Source: Thysanoteuthis rhombus | Lineage: Eukaryota > Mollusca > Cephalopoda > Oegopsida > Thysanoteuthidae | Reading direction: 5' to 3' | Assembly (NCBI GenBank): GCA_963457665.1 | Contig: OY735222.1 | Location: 38,072,581 to 38,136,580, forward strand | DNA: 64,000 bases | In this document: piece after piece, positions 1 to 64,000 of the stretch | Layout of the letters: every line of letters starts with the position of its first letter | Numbering within the stretch: position 1 is the first letter of the stretch | Notes under the pieces: model-generated | What the model was told of the DNA's origin: nothing | Databases searched by the model: none | The model's input: the letters and a program-made list of their open reading frames with translations, nothing else | Position numbers and translations under genes: made by a program

Positions 1-1080
1 CTTGTCTGAATTTTGTGAGACGGGATGTTTTAATTACTTTACGGGGTTTATGTGGACTGAAGGAATCAGATTCGGCATTCCAGAACACAACAATCAGCTG
101 TGTTAAAGCAACCCCTTTCACACACTCCTAACGTTGGCCCTTCTATAGCAGCACTGATTTCAAGTCAATTTAATGGTACATTTACACCCCCTTATTTCAC
201 CAGGGAATATTAAAGAGTAAAACGTATTTCCCCGAGTTACTCACATTTATCACACATTTTTTTCTTTAAACATCTCCTCACGTTCTGGCCAGTGTGGGGC
301 GGGACAACAAAGGTCGCGTTTATCTTTTGAGCTATTTTTACGGGAAATTGATCTCAGGATCGAAACGATGTTTATAATAGAACTTTAATTGATCTTTCAT
401 ATCTATATTCAGCAGTTTAATGGTGGTGAGCAGGAAATGGTCAGAGTTGCTAACATCCACAGGATAAACCCGTTAATGCTCATTAAATGTTCGTAAATTT
501 TAATGTGATCCATTGGAGTTCCCCTGCGTGAGTTCGAATCTCGTCGCCAGTGTATTGTCTATGCTTGTTGTTAGATAGGTTTTCTATATGCTGGTTAAAC
601 GTAATTGGTTTTAAACGTGGATTAATAAAAATGAAGAGAGACGAAAAATACGTGTGTTTTGATGGTTGACCCCAGTGATCAAGTGCCGACTTCAGATCGC
701 AGCTCTCGGGCTAATACTTCCGTTGCGGCTACAAGTGGGCCTAGTTGTTTCCCTTTATTAACATTTAAAACGTACGAACACTCAATGAACATTACGGTCC
801 ACCCCAGAGCTGTCCACTTTTCCCCCTTCGAATTCCTACGATGAAATCTCTCCTTCATGAAATGATGGGAGCCCAATTCTAATTTACTCAATACTCCATT
901 TCTTTAAAAGGCTGCGTACATTTACAAACCTGCTTTTTGTATCTAACGTCGTCAATATTGGAAAAATCGCCAGAAAAGTTCAATGTGACGCCGCCTTATG
1001 AATTCGAAGAAAACTTTCTTTCAAGAAAGAACTACAACGTTAAATAAAAGCAATGAAGCACTCAGAGATTGCATACCAGT
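1..1080. other. Intergenic, nothing recognised
   Basis: No ORF here shows a family motif. A fragment at 528-543 (GAGTTCGAATCTC) looks like a Pol III B box and may be the end of a tRNA-derived SINE, but no matching A box was seen at the right distance. Confidence 0.4.
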
Positions 1081-1084
1081 ACCA

Positions 1085-1640
1085 TCGCTATTGTCACTGG
1101 ATGGAAATCAGTTCATATATACCTACGATGCAGGGGAAGAAACAGTGAAAGAGAATAAGTCCACCATCTTCCAAAATTCAATCAATTCTTTCTTAGCACA
1201 CGGTCCATTTTCCCACAAAATGTCATTGGAATTCTTCGAGATCTTTTGGAAATACTGTGTGGTCATATAACTACGGTACAGGGAGATAACTGTAAAAGAA
1301 TACCTGGATCCTCTAGAAGATTTAATCTATTCTTCCTTAGCCCATGACCTACCTTTCACAAATACCTATTGAAATTCAGGGAGACCTTTTGGAGATATCG
1401 TGTGGTCAGACAGACGTAGGTGGATAGATATACCTCCTCAAAACTACGTTGGCAGAGATGAGAAAGTTAATTACTTCTTCTTTAGCTTGTGGTCTTCCCT
1501 TCGACAAAATGTCTTTGAATTCGTTGAGAACTTTTGTGTGGACAGACAGACCCCCATACCAAGGAGTACATGTGCCTCTTCCAACTTCGTAGGCAGATGT
1601 AAAAGAGGTGAATTATCATGACGTGGGTTTTGTCATCACT
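1085..1640 (+). repeat. Tandem GACAGACAG-type dispersed repeat, about 3 units
   Basis: About three diverged units of roughly 150-190 bp. Each runs from a 'CAGGGGAAGAAACAGTGAAAG'-like start, through a 'CACAAAATGTCATTGGAATTC' block, to 'GAACTTTTGTGTGGACAGACAGAC'-like ends (1246, 1406 and 1536 regions). The same unit occurs at 14560-14960 (+) and 5632-5905 (-). Short ORFs here (HGPFSHKM, FWKYC) are by-products of the repeat; they recur in the minus copy. Confidence 0.7.
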
Positions 1641-2180
1641 ATATTCTTGGTGTTGGCAAACAGTGTTCATGATTTATCCAGCTGGTGCCTGACAACGCTG
1701 ACACGGAGGATAAATCATAGGGGACGGTTCTTATCTATACAAACATCAAAAAGCTAGAAAAGGAGGCTAGATAAAAGATTAACCGATACTTGGTATGCCA
1801 AGCCCAAGACAATTTTTCCCACTTTCCTGTTCTATACATCTCTACGTGATACTAACCAAAGGTGCAGAGAAATTGGACAGCAGGTGCTGACCGAATGTAG
1901 TACGGACGATTCTTTTTGCATTAGTCAACACTACACTAGATATTTATGACTATTACAGCTCACCATAGTTTTGTTTGCTAAATAGACATCAGTAAAAAGA
2001 AGTTAAAGACATTTCGCAACTCGGTTGTTATTATCTTAATTTGAGATAATAACCTTGGGTCAGGGTTAGAATTTTAGGTTTGTCAGTCTGGGTCTGTGTT
2101 GGGAGCTTTTAATTTTTTTTTTATTTACATTTGTTTAACAAACGAAAATTGGGTGAGTTAATTGCAATATCTAAGATTAT

Positions 2181-2550
2181 AGGTCTGGTTATTCATTCAA
2201 TAGAAACCATCACATGGCCAATGTCTTTTAGCAGTATGCTATATTGGGAGTGTAATGATCAATTAAAATATTGGAAGAAAGGGTGATCAGTGGATAAGTA
2301 ACTTCTCCCACCTTTTGTTGAGTACAAATCACTGAAAAGTTCGAATTTTCAAACGAGGGACCAATTTAGCATAAACTTGTACAGCAAACTAAACCTATCT
2401 AGGGATATTAAAAAAAGAAGTTTTTTTAAGGAGTAAATGTTTTTCATCCCTCTGGCTCCATTGGTATGGCCTGTACGCGTGATACTTACAGATACAGCCG
2501 GACTGACTTGAAAGCTGAAGAAATCTATTTTGACAGTTTTGGTTTATGTT
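2181..2550 (-). mobile_element. 400-bp MITE-like family, copy in - orientation
   Basis: Begins AGGTCTGGTTATTCATTCAA and ends near GAAATCTATTTTGACAGTTT. Between them are the family landmarks in reverse: CATGGCCAATGTCTTTTAGC, AGTGATCA-like blocks, 'ACCAATTTAGCATAAACTTG', and the GGCCTGTACGCGTGATAC segment. It faces the next copy (2931-3398) in inverted orientation with about 380 bp between. Confidence 0.75.
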
Positions 2551-2930
2551 ATCTAAAGTGGTGGCCTCTTGTCAGACAAAGTCAAGCTCTGTAAATGAAT
2601 ACACTGATAGTTATTTGTAGTACTACCTAGTTTCTCTGCACAACTTGGACGTTATCAAAAGAGACAGTTCGCGTGGCAGCATAGTGTACCTTGAAGATAA
2701 CAAGTATTGTTCTTGATAATCGAAAGTGTTTACCGGGTCAGCAGCAATTCGTTCAGAACTAATGTGCCACCTTCACCAAAATATTGCTTCTATTAATTGC
2801 TGCGAGATGGAGATGTCTTGAGAGAATTGCTGTTGGAATACGTTCATCATGACTGTTGGAAAGTTTCCTGGATAATTCACAACTCCAAACGACGTTTTCT
2901 CACTCGTGAACAGGGGACGCTCGCAATTTG

Positions 2931-3398
2931 TTAGAAAACGTCAACCAAAACTGTCACCAGACCTGTCAAAATAGGTTTCTTCAGTTTTCAAGTCGATCTG
3001 GCTGGCTGGCTTTCAGACTGACCATGTATTACGCGTACAGGCCGCCTCGGTAAAGCTAGAGAGCTGAAAATTCCAACAATTACTCCTTATTATGTCTAGA
3101 GATAAACTTTTATTTGTTTTTTTTTTGGGGAAATTCCACCCCTGAATTAGTTTTTTTCTAGGTTCAATTTGTAGGGTGAGTTTATGCTGAATTAATCCTT
3201 TAACTTCTGTCCGGCAGCATTCACACTCGGTTTTTGGAAATTCAGACTTTTTTTTAGTGATCACCGCCCAATGAAATACGACTGAAATAATTCATTCATT
3301 GATCACACCTTATATTCAATTTTAATTGATCACACGGCATGCGGTCAAAAAATGTTGGTCATATGACGGTTTCTATTGACTGACTAACCAGATCAGTT
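2931..3398 (+). mobile_element. 400-bp MITE-like family, + copy
   Basis: Starts AACGTCAACCAAAACTGTCA, then a GCTGGCTGGCTGG tract, 'GCTAGAGAGCTGAAAATT', 'TTCAATTTGTAGGGTGAG', TTTTTTTTAGTGATCACC, and ends GACGGTTTCTATTGACTGAC plus TAACCAGATC. GAAACCGTCA-like sequence near the left end and its complement near the right end give a subterminal inverted repeat. It carries no protein, so it is non-autonomous. Confidence 0.75.
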
Positions 3399-3399
3399 T

Positions 3400-4858
3400 T
3401 TGTTTTTGCTTTGTTTGTTTTTGTTTTTTTTACTTTTGCACTCCTGCGTCCAGTAAGTAGATTTAGTCTCGAAAGGCATTTCGTGTCGCAAGTAATTTCT
3501 CGTAAATAAGAAATTTGTACTCCGCTTCATCCATGTCAATCTAATCAAGTTTGTCGAGGGCTTTGCATGTGTTGCATTGATCGTTTGTCAACAAGGGCTA
3601 ACAGATAGTTAAACCGTAATAAAAATCGCCAACTCTGCTCATTCCAGGTGTAAAAAGGGGTAGGAACCACCGAAAATCAGTGAACAAAAATTGTGCAAGT
3701 ATAGGCTCCACAGATTTTCCTCCAAAATCCTAACAGCAAATATTAAAGAATTCAGGTAAATAAAATATTGCAAATATTCGACAAATCAGAAACCAGCTTT
3801 CATCAGGCAAAATGGGTTCGTCTGGGAGTCCGATTTCATCAGTCATTTCGCGACCTCCTTGCCTCTTGGCTCACCTTACAGGCACAAAACGGCGGCGTTC
3901 ATTTCACCAAACGGCAACCAAGCAAGACGGACTTCATATCCATATCCATACACACGTTTACTTACACACATTTATTAAGAATTATTGCCAGAGTATAACA
4001 AAACAATAGTGTATAAATGAATGCAGTTTCGGTTCCATGGCTAACATCTATTCAATAAGATTTTTTGAGAGATAAAAGGTGCCCGGGATTCCTGAAGAAG
4101 TTTGATCTTATATAAGAAAGGCACGATGAAGACCTTTTTCCAGCAAATCGGGTGTCTCCAAATGCGCGTTAATTCTTTTCTCGTAGAAGTTTAATTTGCG
4201 CAGGTATTTGAAAAATCAGCTTTGCTACACCCATGAGTGAAACACGCGCGTTGAAAACCGGGAGGCGATCTTAATCTTTGCTGGACCGTAGTCCTGAATA
4301 TATGTATTAACTAGTGGCCATTAATCAATGGCCTACAGTGCACAGCTGGTCATTATCTACTTTTCCATGAGACCTTGGGGCCCTTTCTTTTCTTATCAGC
4401 ACTCTTCAGAAAACCTATCCCTGTGCTTATCTTAGACCAAATAATATTGAGACAACTATACACTTAACCAAAATGGTACATGGTATTTCGGATTCTTTTT
4501 GGCCTTGGCACTACTCTTCGTCTTGGTGTGGGCTTCTTTTTATACCACATTAGCAACATCGTGTGCACAACGAAACACATGTCACACGCCATAGATGCTA
4601 ATCAATTTATACATCTAGCCGGCGATCGGAGGGACGAGGAAGGGTTAGGTAGTTTTCAATCTCACTGCATTTACTTTTCTTTTTAGGCTTCCGTACTCTA
4701 CAATAATGGACATTAGCCTAGGTGGGACAAACAAAAAACCAAAAAACCAAAAAAACAATAACAACAACAACAAAAAACAACAAACAAAAAAACAAGTTCT
4801 CCACGCACACCTAATAGATTGGGATCCGTGCAAAGCAGACAGAATTGTAGAATCTCGG
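3400..4858. other. Intergenic, nothing recognised
   Basis: AT-rich sequence with a CAAAAAACC/AACAACAAC low-complexity run at 4730-4795. No ORF with a recognisable family. Confidence 0.4.
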
Positions 4859-5152
4859 CCATAAAGTCACAGGACCTGAAGTCACAATGTGGGTGGCACG
4901 CAGCGCCACCCAGGAAACGTAATTGCAACCAACCGGACATAAAGTCACATTTAATCTATACTATTTAATTAGTGAGACTTTTTTTTTTTAATGAGTAAAT
5001 TTGGAAAAATAAAAGTTTGTTCTGTGATTTCTTTATTTTATTTTGTTTTGGAAGGAATTCAAGCGAGATAGTCGTAAACTCGTTCGATAAGGTCTGATAA
5101 GAAAAAAGCCTTGTCGTTTGTTTTAATAATTTAGGGCTTGTGACTTTATGGC
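4859..5152. repeat. Possible small inverted-repeat element (CCATAAAGTCAC ends)
   Basis: CCATAAAGTCAC near 4859 is matched by GTGACTTTATGG near 5141-5152, and a further ACATAAAGTCAC sits at 4938. The arms are short and the interior does not pair well, so this could be a decayed DNA element or chance. Confidence 0.35.
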
Positions 5153-5631
5153 TGGTCACCCAATAATAAGAGCCTGCTTCTGTTCAGCACGGAAACTCGG
5201 TGGACCAAAACAAAACAGACAAAGAAATAGTAACCAATGGCATAGATTTCTTTTGAAGGGGTAAAACTGGTGGTGACACTTCTGTTTTCTTTATGATTTC
5301 GCTTACAATATTAATCTGTCAGTGGGGGTCTGCTTGGTCGTTATTTTTATCTAGGTGTCAATCAACTGTGCTACTGCCCTGCTAATAATGTTATGGGAAG
5401 GTGTAAGTACTATATCTGTTTCAGTTTCAGTGACTGTGTGTTGTGTGTATTATGTGTATATTCATATACAAGGAAAGTGAAGCTGTTATTCGTAGGTTTT
5501 GTTTTGTTAATGTTCTCATATATCAAGTCAAGGTTGCAAAAAATTGTGATTTTGCTATGAGAGATCCTAGGGTTGCTTGATAGTTCATTTCTGCCAACGA
5601 AGCAAGGAGAGGTATAATTATTCATTCGCAT

Positions 5632-5905
5632 CTGTCAGTCTGTCTATCCATACAATATTTCCAAAAGTTCTCAACGAATTTCAACAACATTTTGTTGAAT
5701 GGTGGGCCATGGACCAAAGGAGAATTGATTAAATTTTGGGTTGGATCCAGGTATCCTTTCACAGTTACCTCCCCTGCATCGTGACTACATGTCCACACAA
5801 TATCTCCAAAAGTTATCAAGGAATTTCTATGATATTTTATGGAATGATAGGCAATGGGCTATGGGCTACGGAAGAATTGATTATAATTTAGGGTAGATCC
5901 CTACT
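5632..5905 (-). repeat. GACAGACAG-type dispersed repeat, - orientation, about 2 units
   Basis: Reverse complement of the 1085-1640 unit: CTGTCAGTCTGTCTATCCAT, then ATATTTCCAAAAGTTCTCAACG, a 'GTTACCTCCCCTGCATCGTG' block, then a second 'CACAATATCTCCAAAAGTT'. Confidence 0.7.
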
Positions 5906-7025
5906 TTCACACCTCCTCATATATGTCAACACCAATCCATTAAATGCTAGACACCACTTCTCCATTCTAAAAAAAAACATAGCCAAACTTTTCCCCGAGA
6001 ATTGACTATTGACTATCCTAACCCCTCCTCTCACTGCCCCTTTCTTATCTAAGAAAAGCCCAATACTCACTGACCCGTATTATTTCAGACCAAACTTGAT
6101 TCTCACCTATCCAGATACAAACTCCTATCAAACAACCCTTTACACAGAAATATCCCCATTTCTTTCCTTGAACGCAAACATGTAAACAGCGTACAATTTT
6201 CTCTACACTACTTCAAGTTTCTCTGAAAAAGATGGCTGGCAACCATCGAAATGCATCGAAACATGCCCACATGATAATAAGAATTTTCGAGATGTAACAT
6301 CAGCTTTTCTCTTAAATTTTTTTCTCTTCACTTTCTAAATGTGATTTTCATCAACTTTATTGTGGGTTTTGCTGTAATACAGTCATGGTATTGCTATATA
6401 AATAACTAAGAATGAGCTGGAAAAAAAAAACATTAAAAAACTTTAAGCAGTATGCTTTTGAACAGCGTGGACAATTTTGGAACAATTTAACCGCATTATT
6501 CAAAGTATATCTGTACTCAGGTTTTGTTAGCCAAGTTATATAATGTTATCCCAGCAGTACAACTTACTAAGGAATAGTATTTTTTGAAAGATATACAAAA
6601 TAATACTTTTGTGACACACCTAGAGGTTATCTGCGATATACCCAAGTGCTGACTCACACAGGTCTGGTTTAAAATATTCATTTTGTCCGAATGGTTGTCT
6701 GGGAAAGAACTGTGACAAATGAACTGATTGTCTCCGAAGAACTGCAATAAATGAAATTCTACCAAGGACTGCTGACAGGCAACCAATGACTTCTGCTGTT
6801 ATAACTATTATTTGAAGTATTGTTGATATTCAATGATTTTTCAACAACAGTTCAGTGAATCTATTCTCTAGCCTCCCTCAGTTGAATACATCCAGTACAG
6901 TTTTGTTCATTTTGTTTTACTTATAATCCAGTATGTGGGCTGTGTCTCATTGTTTTGGAGCTTTTTGCTGACTCATTCAATTCTAATGACGGTTACGACA
7001 AAGATATTATCTCTCTATTTAATGT
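5906..7025. other. Intergenic, nothing recognised
   Basis: No coding or RNA signal seen. Short A tracts (6420-6430) only. Confidence 0.4.
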
Positions 7026-7610
7026 GACAAACCGTCAACTGAAACTGTCACTGAAACTGTCACTGAAACTGTTAAAATAGATCTCAGTTTTAAGCTGGTC
7101 TGGCTGGTTCGCTAGCTGACTGGCTGGCTATCACGCAGTCACGTAGTGAGGGTTCTCAGCGCCCAGGCACAAAGATAATTTTGGCTCCCCTACCCTTGAA
7201 TTAATCATTATAATTATACTGTTATTAATTTGATTAAATTAAATAATATGTATGTATGTATGTATCATGCTTACAAGGCGCATCAATGGAGCTAGAGGGC
7301 TGAAAATATAAACATTTATTCCACATTATGTCCAGAAATTCTTTTTTGTTTTTGCAATATTCCCCACAAAAATAGGTTTTGAGTGGGGGGTCAATTTACA
7401 ATGTAAGTTTATGCTAAGTTGGTCACCCTTTTCTGGCTGCCTATTTTATAAAAACTCAAACATTTTAGTGATCCCACAAAAGGGCGAGAGAGCTAACTTA
7501 TTCATTGATCTCACCTTATTCCACTTTGATTGATCATCCTAACACAGCATTCTGCCAAAAGATATTGTTCATGTGACAGTTTCTATCGAATGACTAACCA
7601 GACCTGTTTT
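7026..7610 (+). mobile_element. 400-bp MITE-like family, + copy with expanded left end
   Basis: The left end has ACTGTCACTGAA-type triplication (7035-7070), then CTGGCTGG tracts and a TATGTATG run (7250-7265). The body follows (GCATCAATGGAGCTAGAGGG, 'CAATTTACAATGTAAGTTTATG', TTTTAGTGATCCC), ending GTGACAGTTTCTATCGAATG and ACTAACCAGACCTGTT. It is longer than other copies because of an insertion at about 7130-7240. Confidence 0.75.
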
Positions 7611-8640
7611 GCTTTTGTTTCTTTCCTTTAAAGTTCCATGTCTTCATATTAGCTTTTATGAAGTCACTCTGATGAGAATAGTGTTTCTACTTAGTTTGAT
7701 CACATAATAAAGTAAACTATTGTATTCCAATGTGGTTCCATTATTTATTATTATCTATTCATATTCCAGTCATTTTTTGTATGCATCTCCTCTTACGATT
7801 ACGTGATTTGTGAATTCTGGTGAGTAGGGATTTGTTGTGAAGTCACAGATCACCTATAAATATACCATTTCTTGTATATTTCCATACATAGGAGACATGG
7901 GGCGAAACATTGAAATAAAACATAGAAATCATTTGTAAATTGGCCATCCGATATTATCATTTCACCAACATATCAATCATAATCCATGTCAATATATCTC
8001 ATTGAAACTGGTTAAGAGAAATCTTTTCTGTGAGCTGAAAAATACAACTATGAACACAAATTCTTTTTACTAAATATCCAAGTTATTATATATATAAATA
8101 TATGTACATAGATATACATGTATATATACTTATACAAATTCCATTATATATAGGTGGATTGTCACTTTTAATTTTACTCTGTTTAATTCAATTTCGAGTG
8201 GCCATTTCTCTTCTTGTTCTCCGCAAGAGTTTATGCAGTTTGCATTAATAAGACCTAATTTCAATGTGGGTGTGTGAAAGTGTATTAGCACCTTTTCTCA
8301 TTGTTTATTTCTATGGCCTCTCTTTGGACAGTACTGAATTGAAAGATAGTAAATTGGTCAGAGTGCTTTCAAATTGTGTCCCTTGCCGTGACTCTCCTCC
8401 AAGTTCTTTGTGTGTGTGAATGCATGTGTGTGTGTTTGTGTATGTGTGTGATTAATGGGTCTCGAATATTCATCTTGCCAGTGGGCCTGCTGGTAGGACT
8501 TTTCATGATATGTGTGCTAATTCAATCACTTGATGTATTCTTGACATCTCAGATAGAAATCTTCGAAGTATTGTTGGATTTAGCACTCACTAGATAATAA
8601 CATTGAGTGAGACTTAAAAACCTGAGAACAATGCTCACTC
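7611..8640. repeat. AT-rich intergenic DNA with TA/TG microsatellites
   Basis: A TATATATAAATATATGTA-type run lies at about 8089-8150 and a GTGTGTGTGAATG run at 8409-8452. The open frame over the TG run is low complexity. No gene recognised. Confidence 0.5.
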
Positions 8641-9070
8641 GTTACAGGGACACAATCTTTAATCCGGAATTCCGAAAAACTGAAAAGCTCCAAACTGAAC
8701 ATTTTTTTCTGTAGATGTGGTCTGCACACAAAGCTTGAGTTTGGGGCTCAACATGACTCGACGTGACCCCGGCTCAACTAAGTTGGTTTTGCTTATTTTT
8801 GCTGTGCTCTACCAGGCCTTGTAGAGCATAGCTGAAATTATCATTTCAAGATAGCCTTAATTCAACCGATGCTGTTGTGTCTCAGTGTTTCTACCAGTTG
8901 CTCATGGGTATTACGTTTATCTTTTTGTGATTTTCTCACTTTGAAGACTGGAAATGGTAAAAGGAGCTGCAGATTCCTCAATGAGTTACAGCTGACTTGT
9001 GTAACCTTATCTCTAATACTTATGTTACCATTCAAGTATTTAACAATTCCGAAATCTGAAAAAATTAGAT
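8640..9070. mobile_element. Possible pogo/Tigger-like fragment
   Basis: CAATCTTTAATCCGGAATTCCGAAAAACTGAAAAG-type sequence (8655-8690) looks like a pogo/Tigger terminal region, and CAATTCCGAAATCTGAAAAA (9045-9065) is a partial second copy of the same motif. No transposase remains. The call rests on end similarity only. Confidence 0.35.
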
Positions 9071-9109
9071 CAGATAAAAAGATTTTGTATCAGTATTCTC
9101 AAATGTACA

Positions 9110-9300
9110 GGCTGGCCAAGCGGTTAACCGCATAGAGAACGGAATAAGCAAGCCTGGACCCTCAAGTCAGGTTCGACAATCAGTCTACGAGATGGACAAC
9201 TCAAACTGTTCTGAAGAGGGATGAGCTCCATCAGGCTATCTCGCCCTTGACAAATCCGGGATGGAATCAACTCTGCCCTGGATTATGGGATAGGTGAAGG
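9110..9300 (+). mobile_element. tRNA-derived SINE (Leu/Ser-like head)
   Basis: TGGCCAAGCGG (9113-9123) fits a Pol III A box of the tRNA-Leu/Ser type, and GGTTCGACAAT (9170-9180) fits a B box 47 bp later. There is no acceptor stem or CCA-end pairing, so it is not a working tRNA gene. A body block (CATCAGGCTATCTCGCCC) follows and is partly repeated on the - strand at 9609-9800. Confidence 0.65.
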
Positions 9301-9608
9301 TAAGGTAACTGTATCTGCAGAAAAAGATTCCTGCCAAGCCCAATTTCCTATCTTTGAAATTGAAATTCTTCCTGAACATGAGCAATTTCATATGTTCACC
9401 ATCCAAAATTAATTGGAGAAATTATCCATGTCTTTTTATTTGACAACCAATTTATTCAAGTTGTCTTACAAATCTACGGTAGCACAAAATGTTCCTCAAT
9501 AGTCATAGACATCTGCTGCCACTTTGATATATTAGGAAGGAAGGGACTAAAAGATATATCTGGATGTTAGTTGTCAAGTGAATAATTACAGAGTGCCTAA
9601 GCTGTGAT

Positions 9609-9800
9609 TTATCCTCTGCTGTCACTTTTCATAACAATCCTTTGATACCCACCCTCTATAAGATCCCAACTTTCAAAACTCCTCATCCCCGGTGAGATAG
9701 CCTGATGTAAGGGAGGGCAAATGCCCCATTTGTACCCCCGGTGGTCTCCTATATCAATAGTACAGGTGGAGACCATCAACAATCGCATTCTGTTCATCAA
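9609..9800 (-). repeat. Diverged fragment sharing the SINE body of 9110-9300
   Basis: On the - strand it contains CATCAGGCTATCTCACCGG, matching CATCAGGCTATCTCGCCC in the neighbouring SINE. The open frame here is incidental. Confidence 0.4.
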
Positions 9801-10755
9801 CTTTGTTTCTTTAACAAAATCAAAAGTGAGATTCTAGATGCATTCAACCAATAACCTGGAAGATATTTGGGGTGCCATGTTGAGTATTTTCCCTTCATAA
9901 CATTTCTCAGAGTAATGGTACTTCACATAACATGCAACATGTTGTACTGGGTTACATGGTACTAGCAGCAAGGAGTAATCCCTATTGGAAGAAGTGGAAC
10001 CAGTCTGCCTTCAGGCCTCTTGGTTTGGAGTCACTGTTGTCCATCTCCTAGACCGGTGTCCAACCAAGGCTATTGAGACCAGTCAGCCATATTATCTACC
10101 CATAGCTAGGTGGAGCTAAAAGGCTAGAAAGCCCAGTCTAAACTTGTATTCATCCATAGCTAGGGGGAAGAGTGAATTCATGCTTTTCCCAAGGGCAAAG
10201 TGAACACCAACTGTCTCTGCTGATATACGAAATTCTTTTTTTTCATGATGGTAACTGGTAAGCTACCTGCCCCTCTAAAAAGTGATGGCCGATGTGTTCT
10301 AAGAAGAACTAAAAGATCAAATAAAGATATTGGCTGTTAGTAGCTTCCATATGCAATGTTATTAATAAAGTGATGATTAAGGTCTCCCATACATCCTACC
10401 CAAGGATTGGTATATGAGCTGGCTTTTCAATGTCCGTTTTTTTCCTGGCTGACTGACTCAACAGTATTTTCTGCGTCACTGTGAATCTCTTATTCGCTTG
10501 AATTGAGAAGATGGCAAGAAAAAAATGAATAGACAAAAATGTGCACACACACACACACCTGAATTTCTGACAGTACTGTTAACCCTTGCCTTTTGCAGGG
10601 GGTAAGGGTGCTGCCAGGGTTTACAAGTGTGGGAAATCCGGAAATTATTTTTGCAGGTCCCCATTGCCCCCCTCCTAACCATAAACCATTCAATAAGCAA
10701 TCTACCATCACTTTACTATATCATAAATATACGTGCATTTATAATTTCCTCAACT
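9801..10755. other. Intergenic, faint duplicated blocks
   Basis: CCATAGCTAGGTGGAGC (about 10098) and CCATAGCTAGGGGGAAG (about 10154) are a short direct repeat, probably from another retroposon body. An ACACACACAC run sits at 10545-10558. Nothing coding. Confidence 0.35.
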
Positions 10756-11005
10756 TTTATGTTTTGTTCATATTGTAAAGCTTATGTTTTGTTTATACTG
10801 TAAAACTCATGTTTTATTCATACAGCAAAACTTATGTTTTGTTTATACTGTAAAACTTATGTTATGTTTATGCTGTAAAACTTATGTTTTGTTTATACTG
10901 TAAAACTTATGTTTTGTTTACACTGTAAAACTTATGTTTTGTTTACACTGTAAAACTTATGTTTTGTTTATACAGCAAAACTTATGTTTTGTTTATACTA
11001 TAAAA
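10756..11005 (+). repeat. Minisatellite, 10 x 25 bp
   Basis: Ten head-to-tail copies of CTTATGTTTTGTTTATACTG-TAAAA with no length change. Variants are mostly A/G/C swaps at positions 15-20 (e.g. CATACAGC, ACACTG). The first unit (CTTTTATG..) and the last (..ACTATAAAA) are the most diverged, as expected for array edges. There are no spacers, so it is not CRISPR-like. Confidence 0.92.
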
Positions 11006-11453
11006 CTTAATTTCTATGGTATGGTTTTTAGTGGTATGCCGCACAACTCCCCAAAATATCCCCTATAAAGTCTGAATAAGGAATTATCAAAATTGCAAAT
11101 GGAAAACCCACAAATGACAAGGGATAACTGCATACGACTAAAAGATTTATATTTTTGTAAATTTGCATATCAAGGTCTCCTTAAATCAACTGAAGTGATC
11201 AATGATAATCTTCCATCTCTCTTTCCTTGGAAAATCTTTTTGTACTTCAGTATTAGTTCCAAAAAGCTCTTACCAAATTCAGAATTGCCTTGTTCTATTC
11301 TTTCTTGTGTTAGGAATACAAATTAAAGATAGAAAATTTTTAGATTTTATTTATCCTATCAGCTGCCTTGTCACATTCTCCTTAATCTCATCTGCAGTCT
11401 GAATTCTCTTTGGGGAAAGTCAGAAGTTGCCAGAAGCCAAATCTTAACAGTAC

Positions 11454-11468
11454 GGGGGGGGGGGGGGG
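11454..11468 (+). repeat. G15 homopolymer
   Basis: Fifteen consecutive G residues, unusual in this AT-rich context where the other tracts are T or A. It could form a quadruplex or could be a sequencing-prone tract. Confidence 0.85.
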
Positions 11469-11740
11469 TCTGACAAACCCGGCTGATGCAATGCCAAGAA
11501 AGTTTCCACGAGACATGAAGAATGACTCATAGAGTTATTGTGTATGCAACAGTCACAAGCTACGTAAGATCACTCAATGGCATTTCACTGCCGACGAATA
11601 ACTACATAGGAGAGTGTCTATTCATGCATGTGCAGTTATGTCCCTATGATCGGTTGCCAAATCTCATTACGGCAGCACAACCAGTTCTTGAGATATTCAA
11701 AGTGGCTTGATACAGACCTCATACAAAGAATTGTTAAAAA

Positions 11741-12080
11741 TAACCGACCAAAACTACCAACATTAATACAGGCTTCTTCGGTTTTTGAGTTGAGCTAGCT
11801 GGCTGGCTGGCTGGCTGGCTATGTATGTATGTATTATATGTACAGGCTGCACCAATAGAGCTAGAGAGCTGAAAGTTAAAAAAAATTATAGCTTTTTCGT
11901 TGGAGGTTCAATTTGCAATGTAAGTTCATGCTAAATTGATCCTTTAATTTGTTTTGGGCTGCATTCACACTTGGTTTTTGAAAATTAATACTTTTTCAGT
12001 GATCACTACCAAACACGATACAAAAGAAGTGACTTATTTATTGATCATCCCCTTTTCCAATTTTTTAATAGATCACACAA
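11741..12080 (+). mobile_element. 400-bp MITE-like family, + copy, right end missing
   Basis: Starts ACCGACCAAAACTACCAAC, then GCTGGCTGG x5, TATGTATGTATG, 'GCACCAATAGAGCTAGAGAG', 'CAATTTGCAATGTAAGTTCA' and TTTTTCAGTGATCACTAC. It stops after AATAGATCACAC; the CCAGACCTG terminus is absent. Confidence 0.7.
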
Positions 12081-14250
12081 ATTAATTTATCATATCAATC
12101 ACAAAAATATATTACAAACTGTGATCTATCGTAAATAAAAGTTCATTTAGTAAAAACAGACAGGCTTGGCTTAAGCCTTTACAGGATCCTAAGCAGAATA
12201 TGATCTACCCACCCATCACCTTTGAAAAAATATTCAGTCTTTCTCGTAGAACATTCCAAGCAGTCTTGATGGCCATTGGGTCGTAAGCTTAGTTCGTTAA
12301 TGTGTAATGCTGCCTCTGAAAACAGATTTGTAAATGAGTTTAAATAAGAATAATCCAGTGGTTTTTAATCTGTATATCACCACGCCCCCACCCTATCAGT
12401 AATTTAACCCTTACCATCTTCATCAAATGATTTGTCGGAAATGAGTGCTGCAAATGGGTTTGGTACCATCTGGCAAAGCCAATTTGGTGTGGGTGTTTAG
12501 CATGAATGTTTAGACTACACACCTATTTTGACGTAAGCTGAAAAAATGTTGACTGATTAGAAAAAAAAATATTGACTGATTCATAATCATTCAAAGGTGA
12601 AACTTTGAAATTTCTTGGAACTGTAAATTAAACTTGATTGAAAAAATATTTTTGTGCTCTAAATAACATTTGAAGTTTCAGGAAAAGTAAATGACGGTTT
12701 TTATTTGAATTCATTCTCATATTTTAGTTTGTTTTAAGTAAAACTGAACGTTCGAAAACAGGAACCGATTTACCTTTGATTTATATCAAAATTCAAACAA
12801 TTTTTTTTGTTTTACTTGAAAATGAAATACATAATTCTGAGCTTTTCTCTCATTAAATAAAACCTGACATTTTGACATTCAATTATTATTAATAATAGAC
12901 TTTTCTACAATAGTTCTACTATTTACATAAGGCATGTTTACCTTGGGTTTTATTTGTCATATTTAATAGACTCTTACTTCTATCTAAATCAAATCTTTTT
13001 TAATTAATCAAATCTAAATTCTGTTTAAATTTCACTGATATTCATCCGACTTCTTGACATATTATAACAATTAAGATTATCATTTTTATATAGTAGATAT
13101 TAGCTACAGTCCCTTCTCTTGATAATTTTTTCATTGCTGAATGAGTTTGGAAAAAAACCATACTATCTATTCATTACAAAAATCAATTTTTTTTTTTTTG
13201 TATTACAATCTGAACTGTATCTAGAATCTGCAAGTGCAAACACGAAAAATAATTTGATTTTTGTTATAAAGAAATAAGTCACACATACTTATTAGCCAAA
13301 TTCGTATCTGAAATTTTCACTCTAATGTTTGATCTATGTGATAAAAATACCCACTGATTTAAAATGCATCGACAAGGGAGAAGATCATGTTGAAAAATAG
13401 ATGTTTGTTTTGTTAAATTGTTTTTGACGTTAGGCTAAGTAGCTATTGATATGCCAACATATTGTCCAGAAAAGAACTTTCTAAAATATTTTGATGGGAT
13501 GTTGACAATCTATTGAAATGTATCGCGTTAAAAATGTTGGATCACCTACTGTTGAGCTAGTCTCACAGCCCATTATTTGAGTAGGATGTTCGATCTTCAC
13601 TAAGTGTCCCCTATTTACCTGAAATTCCATGAAAACAGGATATGACGCGAGGTCGGTTTAAAGCGAGGATACCACACATGAACTAAGCTGATCTAAAAAT
13701 GTGATGTCACGAGTTATTTCCCTTGAACTGTTCTCTATACACTTCTGGTTGGAGCATTCTTTCCACTTGAAAGTAATTACCTTATAGAAATTAAGATTAA
13801 AGAAATATTTCATGAAGTTCTTAATGAAAAGTTTCATTTCGATTGATATAGATATATTCATCACACTGAAGGTGACATATATTTTACCTGATTCATAAAA
13901 TTTAAAATCATAAAAGTAGCCAAAATATGGAATATGAAACGGCAATATTCTCATATTCTCTTCAACACACTGTGAGTTAACTATGGCTAGAGGATCTAAT
14001 GATTCTTTGAATTATACAAAAGAAAGCACAATTGATTGAATATCTTTTTACCATATGAAAAAAATAAGACAATCCTTTATACAAACCTAATTAAGGTATT
14101 TTCAGTAACTTTGAAGTTGATTACTTTTGTCAAATTCTTGTACAAAGTCAGGACTTGACTTTGTTTTCTGCAACATAAAAAACAAGAACAACTCTCACCA
14201 AAATGAGGAATGTAAACCAATACATAAAATCAACATTCCCCTTTCATAAT
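12081..14250. other. Intergenic, nothing recognised
   Basis: Very AT-rich. The longest open frame (98 codons, - strand, 13658-13954) is rich in Phe, Lys and Ile and has no family motif; I do not call it a gene. Confidence 0.4.
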
Positions 14251-14340
14251 TTGAAACTCACGACCAGTCAGGAGCTAGGAGGCTGTCTTACTGATTGAGC
14301 TAAATTGACAAGTCTTAGATATCAATAAAAATTTATAATA
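14250..14340 (-). mobile_element. tRNA-derived SINE head
   Basis: The - strand reads CTTGTCAATTTAGCTCAATC-AGTAAGACAG, then GTGAGTTTCAAATT. The TTAGCTCAATCAGTAAGACAG block is an A box, and GAGTTTCAAATT a weak B box. The same head is on the + strand at 30421, 60525 and 63936. Confidence 0.6.
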
Positions 14341-14559
14341 TACATACACATGGCTTATTTCATTCCAATAAAAAATAGAATCATACAAAAATATATTTTT
14401 TTTAGGATTTTCTATTTCTTATATATACAATACAAAAGTTGCACGAATCTTTTTCAATCGCAGTAGAAGTTGGATGGGGTTTGATCAAAGTAGAATGAGA
14501 AAGCACATTGGAAAGCACATACTTCTGCCAATTCCATACATTATGTAAAAACTGAATGA

Positions 14560-14960
14560 AAATCAGTTGATATATAGCTATGGTGCAAGGGAGGTAACTA
14601 TAGGATTTGATTTTTCAATTTTCAAACTAATATCTTAGTATATGAAAAAATATCTCGAAAATTCTTGGATCCTTTTAAATAATTCTTGCTTATCTTATGG
14701 TATACTCTTCAAGAAAATATCATTGAAATTTGAGAACTTTTGATATTTTTTAAATATTGTATGGACAAACTGATAGACATGAGTGAACACATATACCTGT
14801 TCCAACTTAGTTGGCAGAGGTAAAGTATCAATTGTTTGAGTCTTCCTTATTACATGGCCCAGTCTTCAAGAAAATTTCATTGAAATTCATGGAGAACTTA
14901 TATAGACATTGTTTGGAGTAACAGACACAAGTGAACACATATATAATGAAGGCTTTGAGT
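14560..14960 (+). repeat. GACAGACAG-type dispersed repeat, about 3 diverged units
   Basis: Units share GGTGCAAGGGAGGTAACTAT, 'AAGAAAATATCATTGAAATT', 'GTATGGACAAACTGATAGAC' and CCAACTTAGTTGGCAGAGGT. The last matches CCAACTTCGTAGGCAGATGT at 1580-1600. Confidence 0.65.
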
Positions 14961-15244
14961 TAACTGGACCACATCGAGATCAATGATTTGGGACCCAATA
15001 ACCAGCTGGACTGATTAACTGAACCACTTAATTTTTTTTCATGCATAAGGCACCAAGTTTTTTAAATTCAAGTGGAAGAAAATGCCTATACTATATCTCA
15101 TGTATTTCTTGATATCTTTCAGTCTAGAGGTTTTCAAGTTATAAGAAAATCCCAAATTTAGATTTAAAAAGTGAATGTATCTATTTGAAGGTTTTTTTGG
15201 CCAATCAAACTCATTGAACAAATGTTGCCACCAAAGGTTTCCTT

Positions 15245-15640
15245 TTTTTATATGTGTGTGTGTTTATGTGTTGTGTGTTCCAGCATTCCTAACCTCATTG
15301 TTTTGTCTACAGACTTGAAAATTGGCATCAGTACTCCACTAGATCACTTCTAAAAATTTTTTTTTTTCATTTTTGGAAAAAAGCTTTTTTGACCTTTCTG
15401 GGACCTTATTTTGACAGGTTTATTTATAACATTTAGATTCTTGAGAATTTAGATATTTTTTTACTCTATTTTAGATGTTTTTCGATGGAAAATGCCAATG
15501 ATGTCAAAAAAGATTTTATTCTCTATTTATTTTTCAATGGAATTCTTTTACATAACTTCAAATTTTTATGCTACGGTTGTTCAATTATTGACTGCGGTGG
15601 GAAGCTCTTGTTATTTTTGTTGTTCACACCATTTTGGACA
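15245..15640 (+). repeat. Dispersed repeat, first of a pair (other at 18570-18770)
   Basis: Shares GTGTGTTCCAGCA, TTGTTTTGTCTACAGACTTG and AGATGTTTTTCGATGGAAAA-TGCCAATGATG with the 18570 copy, in the same orientation. It has no coding content. Confidence 0.55.
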
Positions 15641-15667
15641 TTTTTGGCCTTCCTCTGATGTATATGA

Positions 15668-16070
15668 GACTGTCAACCAAAGGTGTCATCATTGGTTCCT
15701 TTAGTTTTTAAGTTGGTCTAGCTGGTTGGCTAGCTATGTATGTATCATTCATAACGGCTACACCAATGGAGCTAGAGTGCTGAAATTTGCAGCATTTACT
15801 CCTTATTATATATAGGAAAAAAATTTTGTTTTCCTATTCAAATTGGTTTTAGTGGGGAATGTAAGTTTAGGCTAAACTGGTCCCTTAGTTCGTGTCATAC
15901 TTGATTTTTTGAAAATTCTGACTTTTTTAGTGATCACCTCCCAATAAAAGCTGAAAGCGGCAACCTATTTATCGATCACCCTTTTTACCAATCCTTTAAT
16001 TGATCACCATGTTGCTAAAAGACATTGATCGTGTGATGGTTTTCTATTGAGTGACTAACTAGACCTGTTT
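15668..16070 (+). mobile_element. 400-bp MITE-like family, + copy, nearly full length
   Basis: Starts GACTGTCAACCAAAGG, then 'AAGTTGGTCTAGCTGGTTGG', TATGTATGTATC, ACACCAATGGAGCTAGAG, TTTTTTAGTGATCACCTCCC and GTGTGATGGTTTTCTATTGA, ending GTGACTAACTAGACCTG. Confidence 0.78.
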
Positions 16071-16311
16071 CTGGTTGTGTCAAGTAATGGTAACAAACAG
16101 AATTTTTTGTTGTAGTTGTAAATAGGAATGCTTGTTACGTTCTGCTTTTCATGGATGGATAGTACACTTGAGAATGGATTGGCTGAAACATTGTGTGAAC
16201 AACGAAAAAAGCAAGAGGAAAGAGTTTGATGGTCCTCAAAACTCTTTGAATAATAATCTCTTCTCAAAATTATAGATAGTGAATGTATCTAATATAGTGA
16301 ATAATATAGAC

Positions 16312-16664
16312 CAGTGGTTTCAAAATTGGGATCTGGGGACACCTGGAGGTCTGCGGACTCTGGGGGTCTGTCAAGTAAAGCTCAGATATCCACAGCAGTG
16401 TTCTTTTGGAACCTGACATAGCTTATGTTGTGGCAGAGAAACACCTCACAACTATGGAAAAACATTATTATTGTACACATACCTGCACCATATTTAATAA
16501 AAATGCAATCCATTGGAAATAAGCCTGATTTTTAAAGGTCAAAGGTTACTTATTATTACAGTTCATTAATTACCGTCTCAAACCTAAATGCTAAAAATAA
16601 GGATCCACCAGAATATTTCCTTTATAGAAGGGGTCCTTGAGTTTTACAAGTTTTAGGACCATTG
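16312..16664. mobile_element. hAT-like MITE with 8-bp target duplication
   Basis: The left end CAGTGGTTTCAAAATTGG and the complement of the right end (CAATGGTCCTAAAACTTG) pair imperfectly. The 8 bases before it, ATATAGAC (16304-16311), match the 8 bases after it, ATATAGAT (16665-16672), at 7 of 8. An 8-bp duplication and CAGTGGTT-type ends are typical of hAT elements. At 353 bp with no ORF it is non-autonomous. Confidence 0.7.
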
Positions 16665-16829
16665 ATATAGATATAATTTCCTTTTTCCAAATTAATTTTT
16701 GTATTTGCTTTATCAAAATACTTATTCACATCAAATAAAAGACAGAACTAATTTTATTTGTATATATGTATCATAGTTTCTCTGCGTATATCCTCATCAA
16801 GTGTGTTATGAGGTTAGGCACAAATGGAC

Positions 16830-17125
16830 GATTGTTAGTAAGGCCCATTTTCCAGCTGGCTAGGCCTGTTGAAGCTTCATTCTATGGCGCCTGGTGTTCT
16901 CCAATGGTCATCCATTTACTGACCCGGCTTGATATTGTGTAACTCTAGTAATCTTACGAGAACCCTTGTACACAAAATGATTTGGCTGTGACAGCTTCCC
17001 CAATCCTAGTCCTTGTGATGAGTGCTAAGCCTAAAGGTACTGAGTACCATTTTTAAAGTCTTTGGTATGATTCAATGGTGGGTTGATGGTTTACCAAAGT
17101 GAGCACTGTACCACTAGGCCATTGT
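16830..17125 (-). mobile_element. 5S-rRNA-derived SINE (SINE3-like), diverged
   Basis: 16882-16968 on the - strand follows the 5S rRNA order: a GATC-like block, an AAGC-like box A region (here AGAGTTACACAATATCAAGC), CCGGGTCAGTAAATGGATG, then GAACACCAGGCGCC. It is closer in layout to the 37058-37165 copy than to any tRNA. The flanks 16969-17125 belong to the body. Confidence 0.55.
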
Positions 17126-18560
17126 GATAGGTCTAATTTTACATGTTCATGCAATTATGACCATTCACAAGAGTCCAAAGATGAATGTCAGTAAGAGAGC
17201 GAGTAATTCCTTTTTTTTTTTTTCCCTTCTTTTTGGTTATTATAACTTCCAAAATTTTATTAAAAAACTACAAACCGTCAAACTGGTGGAAGAAATGGAA
17301 TGTTTTATTAATAAAACATTTCCATTCAGGTACCACTTTGAAAATTGCTCTTAGCATGAAATATTAATGTAACCATAACATCTTTTAATCAATTCATTAG
17401 CAAATACAGAGCACTGTGAATAGACATTACTAACAACATTTATACCTCTTTATACATGTTTCTTGTAATTTTTGCAAATTACTTTGATCATCATTATATA
17501 TAGAGAGAGATCAGAGTTTTTCCAGCCTTTTTTCTGCTTTCTTGGACATAGTTATCAAACAACTGTTCATTCATTTTCAATATATAACACCTGCACCTCT
17601 CATCTTCCACAACTGCATACTTCTTATGAAGCCCATAACAAGGCAAAATGTTTTTTTCACTTTTTATCTTAATAATTATCAAAAATTTTTTATCGATGTA
17701 ACTGATGTTTTTCTCAATCTTTCATTTCCACTTTACCATATTGTTGGATCTTCTCACTTGCACGCAACAAATAGATATAGATGTATATCTTTTATAATTA
17801 TTATTTTTATCATAATATATTTTTTTTACTATATACCTGTAAAATACCCATTGTTTTGTTAACAGTATCACCAGGGCAGGATGGAAATTTAATGCACTGT
17901 AGTATCTTCAAAAACTCATAGGAGTTGTCTGAAGCGACCATTCCTGGCACTTCAATAAAGCTTCTGCTCGCAGACACTCAAAGGTGACTTCATTTTACTC
18001 TCTCATTTTTCTTATTTTCTTAATGGCCAAGTTCAGTTGTTTCATGACCCACCTTTTTGTACAGCCCTACCCTGTTCCTCTCTCCTTCACTGCACTGTCT
18101 CATGGATTTCGTGTTGTGATACCATTTTCATAACCTTTCTTTTATCCTTTACACTTCCAATGTAAAATTTTTATTTTAAAAGTGTGACGGACTGACGGAC
18201 ACGTTACTTATAAATTTAAACTAGTATACCTGTGCCATAAAAAATGATTGCATATGCATTGGATATTTTGTAAAGTTCTTTTTAAAAGCAAGTCTTCATT
18301 GACCACTGAAATGTTTTTGTCTTATTCATTTCATTTTTTCAGTTGGTATAATTTTATGGTTCATTATTTAATAGTTTATCCATGCTGTCAATTATGAAAT
18401 AAGTAAACAGTTATGTATTGCATTTTATATTCATGGATAATATTGATTTGCATAACAGAACAGCATTCTTTTGACTGCTTACATATTTCTGTTATTTTTT
18501 TTGTTTATGTTTTTAATGAACAACAGCATTATTCAAAGATGGTAAAGGATTCTATTCTTC
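17126..18560. other. Intergenic, nothing recognised
   Basis: AT-rich. Open frames of up to 106 codons (17542-17862) are Phe/Ile/Tyr-rich with no motif and overlap others on the opposite strand. Confidence 0.4.
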
Positions 18561-18569
18561 TTAAAAAAA

Positions 18570-18770
18570 TATAAGCATGTCTTTGTTTGTTTGTGTGTTC
18601 CAGTGCCCCTGGCCATACCATTTTGTCTACAGACTTGAAAATTTAAACTGAGATGGTTTTTAAAAAAAATTTCATTTAAGATGTTTTCCAGTGGAATATG
18701 CCGATAATGTTATACTTACTTTTTATATTTTTGTTATTCATCAAATTTAACATTTTTATTACGTCATCAG
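18570..18770 (+). repeat. Dispersed repeat, second of pair with 15245-15640
   Basis: GTGTGTTCCAGTG, CATTTTGTCTACAGACTTGA and AGATGTTTTCCAGTGGAATATG match the 15245 copy, with an internal deletion. Confidence 0.55.
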
Positions 18771-20927
18771 AGTATGAATGAAATTCTATTTTCTTACATA
18801 AGTTGCATAAGTATTTTACTTTCTTACATCAGTTGCGTCCCTTAGCGTGACAGAAGACGTCTGCACATCGTTAATTATTATATGTGTGGATCACTCATTA
18901 TTATATACAGCTTTTTTACGTTCGTTCAGGATGCATGTGATCCTATTAATTTTTTTTTTTTTTTTTTTTTGACTGCCATATCTCATTTTGCAAGTACATT
19001 TTCTTTCCACTGCATTAAACGACATTAAACTGGTCTGGATAATTGGAAGAAAAAAAAATATATAAATAATGTGCACTGAAAAACAAATTATGTAATGATC
19101 ATTTTGAAATCTGAGCAGAAGATGCTATTTCCTATGTACTTAATACTCAACGGTTGCATGAAAGGAAATATAGTGTCGTCTTTATCAGGACAACATTTTG
19201 ACCCTTCGCATATAGGCACAATTCAAGGCTAAAAAAAAAAATCCTTGGCACAATTCCATTCAGGTTCGTCACCACTCTGAACTCAACGAAACACCAAATG
19301 AAATGCTGTTGTAATTCTTACCTAATTTGTTTAAAATTTACTTATGGTTAAGTTCAACTTATATTTATCAAACTCTAGTAAGACTGTATTAAAGAAAAAG
19401 AAAAACTGTTCGAATAATCATTAGTAACACTGGTCTTGATGACCCTCAATGGGTTCAACATTATTTGAAAAGTACTCTTAACTCCATATTGCAGTGGGTG
19501 TGGAAAGAGAGGAAGGGGGTTCATGAACACATTTTTCAAAACAACTCTCAATTACCACGTTTCGTTTCACTTTAGCTTTTCCATTACCGTAATTCTAATA
19601 ATTTTTTTTCGCGTAACTGTTATAAACTGCTGAATAAAAAAAAACTATATTTTATTCAAAATTCTGACAATTACAGGAATATTGATATTTCCCACAGCTC
19701 ACATTCGAAGGAATACGCTCCAACAAGAAATCCGCTCACACATGGCACAATATCTACACACACGCATCAACTGCAGCGATTTTGACAACTCCGAGCTCGT
19801 GCACACCACATCGCCTGGTTAACCCTAGCTGAAACAACGAATTTCGTACTACGCGGCATACCCACACCAGCAACACAACAGAATCAAATCCAGAACCCGA
19901 GTATACATACACATGTTTCTCAGCCAAAATAGAAGTTCACATGTACTCGATCTGTCAGAAAATTCATTTCCAGCCACGTGCAAATTGTCATGGGTGCATA
20001 TTTATTTTTAACCCAACAACAACAACACTCGTCTTCGCAATATTGGCCCGTAACAACAACCTGCTATGGGCAAAAAACACTCCTTATTTATTTCGGCATT
20101 TGAAAAGAAAAAAAAAAGACAATTATTATCTATACACATAAAAAAATAATTTAAGTAAAATTTATATACACTACCAACCCGCAACATATCTCTTTTCTAA
20201 CGCGTGATTTTTTCCCCTGTTATATTTTTTTTTCATCCTCTCCGAAAATACGGTCGAAAGATATGAAAAAAAAAATGTAAGTGTACTTATTTGCGATACG
20301 AGACATAATGTTCAAACAATAATAATAGTAATAATAATAAAAGAGATTTTGTACGATAGAGTTTTTTTTCTTGTGATAATGTTAGCCAGTGAAATCATGT
20401 GACTTTTTAGTAGTGGCAAATACGCTTCAGTTTCCGGTAGTGAAACTTCCACTTTCTCTTAATTGAAATTTGACTGTTTTAGATTTGTCCGGGCAAGCTG
20501 CAGTGGTGGCATGTGCTCTTTGGGGGTCCAGGTTATTCCATTGGGAACCACTTAAAGACTGAATTGTCTTCTTCTTCTTCTTCTTTTTTTATCAAGTATA
20601 GCTGTAGTTTTTTTTTTCTTTTCTTTCCTTTTCTTTTAATAGAGTTTGAGGGGGAGGGTATGTAGTTGTTTTCCCCCTTTTCTCCCTCTTTCTCTATCGT
20701 CCTCTCTTTCTTCCTTTCTGTCTCCCCAGTGCGTGCCTGCACGTGTGTGGCTCCAGTGTTGTTAGACTATATTATAGCAGTAGTTCGTGTTTCTTGTTGC
20801 AGCTAACACTGCTTCCATCTGGAGTGCTACCGTCGTTTCTAGTGTTTAGATCTCTGGGTGTGGCTGCCATTGAGGGAGAATAATAATAATAATAATAACA
20901 ACAACAACAACAGTACTTTTTCCCATG
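18771..20927. other. Upstream region of the gene, no exon recognised
   Basis: Contains a T tract (18950-18970), a CTT run (20568-20587), a pyrimidine-rich stretch (20600-20725) and an AATAATAAT/AACAACAAC run (20878-20912). It probably includes the promoter of the gene starting at 21030, but no defined site can be supported. Confidence 0.4.
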
Positions 20928-20939
20928 TAGATTTATTTT

Positions 20940-21029
20940 TGCAGCTATTACTCGTCATATTTGTATAAAGGCTATCATCACTACCACGACGAGACAACTA
21001 AAGGACCACAATCATTACGATTAGAAAAT
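20940..21029 (+). promoter_or_regulatory. Probable 5' leader of the SIM-RING-PARP gene
   Basis: The bases before ATG 21030 have no in-frame ATG after the stop at 20928. A TATAAAGG box occurs at 20964-20971, which could place a start site near 20995, only some 35 bases before the ATG. Alternatively TTTTTGCAG ending at 20944 could be an acceptor for an upstream untranslated exon. The sequence alone does not decide between them. Confidence 0.35.
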
Positions 21030-21066
21030 ATGGACGAAAATAATTTAATCGTAATTGGATCTGATG
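21030..21066 (+). CDS. Coding exon 1 of SIM-RING-PARP gene (12 codons plus 1 nt)
   Basis: The exon starts at ATG 21030 in a good context (A at -3, G at +4) and reads MDENNLIVIGSD, then one G before the donor GTAAGT at 21067. The lone G joins AA at 47139 to make a Glu codon, giving MDENNLIVIGSD-E-SDSDEVVIIGS without a break. The match in both phase and character is the main support: LIVIGSD in exon 1 echoes VVIIGSE in exon 2. An in-frame TAG at 20928-20930 with no ATG between it and 21030 supports this start. The exon is far too short to be found by ORF length. The first hydrophobic stretch (Leu6-Ile9) followed by Asp/Ser fits a SUMO-interaction motif. The alternative is that exon 2 is reached from another, unseen first exon. 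Confidence 0.75.
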
Positions 21067-22800
21067 GTAAGTCTTTATTTAAAAAAAAAAGAAGAATATA
21101 TATTCATATCTTTGAAAAGTATATTTATTAAAATATCATGTTTATGCCTTTTATTGTAGCCAGATGTAACCAAGAAGATAATGAAGGTGTTTTTAAACCT
21201 TCATATAATGATAACAGAATAATTGTATGCATAATAATGATGAATTGTCCATTTTTCTTCTGTTTTTTAAAAAATTGATTGTGTTATTCGATACAAAGTT
21301 TTCTTGCCGCTAGACAGTCTTTTAAAGTACGTTAATTTAATAAAAAAAAGCACCTGCTTACCGAGTGCGTGATTAATCACTGTCTCTCACTGATTAAAGT
21401 TTTCGACTTTAAACCGAACGTTAATAGAAGGCTTATTGTAATCAATTAACAAATTAAGATTCCTGATTAATGTTGTTGCGATTTTTTTTTTCTTCCCAAA
21501 GGTCTTTTGAAAAATATTTTTCTATTTCCAATGAAAGAATTTTCGTTGTTTAGAAATTCAAGGATGGTCAAAAGAAAAGCAAGCAATAACTTGCCAGTTT
21601 AATCGTCTTTAAACACCATTCACTTAACCTAATTTGTATTTGAATCATTTTATTTTCAAGAAATAAAACCGATTATGTTGCTTTTAATATTACTGTTTTG
21701 CATGTCATGAAATTTCTCCGTTGATTTGAAAAAAAAAGTATTTTTCTAGTTCACACTTGTGAAAAGATTGATTCTTTATTCATTTATTTTGAAGCCATTT
21801 TATTTTTAAAAAATTAGGATTACTAGAACTTACATTTTGAAAGTATTTTCCCGTAAATTAATTCACTTTTCCATTCATTGAAAAAAAATTCAACTTTCAT
21901 TTTAATTTCTTCATTGAAAAAAAAAAGAAGAAAAACAACAAACAAAAAAAAAAACAGCTGTTAGGTGTATCATGTTATCGGTGAAAAATCATTTTTTATT
22001 TATTTTTTTATTTACGAAGAAAAGCACTTTTATTTATTTACATTTCATTCGTTACCAGACTGTAAAAATCATAGAAGAATTTTCTTCTATTTATTTACCT
22101 TTTTAAATACGATTTATTCTATCTTGGATTTCATTTTCAGCTCAATTAATTGAAATCACTCGCACGCACTGACAGCAGTGAAGACGTTTTCGTTTTTATG
22201 TTATTGTTTTGTTTATCATTGTTGAATCTCAATCATTTGAATTTACCTCAACCCTTTTTATCATCTCGTTAGTATAATCATTATTTTCCTAGAATTAAGA
22301 TTCCTCTTGTGTATAAATGATCTTTTAATACGTGCAATTTTGATCGCAATTTGCAAAAGGTGAAAATTCCTTGTGATAATTTACTGTCACAATATGGCCA
22401 CTATAATAGTAACATAGTGAGTGATAGCTATCTACTTAGTCTGTGACCCTTGGACTCGTCCTTGGAAAAACCTGGAAATATTGTCTTTCTTCTTTTATAT
22501 CTATATTTTCATTTAAACGAATAGAATATCTATAATCTGCTTGAGAGAATGCACTTAGAAGTGAGAAAATTGCACGCATACATGGTCGACTATTGATTAA
22601 AAGCTTTTAACGATTTGTACGACGAGTCATCCACTCAGCTAAAATATGGATAATAAATAGGTTTTTTTTTTTCTTTATTTTTCGCGAATAATGATTTTTA
22701 TATGCTTTTTATCTAATTTCTTTTATGGATTTGTGCTTTCTCTTTTTGCAACCATTGTTTTATTTGTTTTGCACTGTTATTTTTAACAAAGGATTTAGGT

Positions 22801-23046
22801 GTATATATACACACACACACAGATACATATATATGTATGTATATATATATTTGTATAATCAAGAGAAAAAAAGAATAATTTTATGTATATTATTTAATTC
22901 GTGTTTTTGCCAATATGGTTTCATTGTTTTGCACTTTTATTTTTTCACGAAGGTTCAGAAATATATCTATGTATAGATATGTGTGTATATGAATGTGTGT
23001 ATATGTATCTATATAGATATATAAATATACATATATATATATAATC
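22801..23046. repeat. Two TA/CA/TG microsatellite clusters
   Basis: ATACACACACACACAGATAC and TATATGTATGTATATATATA runs at 22801-22855, and GTGTATATGAATGTGTGTAT followed by TATATATATATA at 22978-23046. They can partly pair with each other. Confidence 0.75.
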
Positions 23047-25380
23047 AAGAAGAGAAACAAAGAAAGTCCCCCTCCTCATTTTTAGCTGTAATTCATTTCC
23101 TTTTGTACTTTTCCCCCCTTTTAGAATTATTTTAGCGAATTTTTTACACGTGTTGTTGGAAATCGAACAGTGATTTGATTCTAATTGTAATTCAAAATCT
23201 CTGTAAAAAAAAAAATGATTTAATCGCATCAGCAATTAATTAAAATATAGAAATTAAAATTGCTTAATGCTTCACCTAGAAAGACCCACCTTAAAAAAAT
23301 ACATATCTATTTTATTCTTGCATAATTATTTTAATTGTCCATTCTTATGACTGGCTTAATTTGCCGGATATGGTTTTCCTGTTTTGTAGCGAACAATAAA
23401 CATTAAATGCAATTATCTTCTATGGGTGTATATCAGTGCGTGCCGATCCTTAATTATTGCGAAATCTGTCATCGACTTAATTTTTAGTATCAGATTTAGA
23501 CGAACTTGTCATTCTTGAATAATCTTAAGACTTTCCCGATACCACTAATTTCAATACGATTGACCTAATCTACGATATGTTTATTTATACTACTAACCTA
23601 GTCGTAATAATAGTCGGACTATGAACGTCATTCACTTTTTTGTTTTTAAATTTGACACTTACTTTCCTTTTGCAAGCGTCGGTCAGATATATTTAGCTAG
23701 TAGTAATAATTATTCCTATTCTTTCTCAATTGTTTACATATCTACTTATCGGTAGTTCTAGAAAATAATTTTGTTCAATTAATTGCAATAATTGCGTGTT
23801 TATTTTAAACGAAGTGTTGGAACCCGTTATTTGCATTATTATTTTACCTTCATGATATAAAAAATTTTAACTAAGATCAAGATGACGGTAAATAGTCGTC
23901 AAAAATAAAAAAATAATCATGGTATTTTTTCAATTTTTTGATAGAGATGAAATGTGAGCTGACACGTTAAAAACATTTTCTTTTAATGGGTTGGGATATT
24001 TTTTTGTTTTTGGTCTGTCAGGTCTGCGCTATTTTTAGTGATTTATTGTCTTACTTATTCATTCATATCTGTTTGGTTGTCACTTTCATTTTATGGTGCG
24101 AGTTTTACTTGAAAAATCTGCTATCTCCGTAGAATTACTTGCAATAACAGGCCCAGCGATTCAATTGTTAGTGTTTGGATTTCCTATCCAAGAAGACATT
24201 AATTCATTCACCTCAGACAAAGTACTTTTATACATCCTCTACAGCGACGTTGACGTATTTGATGTCATTGACGTAGCAAGTTGATAACGTTCAAGTTACT
24301 TTTTAATTACTTGATAACCGATCGTGATTGTACCCTACCCCCTAATAAGTGCATCTTCTTGATTTAAACAATAACAAAAGATGAAACTTCTGGAAGTAAA
24401 AATTAATTCAATTTGTAGAAGAAAAAAATGGACCATTAATTTTTCAATGCTTTTCCCCACATTTTTCCTACTACTGGACTAATTAAAACTCTCACCGAAT
24501 TTCGGGGTGTGGGGAAGAATCTGAATTTATTTCGAATTAAAGCTCATTTTTCTTCGAACTAAACACCTTTTTGTTTCTCATGAATTGTTTTTTTTTCTTC
24601 TTCTCTGTGTCTCTACGAGTTTGCAATTAATTCGACTTAGAGAAAGCAAGGAATCTATACGTATTTTTTCTTTAGTTAAAATTGTTCCTGGAAACGTAGA
24701 TATGTGTTTTGGGGAAGGTAATAAGAATTGATATGGAAGCTTTTTTCGAATTCAGGGGTAAAACGGAAGAAAGAAAACAAGCATTGAAAGTTGCGACCAG
24801 TCACGTTCTCCCGTGTTTAGTTTTGTTTAGTATTTTAGGAAAATTATTCATTCAGTAACCATGTGTTGCTTTATGCTTCTCCCTGCCACCTGGGTAGAAA
24901 GCACCCGAAGTTATTAGGTCTTCCCCACCCCTTATCTGTTCTTTCAGGCAAAGGAGGAAGAGGAAGAGAAATACGTCACCCCCTTCTCTCTCCTTTCTTT
25001 GTCTCGGGTTTTTCTAGTAGTAGAGTTTTATTTCGTAGGTTATGGACATTGAAATGTGTTAACCCCTTCCATTTAAAAGAAAACAAAATCGCAACACAAT
25101 ACAATTGATGCTAACTTACTCTCTATCCCGTTAACTGCAGATAACGAGAATATCCGTCATTGCAGTTCGATGACTAACTCAACGAAATTTCCGTTTTATT
25201 GTGATTGATGGCAACTCTGTTCTATCAAAATCAGAGCTTTTATCTCGCTATGGAAAAGTGCTTTCATCTTGCGATGAATAATTATTGCTCTTAGCCACCT
25301 GCCGCAGTTAATGGGTTTAAACTCTGGCTCTCTGTCGAGTTTAACAATAATCGATTTAAAAATTGAAAGAAAAAATCACA

Positions 25381-25652
25381 GGCTATCTTTGGTTTGATGC
25401 GTCCAAAATACGCTAGCAGCATGATACTGGCTAAAATTGGCTTGGCGTCTAAAATACGCTTGCATGACTTGCTTTAAAAAATAGCTAAAAGGGCTAGATT
25501 TAAGTTCCCGATATTACGCCCCAAAATGTATTATTATATAACGTATTGGTCAGATATTAACACAATTATGAAATTATATCTAGCCAATTTAGCCATTTTT
25601 TAAAGCCAGTCTCATGCTAGCGTATTTTTGACCTGACAAACCGAAGATAACC
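25381..25652. mobile_element. Foldback element 1 (long imperfect inverted repeat)
   Basis: The left arm (GGCTATCTTTGGTTTG, AAAATACGCTAGCAGCATGA) pairs with the right arm, whose complement reads GGTTATCTTCGGTTTG, AAAAATACGCTAGCATGAGA. Further inner blocks (TGGCTAAAATTGGC, TTTAAAAAATAGCTAAA, GGCTAGAT) also recur in complement. The left arm carries a second diverged copy of AAAATACGCT..GCATGA. It has no ORF. Confidence 0.75.
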
Positions 25653-25968
25653 AACTCGTGTTTCATCAAAACAAGCAAATGATGGCATTGAGTATGTCTT
25701 AATTAATTTCACAAATTTGCATAATCTTTTTTTTATTTTTATTTTTTATTTCTAATGTGTCTCTTCTGAAATATTGACATTTACCCTGGCAACCTTATCT
25801 CAAGTGATTTGACACTAAGTAGGAGACACACCTCTCTTTATGATACACCTGCTACTCATCGAATATTATTGGCATATATATAATACGTCTTCGTCAGCAG
25901 CTACTATTCAAACGAAGATAAGGGGGCTGGGAAATTGTTAGAGGAAATACTTCTTTTTATAAATATTT

Positions 25969-26383
25969 CAGTGAGATTGTGAAACTAGAGATTTTGTGAA
26001 ATCCCTAAGTGTTTGAGAAATCCCAGAATATATCAGTAATTTCATGAAATTCCCAGATTCACAATCTGTGCAGTTATGGTTAACAAGCTTTTGATGCTGA
26101 ACAATACTGAGTTTGATCCTCACTGGGTGGCACAATACTGTGACTTTGTGTCCAACTAAGCTAAATTTGACGAAAGCATATACATTCTGCTTCAGTATTT
26201 ATTGTATTCGGCTTAGTTTGACCCAAGGCCACAGTCGTAGGGTACCCAGTGTGGATTGAATTCATTACAATAGTAATGGCCAGCCTCACAAGCTTGTCAA
26301 CCATTACTACATTGATTGTGAAAGTTGAGATTTCATGAAATATTCAGGAATTCCATGAAATAACTAGTTTCACAATTTCACTG
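25969..26383. mobile_element. Foldback element 2 (near-complete palindrome, 415 bp)
   Basis: The ends CAGTGAGATTGTGAAACTAG and the complement of the right end, CAGTGAAATTGTGAAACTAG, match at 19 of 20. Pairing continues inward: GTTATGGTTAACAAGCTTTT with GTAATGGTTGACAAGCTTGT, and CACTGGGTGG with CACTGGGTAC, to a centre near 26176. No target duplication is clear. It has no ORF. Confidence 0.85.
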
Positions 26384-27719
26384 TAAGAAGTAAAAGTATC
26401 ATAAAATTAGTGTGTATTGACTTTTTTTGTTTATTTACTTTTCTTGGGCGTCCATTTTCCTGCTTGCAGTAAAATGCCAAATTATATACACAAGTAGCTG
26501 TGCATGATGAGTGTTCCATATTTTTGTTATTTCTCAGAGTTACAATGCTCAGTTGTTCTTTAAATTTTTAAGCTTGAACACTTTGCTATTTGATTCTGAT
26601 ATGTGATAACTGACATGATTTTTATCTCTAATGAAGACAGAAGGAAACATTTATATATATGAATTTCAGATTATTTTTTTAGGCGTTGAATACATTGCAT
26701 TGCTGGACTGATGACTAAATTCAATGATATCATAAACTAGCAGGACATGTAGAAATGACACAGGTGTGGGCAACTGGGATATTTCTTTCATGTACATGAT
26801 TTTAAAAAATTATTACTTATATAATGTATTTATATATATTATATCGATTTATGTTGAAATACCAATGTGAAACTTTTATTATCACTGATTACTTTGGCTA
26901 TCTGTCTATATTCATGTAGTATATTACCTCTATTAGAACAATCTTTAGGCTTCAGATTTGTGATAGAGGAGTAATAAATGAATGACAGTTATATTGAAGG
27001 TTGATACCCTTTTGCTTCCATTCAAGCATTAGTACCCTCTTTCGTTCTTGTCCTTATTCATTACATTGGGAGGGAATGGAGATGTGAAAGTTATGAGAAT
27101 TTAGTTCCTGTAAATAGTAACTGACTTATCTTTTATCCACTTTGTATGATGAAATATCAAAAGGAAAAAGGAGTGATAAAACTGAAGAACATGTTGAAAC
27201 AAATAAATCAACAAGTTTTTATTGGTATGAAAAGACACCAGAGAAATGAATGATAACTATAATAGGAATTGGCTGTACATACAAGCAGAGAAAGATACTT
27301 GTAAAATCTACCAAATTTTCAGACAATTGAACTCTTCCTTTGTATTATTGATGACGTTGCCACAATGTTTCTGATGATCCATTCTACAGCCTTCAGGTGT
27401 AACTAAAGAATGGTGGGGGGTCTCTTATAATACAAAAAAAATTCAGTTGCCCTTACTAAGCTTGGGATGTTGATGACTCTTCTCTTCATAAGTTATAGAA
27501 CATGTACTTGTAAAATCTTGTTTCTACTTGTAAATGTAAAATAGTTCATCAGTTCTGTTTTTAGTTGAAATGATTTGTTTATTGATTGACTGTTTGGATT
27601 CTCCAGACTCCCTCTAAATGCTTTTAGCCAACTTTATATCAGATTTTGTCATAAGTGCGGGATTGTCATGAAGACTTGGTATTGAGAAATTTTTACAAAA
27701 GAAGATAATCCTTTAGACA

Positions 27720-27860
27720 TGAATAATCCATTTTTCCTGCAAGCTTAGGATGATGATGGAATTTAAGTTATTTGATTATTTTGGTAGTGAAGCTACTTAA
27801 CTTGGTCCCAAGACTCTACAAATTTGGTCTCCTGTGCAACACTGTGTATTACATGGAGTG
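27720..27860 (+). repeat. Dispersed repeat, pair with 34090-34215
   Basis: Shares TTTTCCTGCAAGCTTA, AAGTTAT, TACTTAACTTGG and ACAAATTTGGTCT with the other copy in the same order and orientation. No function visible. Confidence 0.55.
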
Positions 27861-28229
27861 ATCGGCCTTTTTCTGCCATGGTGGTTCATGACATGTTGCC
27901 AAGGTTGGAATGATCTTAGCCTAGCAGTTCAATTTTGACCTCCCTGAACAAGACAACATAAAACGTACTCTGTGCAGTCTCAGATCTTCAATGCACCTTA
28001 TCACTACTATAAGGATTTACTAAAATAAGATCTGGATAAGTTCAGAATGTTTTGGCACTGTGATGCCCATAAGTGAAAAAAAAAAATGGCTGACTTTGGG
28101 GAAGGCCTACAGTGAGAGGAAACAAATATTTGGACACTTACAAAATATTAATTTAATATACTTCTGATGCTCACATTTACTAAAAAAATATTCAGACACA
28201 TTGATTTCATATTTTGATACTTATTTGGA

Positions 28230-28890
28230 TAGCCCTTGTTTGCAATTACTGCCATGAGATATTTTTTTGTAACCCTTCACAAGCCCTATGCAAAATTCTC
28301 TGAAATCTTGGCTCCCCCTTTATTGCAGAAGACCTTCAAATCATCAATGTTTTTAATTCCCTCTGATGAATTCGATCTTTTAAATATTGACATAAATTTT
28401 CAATTGGATTCAAGTCAGGAGATTGACTAGGACACTGAAGCACCTCTCCATTGTTCTGAACAAACCATTTGCAAGTTGTTTTGGCTATACGCTTCAGGTC
28501 ATCATCTTGTCGAAAGATCCAATGTTCAAGCCTCAGCTGTTGTGCACATTAGCTTCCAAAATACTCTGATACATTGTTCCAAACACCCCGCCAAACCATG
28601 ATACTTCCACCTGCTTTCAAATCATCTTGGATCTCTTTTCGAGTTACCTTTGGATTTGCTTTGAATATTCTTTGCCTTTTTTGAGTTGCTCATGGAGAAA
28701 TTTTCCACGGAGCAGCAGTTTGAGAAAGGTTTTGGTGGTACCAAACTCCTTCCACTTCAGAATAATCGATCCAATGGTACCGACAGAGATATTTAACATC
28801 TTGGCTATGGCCCTGTAGCTGAAACCTTCATTATGTTGCTTAATTATGACATTTTTGTTTGGTTGTTAGCTTCTTTACTTTTACCATGAC
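28230..28890 (-). pseudogene. Tc1 transposase remnant
   Basis: Read on the - strand it begins with a helix-turn-helix-like segment, KQHNEGFSYRAIAKMLNIS (from about 28840 down), then KWKEFGTT. After a gap, KAGGSIMVW precedes an FRQDDDLKRIA block (usual second Asp region), and CPSQSPDLNPIENL (about 28435-28400) is the well-known Tc1 SPDLNPIEN signature. The region of the first catalytic Asp is missing and there are stops and frameshifts (e.g. TGA after TLMI). It is not functional; described only as a broken copy. Confidence 0.92.
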
Positions 28891-29100
28891 TGCCTTGTTT
28901 CAAGAAGATGAAAACTGTGAATAGAAATCATACCTTAGTTAAGTATTGCAGGAACATACCAAAAGTTTCTATGCAGGTACAGAAAGGTCTAGACTTGCAT
29001 TCCTTCTTGAATAGCATTTTTATGATGAATTTTCAATAGTGTATAGATATTTTTTTTCACCATTACTTTCAACATTTTATTCTGCATTGTACGTTTGGAA

Positions 29101-29102
29101 AT

Positions 29103-29180
<78 letters not shown>
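29101..29180. repeat. TA microsatellite
   Basis: About 80 bp of nearly pure TA with two TG interruptions at 29110-29117, inside the Tc1 element. Frames reading YIYIYIY on both strands arise from it and are not genes. Confidence 0.95.
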
Positions 29181-29183
<3 letters not shown>

Positions 29184-30309
29184 AAAATACATTACCTGTG
29201 TAAATTTACTGAAAATGTGAGCACCAGAAGTATATTAAATGAATATTTTGTAAATGTCCAAGTTCTTGTTTCCCCCTCACTGTATGTCCTACAATGGGTG
29301 ATAGGTAGCAGTAATTATATTCAATTGGTTACCAGACTTTTGGAGTGGTGTTTGATAATTGTAACATTTTCATTCTAGAAATAATATATAGAGTAAAATG
29401 ATTATTAGGTAGAAATTTGCACTATTCATTGTTTGAAAAATGTTCAAACTTTGCTTTGTTAAAATTTAGTGAGTGAATCTGTTTGCTAGATTTTGTCTTG
29501 TATTTCCTTTGTGTCTTCTTTTACCCTTTCAAGAATAACCCATTTTGGTGCTTAAGGCCCAAATTATAATGGCCCAATAGACTTCTAAAGGAAATCTATG
29601 GGACACATATAGTCCAACAGTCATTGAAACCTTGGGATGTGTATGGTGTCTCAAAAGGGTTTAATATACCATGAAGATGAACTCCACGGTGTAAAATATT
29701 TTCATTAACTTTACATTTAGGGAAAACCTTTCATTTGTTCAAGTTATATCATTACTTGACAGATAATTTACTTCTTCTGAATACCTTACTCCTTTCAGTT
29801 ACCTGAACCGTATCTCAGTCACTATGTGTCGCTCAAGACAAGTTTCTGCTGTCACTCACAGATGACTTGCTTATTAGTTCACTCACCTTTCTATAGGACC
29901 TCCCATAATACCGCTTCCAGAACAAGGCTCTTTCCTAAAATGCACTTTTTGCAAATGTATGATTACGCTCATGTGAAATTGAATAAGTGGTAGTAGGTGA
30001 TGTCACTGCAGCAGTGTCTCTAACGAAGCCTTCTTCTGGTGATGACCCTGGTATCTGGTATGGTTTGGGGACTGAAGCATCCTTACCACTAACCCAAGGT
30101 TCCCTAGCAGTGCCTCACGATACCACTAGGCTTTGGTGGTTTACTATCAATGCAGCAGTGGAAGTGCCCAACAATGATTTTATCAACACTGATTCTATTC
30201 TCCTGCAAAAATAGACAAAACATCAATGACATTTGCACATGTTAATTTTGCTGTTTATATTTGATGTTATTTCTATTTGTTTGGATGTTTGATCTGGCCA
30301 AATATTCGC

Positions 30310-30640
30310 TTTCTTTGAAGAATTACAATATGGTTCATGATAATTCTGCAGGGTCAAACTCCACTCCAACCTCTCACTTGTAAATATAATGGATAAAAAA
30401 AAATTTTGTTGATATTTTAGACTTGTCAATTTAGCTCAGTCAGTGGGACAGTCTCCTGGCAAACAAATAATTATGAATCCAAACCATGTTGGGAAATGTG
30501 TGTTTTACATATCAGTTTACCCCGTTCATTTAGGTGAGGATTGTTCTTGTTATAATAGGAGAATGAAGTCAACTCCAGACTTTGTATTGGAGTTTGACAA
30601 AATCCATTCTCAGTTCACAGAACTAGTTTTGCACTAAATT
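30310..30640 (+). mobile_element. tRNA-derived SINE with upstream partner block
   Basis: 30427-30500 holds a tRNA-like head (TTAGCTCAGTCAGTGGGACA A box; a weak B box near GAATCCAAACC), and the body follows (GTGAGGATTGTTCTTG, GAATGAAGTCAACTCCAGAC). A preceding block (TGCAGGGTCAAACTCCACTC, A8) occurs also before the head at 63936, so head and block moved together. Low-complexity ORFs over it are not genes. Confidence 0.65.
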
Positions 30641-30820
30641 GACATTCAATGGTATGCAAGTTACTAAATCTTTGTCATAACTTGCGATATGACAGTCGGT
30701 CTATGACATAAACAGGAAGATAAAAAGGACGTAATGAGAATACATGGACATGAAATCGTCTGTTCTACTGTATGTGTGTGTTCGCCAGTGTTCATTCATT
30801 GGCTGCTGATTATATAACTA

Positions 30821-30876
30821 CTACTACTACTACTACTGTTGCTGATGTGTACATTTTTTTTTTTTTTTTTTTTAAA
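30821..30876. repeat. ACT trinucleotide run and T tract
   Basis: ACTACTACTACTACTACT near 30821-30837 is followed by T19 at 30855-30874. Confidence 0.8.
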
Positions 30877-31263
30877 CCTAAAATGAATACAAGAATATTA
30901 GTTAAAAATACCTTGATAACATTTTGAACTTTCTGTTTACAGTTGACTAATAAATGCCCATTGCTATGCCTTTATAAGGACTGCTAAGCAGATGTTGATC
31001 TGATCAACATTCCTGCACAGCTCATATGAATTTTAAACATCATTTTGGAATAATGGATGCATATGTATTAATATATTTTTGATGGTATAATGTAAAACAT
31101 TAGGCTTTAAATTGTTCTTGTAGATGTATAAATATTCAGTCAGTGATTTATAGAGGCCTTCAGGCTCTGTTGCTTCCTTCACAGAATTACAGTAAATTGA
31201 AAACCAAGTAAGAAAGTCCCATTAAAACAGTTACCAGTTATAGTTATAGATTCAGTCTTCAAG

Positions 31264-31264
<1 letters not shown>

Positions 31265-31303
<39 letters not shown>

Positions 31304-31622
31304 ATATGAATATATTATAATCATGTGTACAGACCACATCAATGAAGGTGGAAGGCTGAAAATTTCAATATAAAATCTTTTCTTTCTTTTTAAAAGATAT
31401 TTCTACCCTAAATAAGTTTTTAGTTGGAAGTTGAATTTGCAATGTAAATTCTTGCTAAATTGATCCCGGATTTTTGTCCAGCTGCATTTCGACTTGTTTT
31501 TTGAAAATTCACACTCTTTTAGTGATCACTGTCATACAAAAGGAGAAAGAAGTAACTTATTTGTTGATCACCCCTTTTTCAATTTTTTTTTTTCAATCAC
31601 CCCAAACACAGTAGTATGAAAT
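31265..31622 (+). mobile_element. TA/TG microsatellite and 400-bp family copy (ends missing)
   Basis: TA repeat (31266-31290) and TGTGTGTG (31292-31302), then the family body: ACATCAATGAAGGTGGAAGG, 'GAATTTGCAATGTAAATTCT', TTTTAGTGATCACTGTC and TTGTTGATCACCCC. The left GTCAACC and right CCAGACCTG ends are gone. Confidence 0.65.
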
Positions 31623-31824
31623 AGTAACAACAACATATTTGGCACACACATACCATTTTTAGATATCATCAATGCCATCCGTGTGTTTAGTGAGACAGCT
31701 AGTGCAGACACATTGGGTTCACATAATATTCAATATCACAAAGCTGCTTGGTAAATTAATAATAGGAAACGTTGCTGTTGACTCATTTTTTATTGTCAAT
31801 AACAGTCTTTAATACTTAAAATCC

Positions 31825-31916
31825 TATACCGCCCACCAGAATTTCAAAAGGCCCACCATTTTCTGCACATGCTCATCACCCATTCAAGAATTGAAATTGC
31901 CCATAGGTGGGCGATA
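31825..31916. repeat. Short hairpin (CCGCCCACC arms)
   Basis: TACCGCCCACC (31827-31837) pairs with GGTGGGCGATA (31906-31916) at 10 of 11, with a GGCCCACC repeat inside. It may be a tiny MITE or a chance hairpin. Confidence 0.35.
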
Positions 31917-32300
31917 TCGCTTAGGTTGAGAAAACCTGTTATATAGTGATTTTTAGGGGAAATTTTCATAAAAATCTACCAGCATTCATGTCTAACCTTT
32001 CGAACCTCTTCGCTATTTGTCTACTATTTTTCAGGTTAAAATTCGAGCCTTCAGTTTATTATGAATTTGAGTACGATTTGATTGTAATTGTGTCAATGTA
32101 CTTATAAGGTCTATTTACTCATCAATAAATTCTTTGTTGGGTATTGAACATTGATTAGCTAATGATCAGTTGGTGGTATCAAGTAGCCGAAAAGCTTAGA
32201 ACATTGTTTATGCATGTGTAAACTTGTATTCAAAACCAAAGTCCGAAGGTGTTTACACACTGCCATAGACCGATGGTTGTGATGAAAAGCAGCTGATATT

Positions 32301-32668
32301 AAAACAGGTCTGGTTAGTCATTCACCAGAAACCTTCACATTACCAACGTCATCTGGCAGCATGCTGTGTTTAGGGTGATCAATGAAAAAAAATTGGGATA
32401 AGTGTGATCTATGAAGTTACTTCTTTTGTCTTTTGCTGGGTAGTAATCATGAAAAAAATCTGAATTTTCCTAAAACCATGCCACTGGACACTAACTAAGG
32501 AATCAATTTGGCATAAACTTATATTGCAAATTGGGGAGGGGATATTGAAAAAAGAATTTTTTCAAGACGTAAGTAATTGTTCAAATTTTCAGCTCTCTAG
32601 TTCCATAGCCAGCGAGTCAGACCAACTTTGAAATTGAAGAAACCTATTTTGACTATTTCGATGATGGA
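32301..32668 (-). mobile_element. 400-bp MITE-like family, - copy
   Basis: Starts AAACAGGTCTGGTTAGTCAT, runs through 'CCAACGTCATCTGGCAGCAT', 'TAGTAATCATGAAAAAAATC' and AATTTGGCATAAACTTATAT, and ends GAAACCTATTTTGACTATTT. Confidence 0.75.
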
Positions 32669-34089
32669 TTTCTTTCCCAATCTCCATTAGTGAAAAAATT
32701 TCAGTAGAGGCTGTTTGTGTTCACTTCACACTAATGCTCATGGGAAGAGTATGAATCCTCATTCTCTGCTCTCTCATCACCAGATATCCAAACAAAATAT
32801 TTTGTCACTGGCAAACCATACTGGTTGAAGAGAGTGGGTGAGTGAGCTTTTGAGTAGACCATTTTCCCTTGAAAACCTTACCTACCCAAGCAATAGCAGC
32901 AGAAAGCTGCTACCCCTTTAGGCAACCTTTACAGGGTCCAGTGAAGTGCATAATAAAAAGGAAAAAGTTGATAAAAATTGAGGTACTTTATTCTCTAGAA
33001 ACGGTGAGTGACTTTGCAAATGTAGACATTGGAATAATCCTCTGAAATTTTAGGTTGCACTTTCAGGGTGTATTATTAGATCACTTGGCCTTGATGTAAT
33101 CAATCAGAGGGAATGTTACCCAGCATGTGTGTTCATTCTCCCGCTGGATTGGTCTGTAGTGAAACACCATTGAATGAGTTTGTTTACTGTGTGACCATTA
33201 CAGTCACAATGCCCGTTCTTCGCATGCAGGATTTTTTCTTAAAACATCATCCAGGTGTGTCAGCCTCTTTGCAGTCCAGATTTGTCTCTCTGTAATTTCT
33301 GGTTTCTTTCCAAAGCTAAAATCATGGTTGGGAAGGAGATTGCAGACTATGGATGAGTTTAAGGAGAATGCGACAAGGCAGCTGATGGTAATCCCAAAAG
33401 AGACCTTTGCTGAATAAGTGTATAAGGTCCTACAGAGAGTATTTTGAAGTGGACTATGGTGCCTTTTCGTAGATGAACCATTTCTTTTTTTTTTTTTTTT
33501 CTTTCTTTCCTGTTAATATTGAATGGCTGGATACTTTCATGACAGATCTCGTATATATCAAAGATTTTAATATATTTGAACAATGGTTTGTGAGTCCATT
33601 GTGATTTCACTCTACTATAATCATCTGTTTAACATACTAACTAAAATTAGTTTATAAATCATTGTGGCAGACTTGGTTTATGATCGGTCGTATTGCCTCA
33701 ATGTTGCCTTGGAAACTCATCTCAAACTGGAAATACATTGACAAGACAGATTTCAGAAACTAAATCCACTCAACAATTAGATTTTTTTTTCTGAGTAATA
33801 TATTTTCGAAAAAAGTTGCATAGCCAGGTTAAAAATTGCAATAGCATACTGAGTTTTAGGAATGATTTAAATGAATTAAGATATTATGGAAAGAGCATGA
33901 GCTTACAAGAACATTTTTTGAATCTGTCTGATGAGGTTTTCAAGAGAGTCTAATCTGTGAATTGTGTTAAATTGCTGAAGTTGTTTGTACTATGAATTTT
34001 GTATTTGTTTTGAAGTCGATGTGTAAATATTGTGTATAGTTGATGCCCAGGGAGGCATTGTTGAATAATGAATATACATGAACAATATA

Positions 34090-34215
34090 TGAAAAAAATG
34101 TATTTTAATCAATTTTCCTGCAAGCTTATTTGATGATTGATTTCAAGTTATTCTACTTAATTTGGCCCAAAGACCATACAAATTTGGTCTTGTGTGGCAA
34201 AAGACATCTGTTGCA
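34090..34215 (+). repeat. Dispersed repeat, pair with 27720-27860
   Basis: See the partner: TTTTCCTGCAAGCTTATTTG, CTACTTAATTTGG and ACAAATTTGGTCTTGTG. Confidence 0.55.
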
Positions 34216-36254
34216 TCAAGTTCTATATATTTTATTCAAACTAAAAGCTTAACTTTTCTGAGCTTGCTGTGTGAACTATGGAAAACCTTAACTGCTGCTT
34301 GATTTGGGTCAAAGAAAAATATACTGGAAAAGGCCTCATTTTATTATTATTTTAGCCTGAAAGTATCTCTGTACTACATTGGAAATTTACACTTGTTAGT
34401 CTAGAACAGCCCTTTTCAGCAGGCTATAATCCCCCCCTCCTTGGGGGTCCTGGTACATTTGAAGGGGGCTATGGATAGAAATGATAAGTCTATTTCTTTT
34501 TGTTGGTATTGTATCCCTTTTGAATGGGAATCCTGGAATCTGATAAGAGCTCTTAAGGGGCCTATTGCTCCAGAAAATTTGAACGGCTGGTTTAAATTAA
34601 AATTCTTGAATCTATTTTTGAAAACTCATTATAAAATACACTTATAGAAAATAACAAGCTTCCTTTTCTTTTCTTTTTCTTTTTTTTTTTCTTTGTCATA
34701 TTTTTTCTTCTTTCTCATTCATGTATATATGTGTGTATGTTATACCCTATGGATTGTTTTTCCACATTGAGCTTGAAGGGCTTACTAAAACTAGGCAGTT
34801 ATTTTCTTGCTGCTACCTAATGTTCTGAAAAGGAATTTGATTCCGTGAGTTCTTTGGTTTTAGTTTTTTTTTCCTATTTCCTTTCCCCGTTTGTGTTGAT
34901 GGAAAGGGATTTCCTCAAAAATGGCACGTTGCTGTCTCTACTTCCTGAAATGGTGGAAGAATGGAATTAGGAGAAAATGGTTTGTGAGTTGTGGTGTCTG
35001 TCTTGAGTTCAATAATAATAGTTTTGTTATGTTGTCTTTCCCATAGAAGTTGGTTGGCATTTTTTGTTTGTTTAGGCTCTGTTCTTATTATTTTAAAATG
35101 TTTGCTTGCTTATAACCAAAAGAGAGATTGTATATGTTTTTCTTTTCATGTTATTTTGAATATTTCAGGAAAATGTATAACAATGTGAAGTTCAGGATGT
35201 TTGTTCCTCTCCAATTTTTTTCTGAAGTTATTATTACCGCTATATATTATACACTGATATTATGAGCACTGTCTATATCTCTGTTTGTTTCTGTCTCTAA
35301 GAATGGCTTCTTCCACTTAAGTTAACAGTTTTGTTGATAAAAACATCTCCTCCTAACCATGTCAAACAATGGACTCTTCAACTTGAACTAGTTCAGCCAC
35401 TTTTAAATAAAATTGATAAGATGTAAACATTTATTTACACTATTAATAACTTTGAAGTAGTGAACAATAAAGACTCTATGGAATGGATTTTTTTTTTTTT
35501 TTTTTGTAACAATTGCATCATGGCTTACAGTAATTCATATGTATGTTTCTTTTTCTAGAAAATGATCTCATTGAAATGAAAATATACCCTGGAATTATTT
35601 ATGGGTAATAGCTAATTATTTTAATGATGAGAATAGGATTTTACCAGAAAGAGAAATGCTATGTATGTCTTTTACTTAAAGATGTTCAGTTTGTGCTCTA
35701 AAAAATCTGTAGAAAAAAAAAAAATGTCTTTTGGAGAAATCTGGTCTAATATGGAGGCATTGGGTATCTGTGAGGGGGTGCATTTGTAGCCCCATGAAAA
35801 AGTACTACAACTCTTTTAATCAGCTCTTTAACAATAATGTAGTATTACAAGTAATCTATTCAAAAAGGCATCTCTGACAAATTTCCTGCAGAATTTGTAG
35901 GTTATTTTTTTTCAAATTTTTTTATTTTTTTTTACTATACTAAACAAACACAAAATCACTGTCACATGCCGACAATTTATCGACCACAAATTGATCATTG
36001 ATAAAAAGAAACTAGATCCTTCTTCAATCTTCTCCAAACTTATCCATGACTTCGTTTATGAACTGTATTTTATTTCTGTTGATCTCATCTTCGTGAGTAC
36101 TCCTCATACATAACCCAGATAAGCAATCATCAGACATTGTGGATCTTATAAGGAGTAAGTCTTCACTGAATGTATCCTTTGCCCCCCCCCCCTGGAAAAG
36201 TGGCAGCGGAAACTCGTAGGCATTGATATCATTCTTTTGTGTATTACCTAGTAA

Positions 36255-36618
36255 GAAACCATCAACAAAAACTGTCACCACAAGTTTCTTCAGTTTTAAG
36301 TTGGTCTGGCTGGCTACTTATGTGTACAGGCTGCACCAATGGAGCCTTATGTCCTGAAAAAATGTTTGTTTTTTTTTTGTTGTTTTTTTTTCTGAAAATC
36401 ACCCTCCCCCAGTAATGTCAATTTGCAATGTAAGTTTATGCTAAATTGGTCGCTTACATTTGTTGTTTTTTTTTTCCTTTTTAAATTCAGTGTCTTGTAG
36501 TGATCACTGCCCAACAAAATGCCAGATAAGTAGCTTTTTCATATGTTGCCCCCAACATGGCATGCTGCTAAAAGTTGGTCACATTATGTTCTCTATTGAG
36601 TGACTAACTGGACCTTTT
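36255..36618 (+). mobile_element. 400-bp MITE-like family, + copy
   Basis: GAAACCATCAACAAAAACTG, GGTCTGGCTGGC, GGCTGCACCAATGGAGCC, 'CAATTTGCAATGTAAGTTTA', TAGTGATCACTGCC and TTCTCTATTGAGTGACTAAC, then TGGACC. The GAAACCATCA left end is the complement of the TGATGGTTTC-type right end seen in 15668-16070. Confidence 0.75.
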
Positions 36619-36989
36619 GATTACATACTTTAAAGGAAAATATAAGACAGTTTCCCCCCACACACACACACACACTTTCCAACAAAAAAACAAACAAATT
36701 TTCGTAAGCTGAAATGGCGAGAGTGGAAAGGCAATTAATATTAAGTTATGGGAAAATTTTCAAGCATTCCCAGACCCCCAAAATATCAATTATGGTATGT
36801 TAGGCCAAGGCATTGAAGGTTGAGATAATGGAAGGTACAAGAGGCTTGGGTGTAGGAGAGAAAGAGTGCAAGCTGCTTCCTTAACAGCTTGCCGTAAAAC
36901 AAACATCCGAAAAGGTTCCCCCGTACCTTAGTTACCTTTTGTTACATGTCCTCCATGGAGAAGCATATTTGTTAGAATAAGCCGAGTAC

Positions 36990-37165
36990 ACAGTCCGGTC
37001 CTAGCTTGGTAGGATGCTCTGCTGAATAGCGGTAGAGCATAGGCCGAGACAATCTCGTTGCTGCATACGGCACCTGGTATTCTCGGACTCGCATCCATCT
37101 GGGGTATGACCAGGCTTGACATTGCTTAACTTTGGTGATCTTAACTGGCTCATCGAACACGGTTT
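36990..37165 (-). mobile_element. 5S-rRNA-derived SINE (SINE3-like)
   Basis: On the - strand, about 37165 down to 37060, it reads TTCGATGAGCCAGTTAAGAT, AAGTTAAGCAATGTCAAGCC, TGGTCATACCCCAGATGGAT, GCGAGTCCGAGAATACCAGG, TGCCGTATGC. This follows 5S rRNA from the GATC region through box A (AGCTAAGC), the intermediate element and box C to the GGTGCTGTAGGC 3' end, with scattered changes. The tail then leaves 5S (AGCAACGAGATTGTCTCGG). The changes and the non-5S tail make it a retroposon, not a working 5S gene. Open frames here are artefacts. Confidence 0.8.
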
Positions 37166-37599
37166 TGTTGTAGATGCAGTTAACTCTTTGCGACCCACTT
37201 GTCTTTCTTTCACTGTGAACTACCTTGCGATCTGGTGAACAGTCTGCGTATTAATTTAGATGATGGAACAGAGTATAAATTTTTGCACTCATAGATGTAT
37301 GAAGAAAGGAAGGTGGTATCAAGGAAAATATACCTGCTACGCAAATATCAACGCTTCAAAAGCGGGATAAAATTCAACCGAAAATGCTTCAAAGAACTAA
37401 GATTTTCTATGCTTGTTCTCTGAGTCAGATTGTATATTTAATAGCTTTTCTGAATTCGTGTCACTTCCACAGGATGGTCTCAAAGTCCTTGTGCACGTTC
37501 GAATGCTAATGATTTCTGATGTAATAATGTTAAAACCATGCAGTATATGTTATATAGAAGCCCGACTTTTAGAGATTTTTACATATCAATATCATGCAA

Positions 37600-38021
37600 A
37601 TTACTTACGTTTTGAATGTGCAACAGAGGTTGATTGATGTCTTCCCAGACAAGTGGATTGGTTGAGGCAAACCAAATGTTTGGCCACCTCATTCACCTGA
37701 TTTTACCCCACTGGATTTCTCTTTATGGGGTCATGTCAAAATACTTTTCTACTCATCAAGACCAAATTCTTTGGATAACCTCAAAGCCAGAATTGCAAAT
37801 CAAATAATCACAGAGCAGCAGTTGACTAATGTTTTCATAGGGTTCGAAAATTGCTACAGATCGCTGTAATAATGGCTGTTATATTGAAGATTGAAAAATA
37901 AACTGGACAAAAAACCTTAAGCTTCATTTTTCATTTGCTGTTTATTATATAGTTGTATTATTTGTATATGTTTGAGTATTATAATTTTTAAACATTGCAA
38001 GAACTTCTGGACCACCCTGTA
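37600..38021 (+). mobile_element. mariner-family transposon remnant (3' half)
   Basis: 37600-37869 reads in frame as a transposase C-terminal part: VQQRLIDVFPDKWIG, one stop (TGA at 37663 where Arg is usual), then WPPHSPDFTPLDFSLWGHVK and a tail to the stop at 37867-37869. WPPRSPDLTPLDFFLWG is a signature of a mariner-like group whose ends resemble CAGGGTGGTCC. The complement of CCACCCTG at 38012-38019, followed by TA, fits that end. The 5' half is not recognisable. Confidence 0.88.
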
Positions 38022-39360
38022 TAAGTGGAAAAATTTTGTTTGTACTCTGAGTTGAGAGCTATGCTCCACAGAGGAAAAATAGAAGCATATCCCAAATAAG
38101 CAGGTCATAATTCATCTACAACATACTTTTAGGTCGAATTCTGCTAAAAAATGTATTATCAATTTGCATGGGGGTCTGTATTCACACTCACCTAAAGAAG
38201 AGTTTTTGTATAAATTCATTGAAACAAATATTTTTTTCAAATTTTCAACAAAGAATGATGACTCTCTTTTGACTTGGAAACACTTTCTGGCTGCCTTTTA
38301 TGTCTATCCATATAAAAGCCATGTGTGCAAATTTATATGTTGAAATCTTTTTATGGTTGTCTGCGTCCGATTCTTGTTATAACCTAAAACTTATGATGGA
38401 TTGGTCCGAGTGAAATGGAATAACATATCTGATGAAACAATTGAGGGGTTGTCAAAATACGAGATCATCCGTTGTGATATACTGATGAAGATTACATCAT
38501 AGAAACTCACAAGGCTTTGTCTGATCACATGTTAAAACACTTTGAATTGGGTTGAGATTTGAAAATATCTAAAATAAAGATACTTGAATTACTAAGAATA
38601 AATTACCAAATGAAATACCTTAAGGCTCCTCTGTGCCAATCCATACATAAATAATCCTGTCATTCTTTATGGGTATATGCTAGTTTATATATAAATCTTC
38701 AAGAGGTCAAAAGTATGGTGGGACCCCTCAACCCTTCAAGTGGACAAGAGTCCACCCCCATTGAAGGACAAAAAGTGAAGGGAAACTTTTCTGCAAGTTT
38801 GAAAGCTTTTTTTCTTTTTATTTTCACTCCTTAGATATTTAACCCAGCCTACACAGGTACTTCTGCTAGTTTTAGAATGAATCTGATCATTTCAGTTATT
38901 TCTTCATTAATCCAGAGCATGTACGAAGGTTTGTTGCAAACGTTGAAGTATTTTATTATATTTAGTCGGTCAGATAAGTACCTGCCTTCATTATTTGATC
39001 TTTCAAAGGTCTATTGATTTGGTAAATCATCCTCAGTTCTATTATGAATAATTCATTGAAAATTCATGGCAATGTTTGAATCTGTTGTGCTTGGGAAGCC
39101 AAAGGCAGAAAGGAACATTTTCTGTTGTTATAAACATGGTCAATCCTCTGTTTGAGAAGTGACTCTGAACCTTAGTAACCAGCTATAATATTCAAATAGG
39201 ATCTCATTCTATTTACAAAAGAGCAAATTGCTGCATTGTGTTATTTGTATTCAGTTAAAAATTATAGCTATGTAAAGAGTTGGAATAAAAAGACGTCTTT
39301 TACATTTTGTAGTCATTAGATATTGAAATAACCTGATTTTTTTTTCTTTTTTTCTCTTTT

Positions 39361-39790
39361 TTGTGACGGTGAGTGGCATAGCGATTAATGGTATGGACAA
39401 TAGAATCCTGAGCCAATTTCAAACTCCAGTTGAGGCTTTTTATGTTCATTGCACACTAACACCTTTTGGAAAGGCATGTCTATCTATACTGCTCCTAGTT
39501 CTGTGAAAATAGCAGAGCAGACTGAACTCTTTAGCCCAGGGAAGGCTAGCAGTCTAGGAGAAGGAGAGCTCTGATTCCAAACCACGAAGTGGAGCCCCTT
39601 TCAGATCAGATCCTTTCAGCTGCTGCTGATGCCAAATATATTATGCTCCGCTTTTCTTTGGAGTACATCAATCCGAGAGGAGAATTTTGTCGACTGGCAT
39701 CTAAGGATCTCAGTACAATTCTCCCTGGCTGGGGAATTCACTTCCATTGTTTATTGAGACAGAAGCAGGCCTGATTTGTACCCAAGACTT
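39361..39790 (+). mobile_element. tRNA-like SINE and associated body
   Basis: GAGTGGCATAGCGATTAATG (A-box-like) and ATTTCAAACTCC (weak B box) are about 40 bp apart. The following TTCATTGCACACTAACACC recurs at 32722 (TTCACTTCACACTAATGCTC), so it belongs to a dispersed family. The 61-codon frame at 39589 is unremarkable and unsupported as a gene. Confidence 0.5.
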
Positions 39791-39879
39791 GGCTTTTTTT
39801 TTTTTTTTGTTTGTATCAAATATTTTTTGTTCAGATTGTAAGCTGCATTAGTTGCAATTCTGTTGCTGTGAATAAAAAA

Positions 39880-40480
39880 AGCCTGAAAGTCAGACTATTG
39901 ATGCACTAGTTTGATCTTTAATGTCTGTAAAAGCCCCTCCCTTAAGAAGCCCATTCCTTCCTAAGTTCTCACCATTAATAGCCCTTTACACTGAAAACAC
40001 CTTCATTTCACGGCCCTTTCCTTTAAAATTTTGTTACAGCACATCAATCAGTCAGTGACCTAAAGGAGCTAGATATAGCTACAAAAAGCTAAATCGGCAA
40101 ATTTTGTTTTGGTATGCCAATCAGTGACGGCAATTGGTTCTGACATTGCTCGCATATCTAAGAATTGAGATGAAGGTAAATAGTAGTCAAAATTAATCTG
40201 CACATATAATTACTAATGTGAAGATGTCTTCTGTCAAGCTAATATTGTTGTAAAATAGAATATCATTCAAGCAACTGACATGTGTTTGTCTTCTATGTTT
40301 TGATGATATAACAATAAAATGTTACTTGAATGACATGAGCATTTCTCATTCATTGGAGTGGGAATGACTGCTTTATTGAGATGTTGTGAGGTGTTTGTGA
40401 TGTCGATTAGTCAGATTGTTACTGATGGCAATTGCCACTATAGATTCTAGCGCATCTGACAATTTTACTGAGCCATATGT
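39880..40480 (+). repeat. Dispersed repeat family, copy A
   Basis: Shares with 50620-50960, in order: CTGAAAGTCAGAC, TAGTTTGATCTTT, GTAAAATAGAAT, GATGATATAACAATAAAATG, ACTTGAATGACAT, GGTCAGATTGT-like. It contains a GATGAAGGTAAATAGTAGTC motif (40170-40190) also seen at 54117 and, in variant form, at 23879. Confidence 0.6.
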
Positions 40481-42330
40481 TGTGAGGAATTCTATATAAT
40501 ATAAAACATTGACATATTCAAAACATTTGTGGACATTGTGCATATACTATCGAATCTTTGCAGTTTATAAACTACAAAGTTTATACATTATTTACCAATG
40601 ACAGTATATTAAAGATAAAAATGTTACCAACTTTAAATGTTTATAAATATGTCAGATTACCAGTTACAATGTTAAAGTATGTCTGGTTGTAGATATAGCA
40701 TGTCAGAGGAAAAATGAAAATACTAAACCATATCATTCCTTTGAATTATCTTCTCTGTTTATTGTTCATATTTTACTAAAATGAAAAGGTTCAAAAACTA
40801 TGCTTGTCAACTTATCCTATATTTTAGAATGAAGAATCAATGTACATTAAATGTTCTTAATTGTCTTAAACAGTTAAAGCTAATAGTGTAAAGATCACAT
40901 TAGATTACAGAAGAATAGTTTTCATGTTTTGAACTTTGAGTATTTCTATTTCAGTGAATTATAAAGTGATTAGAAATAAGCGTAATGTTCTGAATAATTT
41001 GGTTGAACATTACATCATTCTGGTCTTTAGACCGAAAACCAGATGGGAAAAAATTTTGTCTTGTTCTTGGGGGCTGCACCTCCTCATTTCACCAAAAGGG
41101 ATGGGGTTAGTTTCAGGTTCATTGCCTGATGTCTGTGACGTCTCAAAAAGGCAAGTGCTAATAGAATTTGAAGATTTCTGGAACTATCCTTATGTATGCA
41201 AACTTAACCGTGTGTCACATTTTACCCTCGTGGGAGGATGTTGAAAAATATCATTTCTTGACTTCAAAATAAAAGTGGAAATGCATCAGTTTTGTTATTA
41301 GTCATGTTGGTTTGAGAATTATAAAATGTCTTAAAACTTTTTTTTTTCATAGTTTTCTTAGATTTTAAAGTAAATTTTTAATATTTTAAAAGGGAAAACA
41401 TAAAGCACTGCTGATTTAATGAGTTTATCTGAACTTGTAAAAATTCCAAAATAGAAAACTCTTCCAAAAATAATTTTAGAAAAATGATCAATTATGAAAG
41501 GTCAAGTGTCACATAATTGTAATAATTATTCAAATGAAGGAGAAGTTTTGGGTAGAAAAGTCGCTTTGCCTAACTCTGACAAAACTGCTTCAATTCATGA
41601 TGACTAAAGATTATTTTTAAACAATGTAGTTGCTATAATCGTTGATTAACATTCAGAGTCTTAACTAAAATAATTCTATTCTTTATTATTCTGCTTGTTT
41701 GTATGTATAATCATTATGCTTTCTGATCATTATTTATTGTTTCTCTGAAATTTTCTCTCACCAATAAAACTTGTTGATTCATTCGTCTTAACATATCCTT
41801 CGGTTTTATTCCTCCTTTCCTTTTTTGATGTTTCACTTTTTACAAACTTCTATTGGAACCATCTAGAAGAGGTGGTGCTAAATGGATAATAATCTGCTAT
41901 AAGAAAAATAAACATCCTATTTATTGTTCTACTTATTTGTATGGAGGACCATGAAGCTTTATTCATTTCTTCTCCAGTGTCTCCTCTCGCCAATGAAACC
42001 TGTTGATTTATCTGTTTTAACATGTTCATGGGTTTATTACTCCTTCCACCTTGTTGTTCACAGGATCTAAAATATAGTATCTTACAGCATCAAAATTTGA
42101 ATACTATCTTTGATGCTTTCTCTTCTTCCTCCACACCTATCCTTGTAATGTATAAAAACAAGGGTAAGAGGGTGTTTATGCTTGGATAGTAGCAAAAGTG
42201 ACCGAGTCTTTACTAAAACTGTTATTCATTCATTACTTCTTCCTCACCAGTCCGAAGCCTATAACTTGTTATAGCAGTAAGAGTAGTAGTTGACCACAGG
42301 AATATAGACAGATAACAATAGTAATCAATA

Positions 42331-42720
42331 ACAGGTCTGGTTAGTCACTCAATAAAAAAAGTCACATGACCAGTGTCTTTTGGCAGCATGTCTTATTGGG
42401 AGTGATCGATGAATAACTTGACTTTTGTTGGGCAGTGATCACTAAAAAAAATCTGAATTAAAAAAAAAAAAAAAAAAAGTGGACCCTACTAAAGAATCAA
42501 ATTAGCATTACCCCCCCCTCCACAAAAATCCTATCATGGGTAGGAATTTTCAAAAAACAAAAATGTTTTTTGTAGACATAATAAATCGTAAATATTTGAA
42601 TCTTCAGCCATCTAGCTACGTTGGTGCAGCCTATACGCATGATAGACAGAAACATAGCCAGCCAGACCCTACTTAAAAACTGATAGAAACCTAGATGGAC
42701 AGTTTTGGTGGGCGGTTTCT
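42331..42720 (-). mobile_element. 400-bp MITE-like family, - copy
   Basis: Starts ACAGGTCTGGTTAGTCACTC, runs through 'GACCAGTGTCTTTTGGCAGC', an A18 tract and 'GGTGCAGCCTATACGCATGA', and ends CAGTTTTGGTGGGCGGTTTC. It is in tandem, same orientation, with the next copy. Confidence 0.78.
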
Positions 42721-43007
42721 AATTATAACAATGGAAATATTGATATAGATGATGAATTACTTCTACAAAATTATATTTTTCGCTTGTAGAAATATATAGG
42801 TGAGAGTAATGATGATACTTTAGTTGTCAACACCCGTGAAATTTCCACGGGTTCAACTAATATTCATAAAAGTTTTTTTTTTTTTTTTTCATTTTTTTTT
42901 TTTTTTTTTATTTTTTTAGCAAATTTAAAAAAAGATTTGTGTCAAAGGATCAATATAAGTGGATATCAAAGATCAGATTAAAGTATCCGAAATTGAATTC
43001 AATTTGG

Positions 43008-43470
43008 AACAGGTCTGGTTAGTCACTCCATAGAAATTGTCTCTCGACCAACATCTTTTGGCAGGATGCTGTGTTAAGGATGATTAATTAAAAATTGGGA
43101 AAAGGGGTGATCAATGAATGACTTATTTCACTTGCTTTTTGTTGAGTAGTGATCACTAAAAAAATAACAGAATTTTCAAGAAATAAAGATCTATTTTTTT
43201 TTTTTTTTTCTTCTTAAAGACATAAGGATTAGATATTCAAAATTTTCAGCCATTTAGCTCTATTGGCATGTTGTGCGTGGTACATTGCCAAACTAACTTG
43301 AAAACTGAAGAATAAGAATGGTGTTGTCTGTACGCGTGATATATAGCCAGACCAACCTTAAAAACTGAATAAGATTTGTGTGGCCTGTATACGAACATAG
43401 CCAGACCAACTTAAATCCTGAAGAAACCCGTGTTAACTGTTTTGGTGACAGTTTTGTTTGACGGTTTCTG
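43008..43470 (-). mobile_element. 400-bp MITE-like family, - copy with triplicated end
   Basis: Starts AACAGGTCTGGTTAGTCACT and ends GTTTTGTTTGACGGTTTC. The stretch before that end occurs three times (43269-43321, 43322-43378, 43379-43432), each with 'AGCCAGACCAAC' or a variant followed by TTAAAAACTGAA. Confidence 0.78.
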
Positions 43471-46389
43471 ATTAGAAGACCAATTTATTTCTATGACTTT
43501 GTTAATTAGCAACTTGTTGTTAGTGAGGGAGATTAACTTAAATACTACGAAAATAAGCTTAGGTAGATGGACACATTTGCAAAGCAGCTGCATAAGACCG
43601 GCCGGCTACTTGGCTAAAAGTCAGAAAACAAGATTGAAATCAATTTTCGCAGTAATAATAGGTTGTTAACATGAAATGTCATTTCGTTTTACATCAAAGC
43701 GAATAATGCTAAAAGTGAAAGATTCACTAATCTAATTGCATTATTTTGTAGATTTAATATAAATAGGGATATTCGTTATTATCGGAGCCCTTGACATGAA
43801 AGGTTTCTACCTAAAAAGTGAGACTAATTTTTGATTTCAAATTAAGAGATTTCTGGTTGTTACGCATGGAATGTTGCCTTTTTCTTTTTGCCCACCTCAT
43901 CAAGAATAATACTAAAACAGGAAGATTCACTTATAGAATAGCATTTTCTTGTAGATAGTAAATAGAGATGTAATGTGTTATTATTGAAGGCTTTTGAGCC
44001 CTTGCCAATTGCACTAGTTTTCAAATGTGATCAAGAATAAGTCCATAAGTAATACTGCTCAAAATTGCTGATAACCCTTATAAATCATTCTGAGTGAACA
44101 CTACTAAAATACAAACTGTTCTGCATTGGTTCAGTAGGGTTAGATTTGGAAATATGAATAAGTTCAAATTATTAACCTTGAGGGGGACCCAAGTCAGTCC
44201 TTAATGATGCAGAATTATCAACAGTAATGACCAACGACCCACAAATGTTTCAAGCATTTTCTGGTCACTTTAGAACTTCAACAATGACTATATTACATAA
44301 TCTCTAATCAATACGAAATGTTAAAAATCTGGAAAAATGAACTAAAATAAATACTGACAGATTTAGAACTTGCACCTTGCAACTGTTGGTGTCTATGATT
44401 AGAGTATTGTGATTTTAAATCTTGCGGTATCATCCATATTTATTTGATATTTCTCCCACAGATAATGATCTTCTCAAGCATTTTATATTGAAAGGTTTGA
44501 TAAGGAAGCAATAATTTGTGCTTTTACCAAATTTGTGACCACTAGACTTGAATAATTTCATCTACCAACTTTTGTTCAAACATTCAAATCTCTTTTTCCC
44601 ATCTTGGTGTTTTGGCGGACTCCTTCTCCAGTTTTCTCCTGATGTAATCTGTAAGAAAGATTTTGCACCTGAAGAAGCTTGCAGAATAAATAGGCTGAAA
44701 TGTTGTGTCAATAGAATGTCGGAGCAAAAGTTGGTTTGTTAATGACTCTTCTCAAAGAGTATTTAATTGATTTCATATAGATATATATTATCATGAGAGG
44801 ATCATTGGAAATAAAGTTATTGCTTCAAATGGGTCAGATTTTGATTAAATATTCGCCATTTTTGTTGTTGTTGTTGTTCATCATCCTTCATCTTACTATT
44901 AAAAAAAAATTCATTTTGAGCAACTTAAATATAATTATATATAACATAACATAATAGTCCTATTCTGTCAGTAATACTTAACTTAATTCTCGATTGCTGA
45001 ATCTTTTTTAAGATGTGCCCACACATCTTAATAAGTAGCTTTTCTGTTGGTCAGTCAGTCTGTTGCAGTTATGTTAAATAACAGAAATAGGAAGAGGTGT
45101 GATGTTATTAAAGGTGTGACATCAAGAAACGGGCTGTTATGATGTCATGATAGAATGTACAAGTTTCGTATTTGAAAAAAGCCAAAAATTGCCAGTTATG
45201 ATTTTTATTGAAAATGATACTCTTGGAATGATTCTAAGCATTTCTCCTCCACTTACTACTACCACTACGGATGGTGGATACATCGTTGAACTTGTGGTTC
45301 TTGTTTTTTCTGATTGTCAATATACAACACATAGTGCTGAAACAAATTTTTTTGGGGGGGAAAAAAAAACTGCAAAATTTTGTTTATTCATCAAATCCCC
45401 CCCTCCCCCTACTATAAGAAACATTTAGTGCATAAAATGACTAAAACTATTCCGGGGAGATTAGTGATAGAGTATCGGTAGTGTCTTTACCTAAGCATAC
45501 CAGTTTCAAATATAGTCACACCTGTGAATATTGTTCACTTTCCCTACCATCAGAAATTGCTGTGTCACAAAATGTGTAATCATCATAGTAAATGGAGGTT
45601 TTGATGTATTATTTATTTCATACATCCTATCCTTGTTTTCACAGTTTACGTAGACAGCTAGTGTGGGTGTGTATCGAATGAATATATACAGGTTTACCCA
45701 TTATATGAAACCTTTCATAAGCTGAAATAGCATTGATCGAATAAGCAATTATCATTATTTTATAAATGGGACAGATTTTCGAGCATCCTCAGTGAGTAAT
45801 TAACTTTTCCTATGTCTGCCAGTTTTATGCTTAACATAACCTTTTGAGCTCTCTTAGCCTTTTCCAATACCTTTTGCTAAGGGATGCCAATGCTGATGGT
45901 CACAGTTCAAAGTTGTGGCAGCTTCAGGTCTTTTTTGTAAAACTGGTGGTGGGGAAATATCAGTAATTGTTATGAACAAAATATAGGTCTTTCAAATGCA
46001 ATGGAAAAAAACTGTCCTTTTTCCTGACCTGTTGTTTTTGAACTTTTGTTAATGTATCTATTATGCTATCCTTATTTCTTTCCATTTGACCCAGGTTACA
46101 AATTCATATCCCCCCCCCCCTGTATATTTGAAAATTCATATTCTAATGTATTTTTCTACTTATTTTCTGTATGTTGGTTAAAAAAAGGTATTGGAATTAT
46201 TGTGTAACATCTACCGAGGGAAGTCAGTATAATTTTAAGAGTTTCATGAAATTTTTATTCATTAAGAAATTTTACAGCAGTTTTTCTATCCTTGAAAAGA
46301 TGAAAATTACTAAAGGAAATAGGAATGCAAAACTAAGGCTTTACAATGGTATTTGGGGACTAATCTATCATCTAAGCCTCGTAACTCTA

Positions 46390-46420
46390 TATCAGAGCTT
46401 TGTTAGACAAAGCTCTTGTT
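46390..46420. other. Perfect short hairpin
   Basis: AGAGCTTTGT-TAG-ACAAAGCTCT: a 10-bp perfect stem with a short loop inside intron 1. No T-run follows directly, and function is unknown. Confidence 0.5.
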
Positions 46421-47138
46421 ATAATATAATTTATTCTAATTTCATTGTATATTTTATATTCTATGTTTCAATAATTTTAAATGGATTAATAAAGATTGAC
46501 TAAACCCTGCTTTAGAGGTGTATTGATTTGTATCAGTTAATTACAATTTGTTTCAATATTCATCACTGCTTATTTCATATTCTAAGTATATGTTAAGCCT
46601 TTGTCCAGAAATCTGGGTCACCTCCAGTTCTAATTTGCCAGATAAATGGTTTGGTACTGGTATAAACTGTTTCTTCAGTTTTTTTAATTAAATAGTAAAT
46701 AAGTATATTTAGAGATACAATGTCTTGGATTTCATATATCATATCAAATTAATGCATTATTGTGATTTTTTTGGTTTGTTTTTTTTTTGTTTTTTTTTTT
46801 TGTTTTTTAATTTGAGTACCTTAATTTTTTTTCAAAATTCATTATTTATCTATACAAAATATATCGTATCCGCCACTCCTGTATTGAAGATACTTTCCCC
46901 TCCCCTGCATCTTACAGGCCAAAAGTTACATTTTTTTTTTTTTTTTTTTTTTGAAGCAATGAAATTTTTGCACCTCCCCCCCGCCCTCAAGTTGACTATC
47001 CATTTTATATACTAGCATATAAGGAATATCTTTTTCAGGATTGTTATTTTTAGTTTTCCTTTTATAACTGTCCATCTAACACTTTTTTCAGTATACCTCA
47101 CCTGGTATTAATTTTGCTATCTGTTTTTATCATTTCAG

Positions 47139-48316
47139 AATCTGATTCAGATGAAGTAGTGATAATTGGTTCTGAAGGCTTAGACGATACAAATGATGGT
47201 GACGTTATCTTTGTTTCTCAGTACAAATCTTCTCCTGTACCAATCACAATTGACTGTACTAACTCTCCAGATGAAGAAACAGACCATACCAAAGTTGTTC
47301 ATATTAATGAAGAGCAACATTGTGAAATGGATGAAGACACTGATGATGTACAAGATATCAGTACAATCTCCTCTATTAAACTAGCAGATTTCTGTTCTCG
47401 TTCAAATCAAATTTATCATTGCAATGGTGATGCCGATGACCAATTGGTCATAAAACCCGGAGACTCTTTAGGCTCGCTCAGTATCAGTAATAACTTCAGT
47501 CTTTCACTCTCTGTAGAGGATCATGGGAAAACACCATCAAAACCAGTTATGGTAGTAGATGTCTCCACAAGAATAGAGACTCCGATGGAGAATGACAGCG
47601 AGTCTTGCAATCATGAATTAAACGTTTGTGATAAATGCTTGCCTGACAAAGAAGAAAATCCACACTCGGGTATGGATTACAGAACGGACTTTTTAAATAA
47701 CAATGAAAGAAAAGTGATAATGAAAAAGGAAGAAAATGTCTTGCCTAAAACGTCCGAAATGTGTAAATGGAATGTTACAGAATCAATCATCTCGGATAAA
47801 AACTGTGAGGTGCAGAAACCTGGGAGTTTACAAATCCATGAAGCAGAAACTGATAATACTGTTTCAATTGCTTCTTGCAATCAATCTAGATCTCTTCTGT
47901 CACCCAAATGTGATCCGTGCTGCTCGGATTCTACACAGTCTTCTGGTTTAATTTATCATTGCATGAAGGGAAAAGATGGTATTGACGAACATTCTGTAGC
48001 GATATGCCAAAAAGTGAAGGGTAAATTTTGCCACACGACCTCCGACTCTTCACCTCAGGAGAATACAAGTGAAACCTCTTCGGGAATTGATACAAATTCT
48101 TCTGGGAAGAAACACCAAATCGCGTCAAATTCTTGGATTCCAACTTCTATGATGGTGGAAGAGAATTCCTCGAGGGAAATAAAGCAAGGAACCTGTGTTG
48201 CATGTAAAGTTGTCATCAAGGAAAATGAAGGTTCGTCTTGTGTAGACCATCATTTCACTTGTCGGGGATGTTTAGAAGAGAAAGTAAAAGCTGTTCTTAG
48301 TAGAAGATGCTTAGAG
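47139..48316 (+). CDS. Coding exon 2: SIM cluster, acidic linker and most of the RING
   Basis: This 1178-nt exon lies between acceptor CATTTCAG (ends 47138) and donor GTGAGT (48317) and encodes residues 13-405. Hydrophobic cores next to acidic or Ser runs occur at Val19-Ile22, Val35-Val38 and Ile48-Cys52, with weaker ones at 65-68 (VVHI) and 149-154 (VMVVDV). These fit the SUMO-interaction motif pattern. The middle is Ser/Thr/Asp/Glu-rich and probably disordered. IYHC occurs twice (104-107, 284-287), and Cys169, His171, Cys176 and Cys179 could make a small extra zinc site (speculative). Near the end, Cys365-x2-Cys368-x11-Cys380-x2-His383-x3-Cys387-x2-Cys390 gives six RING ligands, with HHFTCRGC typical of RBR RING1. 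Codon use looks truly coding, with far fewer AT runs than the flanks. Reading into the intron would add six residues and stop. Confidence 0.93.
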
Positions 48317-50619
48317 GTGAGTAACTATTTTTTTTAGTTTAATTCATTTTTTTTTCTTTTTTTTTTTTTTCCGTATCTTGCACAGAGTTGGGGAACCTTT
48401 TCTTATTTAAAGGCCACATTGAAATTTATTGTCCTCGAACGAGGCTGCATTTGAGAAATCTTTAGTACGTTTACAGCAAAATCTAAAGTTCTAAACATTT
48501 GGTTAATAACCCATGTCCTGATTTAGGATTTAGAACATTTTTTATGACTTTTTAAAATAGCTTTTTGTGAGAAAGCATTGGGATATCAAGGCAGCATATG
48601 GTCTAGAAGGTTGCATATAGCCTTGAGACGGCAGGTCCCCTAACCTTGGTCTATCCGCTTCTACTATGAAGGCATTGTGATGAGATCAAGTTGACAATCC
48701 AAACCTGTATGTGCTCAATTTAATCATCTAATCATCTTTTAATGAATATCTTAGATATATAGGAGCTAACCCACTAAGAATGTCAAGGGAATTAAACATA
48801 AACAACTAAAGCCATGTAAAAGTGAACATTAAAATTAGTAGACTGATAAGTTTATATATATCCTGTAACTAAAACCATCACATTTAACTGATGGATCACC
48901 AACACACTTATAAAAAGTGTCTGAAACATTCCAAATACAACCAGATAGGTCAACCAGTATGATTTCTAAAATTTTAAAACCCACCCAAATCAATAAGAAT
49001 ACTATGAATGGGATGATAATAAACAGGAAAAAAGGAAAAGTATGAATTGGATGAGGCAGTTTTCTACCCAGAAAATAGATACACCTCCCTATAACGTCCT
49101 AAAGAAGGATCCAAATAAATCAAAACATTTGCCTAAAGAATCCCCAAAAGGCAGAAACCTAAACATATTTGTGTAGTGAATCCATTATTTCACCATATTT
49201 AAGGCTTTACTCTATCTAAATGTTTGTGTATAGAGCACTTCATAGACTAAATCACGTCAGATATTGAATTACTGATTTGTTCTTTGGTATATATATATAT
49301 ATATATATATACTTCTCAAAAGTTCACAGACCTTAAGATACAAAATGACTTCCTCTAAAGAGAAAAAATTGCCAGAAGATCAGATTCTTTATTCTCCCTT
49401 CTGGAGTGATTTAGATAGTTGTGTCAAATATGTGGGGAGACATGGAAAATGCTGGGTAACTTGACTGATGAATAGATTGACCAATCTATTGACCAAATAT
49501 CCTCAGAATTTCCAAGCAGCACCTTGTGTGTATGTATACACAAAAACACATATATTAATTGGTTTTGTTAATTGCAGATATCCTAAGTTTTATTGAATTA
49601 TCAAACCCCTTCTTGTTATTTTTGTTGTTCATTTGATGTTTTGGATGATCCATTCTAAGGCCTTCTTCCCCAGGTGTACTATCTGTATGTAAAGGTTGTG
49701 TGATCAGCATAATAGGGAGTTTGATAGTCAGAAAAAACTTTTTAAGTTTTAATGACCTTTCTCAAAATTATCAACAGATAGTTTCTCTCTTGATTTTCCT
49801 CAAGTAAATTCAGCCCTTTAAAAAGACTTTCCTACTTTTGTTGCTAGATTAGATCTATGTTTTAATTTCTATTCAGGAGTAAGAAATGTTTTTGGGATCC
49901 CATTGTTTTTCAGAAGATACAAAAAAGATCTCTCAGATACCGACAATTACATCCTGTCAAAAGGAACATGACTGGAGTCCTGTAATGATACAAAACAAGA
50001 TTATACTTGTTTTCATTCCTCGATAGTATTTTGTCTTCTGACTCTCATTTGGCAATCTATCTGTATCATAATTAGTGATGTCATTCTGTCTCCTACCAAA
50101 AGCATCAAATTTGGAAGTAAATCATTTCTTGTTATGGTGAATCCCATAAGTATGTGACTCAAGTGATCAGACAAGATTCATAGTCATATCATTGGTTTAA
50201 TACATCATTTTATTTTTTCATAACTTCACAGCAAACTCCTTGGCAGAAGTAAAGCTCAGTACTCTGTAACTGAGCATCTTTGTACTTACAGCATCTTCTG
50301 CATGCGACTTTGGATGGTTTGAGGAGTACTGTCTCGGCAATCAGGCTCTGGCACCATACATATCTAGTCTGACACAGCATGTTTGATGTGCTGCATAAGA
50401 GCTGCTCAAGTTACTGGAATATTTTCAATAATGCTCGATCAATGGTCATATAGCTTTTTCCTCCAATAAGGGAAGCATGGTTCAGATCAAATGTCTCCTT
50501 ATCTTATATTGATATTTATCATGGTTCTTTGGTTAAAATTTCCATAATTTTGTCACATTTTGCATAAATCCTACGATATATTTCCCTGCACTAAAAAAAT
50601 TTAATAATCCAAACATCAG

Positions 50620-50960
50620 AAAACAGGTCTGAAAGTCAGACCAAAGGTGTGTTAGTTTGATCTTTTGTGTCTTCCTTTGGAAGCCCCCACCTTTAAAAAC
50701 CCTCTCCTCTGAAAGCACTGTTTGTTTTCGGATGTAGTAAAATAGAATTCTTTATTCTGATGATATAATAATAAAATGTCACTTGAGTGACATCAGATTC
50801 TTAAAAAGACTGAGAGGGAATGCTTCATGGAGATGTTAGGCATATGCTTTATTGATTGGTCAGATTGTCAGTCAGCTAGTGCATTCAAAAATAAAGTAAC
50901 CTTGCTTGATTAATTCAATGAGTGGTCAGTGATTATTGCTATTGTCAGTCTTATCAAGTC
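50620..50960 (+). repeat. Dispersed repeat family, copy B
   Basis: Same landmarks as 39880-40480 with the middle shortened. Ends near GGTCAGATTGTCAGTC. Confidence 0.6.
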
Positions 50961-50984
50961 ATTATAAATATTGCTTATACATTC

Positions 50985-51110
50985 GTACCTCTTTAATCTG
51001 GCCACCTGGAGACCTAGCCATTGCTGGACCCCATGAGATGTTCGTAAACAGAAGTTGACTTGTAAGGGAACCCCCTATGTGAACAAATTCCCAACCTGGG
51101 AATAGTGCAG
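50985..51110. mobile_element. Possible pogo-like terminal fragment
   Basis: CGTACCTCTTTAATCTGGCC resembles pogo/Tigger ends ('ACCTC..TTAATCCGG'). The matching other end was not found. Confidence 0.3.
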
Positions 51111-51736
51111 AAAATAGAACAGTATTTTTTGATATAATTCATATAAAGTAAATTATATTGAAATAAATAAAAAAAAAAAATTGTTTCTTATGCTTTTCAA
51201 TCAGTCGTTAAAAATAATTTATAAGATTCAGAAAGAAGTTGATGAAAATGTCTAATTTATGCTAAATGTCAAATGTTGTCAAATTTAGAGTTCCTCAATT
51301 CAGTTTCAAAGTATGTTTAGGTTTTTACACCTTCTGTTTAACAAGTCAGTTTATAAACCATTAAATTATGGATCAAACTGTGATTTGAAACCAAATCAAA
51401 GAACTCTGAAGACAGATCCTAAAACTAATGGAGGCAGATTCTACACTTGCTGGACCACAGAGCACTTGATTAGAAAGGTATGAACTATATCTAAAAATTT
51501 TACAGATGAAACATTTGTCGCTGATTTTATATGTATATATTCTAAAAATAAAACCATTTCTTTAAGACCTTGAGAATCAACTCTACAACAGTCTCTTAAA
51601 AAAAGTACCAGAATATGGAAGAGTCAAGTATATTAAATTTAGATATAGATTTAAAAAATAAAATAGAATTTTAATATTTTTCTGTTTATTTCTCTGAAAA
51701 TATTTTCAGTTATCAAGGTTGTCTTATATTTTTCAG

Positions 51737-51785
51737 AGATCAGTGAAGTGCCTAGAAAGTGGATGCAATAATTTTTATTCAAAGC
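51737..51785 (+). CDS. Coding exon 3 (49-nt microexon): last RING zinc-ligand pair
   Basis: Acceptor TTTTTCAG ends at 51736 and donor GTAAGT begins at 51786. The exon starts in phase 0, reads RSVKCLESGCNNFYSK (406-421) and leaves one C that joins AT of exon 4 to make His422. Cys410-x4-Cys415 is the closing zinc pair of an RBR-type RING1, where C-x4-C rather than C-x2-C is usual. CLESGC followed by an aromatic-containing stretch and the ELK...LP of exon 4 matches the end of RING1 in RNF216-like ligases. Frame continuity on both sides and completion of the zinc site make this exon convincing despite its size. Skipping it would read Met-Asn-stop at the start of exon 4. Confidence 0.85.
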
Positions 51786-52044
51786 GTAAGTACATGACTT
51801 TGCTTTATTGATCTGAATTCTTTATCACTACTACCCACCACAGACCGGTTTAATCACTGTTGCTGGGTTTAGGTTATTCATGTGTTCTGAACTTTGTGTA
51901 TTGATTGATTGATCTTTGTTTGTATCTGGACTTAGTCCAACCTTAACCATTCACAGAAGAAATTTGAAACTTTGTGCACTTATTCTCCTCAATGAGCGGG
52001 GAAAATGTGTTTGCTTTTTCGTGTTTTTTTTTTTTTCTTTCCTT

Positions 52045-52212
52045 TTGGAATATTCACCCTGAATGGGGTTTATTAAGGTGAGGAGGGGATCAATTGATAA
52101 TATAATTAGGCTGTGAGTGTGTGTCCAGCAGTAATCATTCTTCACTTTTTAGTGAGCAGTCCAAAAAAGGCAAGAAAAGTAACTTATTCATTGATCATCC
52201 TAACCATCTGGG
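52045..52212 (+). mobile_element. 400-bp MITE-like family, internal fragment
   Basis: Landmarks: TATTCACCCTGAATGGGGTT, CACTTTTTAGTGAGCAGTCC and TTATTCATTGATCATCCTAA. Both ends are missing. Confidence 0.5.
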
Positions 52213-52317
52213 TTTTTTTTCAAATTCTATAACATTTTACCTGAAAATTAAACCGAAACAAAACCCCATCAAATGCAACACATTGCAAAAGATTTAAGGA
52301 TATTCCAACCTTTTCAA

Positions 52318-53102
52318 CCTTTTATTTCTTATTTCCTTTCTTTCCTCTTATTTCCTTTCTTTCCTCTTATTTCCTTTCTTTCCTCTCTATTTCCTTTCTT
52401 TCCTCTCTATTTCCTTTCTTTCCTCTCTATTTCCTTTCTTTCCTCTCTATTTCCTTTCTTTCCTCTCTATTTCCTTTCTTTCCTCTCTATTTCCTTTCTT
52501 TCCTCTCTATTTCCTTTCTTTCCTCTCTATTTCCTTTCTTTCCTCTCTATTTCCTTTCTTTCCTCTCTATTTCCTTTCTTTCCTCTCTATTTCCTTTCTT
52601 TCCTCTCTATTTCCTTTCTTTCCTCTCTATTTCCTCTCTTTCCTCTCTATTTCCTCTCTTTCCTCTCTATTTCCTCTCTTTCCTCTCTATTTCCTCTCTT
52701 TCCTCTCTCTTTCCTCTCTATTTCCTCTCTTTCCTCTCTATTTCCTCTCTTTCCTCTCTATTTCCTCTCTTTCCTCTCTCTTTCCTCTCTATTTCCTCTC
52801 TTTCCTCTCTATTTCCTCTCTTTCCTCTCTATTTCCTCTCTTTCCTCTCTATTTCCTCTCTTTCCTCTCTATTTCCTCTCCTTCTTCTCTCTTTCCTCTC
52901 TATTTCCTCTCTTTCCTCTCTATTTCCTCTCTATTTCCTCTCTTTCCTCTCTATTTCCTCTCTTTCCTCTCTATTTCCTCTCTTTCCTCTCTATTTCCTC
53001 TCTTTCCTCTCTATTTCCTCTCTTTCCTCTCTATTTCCTCTCTTTCCTCTCTATTTCCTCTCTTTCCTCTCTATTTCCTCTCTTTCCTCTCTATTTCCTT
53101 TC
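52318..53102 (+). repeat. 20-bp homopyrimidine satellite (about 38 units)
   Basis: The unit TTTCCTTTCTTTCCTCTCTA repeats without length change over 52380-52630, then shifts to TTTCCTCTCTTTCCTCTCTA to the end, with occasional 12-bp half units (e.g. near 52705). The first units lack one base (..CTCTTA). The sense strand is all C/T except the single A per unit. It gives a 290-codon Phe/Leu/Ser frame that is not a gene. It sits in intron 3. Confidence 0.96.
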
Positions 53103-53933
53103 CCCATCACAAGGACAAATTACCCAAGAATTAACTAAGATGTGATATTTTCTGGTTGAGACAATGGAATTTACCCTCATGGATCAAATAAAGATTACTA
53201 AATATAACGTGTACCTGAAGAAGGCTGGAGTGTACAATGGCTATAATGTGACTATATGATGACTGCAATTGATTTCATGTTCATATGGGTAGAAATTTTT
53301 TTTCAGATCTATGATATCCATTGAAAATGTCCCAAATCCTCCTTTTCATAGTTGAAATATTTTGATGAAAAATCTTTTTTGAAAGTTGTTGAATTTGGGA
53401 AAAAAAACTAACCATATATTAAATACCTCCCCAAAAGACTCAAATCATAATTTTAAAATTTCCTTTGTCCTCATAAAATCTATTTCATATTCATTACATG
53501 AAATATCATTTTGTATCCAAAACAATCCTCTGATTGACAAATCTTTTCTCTATATAATAGTGAGTATATGCAACATGTGTGCCTATATTTACGGATTGTC
53601 AGTAGTGACTATAAATCAGATCTTATCAAGGAAAATACAAAATGAAATGGAGGGGAAAACATTTTTTTATTTGATTAACTATTATATATTATTGTTATTC
53701 AAAGTTTTTTATGACTATTTTTTACTTTCATCTTCATTGATTAGTTTTTTCATCACAACTTTTACTCAGTACAATCTCCTTCTGGCTGTGAGTAAAAAAA
53801 ATATTTTGATTAGAAAATGAAGAATAAGCCTTGAATGGGATTTGAACCCACATCCCCAAAATTTAAAATACAACTGAAATGTTAAGATGTGACTGTCTAT
53901 ATAGAGAATGGGTTTAAGGGTGTTATTTCAAAC

Positions 53934-54145
53934 TTGTTGAGTTTTGGTAGTTCAATTGATGGAGCAGGTTTGCATAAATGGTGCTTCCCATTGAGGACCT
54001 GGGTTTGGGTTCAACCTAAGACTTATTCTTTCTCTTTTGATCAGATGCAATTTATTCAGTGCTTGAGGAAAATCAGCCTGAGTAAAAGTTGCAGTAAAAA
54101 GCTACCAATGAATTAAGATGAAGGTAAAAAGTAGTCATAAATTTT
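53934..54145 (+). mobile_element. tRNA-derived SINE (second family)
   Basis: TGGTAGTTCAATTGATGGAG (A-box-like) and GGGTTTGGGTTCAACC (B-box-like) are about 50 bp apart. The body ends with GATGAAGGTAAAAAGTAGTC. An upstream AATTGATGG-type head differs from the TTAGCTCAG family. Confidence 0.6.
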
Positions 54146-54487
54146 TCTTGATGATAATGAAGTGGGAAAAGTTTGAAACATAATTTGAATTCAGATGGGA
54201 AAAGATAGATTTTCACAGGCTATTAACCTTATTAGATTGGTCTGCAGCATTGACCATAACTTTGAAGAAATGGAAAATGGAAATTTATGTTTGTGTAAAG
54301 CATGCAACATGAAAATATTACCAAACAACAATATTTGAGATATGATGCAAAGAGGTTTCATTTAAGCTAATGTTAAATGTTATATATTTTGTTGTAAGAC
54401 TGTAGCAAGAAATCAAGATTATGACTGCATTTTGGTTAGTTCGGACTAATTTCCTCACCTTTGTTTCTTTTAACCCAATGTTTTGGC

Positions 54488-54665
54488 TACTCATTTTAAA
54501 GAATTCCCAGCCAAAATACGTTTTTAGTGGAGGGTTTTAATTTACAAGGTAAGTTTTGCTAAATTATGTCTGGCAGTGTTTATGCTTGTTTTTTGAAATT
54601 CCTGACTTTTTTAGTGATCAACAATGAACAAAAGGTGAGAGAAGTAATTGATCACATAGTTCGAT
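54488..54665 (+). mobile_element. 400-bp MITE-like family, internal fragment
   Basis: GTTTTTAGTGGAGGGTTTTA, AATTTACAAGGTAAGTTTTG, TTTTTTAGTGATCAAC and AATTGATCACATAG. The ends are missing and a T24 tract follows at 54679-54702. Confidence 0.55.
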
Positions 54666-54670
54666 ATAAT

Positions 54671-54704
<34 letters not shown>

Positions 54705-55354
54705 TTACGTTTAAGCTGCCATATTCTCTGGCCTTCTTCAGGTGCATGTTGTATGGAATGGCAAACCTTGTTCAAGGAAAGAAGCTTATATTTCTCTTTC
54801 ATTTGCCATAATGAGATATGGTATTTTATTGCTTCATCCTTGATTTAATACATTCATATTTTCACATATTGCAGACAGGTTTTACAAGAATGTACCCCAT
54901 CCACCTAATGAATCCAAATGTAAAATTAAACTTGAATAAAAAATATTCACATACTGCACTCTGTCCAAGTACAAAATATCTTTTTCATCTGTAAATTGCA
55001 ACCACCAACAGGTTAATATGCACACGTACCCATTTTGTAATTTTGCTATCACTATATTGAAGTATGATGGTTTTTAGGTATCCAACTCTATTTGATTTTA
55101 GAGTACGTCTTGAGAGTAGCTGATGAATTAAGCCTACTTGTTTGATACACTGGGTGACACCCTTGATAGTAAATGAATAATACAAAACAAATATTTGAAC
55201 ATTAGACACAAATTTGTATTTTATTCTATAGCTTAATGTATAAATTTTCTTCGATGTGTATTTTTAAGTGACATTTCCTTGAATGCCAGAAAATTTTCCA
55301 TTCAGACAAAATTCGAATAGATTCAAAACATTTATAAGAAAAGGGGGTTGAAGA

Positions 55355-55386
<32 letters not shown>

Positions 55387-57590
55387 CACATTACACTGCA
55401 TTGAAAAAATTTTCCCGATCAATTCTCTAAATGTGACCTAAGAGAATGTGTTCATAATTTAAGGAGCAGGAACATTTTTTTCAAAAACATCTCCTATTGT
55501 AAAATTGAATACAAAAAAAGTATGTAGTAAAGCTCGAGAAAAGCAGTCAATGTCTATTTTTTTTAATCCCTTAACAGCTTCACTTTTTTCTTTTTTATTT
55601 TCTATCGATTGGAAACAACTAGTTCTATTTCAGAAACGAATGTTGCCAAATACTATCAAAAATTGTGTAAAAAAAACATTGCAGGTTTTGAACTGACTGT
55701 AATCTTTTTCTTGTTCTCTTGCTATAATCTCACTTCCACTCAGTATTTAAAATAACCCTTTCAATTCTTAGCTACCTGTATCACACATTGCCCGACTTTG
55801 TTTAATAGCACATGCAGTTCAGAGTTACTAAAACTTGCAGCCAAGTGTTACAGATAAATTTAATAAAATGATCGGTAAATTTTAGAGGGCTGAAGTTACT
55901 GACTTGTATTTAGCTAGCTTATTGTAGATTTACTCAGTGTCTCCTGTGATACTACTCTTGTCTTAACAATTTGAACTCGGATTTATTTATTTTTTTTAAA
56001 TCCAGAGATCAAAATGAATATGGCTAAAATTTTTAGTTTATCCACATGATGAATGTACTGAGAACAAAGTGTGGCAATGTAAATAAACTACAAAACAATT
56101 CATGCATTTAGGAGAAAAAATCAATTCAAACCAAGTGAATAAATTGTGATTCAATTAATGGAGATAAAGGTTATAGTCATATTGTATACATACTATAGCA
56201 TGAGTAAGTAGGTAGTTCAAAGGTCTATCCTGAATTTCCGATTATTTGGACTTGTTGACATTCATGCATTTGAAGAAAAGTCAATTTGAATAAATTGATT
56301 CAATTCATAAGTTGAGCTAGTCTTTACATTTATCAAAATGCATTTCACCCTCTGCTTAATTTCCATTTATGAATGATGAAAAAAAAACCCATATGTTGAA
56401 TCATCAAATCTGTTTATTACTAATAAAACTTTGATACAGTTTACAGAACCTTTGATTTTCATTATTAAACATCGAAAGTCCTCTTAAAACATAATAGTGA
56501 TTGACCTTAAGACAAACAAACAAATGTTATATAATTGTTGCTGGTGTTAACAATGGCTACTTTATAATGCATATATCTTTGATCATGAGGGGCAGGTTAT
56601 GTCAACTTTTATGAAGGTTAAAATATCTCTTCTACTATTCAAAGTATTTTCTCAACAGAATAAAATTAGCAAACCAAAAGGCACCTAAAATTTATTTTAA
56701 TCTTTTTCTTTATTAGACTCTCTTTGTTTTGATTTGCTTCTTTGATGCATTTACTATAAGATAAACTACTGTATATTTCTTAATGTGTTGACCATGAGTA
56801 TAAGATGAGTTATGAATTGAGCAAAATTTCAGAAAATCAACTGACTTTAATATATATATATATAGTCATAGTCTTATCATGAAAAACATTGTTTTCAGGT
56901 TTTTTAAAGTGAAATTCTCCTCAGTGATGACTAATCTACCTAAAAAAAAAATGAATTAAAACGATATCACACCGTATACTACCAACTTAACATTTCATAC
57001 AAAACCTTAGTAATGACTTGAACTGACCTGAGTATAATAACGAACTGGATTTGGGCCATCTTTTCGTTTTGTTTTTTTTCTTTTTTTTTTTTTCTCTTGA
57101 ATTAGTGGAAAAACCTCTTCTTAGATATTACCATATATTCTAGAATATATCTTTGTTTGTGGATTAGTCATACTATTTTCCTTGTCTTTGTTATTCAATT
57201 TCTTTCTTCTTCCTTTTTAAAATTTTTACCTTGTATTCTTAAGGGTTTCTTGAGTGTCTGTCTGTTTTGGAATATCAAAATTAGTTGCTGTCAGGCATGT
57301 GTAACTGTCCTATTACACACATTCCCAGCAGGGACTAGTTTTGACATTCTAGAACAAATATCCTCAAGGAAAATAGTTTGACTAAACCACATACAATGAT
57401 TAAAACATTCAATTTAACAAAATTTATAAAAGAATCATTGTTTGAATACTTGATTTCTAATTGAATATTCAATTTAAGATGAATGAAAATGAATTTTGTT
57501 TGTAAATTTGCTGTACATTTCTTAGTTTTTTTGCTTGTAATCTTTGTTAAGATTAAGCACAATGACTTCTAATAAATACTATTTGAAACT

Positions 57591-57970
57591 ATCTACCAGC
57601 TGGCTATCATGGATTCAAGCTGCACTAATGGAGCTAGAGGGCAGATGATTTAAACATATATCTAGAAAAAAACGTTTGTTTGTTGTTTTTTTTTTAAGAT
57701 TCTCCCAAATAGTTTTTTGTGGGGGATTCAATTTGCTAAATTGACACCTCAGTTTGTGTCCTACTTATCTTTTGAAAATTCAGATTTTTTCTTAGTGATC
57801 GCAGCCCGACAAAAGGTGAGAGGAGTAATTTATTCACTGATCACTCTTGGAATCACTTTTGGAATTTTTTAATTAATCACCCTAACACAACACCATCACA
57901 TGATCAATGTCTTTTGCCAAAAGACGTTGATCATGTAACAATCTCTGTTGAATGACAAACTACACCTGTA
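57591..57970 (+). mobile_element. 400-bp MITE-like family, + copy, 80 bp upstream of exon 4
   Basis: TACCAGCTGGCTATCATGG, GCTGCACTAATGGAGCTAGA, 'GATTCAATTTGCTAAATTGA' (short deletion), TTAGTGATCGCAGCCCG, then GATCATGTAACAATCTCTGT and AATGACAAACTACACCTG. It contains an extra inverted GATCAATGTCTTTTGCCAAA / TGCCAAAAGACGTTGATC hairpin at about 57902-57935. Confidence 0.7.
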
Positions 57971-58049
57971 TTATGAATGGTTAAAATTGAGTACAATGCC
58001 TTCTGTTAAATACTATCATTTTTTCATTTTTCATTTATTTTTTTTCCAG

Positions 58050-58291
58050 ATGAATTGAAGCGTTGTTTACCTGCAATGATTGTAGACATCCTCGAGGAGG
58101 TTCTTGAACAGTATTATGTAGATTTTATAACAAATATGCTGATGAAGTCATATTCGACCAGTGATGCTTCTGCTGGACCTGATAATGAAGTGACGTCAGG
58201 AGAAATGGAACGTCCTCGTAAACGGTTAGCAGTCAGCTATGACAGTTACGACAGTATACCAGAGAACTGGGTGGAAATGGATCAAAAGTTT
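58050..58291 (+). CDS. Coding exon 4: post-RING helix, basic linker, start of PARP domain
   Basis: The exon lies between a T-rich tract with acceptor TTCCAG (ends 58049) and donor GTAAGT at 58292, and encodes residues 422-502. HELKRCLPAMIVDILEEVL continues as a likely amphipathic helix to about 455, as follows RING1 in RBR ligases. No IBR or RING2 cysteine pattern follows, so this is a lone RING1-like module, not a full RBR. Residues 456-475 form a Ser/Asp/Glu linker, and RPRKR (476-480) could be a nuclear localisation signal. IPENWVEMDQKF (491-502) matches the 'P-x-x-W-x-x-M' opening of PARP catalytic domains of the PARP14/15 group. Reading through the donor would add about 20 residues and stop. 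Confidence 0.92.
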
Positions 58292-60000
58292 GTAAGTACT
58301 TCATCGATTTGTTGTATTGAGGTTATCTTCTTCTTTAAAGATGCGGGGCTGAAATAATTGAAAAATATCCTTGAATTGTAAATTCCTTATCAAAAAGGTT
58401 GAAATGAAAAGGGTGATTTAGAAATATAAAAGCTTGTTTATACTGAGGAAGCCTTTTATTATAATCATGGATAATATATCAAACGGTTGTTTTCAAAATC
58501 AATCTGTCCCGATCGCTTTATTTAAAATGAATTGAAAACTCACCATCACAGTCAATAATTTCATCATTGTCAAATTTTGAAGTCCTGTGAAAAAAAATTC
58601 CATTGAATAATTCCAAAAATAAATATGATCAGAGTGAATTCTATTTATGATGTCAGTGGCATTTCCCACATCTAGATTTTCTAGAACCTAGAAGTTATTA
58701 ATAAACATGTCAGAATAAGGCCATGAAAAGTTTTTTTTTTTTTTTTTTTTTTCGTTCTTTCAAAATTAAAGTTTGCTTATTCTAGAAGGGGTCTAGTAGA
58801 GTTCTGATGCCAATTTTCTAGTCAGTAGATATAATGGTATAGATAGGAGCACTGCAACACACTAACACACTAACACATACACAAACAAACCCATAAATAA
58901 AAGATAGAACCTTTTGAATCTTTGACAACAAAATTATCTGCTTACTATAATCAAATCTTATCATCATGTAACTTGTTTAAGACAATAAATTCAAAAGGAC
59001 GTATGTAAATTGTTTCAATTTTCATATCCTTTGCTAAATGTTATCAGCCATTTACTGCTATTTTAAAGCTTGTTTTGAAGTGATAAGTAGCTTCTCCTGT
59101 GGTATGCAGATTTTTTTAATCAAACATTGAATTCTTTTTGGGAATGTCATTATCAAAATATTCAAGAAAATTGTTTTATATAGTTTACATTTATCAAATT
59201 ATAGCTGCATTGTGGTCTTGTGCCAGACTGAGGTTCCTTGAACCTAATAAGGATTAAACTCACTAGCAACAACCTGTATGACTAGTTTATCAAATATTGC
59301 TCTATAATTGATGCCTTTTATAGTACTGATGAAAAACATGATTTTTCTAAAATATCCACATATATATAATGCAATGTGTATCTATGTACAGGGTGGGTGA
59401 GAAGAAAGTCCTTATTAGAAATTGGTCATTTGATTATAAATTGAATTCTAGCACTTGGAAGACCAAAATAAAATTTGTTTCCTGAAAACAAAGCAATATT
59501 TACAAAAGTTATATATAATTTCTATTAGGGAGTTAATTCTCACCCACCTGAGGAAGTGAATGAGGTTATCAAACAATTATTATCAAAATCCGTTAGTCCA
59601 AAACCCTTTATTTGAAATGAATAAAAAAAATTGTACCAAAATGTTCATGATCATGAACTTTCTTTTCATTTATTTTTCGTAATCAATTCATAAGAATGAT
59701 TGTAAATTTAGAGCAATGAATGTCAATTGTTCCAATTTTTATATCCTTTGTTGAACATCATCAACTGGTTATTGTTTTCTAAAAGATCCTGTCCCAAAAT
59801 TGATCACAAGAAGTGACTACCTCTGTATTTTGCTGAGTCAAGTCGTTTCCATAAAATTACCCTAATATTTTGACTGTTTTGTAAAAAGAAAAAACAAAAA
59901 CTATTTTTTTGTCATCTTTCCCAAATAATGAACAAAAATGAATTTCATTTTAAAAAATTTTTTTCTTTTCTTTTCATCCTCTTTTCCCTTACTTGAACAG
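58292..60000 (+). other. Intron 4
   Basis: GTAAGT to TTGAACAG, 1.7 kb. It contains a T tract at 58732-58752, a CACTAACACA-rich stretch at 58856-58890 and a small MITE at 59389-59550. No other feature is visible. Confidence 0.88.
59389..59550. mobile_element. Small MITE with GTGGGTGAGAA ends
   Basis: The left end CAGGGTGGGTGAGAA and the complement of the right end (CAGGTGGGTGAGAA) differ by one G. It is 162 bp with no ORF, and TA precedes the left end but not the right. CAGGGTG ends suggest a mariner-type MITE. Confidence 0.6.
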
Positions 60001-60146
60001 AGCAATCAATTATTTGTTCTGGATACTGATTCTCAAGAATACGCAACTGTGTCTGGAATGTTTCTCTCCACAATGCATTATCCTGCTACCGAAATTGTAC
60101 GAATCTCGCGGATCCAAAATCCTATTCTTTGGAAGTATTATTGTTT
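60001..60146 (+). CDS. Coding exon 5: N-terminal part of PARP catalytic domain
   Basis: Acceptor TTGAACAG ends at 60000, and the exon begins in phase 0 and ends at 60146 in phase 2 before GTAAGT (60147). It encodes residues 503-550. Key features: EY at 515-516, a Phe followed by a Thr-containing helix end (523-526), and RIQNPILWKYYC (539-550). The pattern 'I-x-R-I/V-Q-N-P-x-L-W-x-x-Y' is a hallmark of the first third of PARP catalytic domains, closest in style to PARP14/15 and related macro-PARPs. The NAD-binding His-Gly motif and the His-Tyr-Glu (or variant) triad come later in the fold. I find no such exon before 64000, so activity and mono- versus poly-ADP-ribosylation cannot be judged from this window. 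Confidence 0.92.
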
Positions 60147-60514
60147 GTAAGTATCTTAAATTTGATTTCACGTTTCCATTCAATCTACAACCATAAACAG
60201 TTCAAGAAAAAATGTCAACTGAAATCGAAAAGTTCTCTACCCTTTGCCACTGGAATATTTATGTTTCAGTTTGTATAGTATTTGTAAAATGTTTGTCCTG
60301 TTAATTTTTAAAGGCATCCTCTCTAAAAGAGGCTCTGTTGGTAGGTCTGTCCTCATATTTTTTCTCAGCTGTTTTGAGTCAGATTTACTTGAAACTTGGT
60401 AGAGAGGTGTCCTTTGATAATATGCTTCTTATTTATAAAAATTTTCTTCTCTGGGTCACATGATCCGACAGTAAAATCATTTAAACTTTGTTTTAGAATC
60501 AATTGTTTCAGTTG

Positions 60515-60605
60515 TTTTAAGTAAATCTAGCTCAGTTGGTAAAATACTTGTCTACCAATCAGTTGGTAATGATTCCAAACCATGGCAGGGAAATATCAAT
60601 TTTAT
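60515..60605 (+). mobile_element. tRNA-derived SINE fragment
   Basis: CTAGCTCAGTTGGTAAAATA is a clear A box and ATGATTCCAAACC a B-box-like site. It is followed by the CATGGCAGGGAAAT body start shared with 30490 and 60755. Confidence 0.65.
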
Positions 60606-60685
60606 AAATGTATTTATCTATTCATTAGGATGTTAGAAACACACCCTTGTGTATTTTTAACATTAATTTTAGTAGATATATTGAA

Positions 60686-60900
60686 CTCATCAATTTATCT
60701 CAGTGGTTGAGAGATGTGACTATTAATCAGTTGCTCATGGTTTCAAATCATGATAGGGAATGTTCATTTTTACTCCCCAAAGTTTAGTGAGGATTGTTCT
60801 CATTGTTCTTTTTAATGTAGAAAAACAAAGTCAATTCCTGGTTTGGTCTGGAGTTTGGCAATAAATATGGATATTCACATTTATTAAAGTAACAGAAGCA
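60686..60900 (+). mobile_element. tRNA-derived SINE
   Basis: CAATTTATCTCAGTGGTTGA head, GGTTTCAAATCATG B-box-like, then body GTGAGGATTGTTCTCATTG and AAAGTCAATTCCTGGTTTGG, matching the 30427-30640 body. Confidence 0.65.
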
Positions 60901-61191
60901 GCACTTTTGTTTTTAAATGTTAACTTCTTCTAGGACAAGTGGAATATAATATGACGCTGTACAAAGAAGGGTTTAACCTGTTTGCTGACAAGTATGTTTT
61001 TTGATGTAACTCCTGTGAGAGATTTTTCTCATTGAAAATTAATGAAAATAGAAATTCTATGTTTAAAATGAATTTTATTTTCATGCAAATAAACTAACGT
61101 TTACATATATTTGATAAATGTAATAAATACATAAATGTGTTTAACTACACTATTCTAATATTAAAAAAAAAATATTAATTATCTTTTCTGA

Positions 61192-61335
61192 GGCACTGGA
61201 CTGACCACATGCTAAGACAAGTTATCTCATCTGTGGCACTGAACTGACCACATGCTAAGACAAGTTATCTTGTCCTTGGCTTTGGACTGATGACTTGCTA
61301 AGACATGTTATCTAGTTGGTGGCAGTGAACAGGTT
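61192..61335 (+). repeat. Minisatellite, 3.3 x 43 bp
   Basis: GGCACTGGACTGACCACATG-CTAAGACAAGTTATCTCATCTGT, followed by two more 43-bp units and a partial fourth. The first two units differ at few sites; the third is more diverged. Confidence 0.88.
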
Positions 61336-63765
61336 AAGAATAATAAAAATAAGTAAATTTCATTAAGAAAGTATCATTCAGTGACTTTTTTTCCCTTCAA
61401 TGAAAACCCATTGTCAAGCATTGAAAACAAAATGATCATGCAAATAATTCATTGGTACAAGGTATATTGAATCAAGAAAAAATCGTTATGAAATCTGTTA
61501 CACTAGTGATGAAATGCTAAACAAAGCAGTTATTGTTCTGGCAAAATCCAGTTTTGATATTGACTTCTTTTCAGAATTTATCTCCCCTTAGTTCTTGTCT
61601 GGATTCTTAAAGATGGTGTATGATTTAGTTGGACTAATTTCTTTGTTTTGTTTGAAATAGTCAAACTAAACTGCATATAATGATTATTGCCCTACATTCT
61701 ACCTTTGAGGAAGAAGTTGAGAAAGTTCTGGTTGTTCTTCCAGACATTGTTCATTTGTTTAAGAAATTGTTTTCAGATATTGGATATCAGTTTAGATATT
61801 TTTAATGAGGCTCAGATATTTTAGATTTTCTTTGCAAAATCTTGATTTATTTAGATTTTTGCCTCACTGAGGATTTGGCAAAATTTTGAAATTTTGGATG
61901 ATTGGTAAAAGTTCACCCTCTTGTGCTGTTGTTTGTAAATTGTTAAAAGTAGAAAAACAATGGTGAGAGAAAAACAAAAAAAATGGGTAGGACTGTCAGA
62001 ATAAAACATTCTTGACAGTGTCTACATATATCAGTCCTATCAATCTTAAATTTTTCATTTTCATCTTAAATTCTGTACAAAATGAAGTGGGTTACTCAGA
62101 AAAATGTTACATAGACCAACTTTGAAAAAATACCCTAATTTCTTACACTTTATGCTATGGGTGAAGGCTTATTTCTTGATTATTTCCTTGAAGATCTAGA
62201 TATTTTTGGATTTATTTGGTTTTATTTTGACTTAATCTTCCTGTTATTATCTGCAATTTCTGAATATTTATTTTTGTTTGTTAAATAATTTTGTAGTCCT
62301 TAACTCAAAATGGCATCAATTGATATAGAAGTTAAGAAAGTGTGTGAACTTGAATGTGACACAGAAATTGAAGTTCATTGAAAAATTGTCCCTTGGCAAT
62401 TGAGAACTAAAGTTGGAAAATTACTTGTGAATTTTACCAACTTTTTCTGCATTTTAATTCTATAAATTTATATTATATTAAAGGTACTTTTCCATCAAAA
62501 TATTTGAATTTAGAAAAAGTAAAAATATGGTGAAAAAAAGTAACATTCGATTTAATGGATATTCGCAAGTCCATTGGTCCATTAAACTGAAAATTTACTG
62601 AACTTGAAGAGCCTGTGTATGTAGTATAGCTGGTATCTAGTTATTGACCGATACTTAGTTTTCAAAAACAAAAAATCTAGGTCATAACTGAGTTAGGGTT
62701 GAGAATAGAGAAATAAAAAAAATATCATTCTCATACTGGGAAATTTCTCATCTCATTTCTCAATTTATACTTTCAGATTTGATGTAAGACTTCAATTTTA
62801 ACTTTCAGTAATTTTTTTTGCCTTAACGTAAAGCTAGTTCTTTTTCCATACCAAAATTGGACTGGTTACTGACCCAGTTTTTCTCTAAAGCAGGTCATTG
62901 AGAATAAATTTATAAGTATGGTTTTTGGTTTCAATTTCAGGTAATGTGACTTTTATTATGGCTTTATCATTTTAGAAAATTACAATGATTTTACATCAAT
63001 GTTAGAGTGTGTGTGGGGAGGGGGATACATCATTCTCAGCTATCTCACTCTGACAAAAATCAGTCTTATCTACAGCACTTTCATCTAATGTTGCAAATAA
63101 ATTATTTATCTTGTGTTTTATCTTATTTTTGTCTAACTATATTCTAGTATAAATCAATTTGGTATAAAAAGCATGCTCATATCAAAATTATTTTTTTAGG
63201 GACCTTCCGAATTATTTCTTGGTGGGAGAAAGGTTAATGTCTCTAATGTAAATGCTGTAGACAAAATGATTGTTGCTAGAGTGAGATGAACAAATATAAC
63301 TAAACTTTAATCAGGAAGGAATTAAGATGAACCATGAAGCATGGCTTAAGAAATGAGACGATATGCAATGCTCGATCAAAGGCCATAAGATCTGTACAAA
63401 GGTCAGGAGGGGACATTTCAAGAATGCAGAAAACTGGAAGTGACATGTATTAGAGGAGATGCACATGTTCCCTTTGCACAACATTCAACCACGTTCCAGA
63501 AAACAGCAGATATTTGAAGAAGTTCATACAGTATATAGGTGAAACGTTGCAAAAATAAAACAAGCAGCAAAAAAATGAGGTCATTAATATAAACCAATCA
63601 CCTCCAATGATTAAATCACTTCATCTAACAAAATTCAGCTGAGAAATGTCTATGTAAATTAAAGATCTTTACTCCTGTTGAGAAAAGAATGACTTGATAG
63701 CTAATTACAATCTTTAACCCTGCTGCAATATTTTCTAAAATATAAATCATTTTTCAACAAGATTG

Positions 63766-64000
63766 GCTGCTGCAGGATCAGACTCCACTCCAATTTCTAT
63801 TCCAACTGAAAATGATTTCTGCAACTTTTGTGTTTTATATATAATGAATAAAAAAAAAATAATATTTATATTTTTTGGTATAAATGTACTTATTCATTAG
63901 AATGAAATAAGTCTGTGCATATCTTTAATATCTAAGACTTGTCAATTTAGCTTTGCCAGGAGGCTCTTACTGATAATCAGTTTGTCATGAGTTCGAATCA
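63766..64000 (+). mobile_element. tRNA-derived SINE with upstream partner block, cut by window end
   Basis: TGCAGGATCAGACTCCACTC and an A9 stretch match the block before the 30427 SINE. Then ACTTGTCAATTTAGCTTTGC (head) and GAGTTCGAATCA (B box at 63989-64000) run off the window. Confidence 0.6.

What the first reader, a model, noticed from the sequence alone, without database searches (positions are those of the whole stretch)
47139..60146. RBR-type RING1 fused to a PARP14/15-like catalytic domain, with N-terminal SIMs
Seen: one in-frame spliced reading frame carries SIM-like motifs, a complete eight-ligand RING (Cys365 to Cys415) and the PARP hallmark RIQNPILW. Known: RING1 of RBR ligases binds E2 but transfer needs RING2; PARPs use NAD+; DTX3L with PARP9 shows that ubiquitin and ADP-ribose chemistry can be linked by two partners. 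Inference: here both activities sit in one chain, and a SUMO reader precedes them. I do not know of a described metazoan PARP with this exact order; it may exist unreported among invertebrate gene models.
Basis: partly seen in the sequence, partly recalled or inferred. Interest (0 to 1): 0.85.

Follow-up and report, generated by a model that had tools for sequence, protein, structure and literature searches.

The report
SUMO-reading RING zinc finger fused to PARP
A mollusc gene, probably from a squid-like cephalopod, appears to encode one protein that joins a SUMO-binding tail, half of a ubiquitin-ligase module and a complete ADP-ribose-adding enzyme, a combination I found no description of; it would tie three protein-tagging systems together in one chain.

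Summary
Seven exons, the last two just beyond the window in the same contig, give a stop-free 1246-residue protein: five SIM-like motifs (residues 6-68), a RING with eight zinc ligands (Cys365-Cys415), and a full PARP-type ART domain (Pfam E 9.2e-26). Exon 58050-58291 encodes both an RNF216-like stretch following RING1 and the PARP lead-in; this supports the fusion, although the zinc ligands lie in exons 2-3. Corrections: the RING resembles RNF216 RING1 only moderately (PDB E 0.09; no Pfam RING over cut-off). Among solved structures the ART is nearest PARP12, not PARP14/15. A 559-residue Gln/Pro/Ser/Thr-rich insert splits it, with the predicted mono-ADP-ribosyl triad H-Y-I intact. The SIM block resembles ZNF451's tandem SIM. 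IBR and RING2 are absent, so this is not an RBR ligase; no WWE, CCCH or macro domain was found. Most likely it is a SUMO-guided mono-ADP-ribosyltransferase that brings ubiquitin-charged E2 to its substrates; SUMO binding, activity and the ubiquitin step are inferred. Conservation and expression could not be tested.

The parts
21030..21066 (+). Exon 1: start codon and first 12 codons (MDENNLIVIGSD), first SIM-like motif LIVI; donor GTAAGT
47139..48316 (+). Exon 2: SIM-like motifs VVII, VIFV, ITID, VVHI (residues 19-68), long middle stretch without a Pfam hit, first six RING ligands (C365-C390)
51737..51785 (+). Exon 3: RING zinc loop II, seventh and eighth ligands C410 and C415 (CLESGC)
58050..58291 (+). 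Exon 4: stretch after RING1 (ELKRCLPAMIV aligns with RNF216; the helix that follows is inferred) and PARP lead-in (SIPENWVEMDQKF) in one open frame; holds no zinc ligand
60001..60146 (+). Exon 5: first part of the ART catalytic domain, RIQNPILW; the ART continues in exons outside the window (64187-64338 and 67349-69285 in window-coordinate equivalents)

Best explanation
A real single-chain protein: tandem SIMs, an RNF216-type RING1 with the stretch that follows it, and a PARP12-type mono-ADP-ribosyltransferase domain. Proposed action: (1) the N-terminal SIM array binds SUMO or SUMO chains on a target (inferred from motif similarity); (2) the ART domain, with its H572-Y604-I1227 triad, adds mono-ADP-ribose to that target or to the protein itself (inferred from homology); (3) RING1 docks a ubiquitin-charged E2 beside the modified target (inferred; the weakest step). 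The IBR and RING2 parts that let RBR ligases take ubiquitin onto their own cysteine are missing. Any ubiquitin transfer must therefore go directly from the E2, or the RING serves only to bring ubiquitin machinery close.
For: Open seven-exon model of 1246 aa with AG/GT borders at its six introns. One exon holds both an RNF216-like stretch after RING1 and the ART lead-in. Pfam PARP E 9.2e-26; PARP12 E 9.4e-31 and 5e-14 for the two halves, aligning DPKIFVIF with DPSIFVIF. RING1: in a PDB-wide search the best hits are the two RNF216 chains (E 0.091); Smith-Waterman score 74, reached by 0 of 5000 full shuffles and 3 of 5000 shuffles that keep Cys and His in place. Zinc loop II has four residues; PMC9834252 section 9 (read) gives 2-4 in RBRs other than HOIL-1 and two in canonical RINGs. 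SIM block: five motifs in the first 95 residues, reached by 2 of 5000 within-95 shuffles; the only PDB hit at E<=10 is the ZNF451 tandem SIM (E 0.29), ungapped, 0 of 5000 shuffles.
Against: No Pfam RING family over its cut-off, and the RNF216 and ZNF451 E-values (0.091, 0.29) are not significant on their own. The RNF216-like stretch in exon 4 is short; with the end of exon 3 it is matched by 40 of 5000 shuffles, and all zinc ligands lie in exons 2-3, so the join 51785/58050 still matters. RNF216 positions C517 and Y519, at the E2 site (PMC9834252), are A367 and K369 here. No relative in any other species could be searched, so selection on the fusion is untested. No transcript evidence. The 559-aa insert in the ART could disturb folding. 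The SIM patterns and the strict RING pattern were written after looking at the sequence.
Confidence: 0.48

Rival explanations
1. The RING is a leftover zinc scaffold with no E2 function; the protein is simply a SUMO-guided mono-ADP-ribosyltransferase.
For: E2-site residues differ from RNF216 (A367, K369; alignment read with PMC9834252 section 9); IBR and RING2 are gone (only Cys427 and Cys550 between residues 417 and 560); Pfam RING score far below cut-off.
Against: All eight zinc ligands and the Leu after the sixth ligand are kept, and similarity beyond the Cys/His positions beats all but 3 of 5000 shuffles, which suggests the surface is still constrained.
Confidence: 0.3
2. A SUMO-targeted ubiquitin ligase of the ordinary direct-transfer RING kind (like RNF4) that also carries an ART.
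For: Clustered N-terminal SIMs with a RING is the RNF4 layout (SIMs: PMC12751080 passages); five SIM-like motifs.
Against: Zinc loop II has four residues where canonical RINGs have two, and the residue after the last ligand is Asn, not the linchpin Arg/Lys (position recalled). RBR RING1s hold E2-Ub open and prevent direct discharge.
Confidence: 0.12
3. Artefact: exons of two neighbouring genes, or a dead copy, were strung together.
For: Long introns (26 kb, 3.4 kb, 6.3 kb) and no transcript evidence. The zinc ligands (exons 2-3) and the ART (exons 4-7) meet only across the join 51785/58050, and the RNF216-like stretch in exon 4 is short (40 of 5000 shuffles).
Against: That stretch and the ART lead-in share one open frame in exon 58050-58291. 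All six introns have GT/AG borders and keep the frame open for 1246 codons. On contig C27 the whole-genome PARP search lists only this gene's exon and the RING search only its own three exons.
Confidence: 0.08

Closest known systems
RNF216 (TRIAD3), RBR ubiquitin ligase
   Same: From the second ligand on, the same ligand spacing (C-x11-C-x3-H-x2-C-x2-C...C-x4-C) except one more residue between ligands six and seven, and a following stretch with EL..(V/C)LP (the first ligand lies outside that alignment)
   Different: No IBR and no RING2 (no catalytic cysteine domain); ART instead; E2-site residues differ
PARP12 / Clade 3E PARPs (PARP7, PARP12, PARP13)
   Same: Catalytic domain sequence and H-Y-I triad (Clade 3E isoleucine in PMC2964712 passages)
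   Different: No WWE or CCCH zinc fingers found; 559-aa insert between the DASYSHQF and KMFIAKVLVG segments; RING1 and SIMs upstream
Dictyostelium U-box/macro/PARP protein and fungal/moss/algal PARP-UBCc proteins
   Same: An E2-binding or E2 domain and an ART in one chain (PMC2964712 and PMC4245714 passages)
   Different: U-box or UBCc rather than RBR RING1; U-box form has a macrodomain; UBCc forms belong to Clade 6; no SIM array described in the passages seen
Deltex E3 ligases (RING-DTC), including DTX3L/PARP9
   Same: Link a RING-bound E2~ubiquitin with ADP-ribose (PMC7615817 passages)
   Different: DTC binds ADP-ribose; no DTC hit here; DTX3L and the putative ADP-ribosyltransferase PARP9 are separate proteins
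RNF4-type STUbL and ZNF451 tandem SIM
   Same: Clustered SIMs at the N terminus; ungapped 37-residue resemblance to ZNF451
   Different: RNF4 has a canonical RING and no ART (recalled); the ZNF451 linker letters GPLRP are not kept (KSSPVP here)

Membership tests
RBR ubiquitin ligases | RING1 with eight ligands and RBR-type zinc loop II | tested here: met
   Pattern and shuffles; RNF216 best PDB hit; four-residue loop II. Moderate: E 0.091, no Pfam hit over cut-off.
RBR ubiquitin ligases | IBR domain and RING2 with catalytic cysteine | tested here: not met
   Between residues 417 and 560 only Cys427 and Cys550 occur; no IBR hit.
Canonical RING E3 | Two residues in zinc loop II and a linchpin Arg/Lys after the last ligand | tested here: not met
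   CLESGC has four residues, next residue Asn; linchpin position recalled.
PARP Clade 3E (PARP7, 12, 13) | ART domain with H-Y-I triad, PARP12-like | tested here: met
   H572, Y604, I1227 counted. Nearest among PDB chains only.
PARP Clade 3E (PARP7, 12, 13) | WWE domain, with or without zinc fingers | tested here: not met
   No WWE or CCCH hit at E<=10 for residues 1-618 or at E<=1 for 477-1246.
PARP14/15 (macrodomain PARPs) | Macrodomains before the ART | tested here: not met
   No macrodomain hit; PARP12 scores above PARP14/15.
SUMO-targeted ubiquitin ligases | Multiple SIMs | tested here: met
   Five SIM-like motifs, 2 of 5000 within-95 shuffles reach that; ZNF451 match. Motif level only.
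SUMO-targeted ubiquitin ligases | Ubiquitylates SUMOylated proteins | not testable with these tools
   Needs biochemistry.
Deltex ligases | DTC domain after the RING | tested here: not met
   No DTC hit.

The most novel reading that the evidence does not exclude
A one-chain writer of a hybrid ADP-ribose-ubiquitin mark on SUMOylated proteins. SIMs bring the target, the ART adds ADP-ribose, and RING1 holds E2~ubiquitin so that the new ADP-ribose hydroxyl, rather than a RING2 cysteine, accepts the ubiquitin. This would do in one protein what Deltex ligases and PARPs do in pairs, with the ART standing in for RING2 in an RBR-derived module.
Probability: 0.1. Interest if true: 0.92.

Novelty: new variant of a known kind. 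Interest (0 to 1): 0.62.

Why it matters
Ubiquitin and ADP-ribose chemistry are known to meet, in the cases reviewed in the passages I saw through separate partners (Deltex ligases with ADP-ribosylated targets, RNF146 with tankyrase; PMC12687431 and PMC7615817). A natural fusion of an E2-docking RING1 with a mono-ADP-ribosyltransferase, led by SUMO-binding motifs, would show that all three systems can be wired in one chain. It would also offer a ready construct to test whether ADP-ribose can replace the RING2 cysteine as ubiquitin acceptor, and an example of an RBR module stripped to RING1.

Tried and rejected
Two-gene artefact: held unlikely, not excluded; exon 4 holds a short RNF216-like stretch and the ART lead-in, but the zinc ligands are in exons 2-3. 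After rechecking this I lowered the best explanation from 0.50 to 0.48 and raised the artefact rival from 0.06 to 0.08. Search for the His-Gly/Tyr exons inside the window: none; they lie beyond it. PARP14/15 assignment: rejected once the whole domain was read. The second ART half alone scores 25.6 bits, just under Pfam's 26.7 cut-off. Splicing-out of the 559-aa insert: 61 in-frame GT..AG pairs span it within the ranges tried, none with a GTRAG donor, and GC is 0.485 in the insert against 0.305 in introns, so I treat it as coding; rare splicing is not excluded. True RNF216 in this genome: not found with two human RNF216 pieces or a codon pattern; these searches are weak across introns and prove nothing; five IBR hits suggest that RBR-type genes exist there. 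Candidates L039-L041 looked like chance. Other copies of the RING: the 3 matches of 5 candidates are the gene's own exons. Relatives in viral contigs: 4 pattern matches, none confirmed. Eight literature searches for a RING-PARP or RBR-PARP fusion (open-licence PMC only; two returned nothing) listed none that I recognised; listings were seen, and of the papers only the passages or section cited. Not run: a scan of genome contigs (bacteria and archaea), seven of eight viral-contig scans, search_dna_similar, a Pfam scan of the whole window for other genes. Structure prediction was not run: its rule takes proteins that the DNA gives letter for letter, and both the RING and the ART are split over exons.
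Full report
What was checked. The four named exons join in one open frame with AG acceptors and GT donors. A coding-score scan of about 107 kb upstream of 47139 (window plus 60 kb beyond it) listed an exon at window 20945-21066 ending in MDENNLIVIGSD with donor GTAAGT. It ranked 15th of the 19 candidates scoring above 5. Start codon 21030, last exon base 21066.

The rest of the gene. The window is bases 38072581-38136580 of contig C27 of an unnamed 2.73-Gb genome, and a Pfam PARP hit lies about 210 bases past its end. DNA fetched there gives two further exons, 64187-64338 and 67349-69285 in window-coordinate equivalents. They carry LFHGT...FDWRLCGKHGTVYGHG, then GSYFAGDASYSHQFTDD, a 559-residue stretch, and KMFIAKVLVGKYTGGNSS...DPKIFVIFDSAQAYPDYLIEYII-stop. 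The full model is seven exons and 1246 residues.

How firm the fusion is at DNA level. Exon 58050-58291 encodes ELKRCLPAMIV, which aligns with RNF216 just after RING1, then a likely helix, and then SIPENWVEMDQKF, which aligns with the PARP15 lead-in LPEHWTDMN. So a piece of each side sits in one open frame. The RNF216-like piece is short, however: with the end of exon 3 it was matched by 40 of 5000 shuffles, and all eight zinc ligands lie in exons 2 and 3, so the join 51785/58050 still needs a transcript.

The RING. All eight ligands are present: C365, C368, C380, H384, C387, C390, C410, C415. From the second ligand on, the spacing equals that of RNF216 as printed, except for one more residue between ligands six and seven; the first ligand lies outside that alignment. 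Shuffled sequences matched the RING patterns in 0 or 1 of 20,000 trials; the strict pattern was written after looking. Against all PDB chains the best hits are the two RNF216 chains, E 0.091 with a 97-residue query; with the 190-residue query RNF216 follows the PARP15 chains at 0.18. Alignment score 74 was reached by 0 of 5000 full shuffles and 3 of 5000 shuffles that hold Cys and His fixed. Pfam shows zf-RING_14 far under its cut-off (E 7.5 and 8.1 for long pieces; 0.73 for a short piece, where ParBc_2 at 0.16 ranked above it). I call it RNF216-type RING1 with good but not conclusive support. Zinc loop II has four residues, which PMC9834252 (section 9 read; other passages) gives as an RBR feature. 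The same section says RBR RING1s hold E2-Ub open and prevent direct discharge. Its positions RNF216 C517 and Y519 at the E2 site correspond to A367 and K369 here, so E2 binding needs a test.

The catalytic domain. Pfam PARP E 9.2e-26 for residues 477-1246. PDB: first half PARP12 9.4e-31, PARP15 3.3e-21, PARP14 1.4e-18, PARP10 1.8e-14; second half PARP12 5e-14, PARP15 1.2e-9. PARP7 and PARP11 do not appear in either list, so 'nearest PARP12' holds among solved structures only. The two halves abut in PARP12 (chain residues 122 and 123 of 6v3w), so the insert sits at one place in the fold. It is rich in Gln (98 of 559), Pro, Ser and Thr, with a histidine run. Two paralogous ART stretches of this genome that run across the same place, in L031 and L035, have no such insert. 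The triad is H572, Y604, I1227; PMC2964712 passages describe Clade 3E, with PARP7 and PARP12, as bearing isoleucine there apart from two members, and Clade 3 as mono-ADP-ribosyltransferases or inactive. WWE, CCCH and macrodomains were not found.

The N terminus. Five SIM-like motifs, LIVI, VVII, VIFV, ITID and VVHI, fall in residues 6-68. 2 of 5000 within-95 shuffles and 1 of 5000 shuffles of the first 470 residues reach five. With a slightly narrower pattern and without exon 1, four motifs in 80 residues were reached by 6 of 5000 within-80 shuffles. Both patterns were set after looking. Independently, the only PDB hit at E<=10 is the tandem-SIM chain of ZNF451, 5d2m_G, E 0.29, ungapped over 37 residues, score 66 against a maximum of 54 in 5000 shuffles. 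PMC12751080 passages describe 5D2M as the source of ZNF451's two SIMs and RNF4 as having four clustered SIMs.

Mechanism. Shown by sequence: the order SIM-like motifs - RING1 - ART in one frame, absent IBR/RING2, ART motifs intact. Inferred: SUMO binding, mono-ADP-ribosylation, E2 docking. The RING lacks both usual ways of finishing ubiquitin transfer (RING2 cysteine; linchpin residue, position recalled), so either it recruits ubiquitin machinery without catalysis or it uses another acceptor. Deltex ligases transfer ubiquitin to an ADP-ribose hydroxyl and only weakly rely on the closed E2~Ub state (PMC7615817 passages), which makes the coupled ADP-ribose-ubiquitin reading possible but unproven.

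Organism. A mollusc: 52 haemocyanin domain hits. One unit scores 708.7 and 709.8 bits against the fourth unit of 6r83 and 4yd9 but 465.8 against that of 3j32 and 449.3 against that of 8trz. I recall the first three as cuttlefish, squid and abalone, which points to a coleoid cephalopod. Species unknown.

Known or new. PARP surveys mention a U-box/macro/PARP protein in Dictyostelium and PARP-UBCc proteins in fungi, moss and algae (PMC2964712, PMC4245714; passages). None of eight literature searches listed an RBR RING1-PARP fusion that I recognised. Unannotated gene models elsewhere may well contain it. Conservation is the main gap: no other animal genome could be searched.

Noticed in passing
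G000:C25:56607734-56625492 (minus strand), outside the window: Nine haemocyanin unit hits with the same score (97.0 bits, 464-aa open frames) about 2.2 kb apart: a tandem array of apparently near-identical functional units. Identity was not measured; real expansion or assembly artefact not resolved.
   Followed up: no
exon equivalent 67349-69285 (outside the window), residues 619-1177 of the protein: A 559-residue Gln/Pro/Ser/Thr-rich insert, with a run of histidines, inside the ART fold.
   Followed up: partly
52330-53099: About 38 copies of a 20-bp pyrimidine-rich tandem repeat in the intron between exons 3 and 4.
   Followed up: no
28339-28689 (-) and 37666-37866 (+): Broken frames that look by eye like Tc1/mariner transposase remnants (family names recalled, not searched).
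   Followed up: no
about 23.1-23.6 kb upstream of window base 1 (C27, + strand): A 165-codon open exon candidate with hydrophobic stretches (by eye), possibly a neighbouring membrane-protein gene.
   Followed up: no
G000:C2:69323597-69323989 (-) and 69358916-69359317 (+), L032 and L031: Two PARP hits in single open frames about 35 kb apart on opposite strands; the L031 frame holds an ART part without the insert (the L032 frame was not printed).
   Followed up: partly
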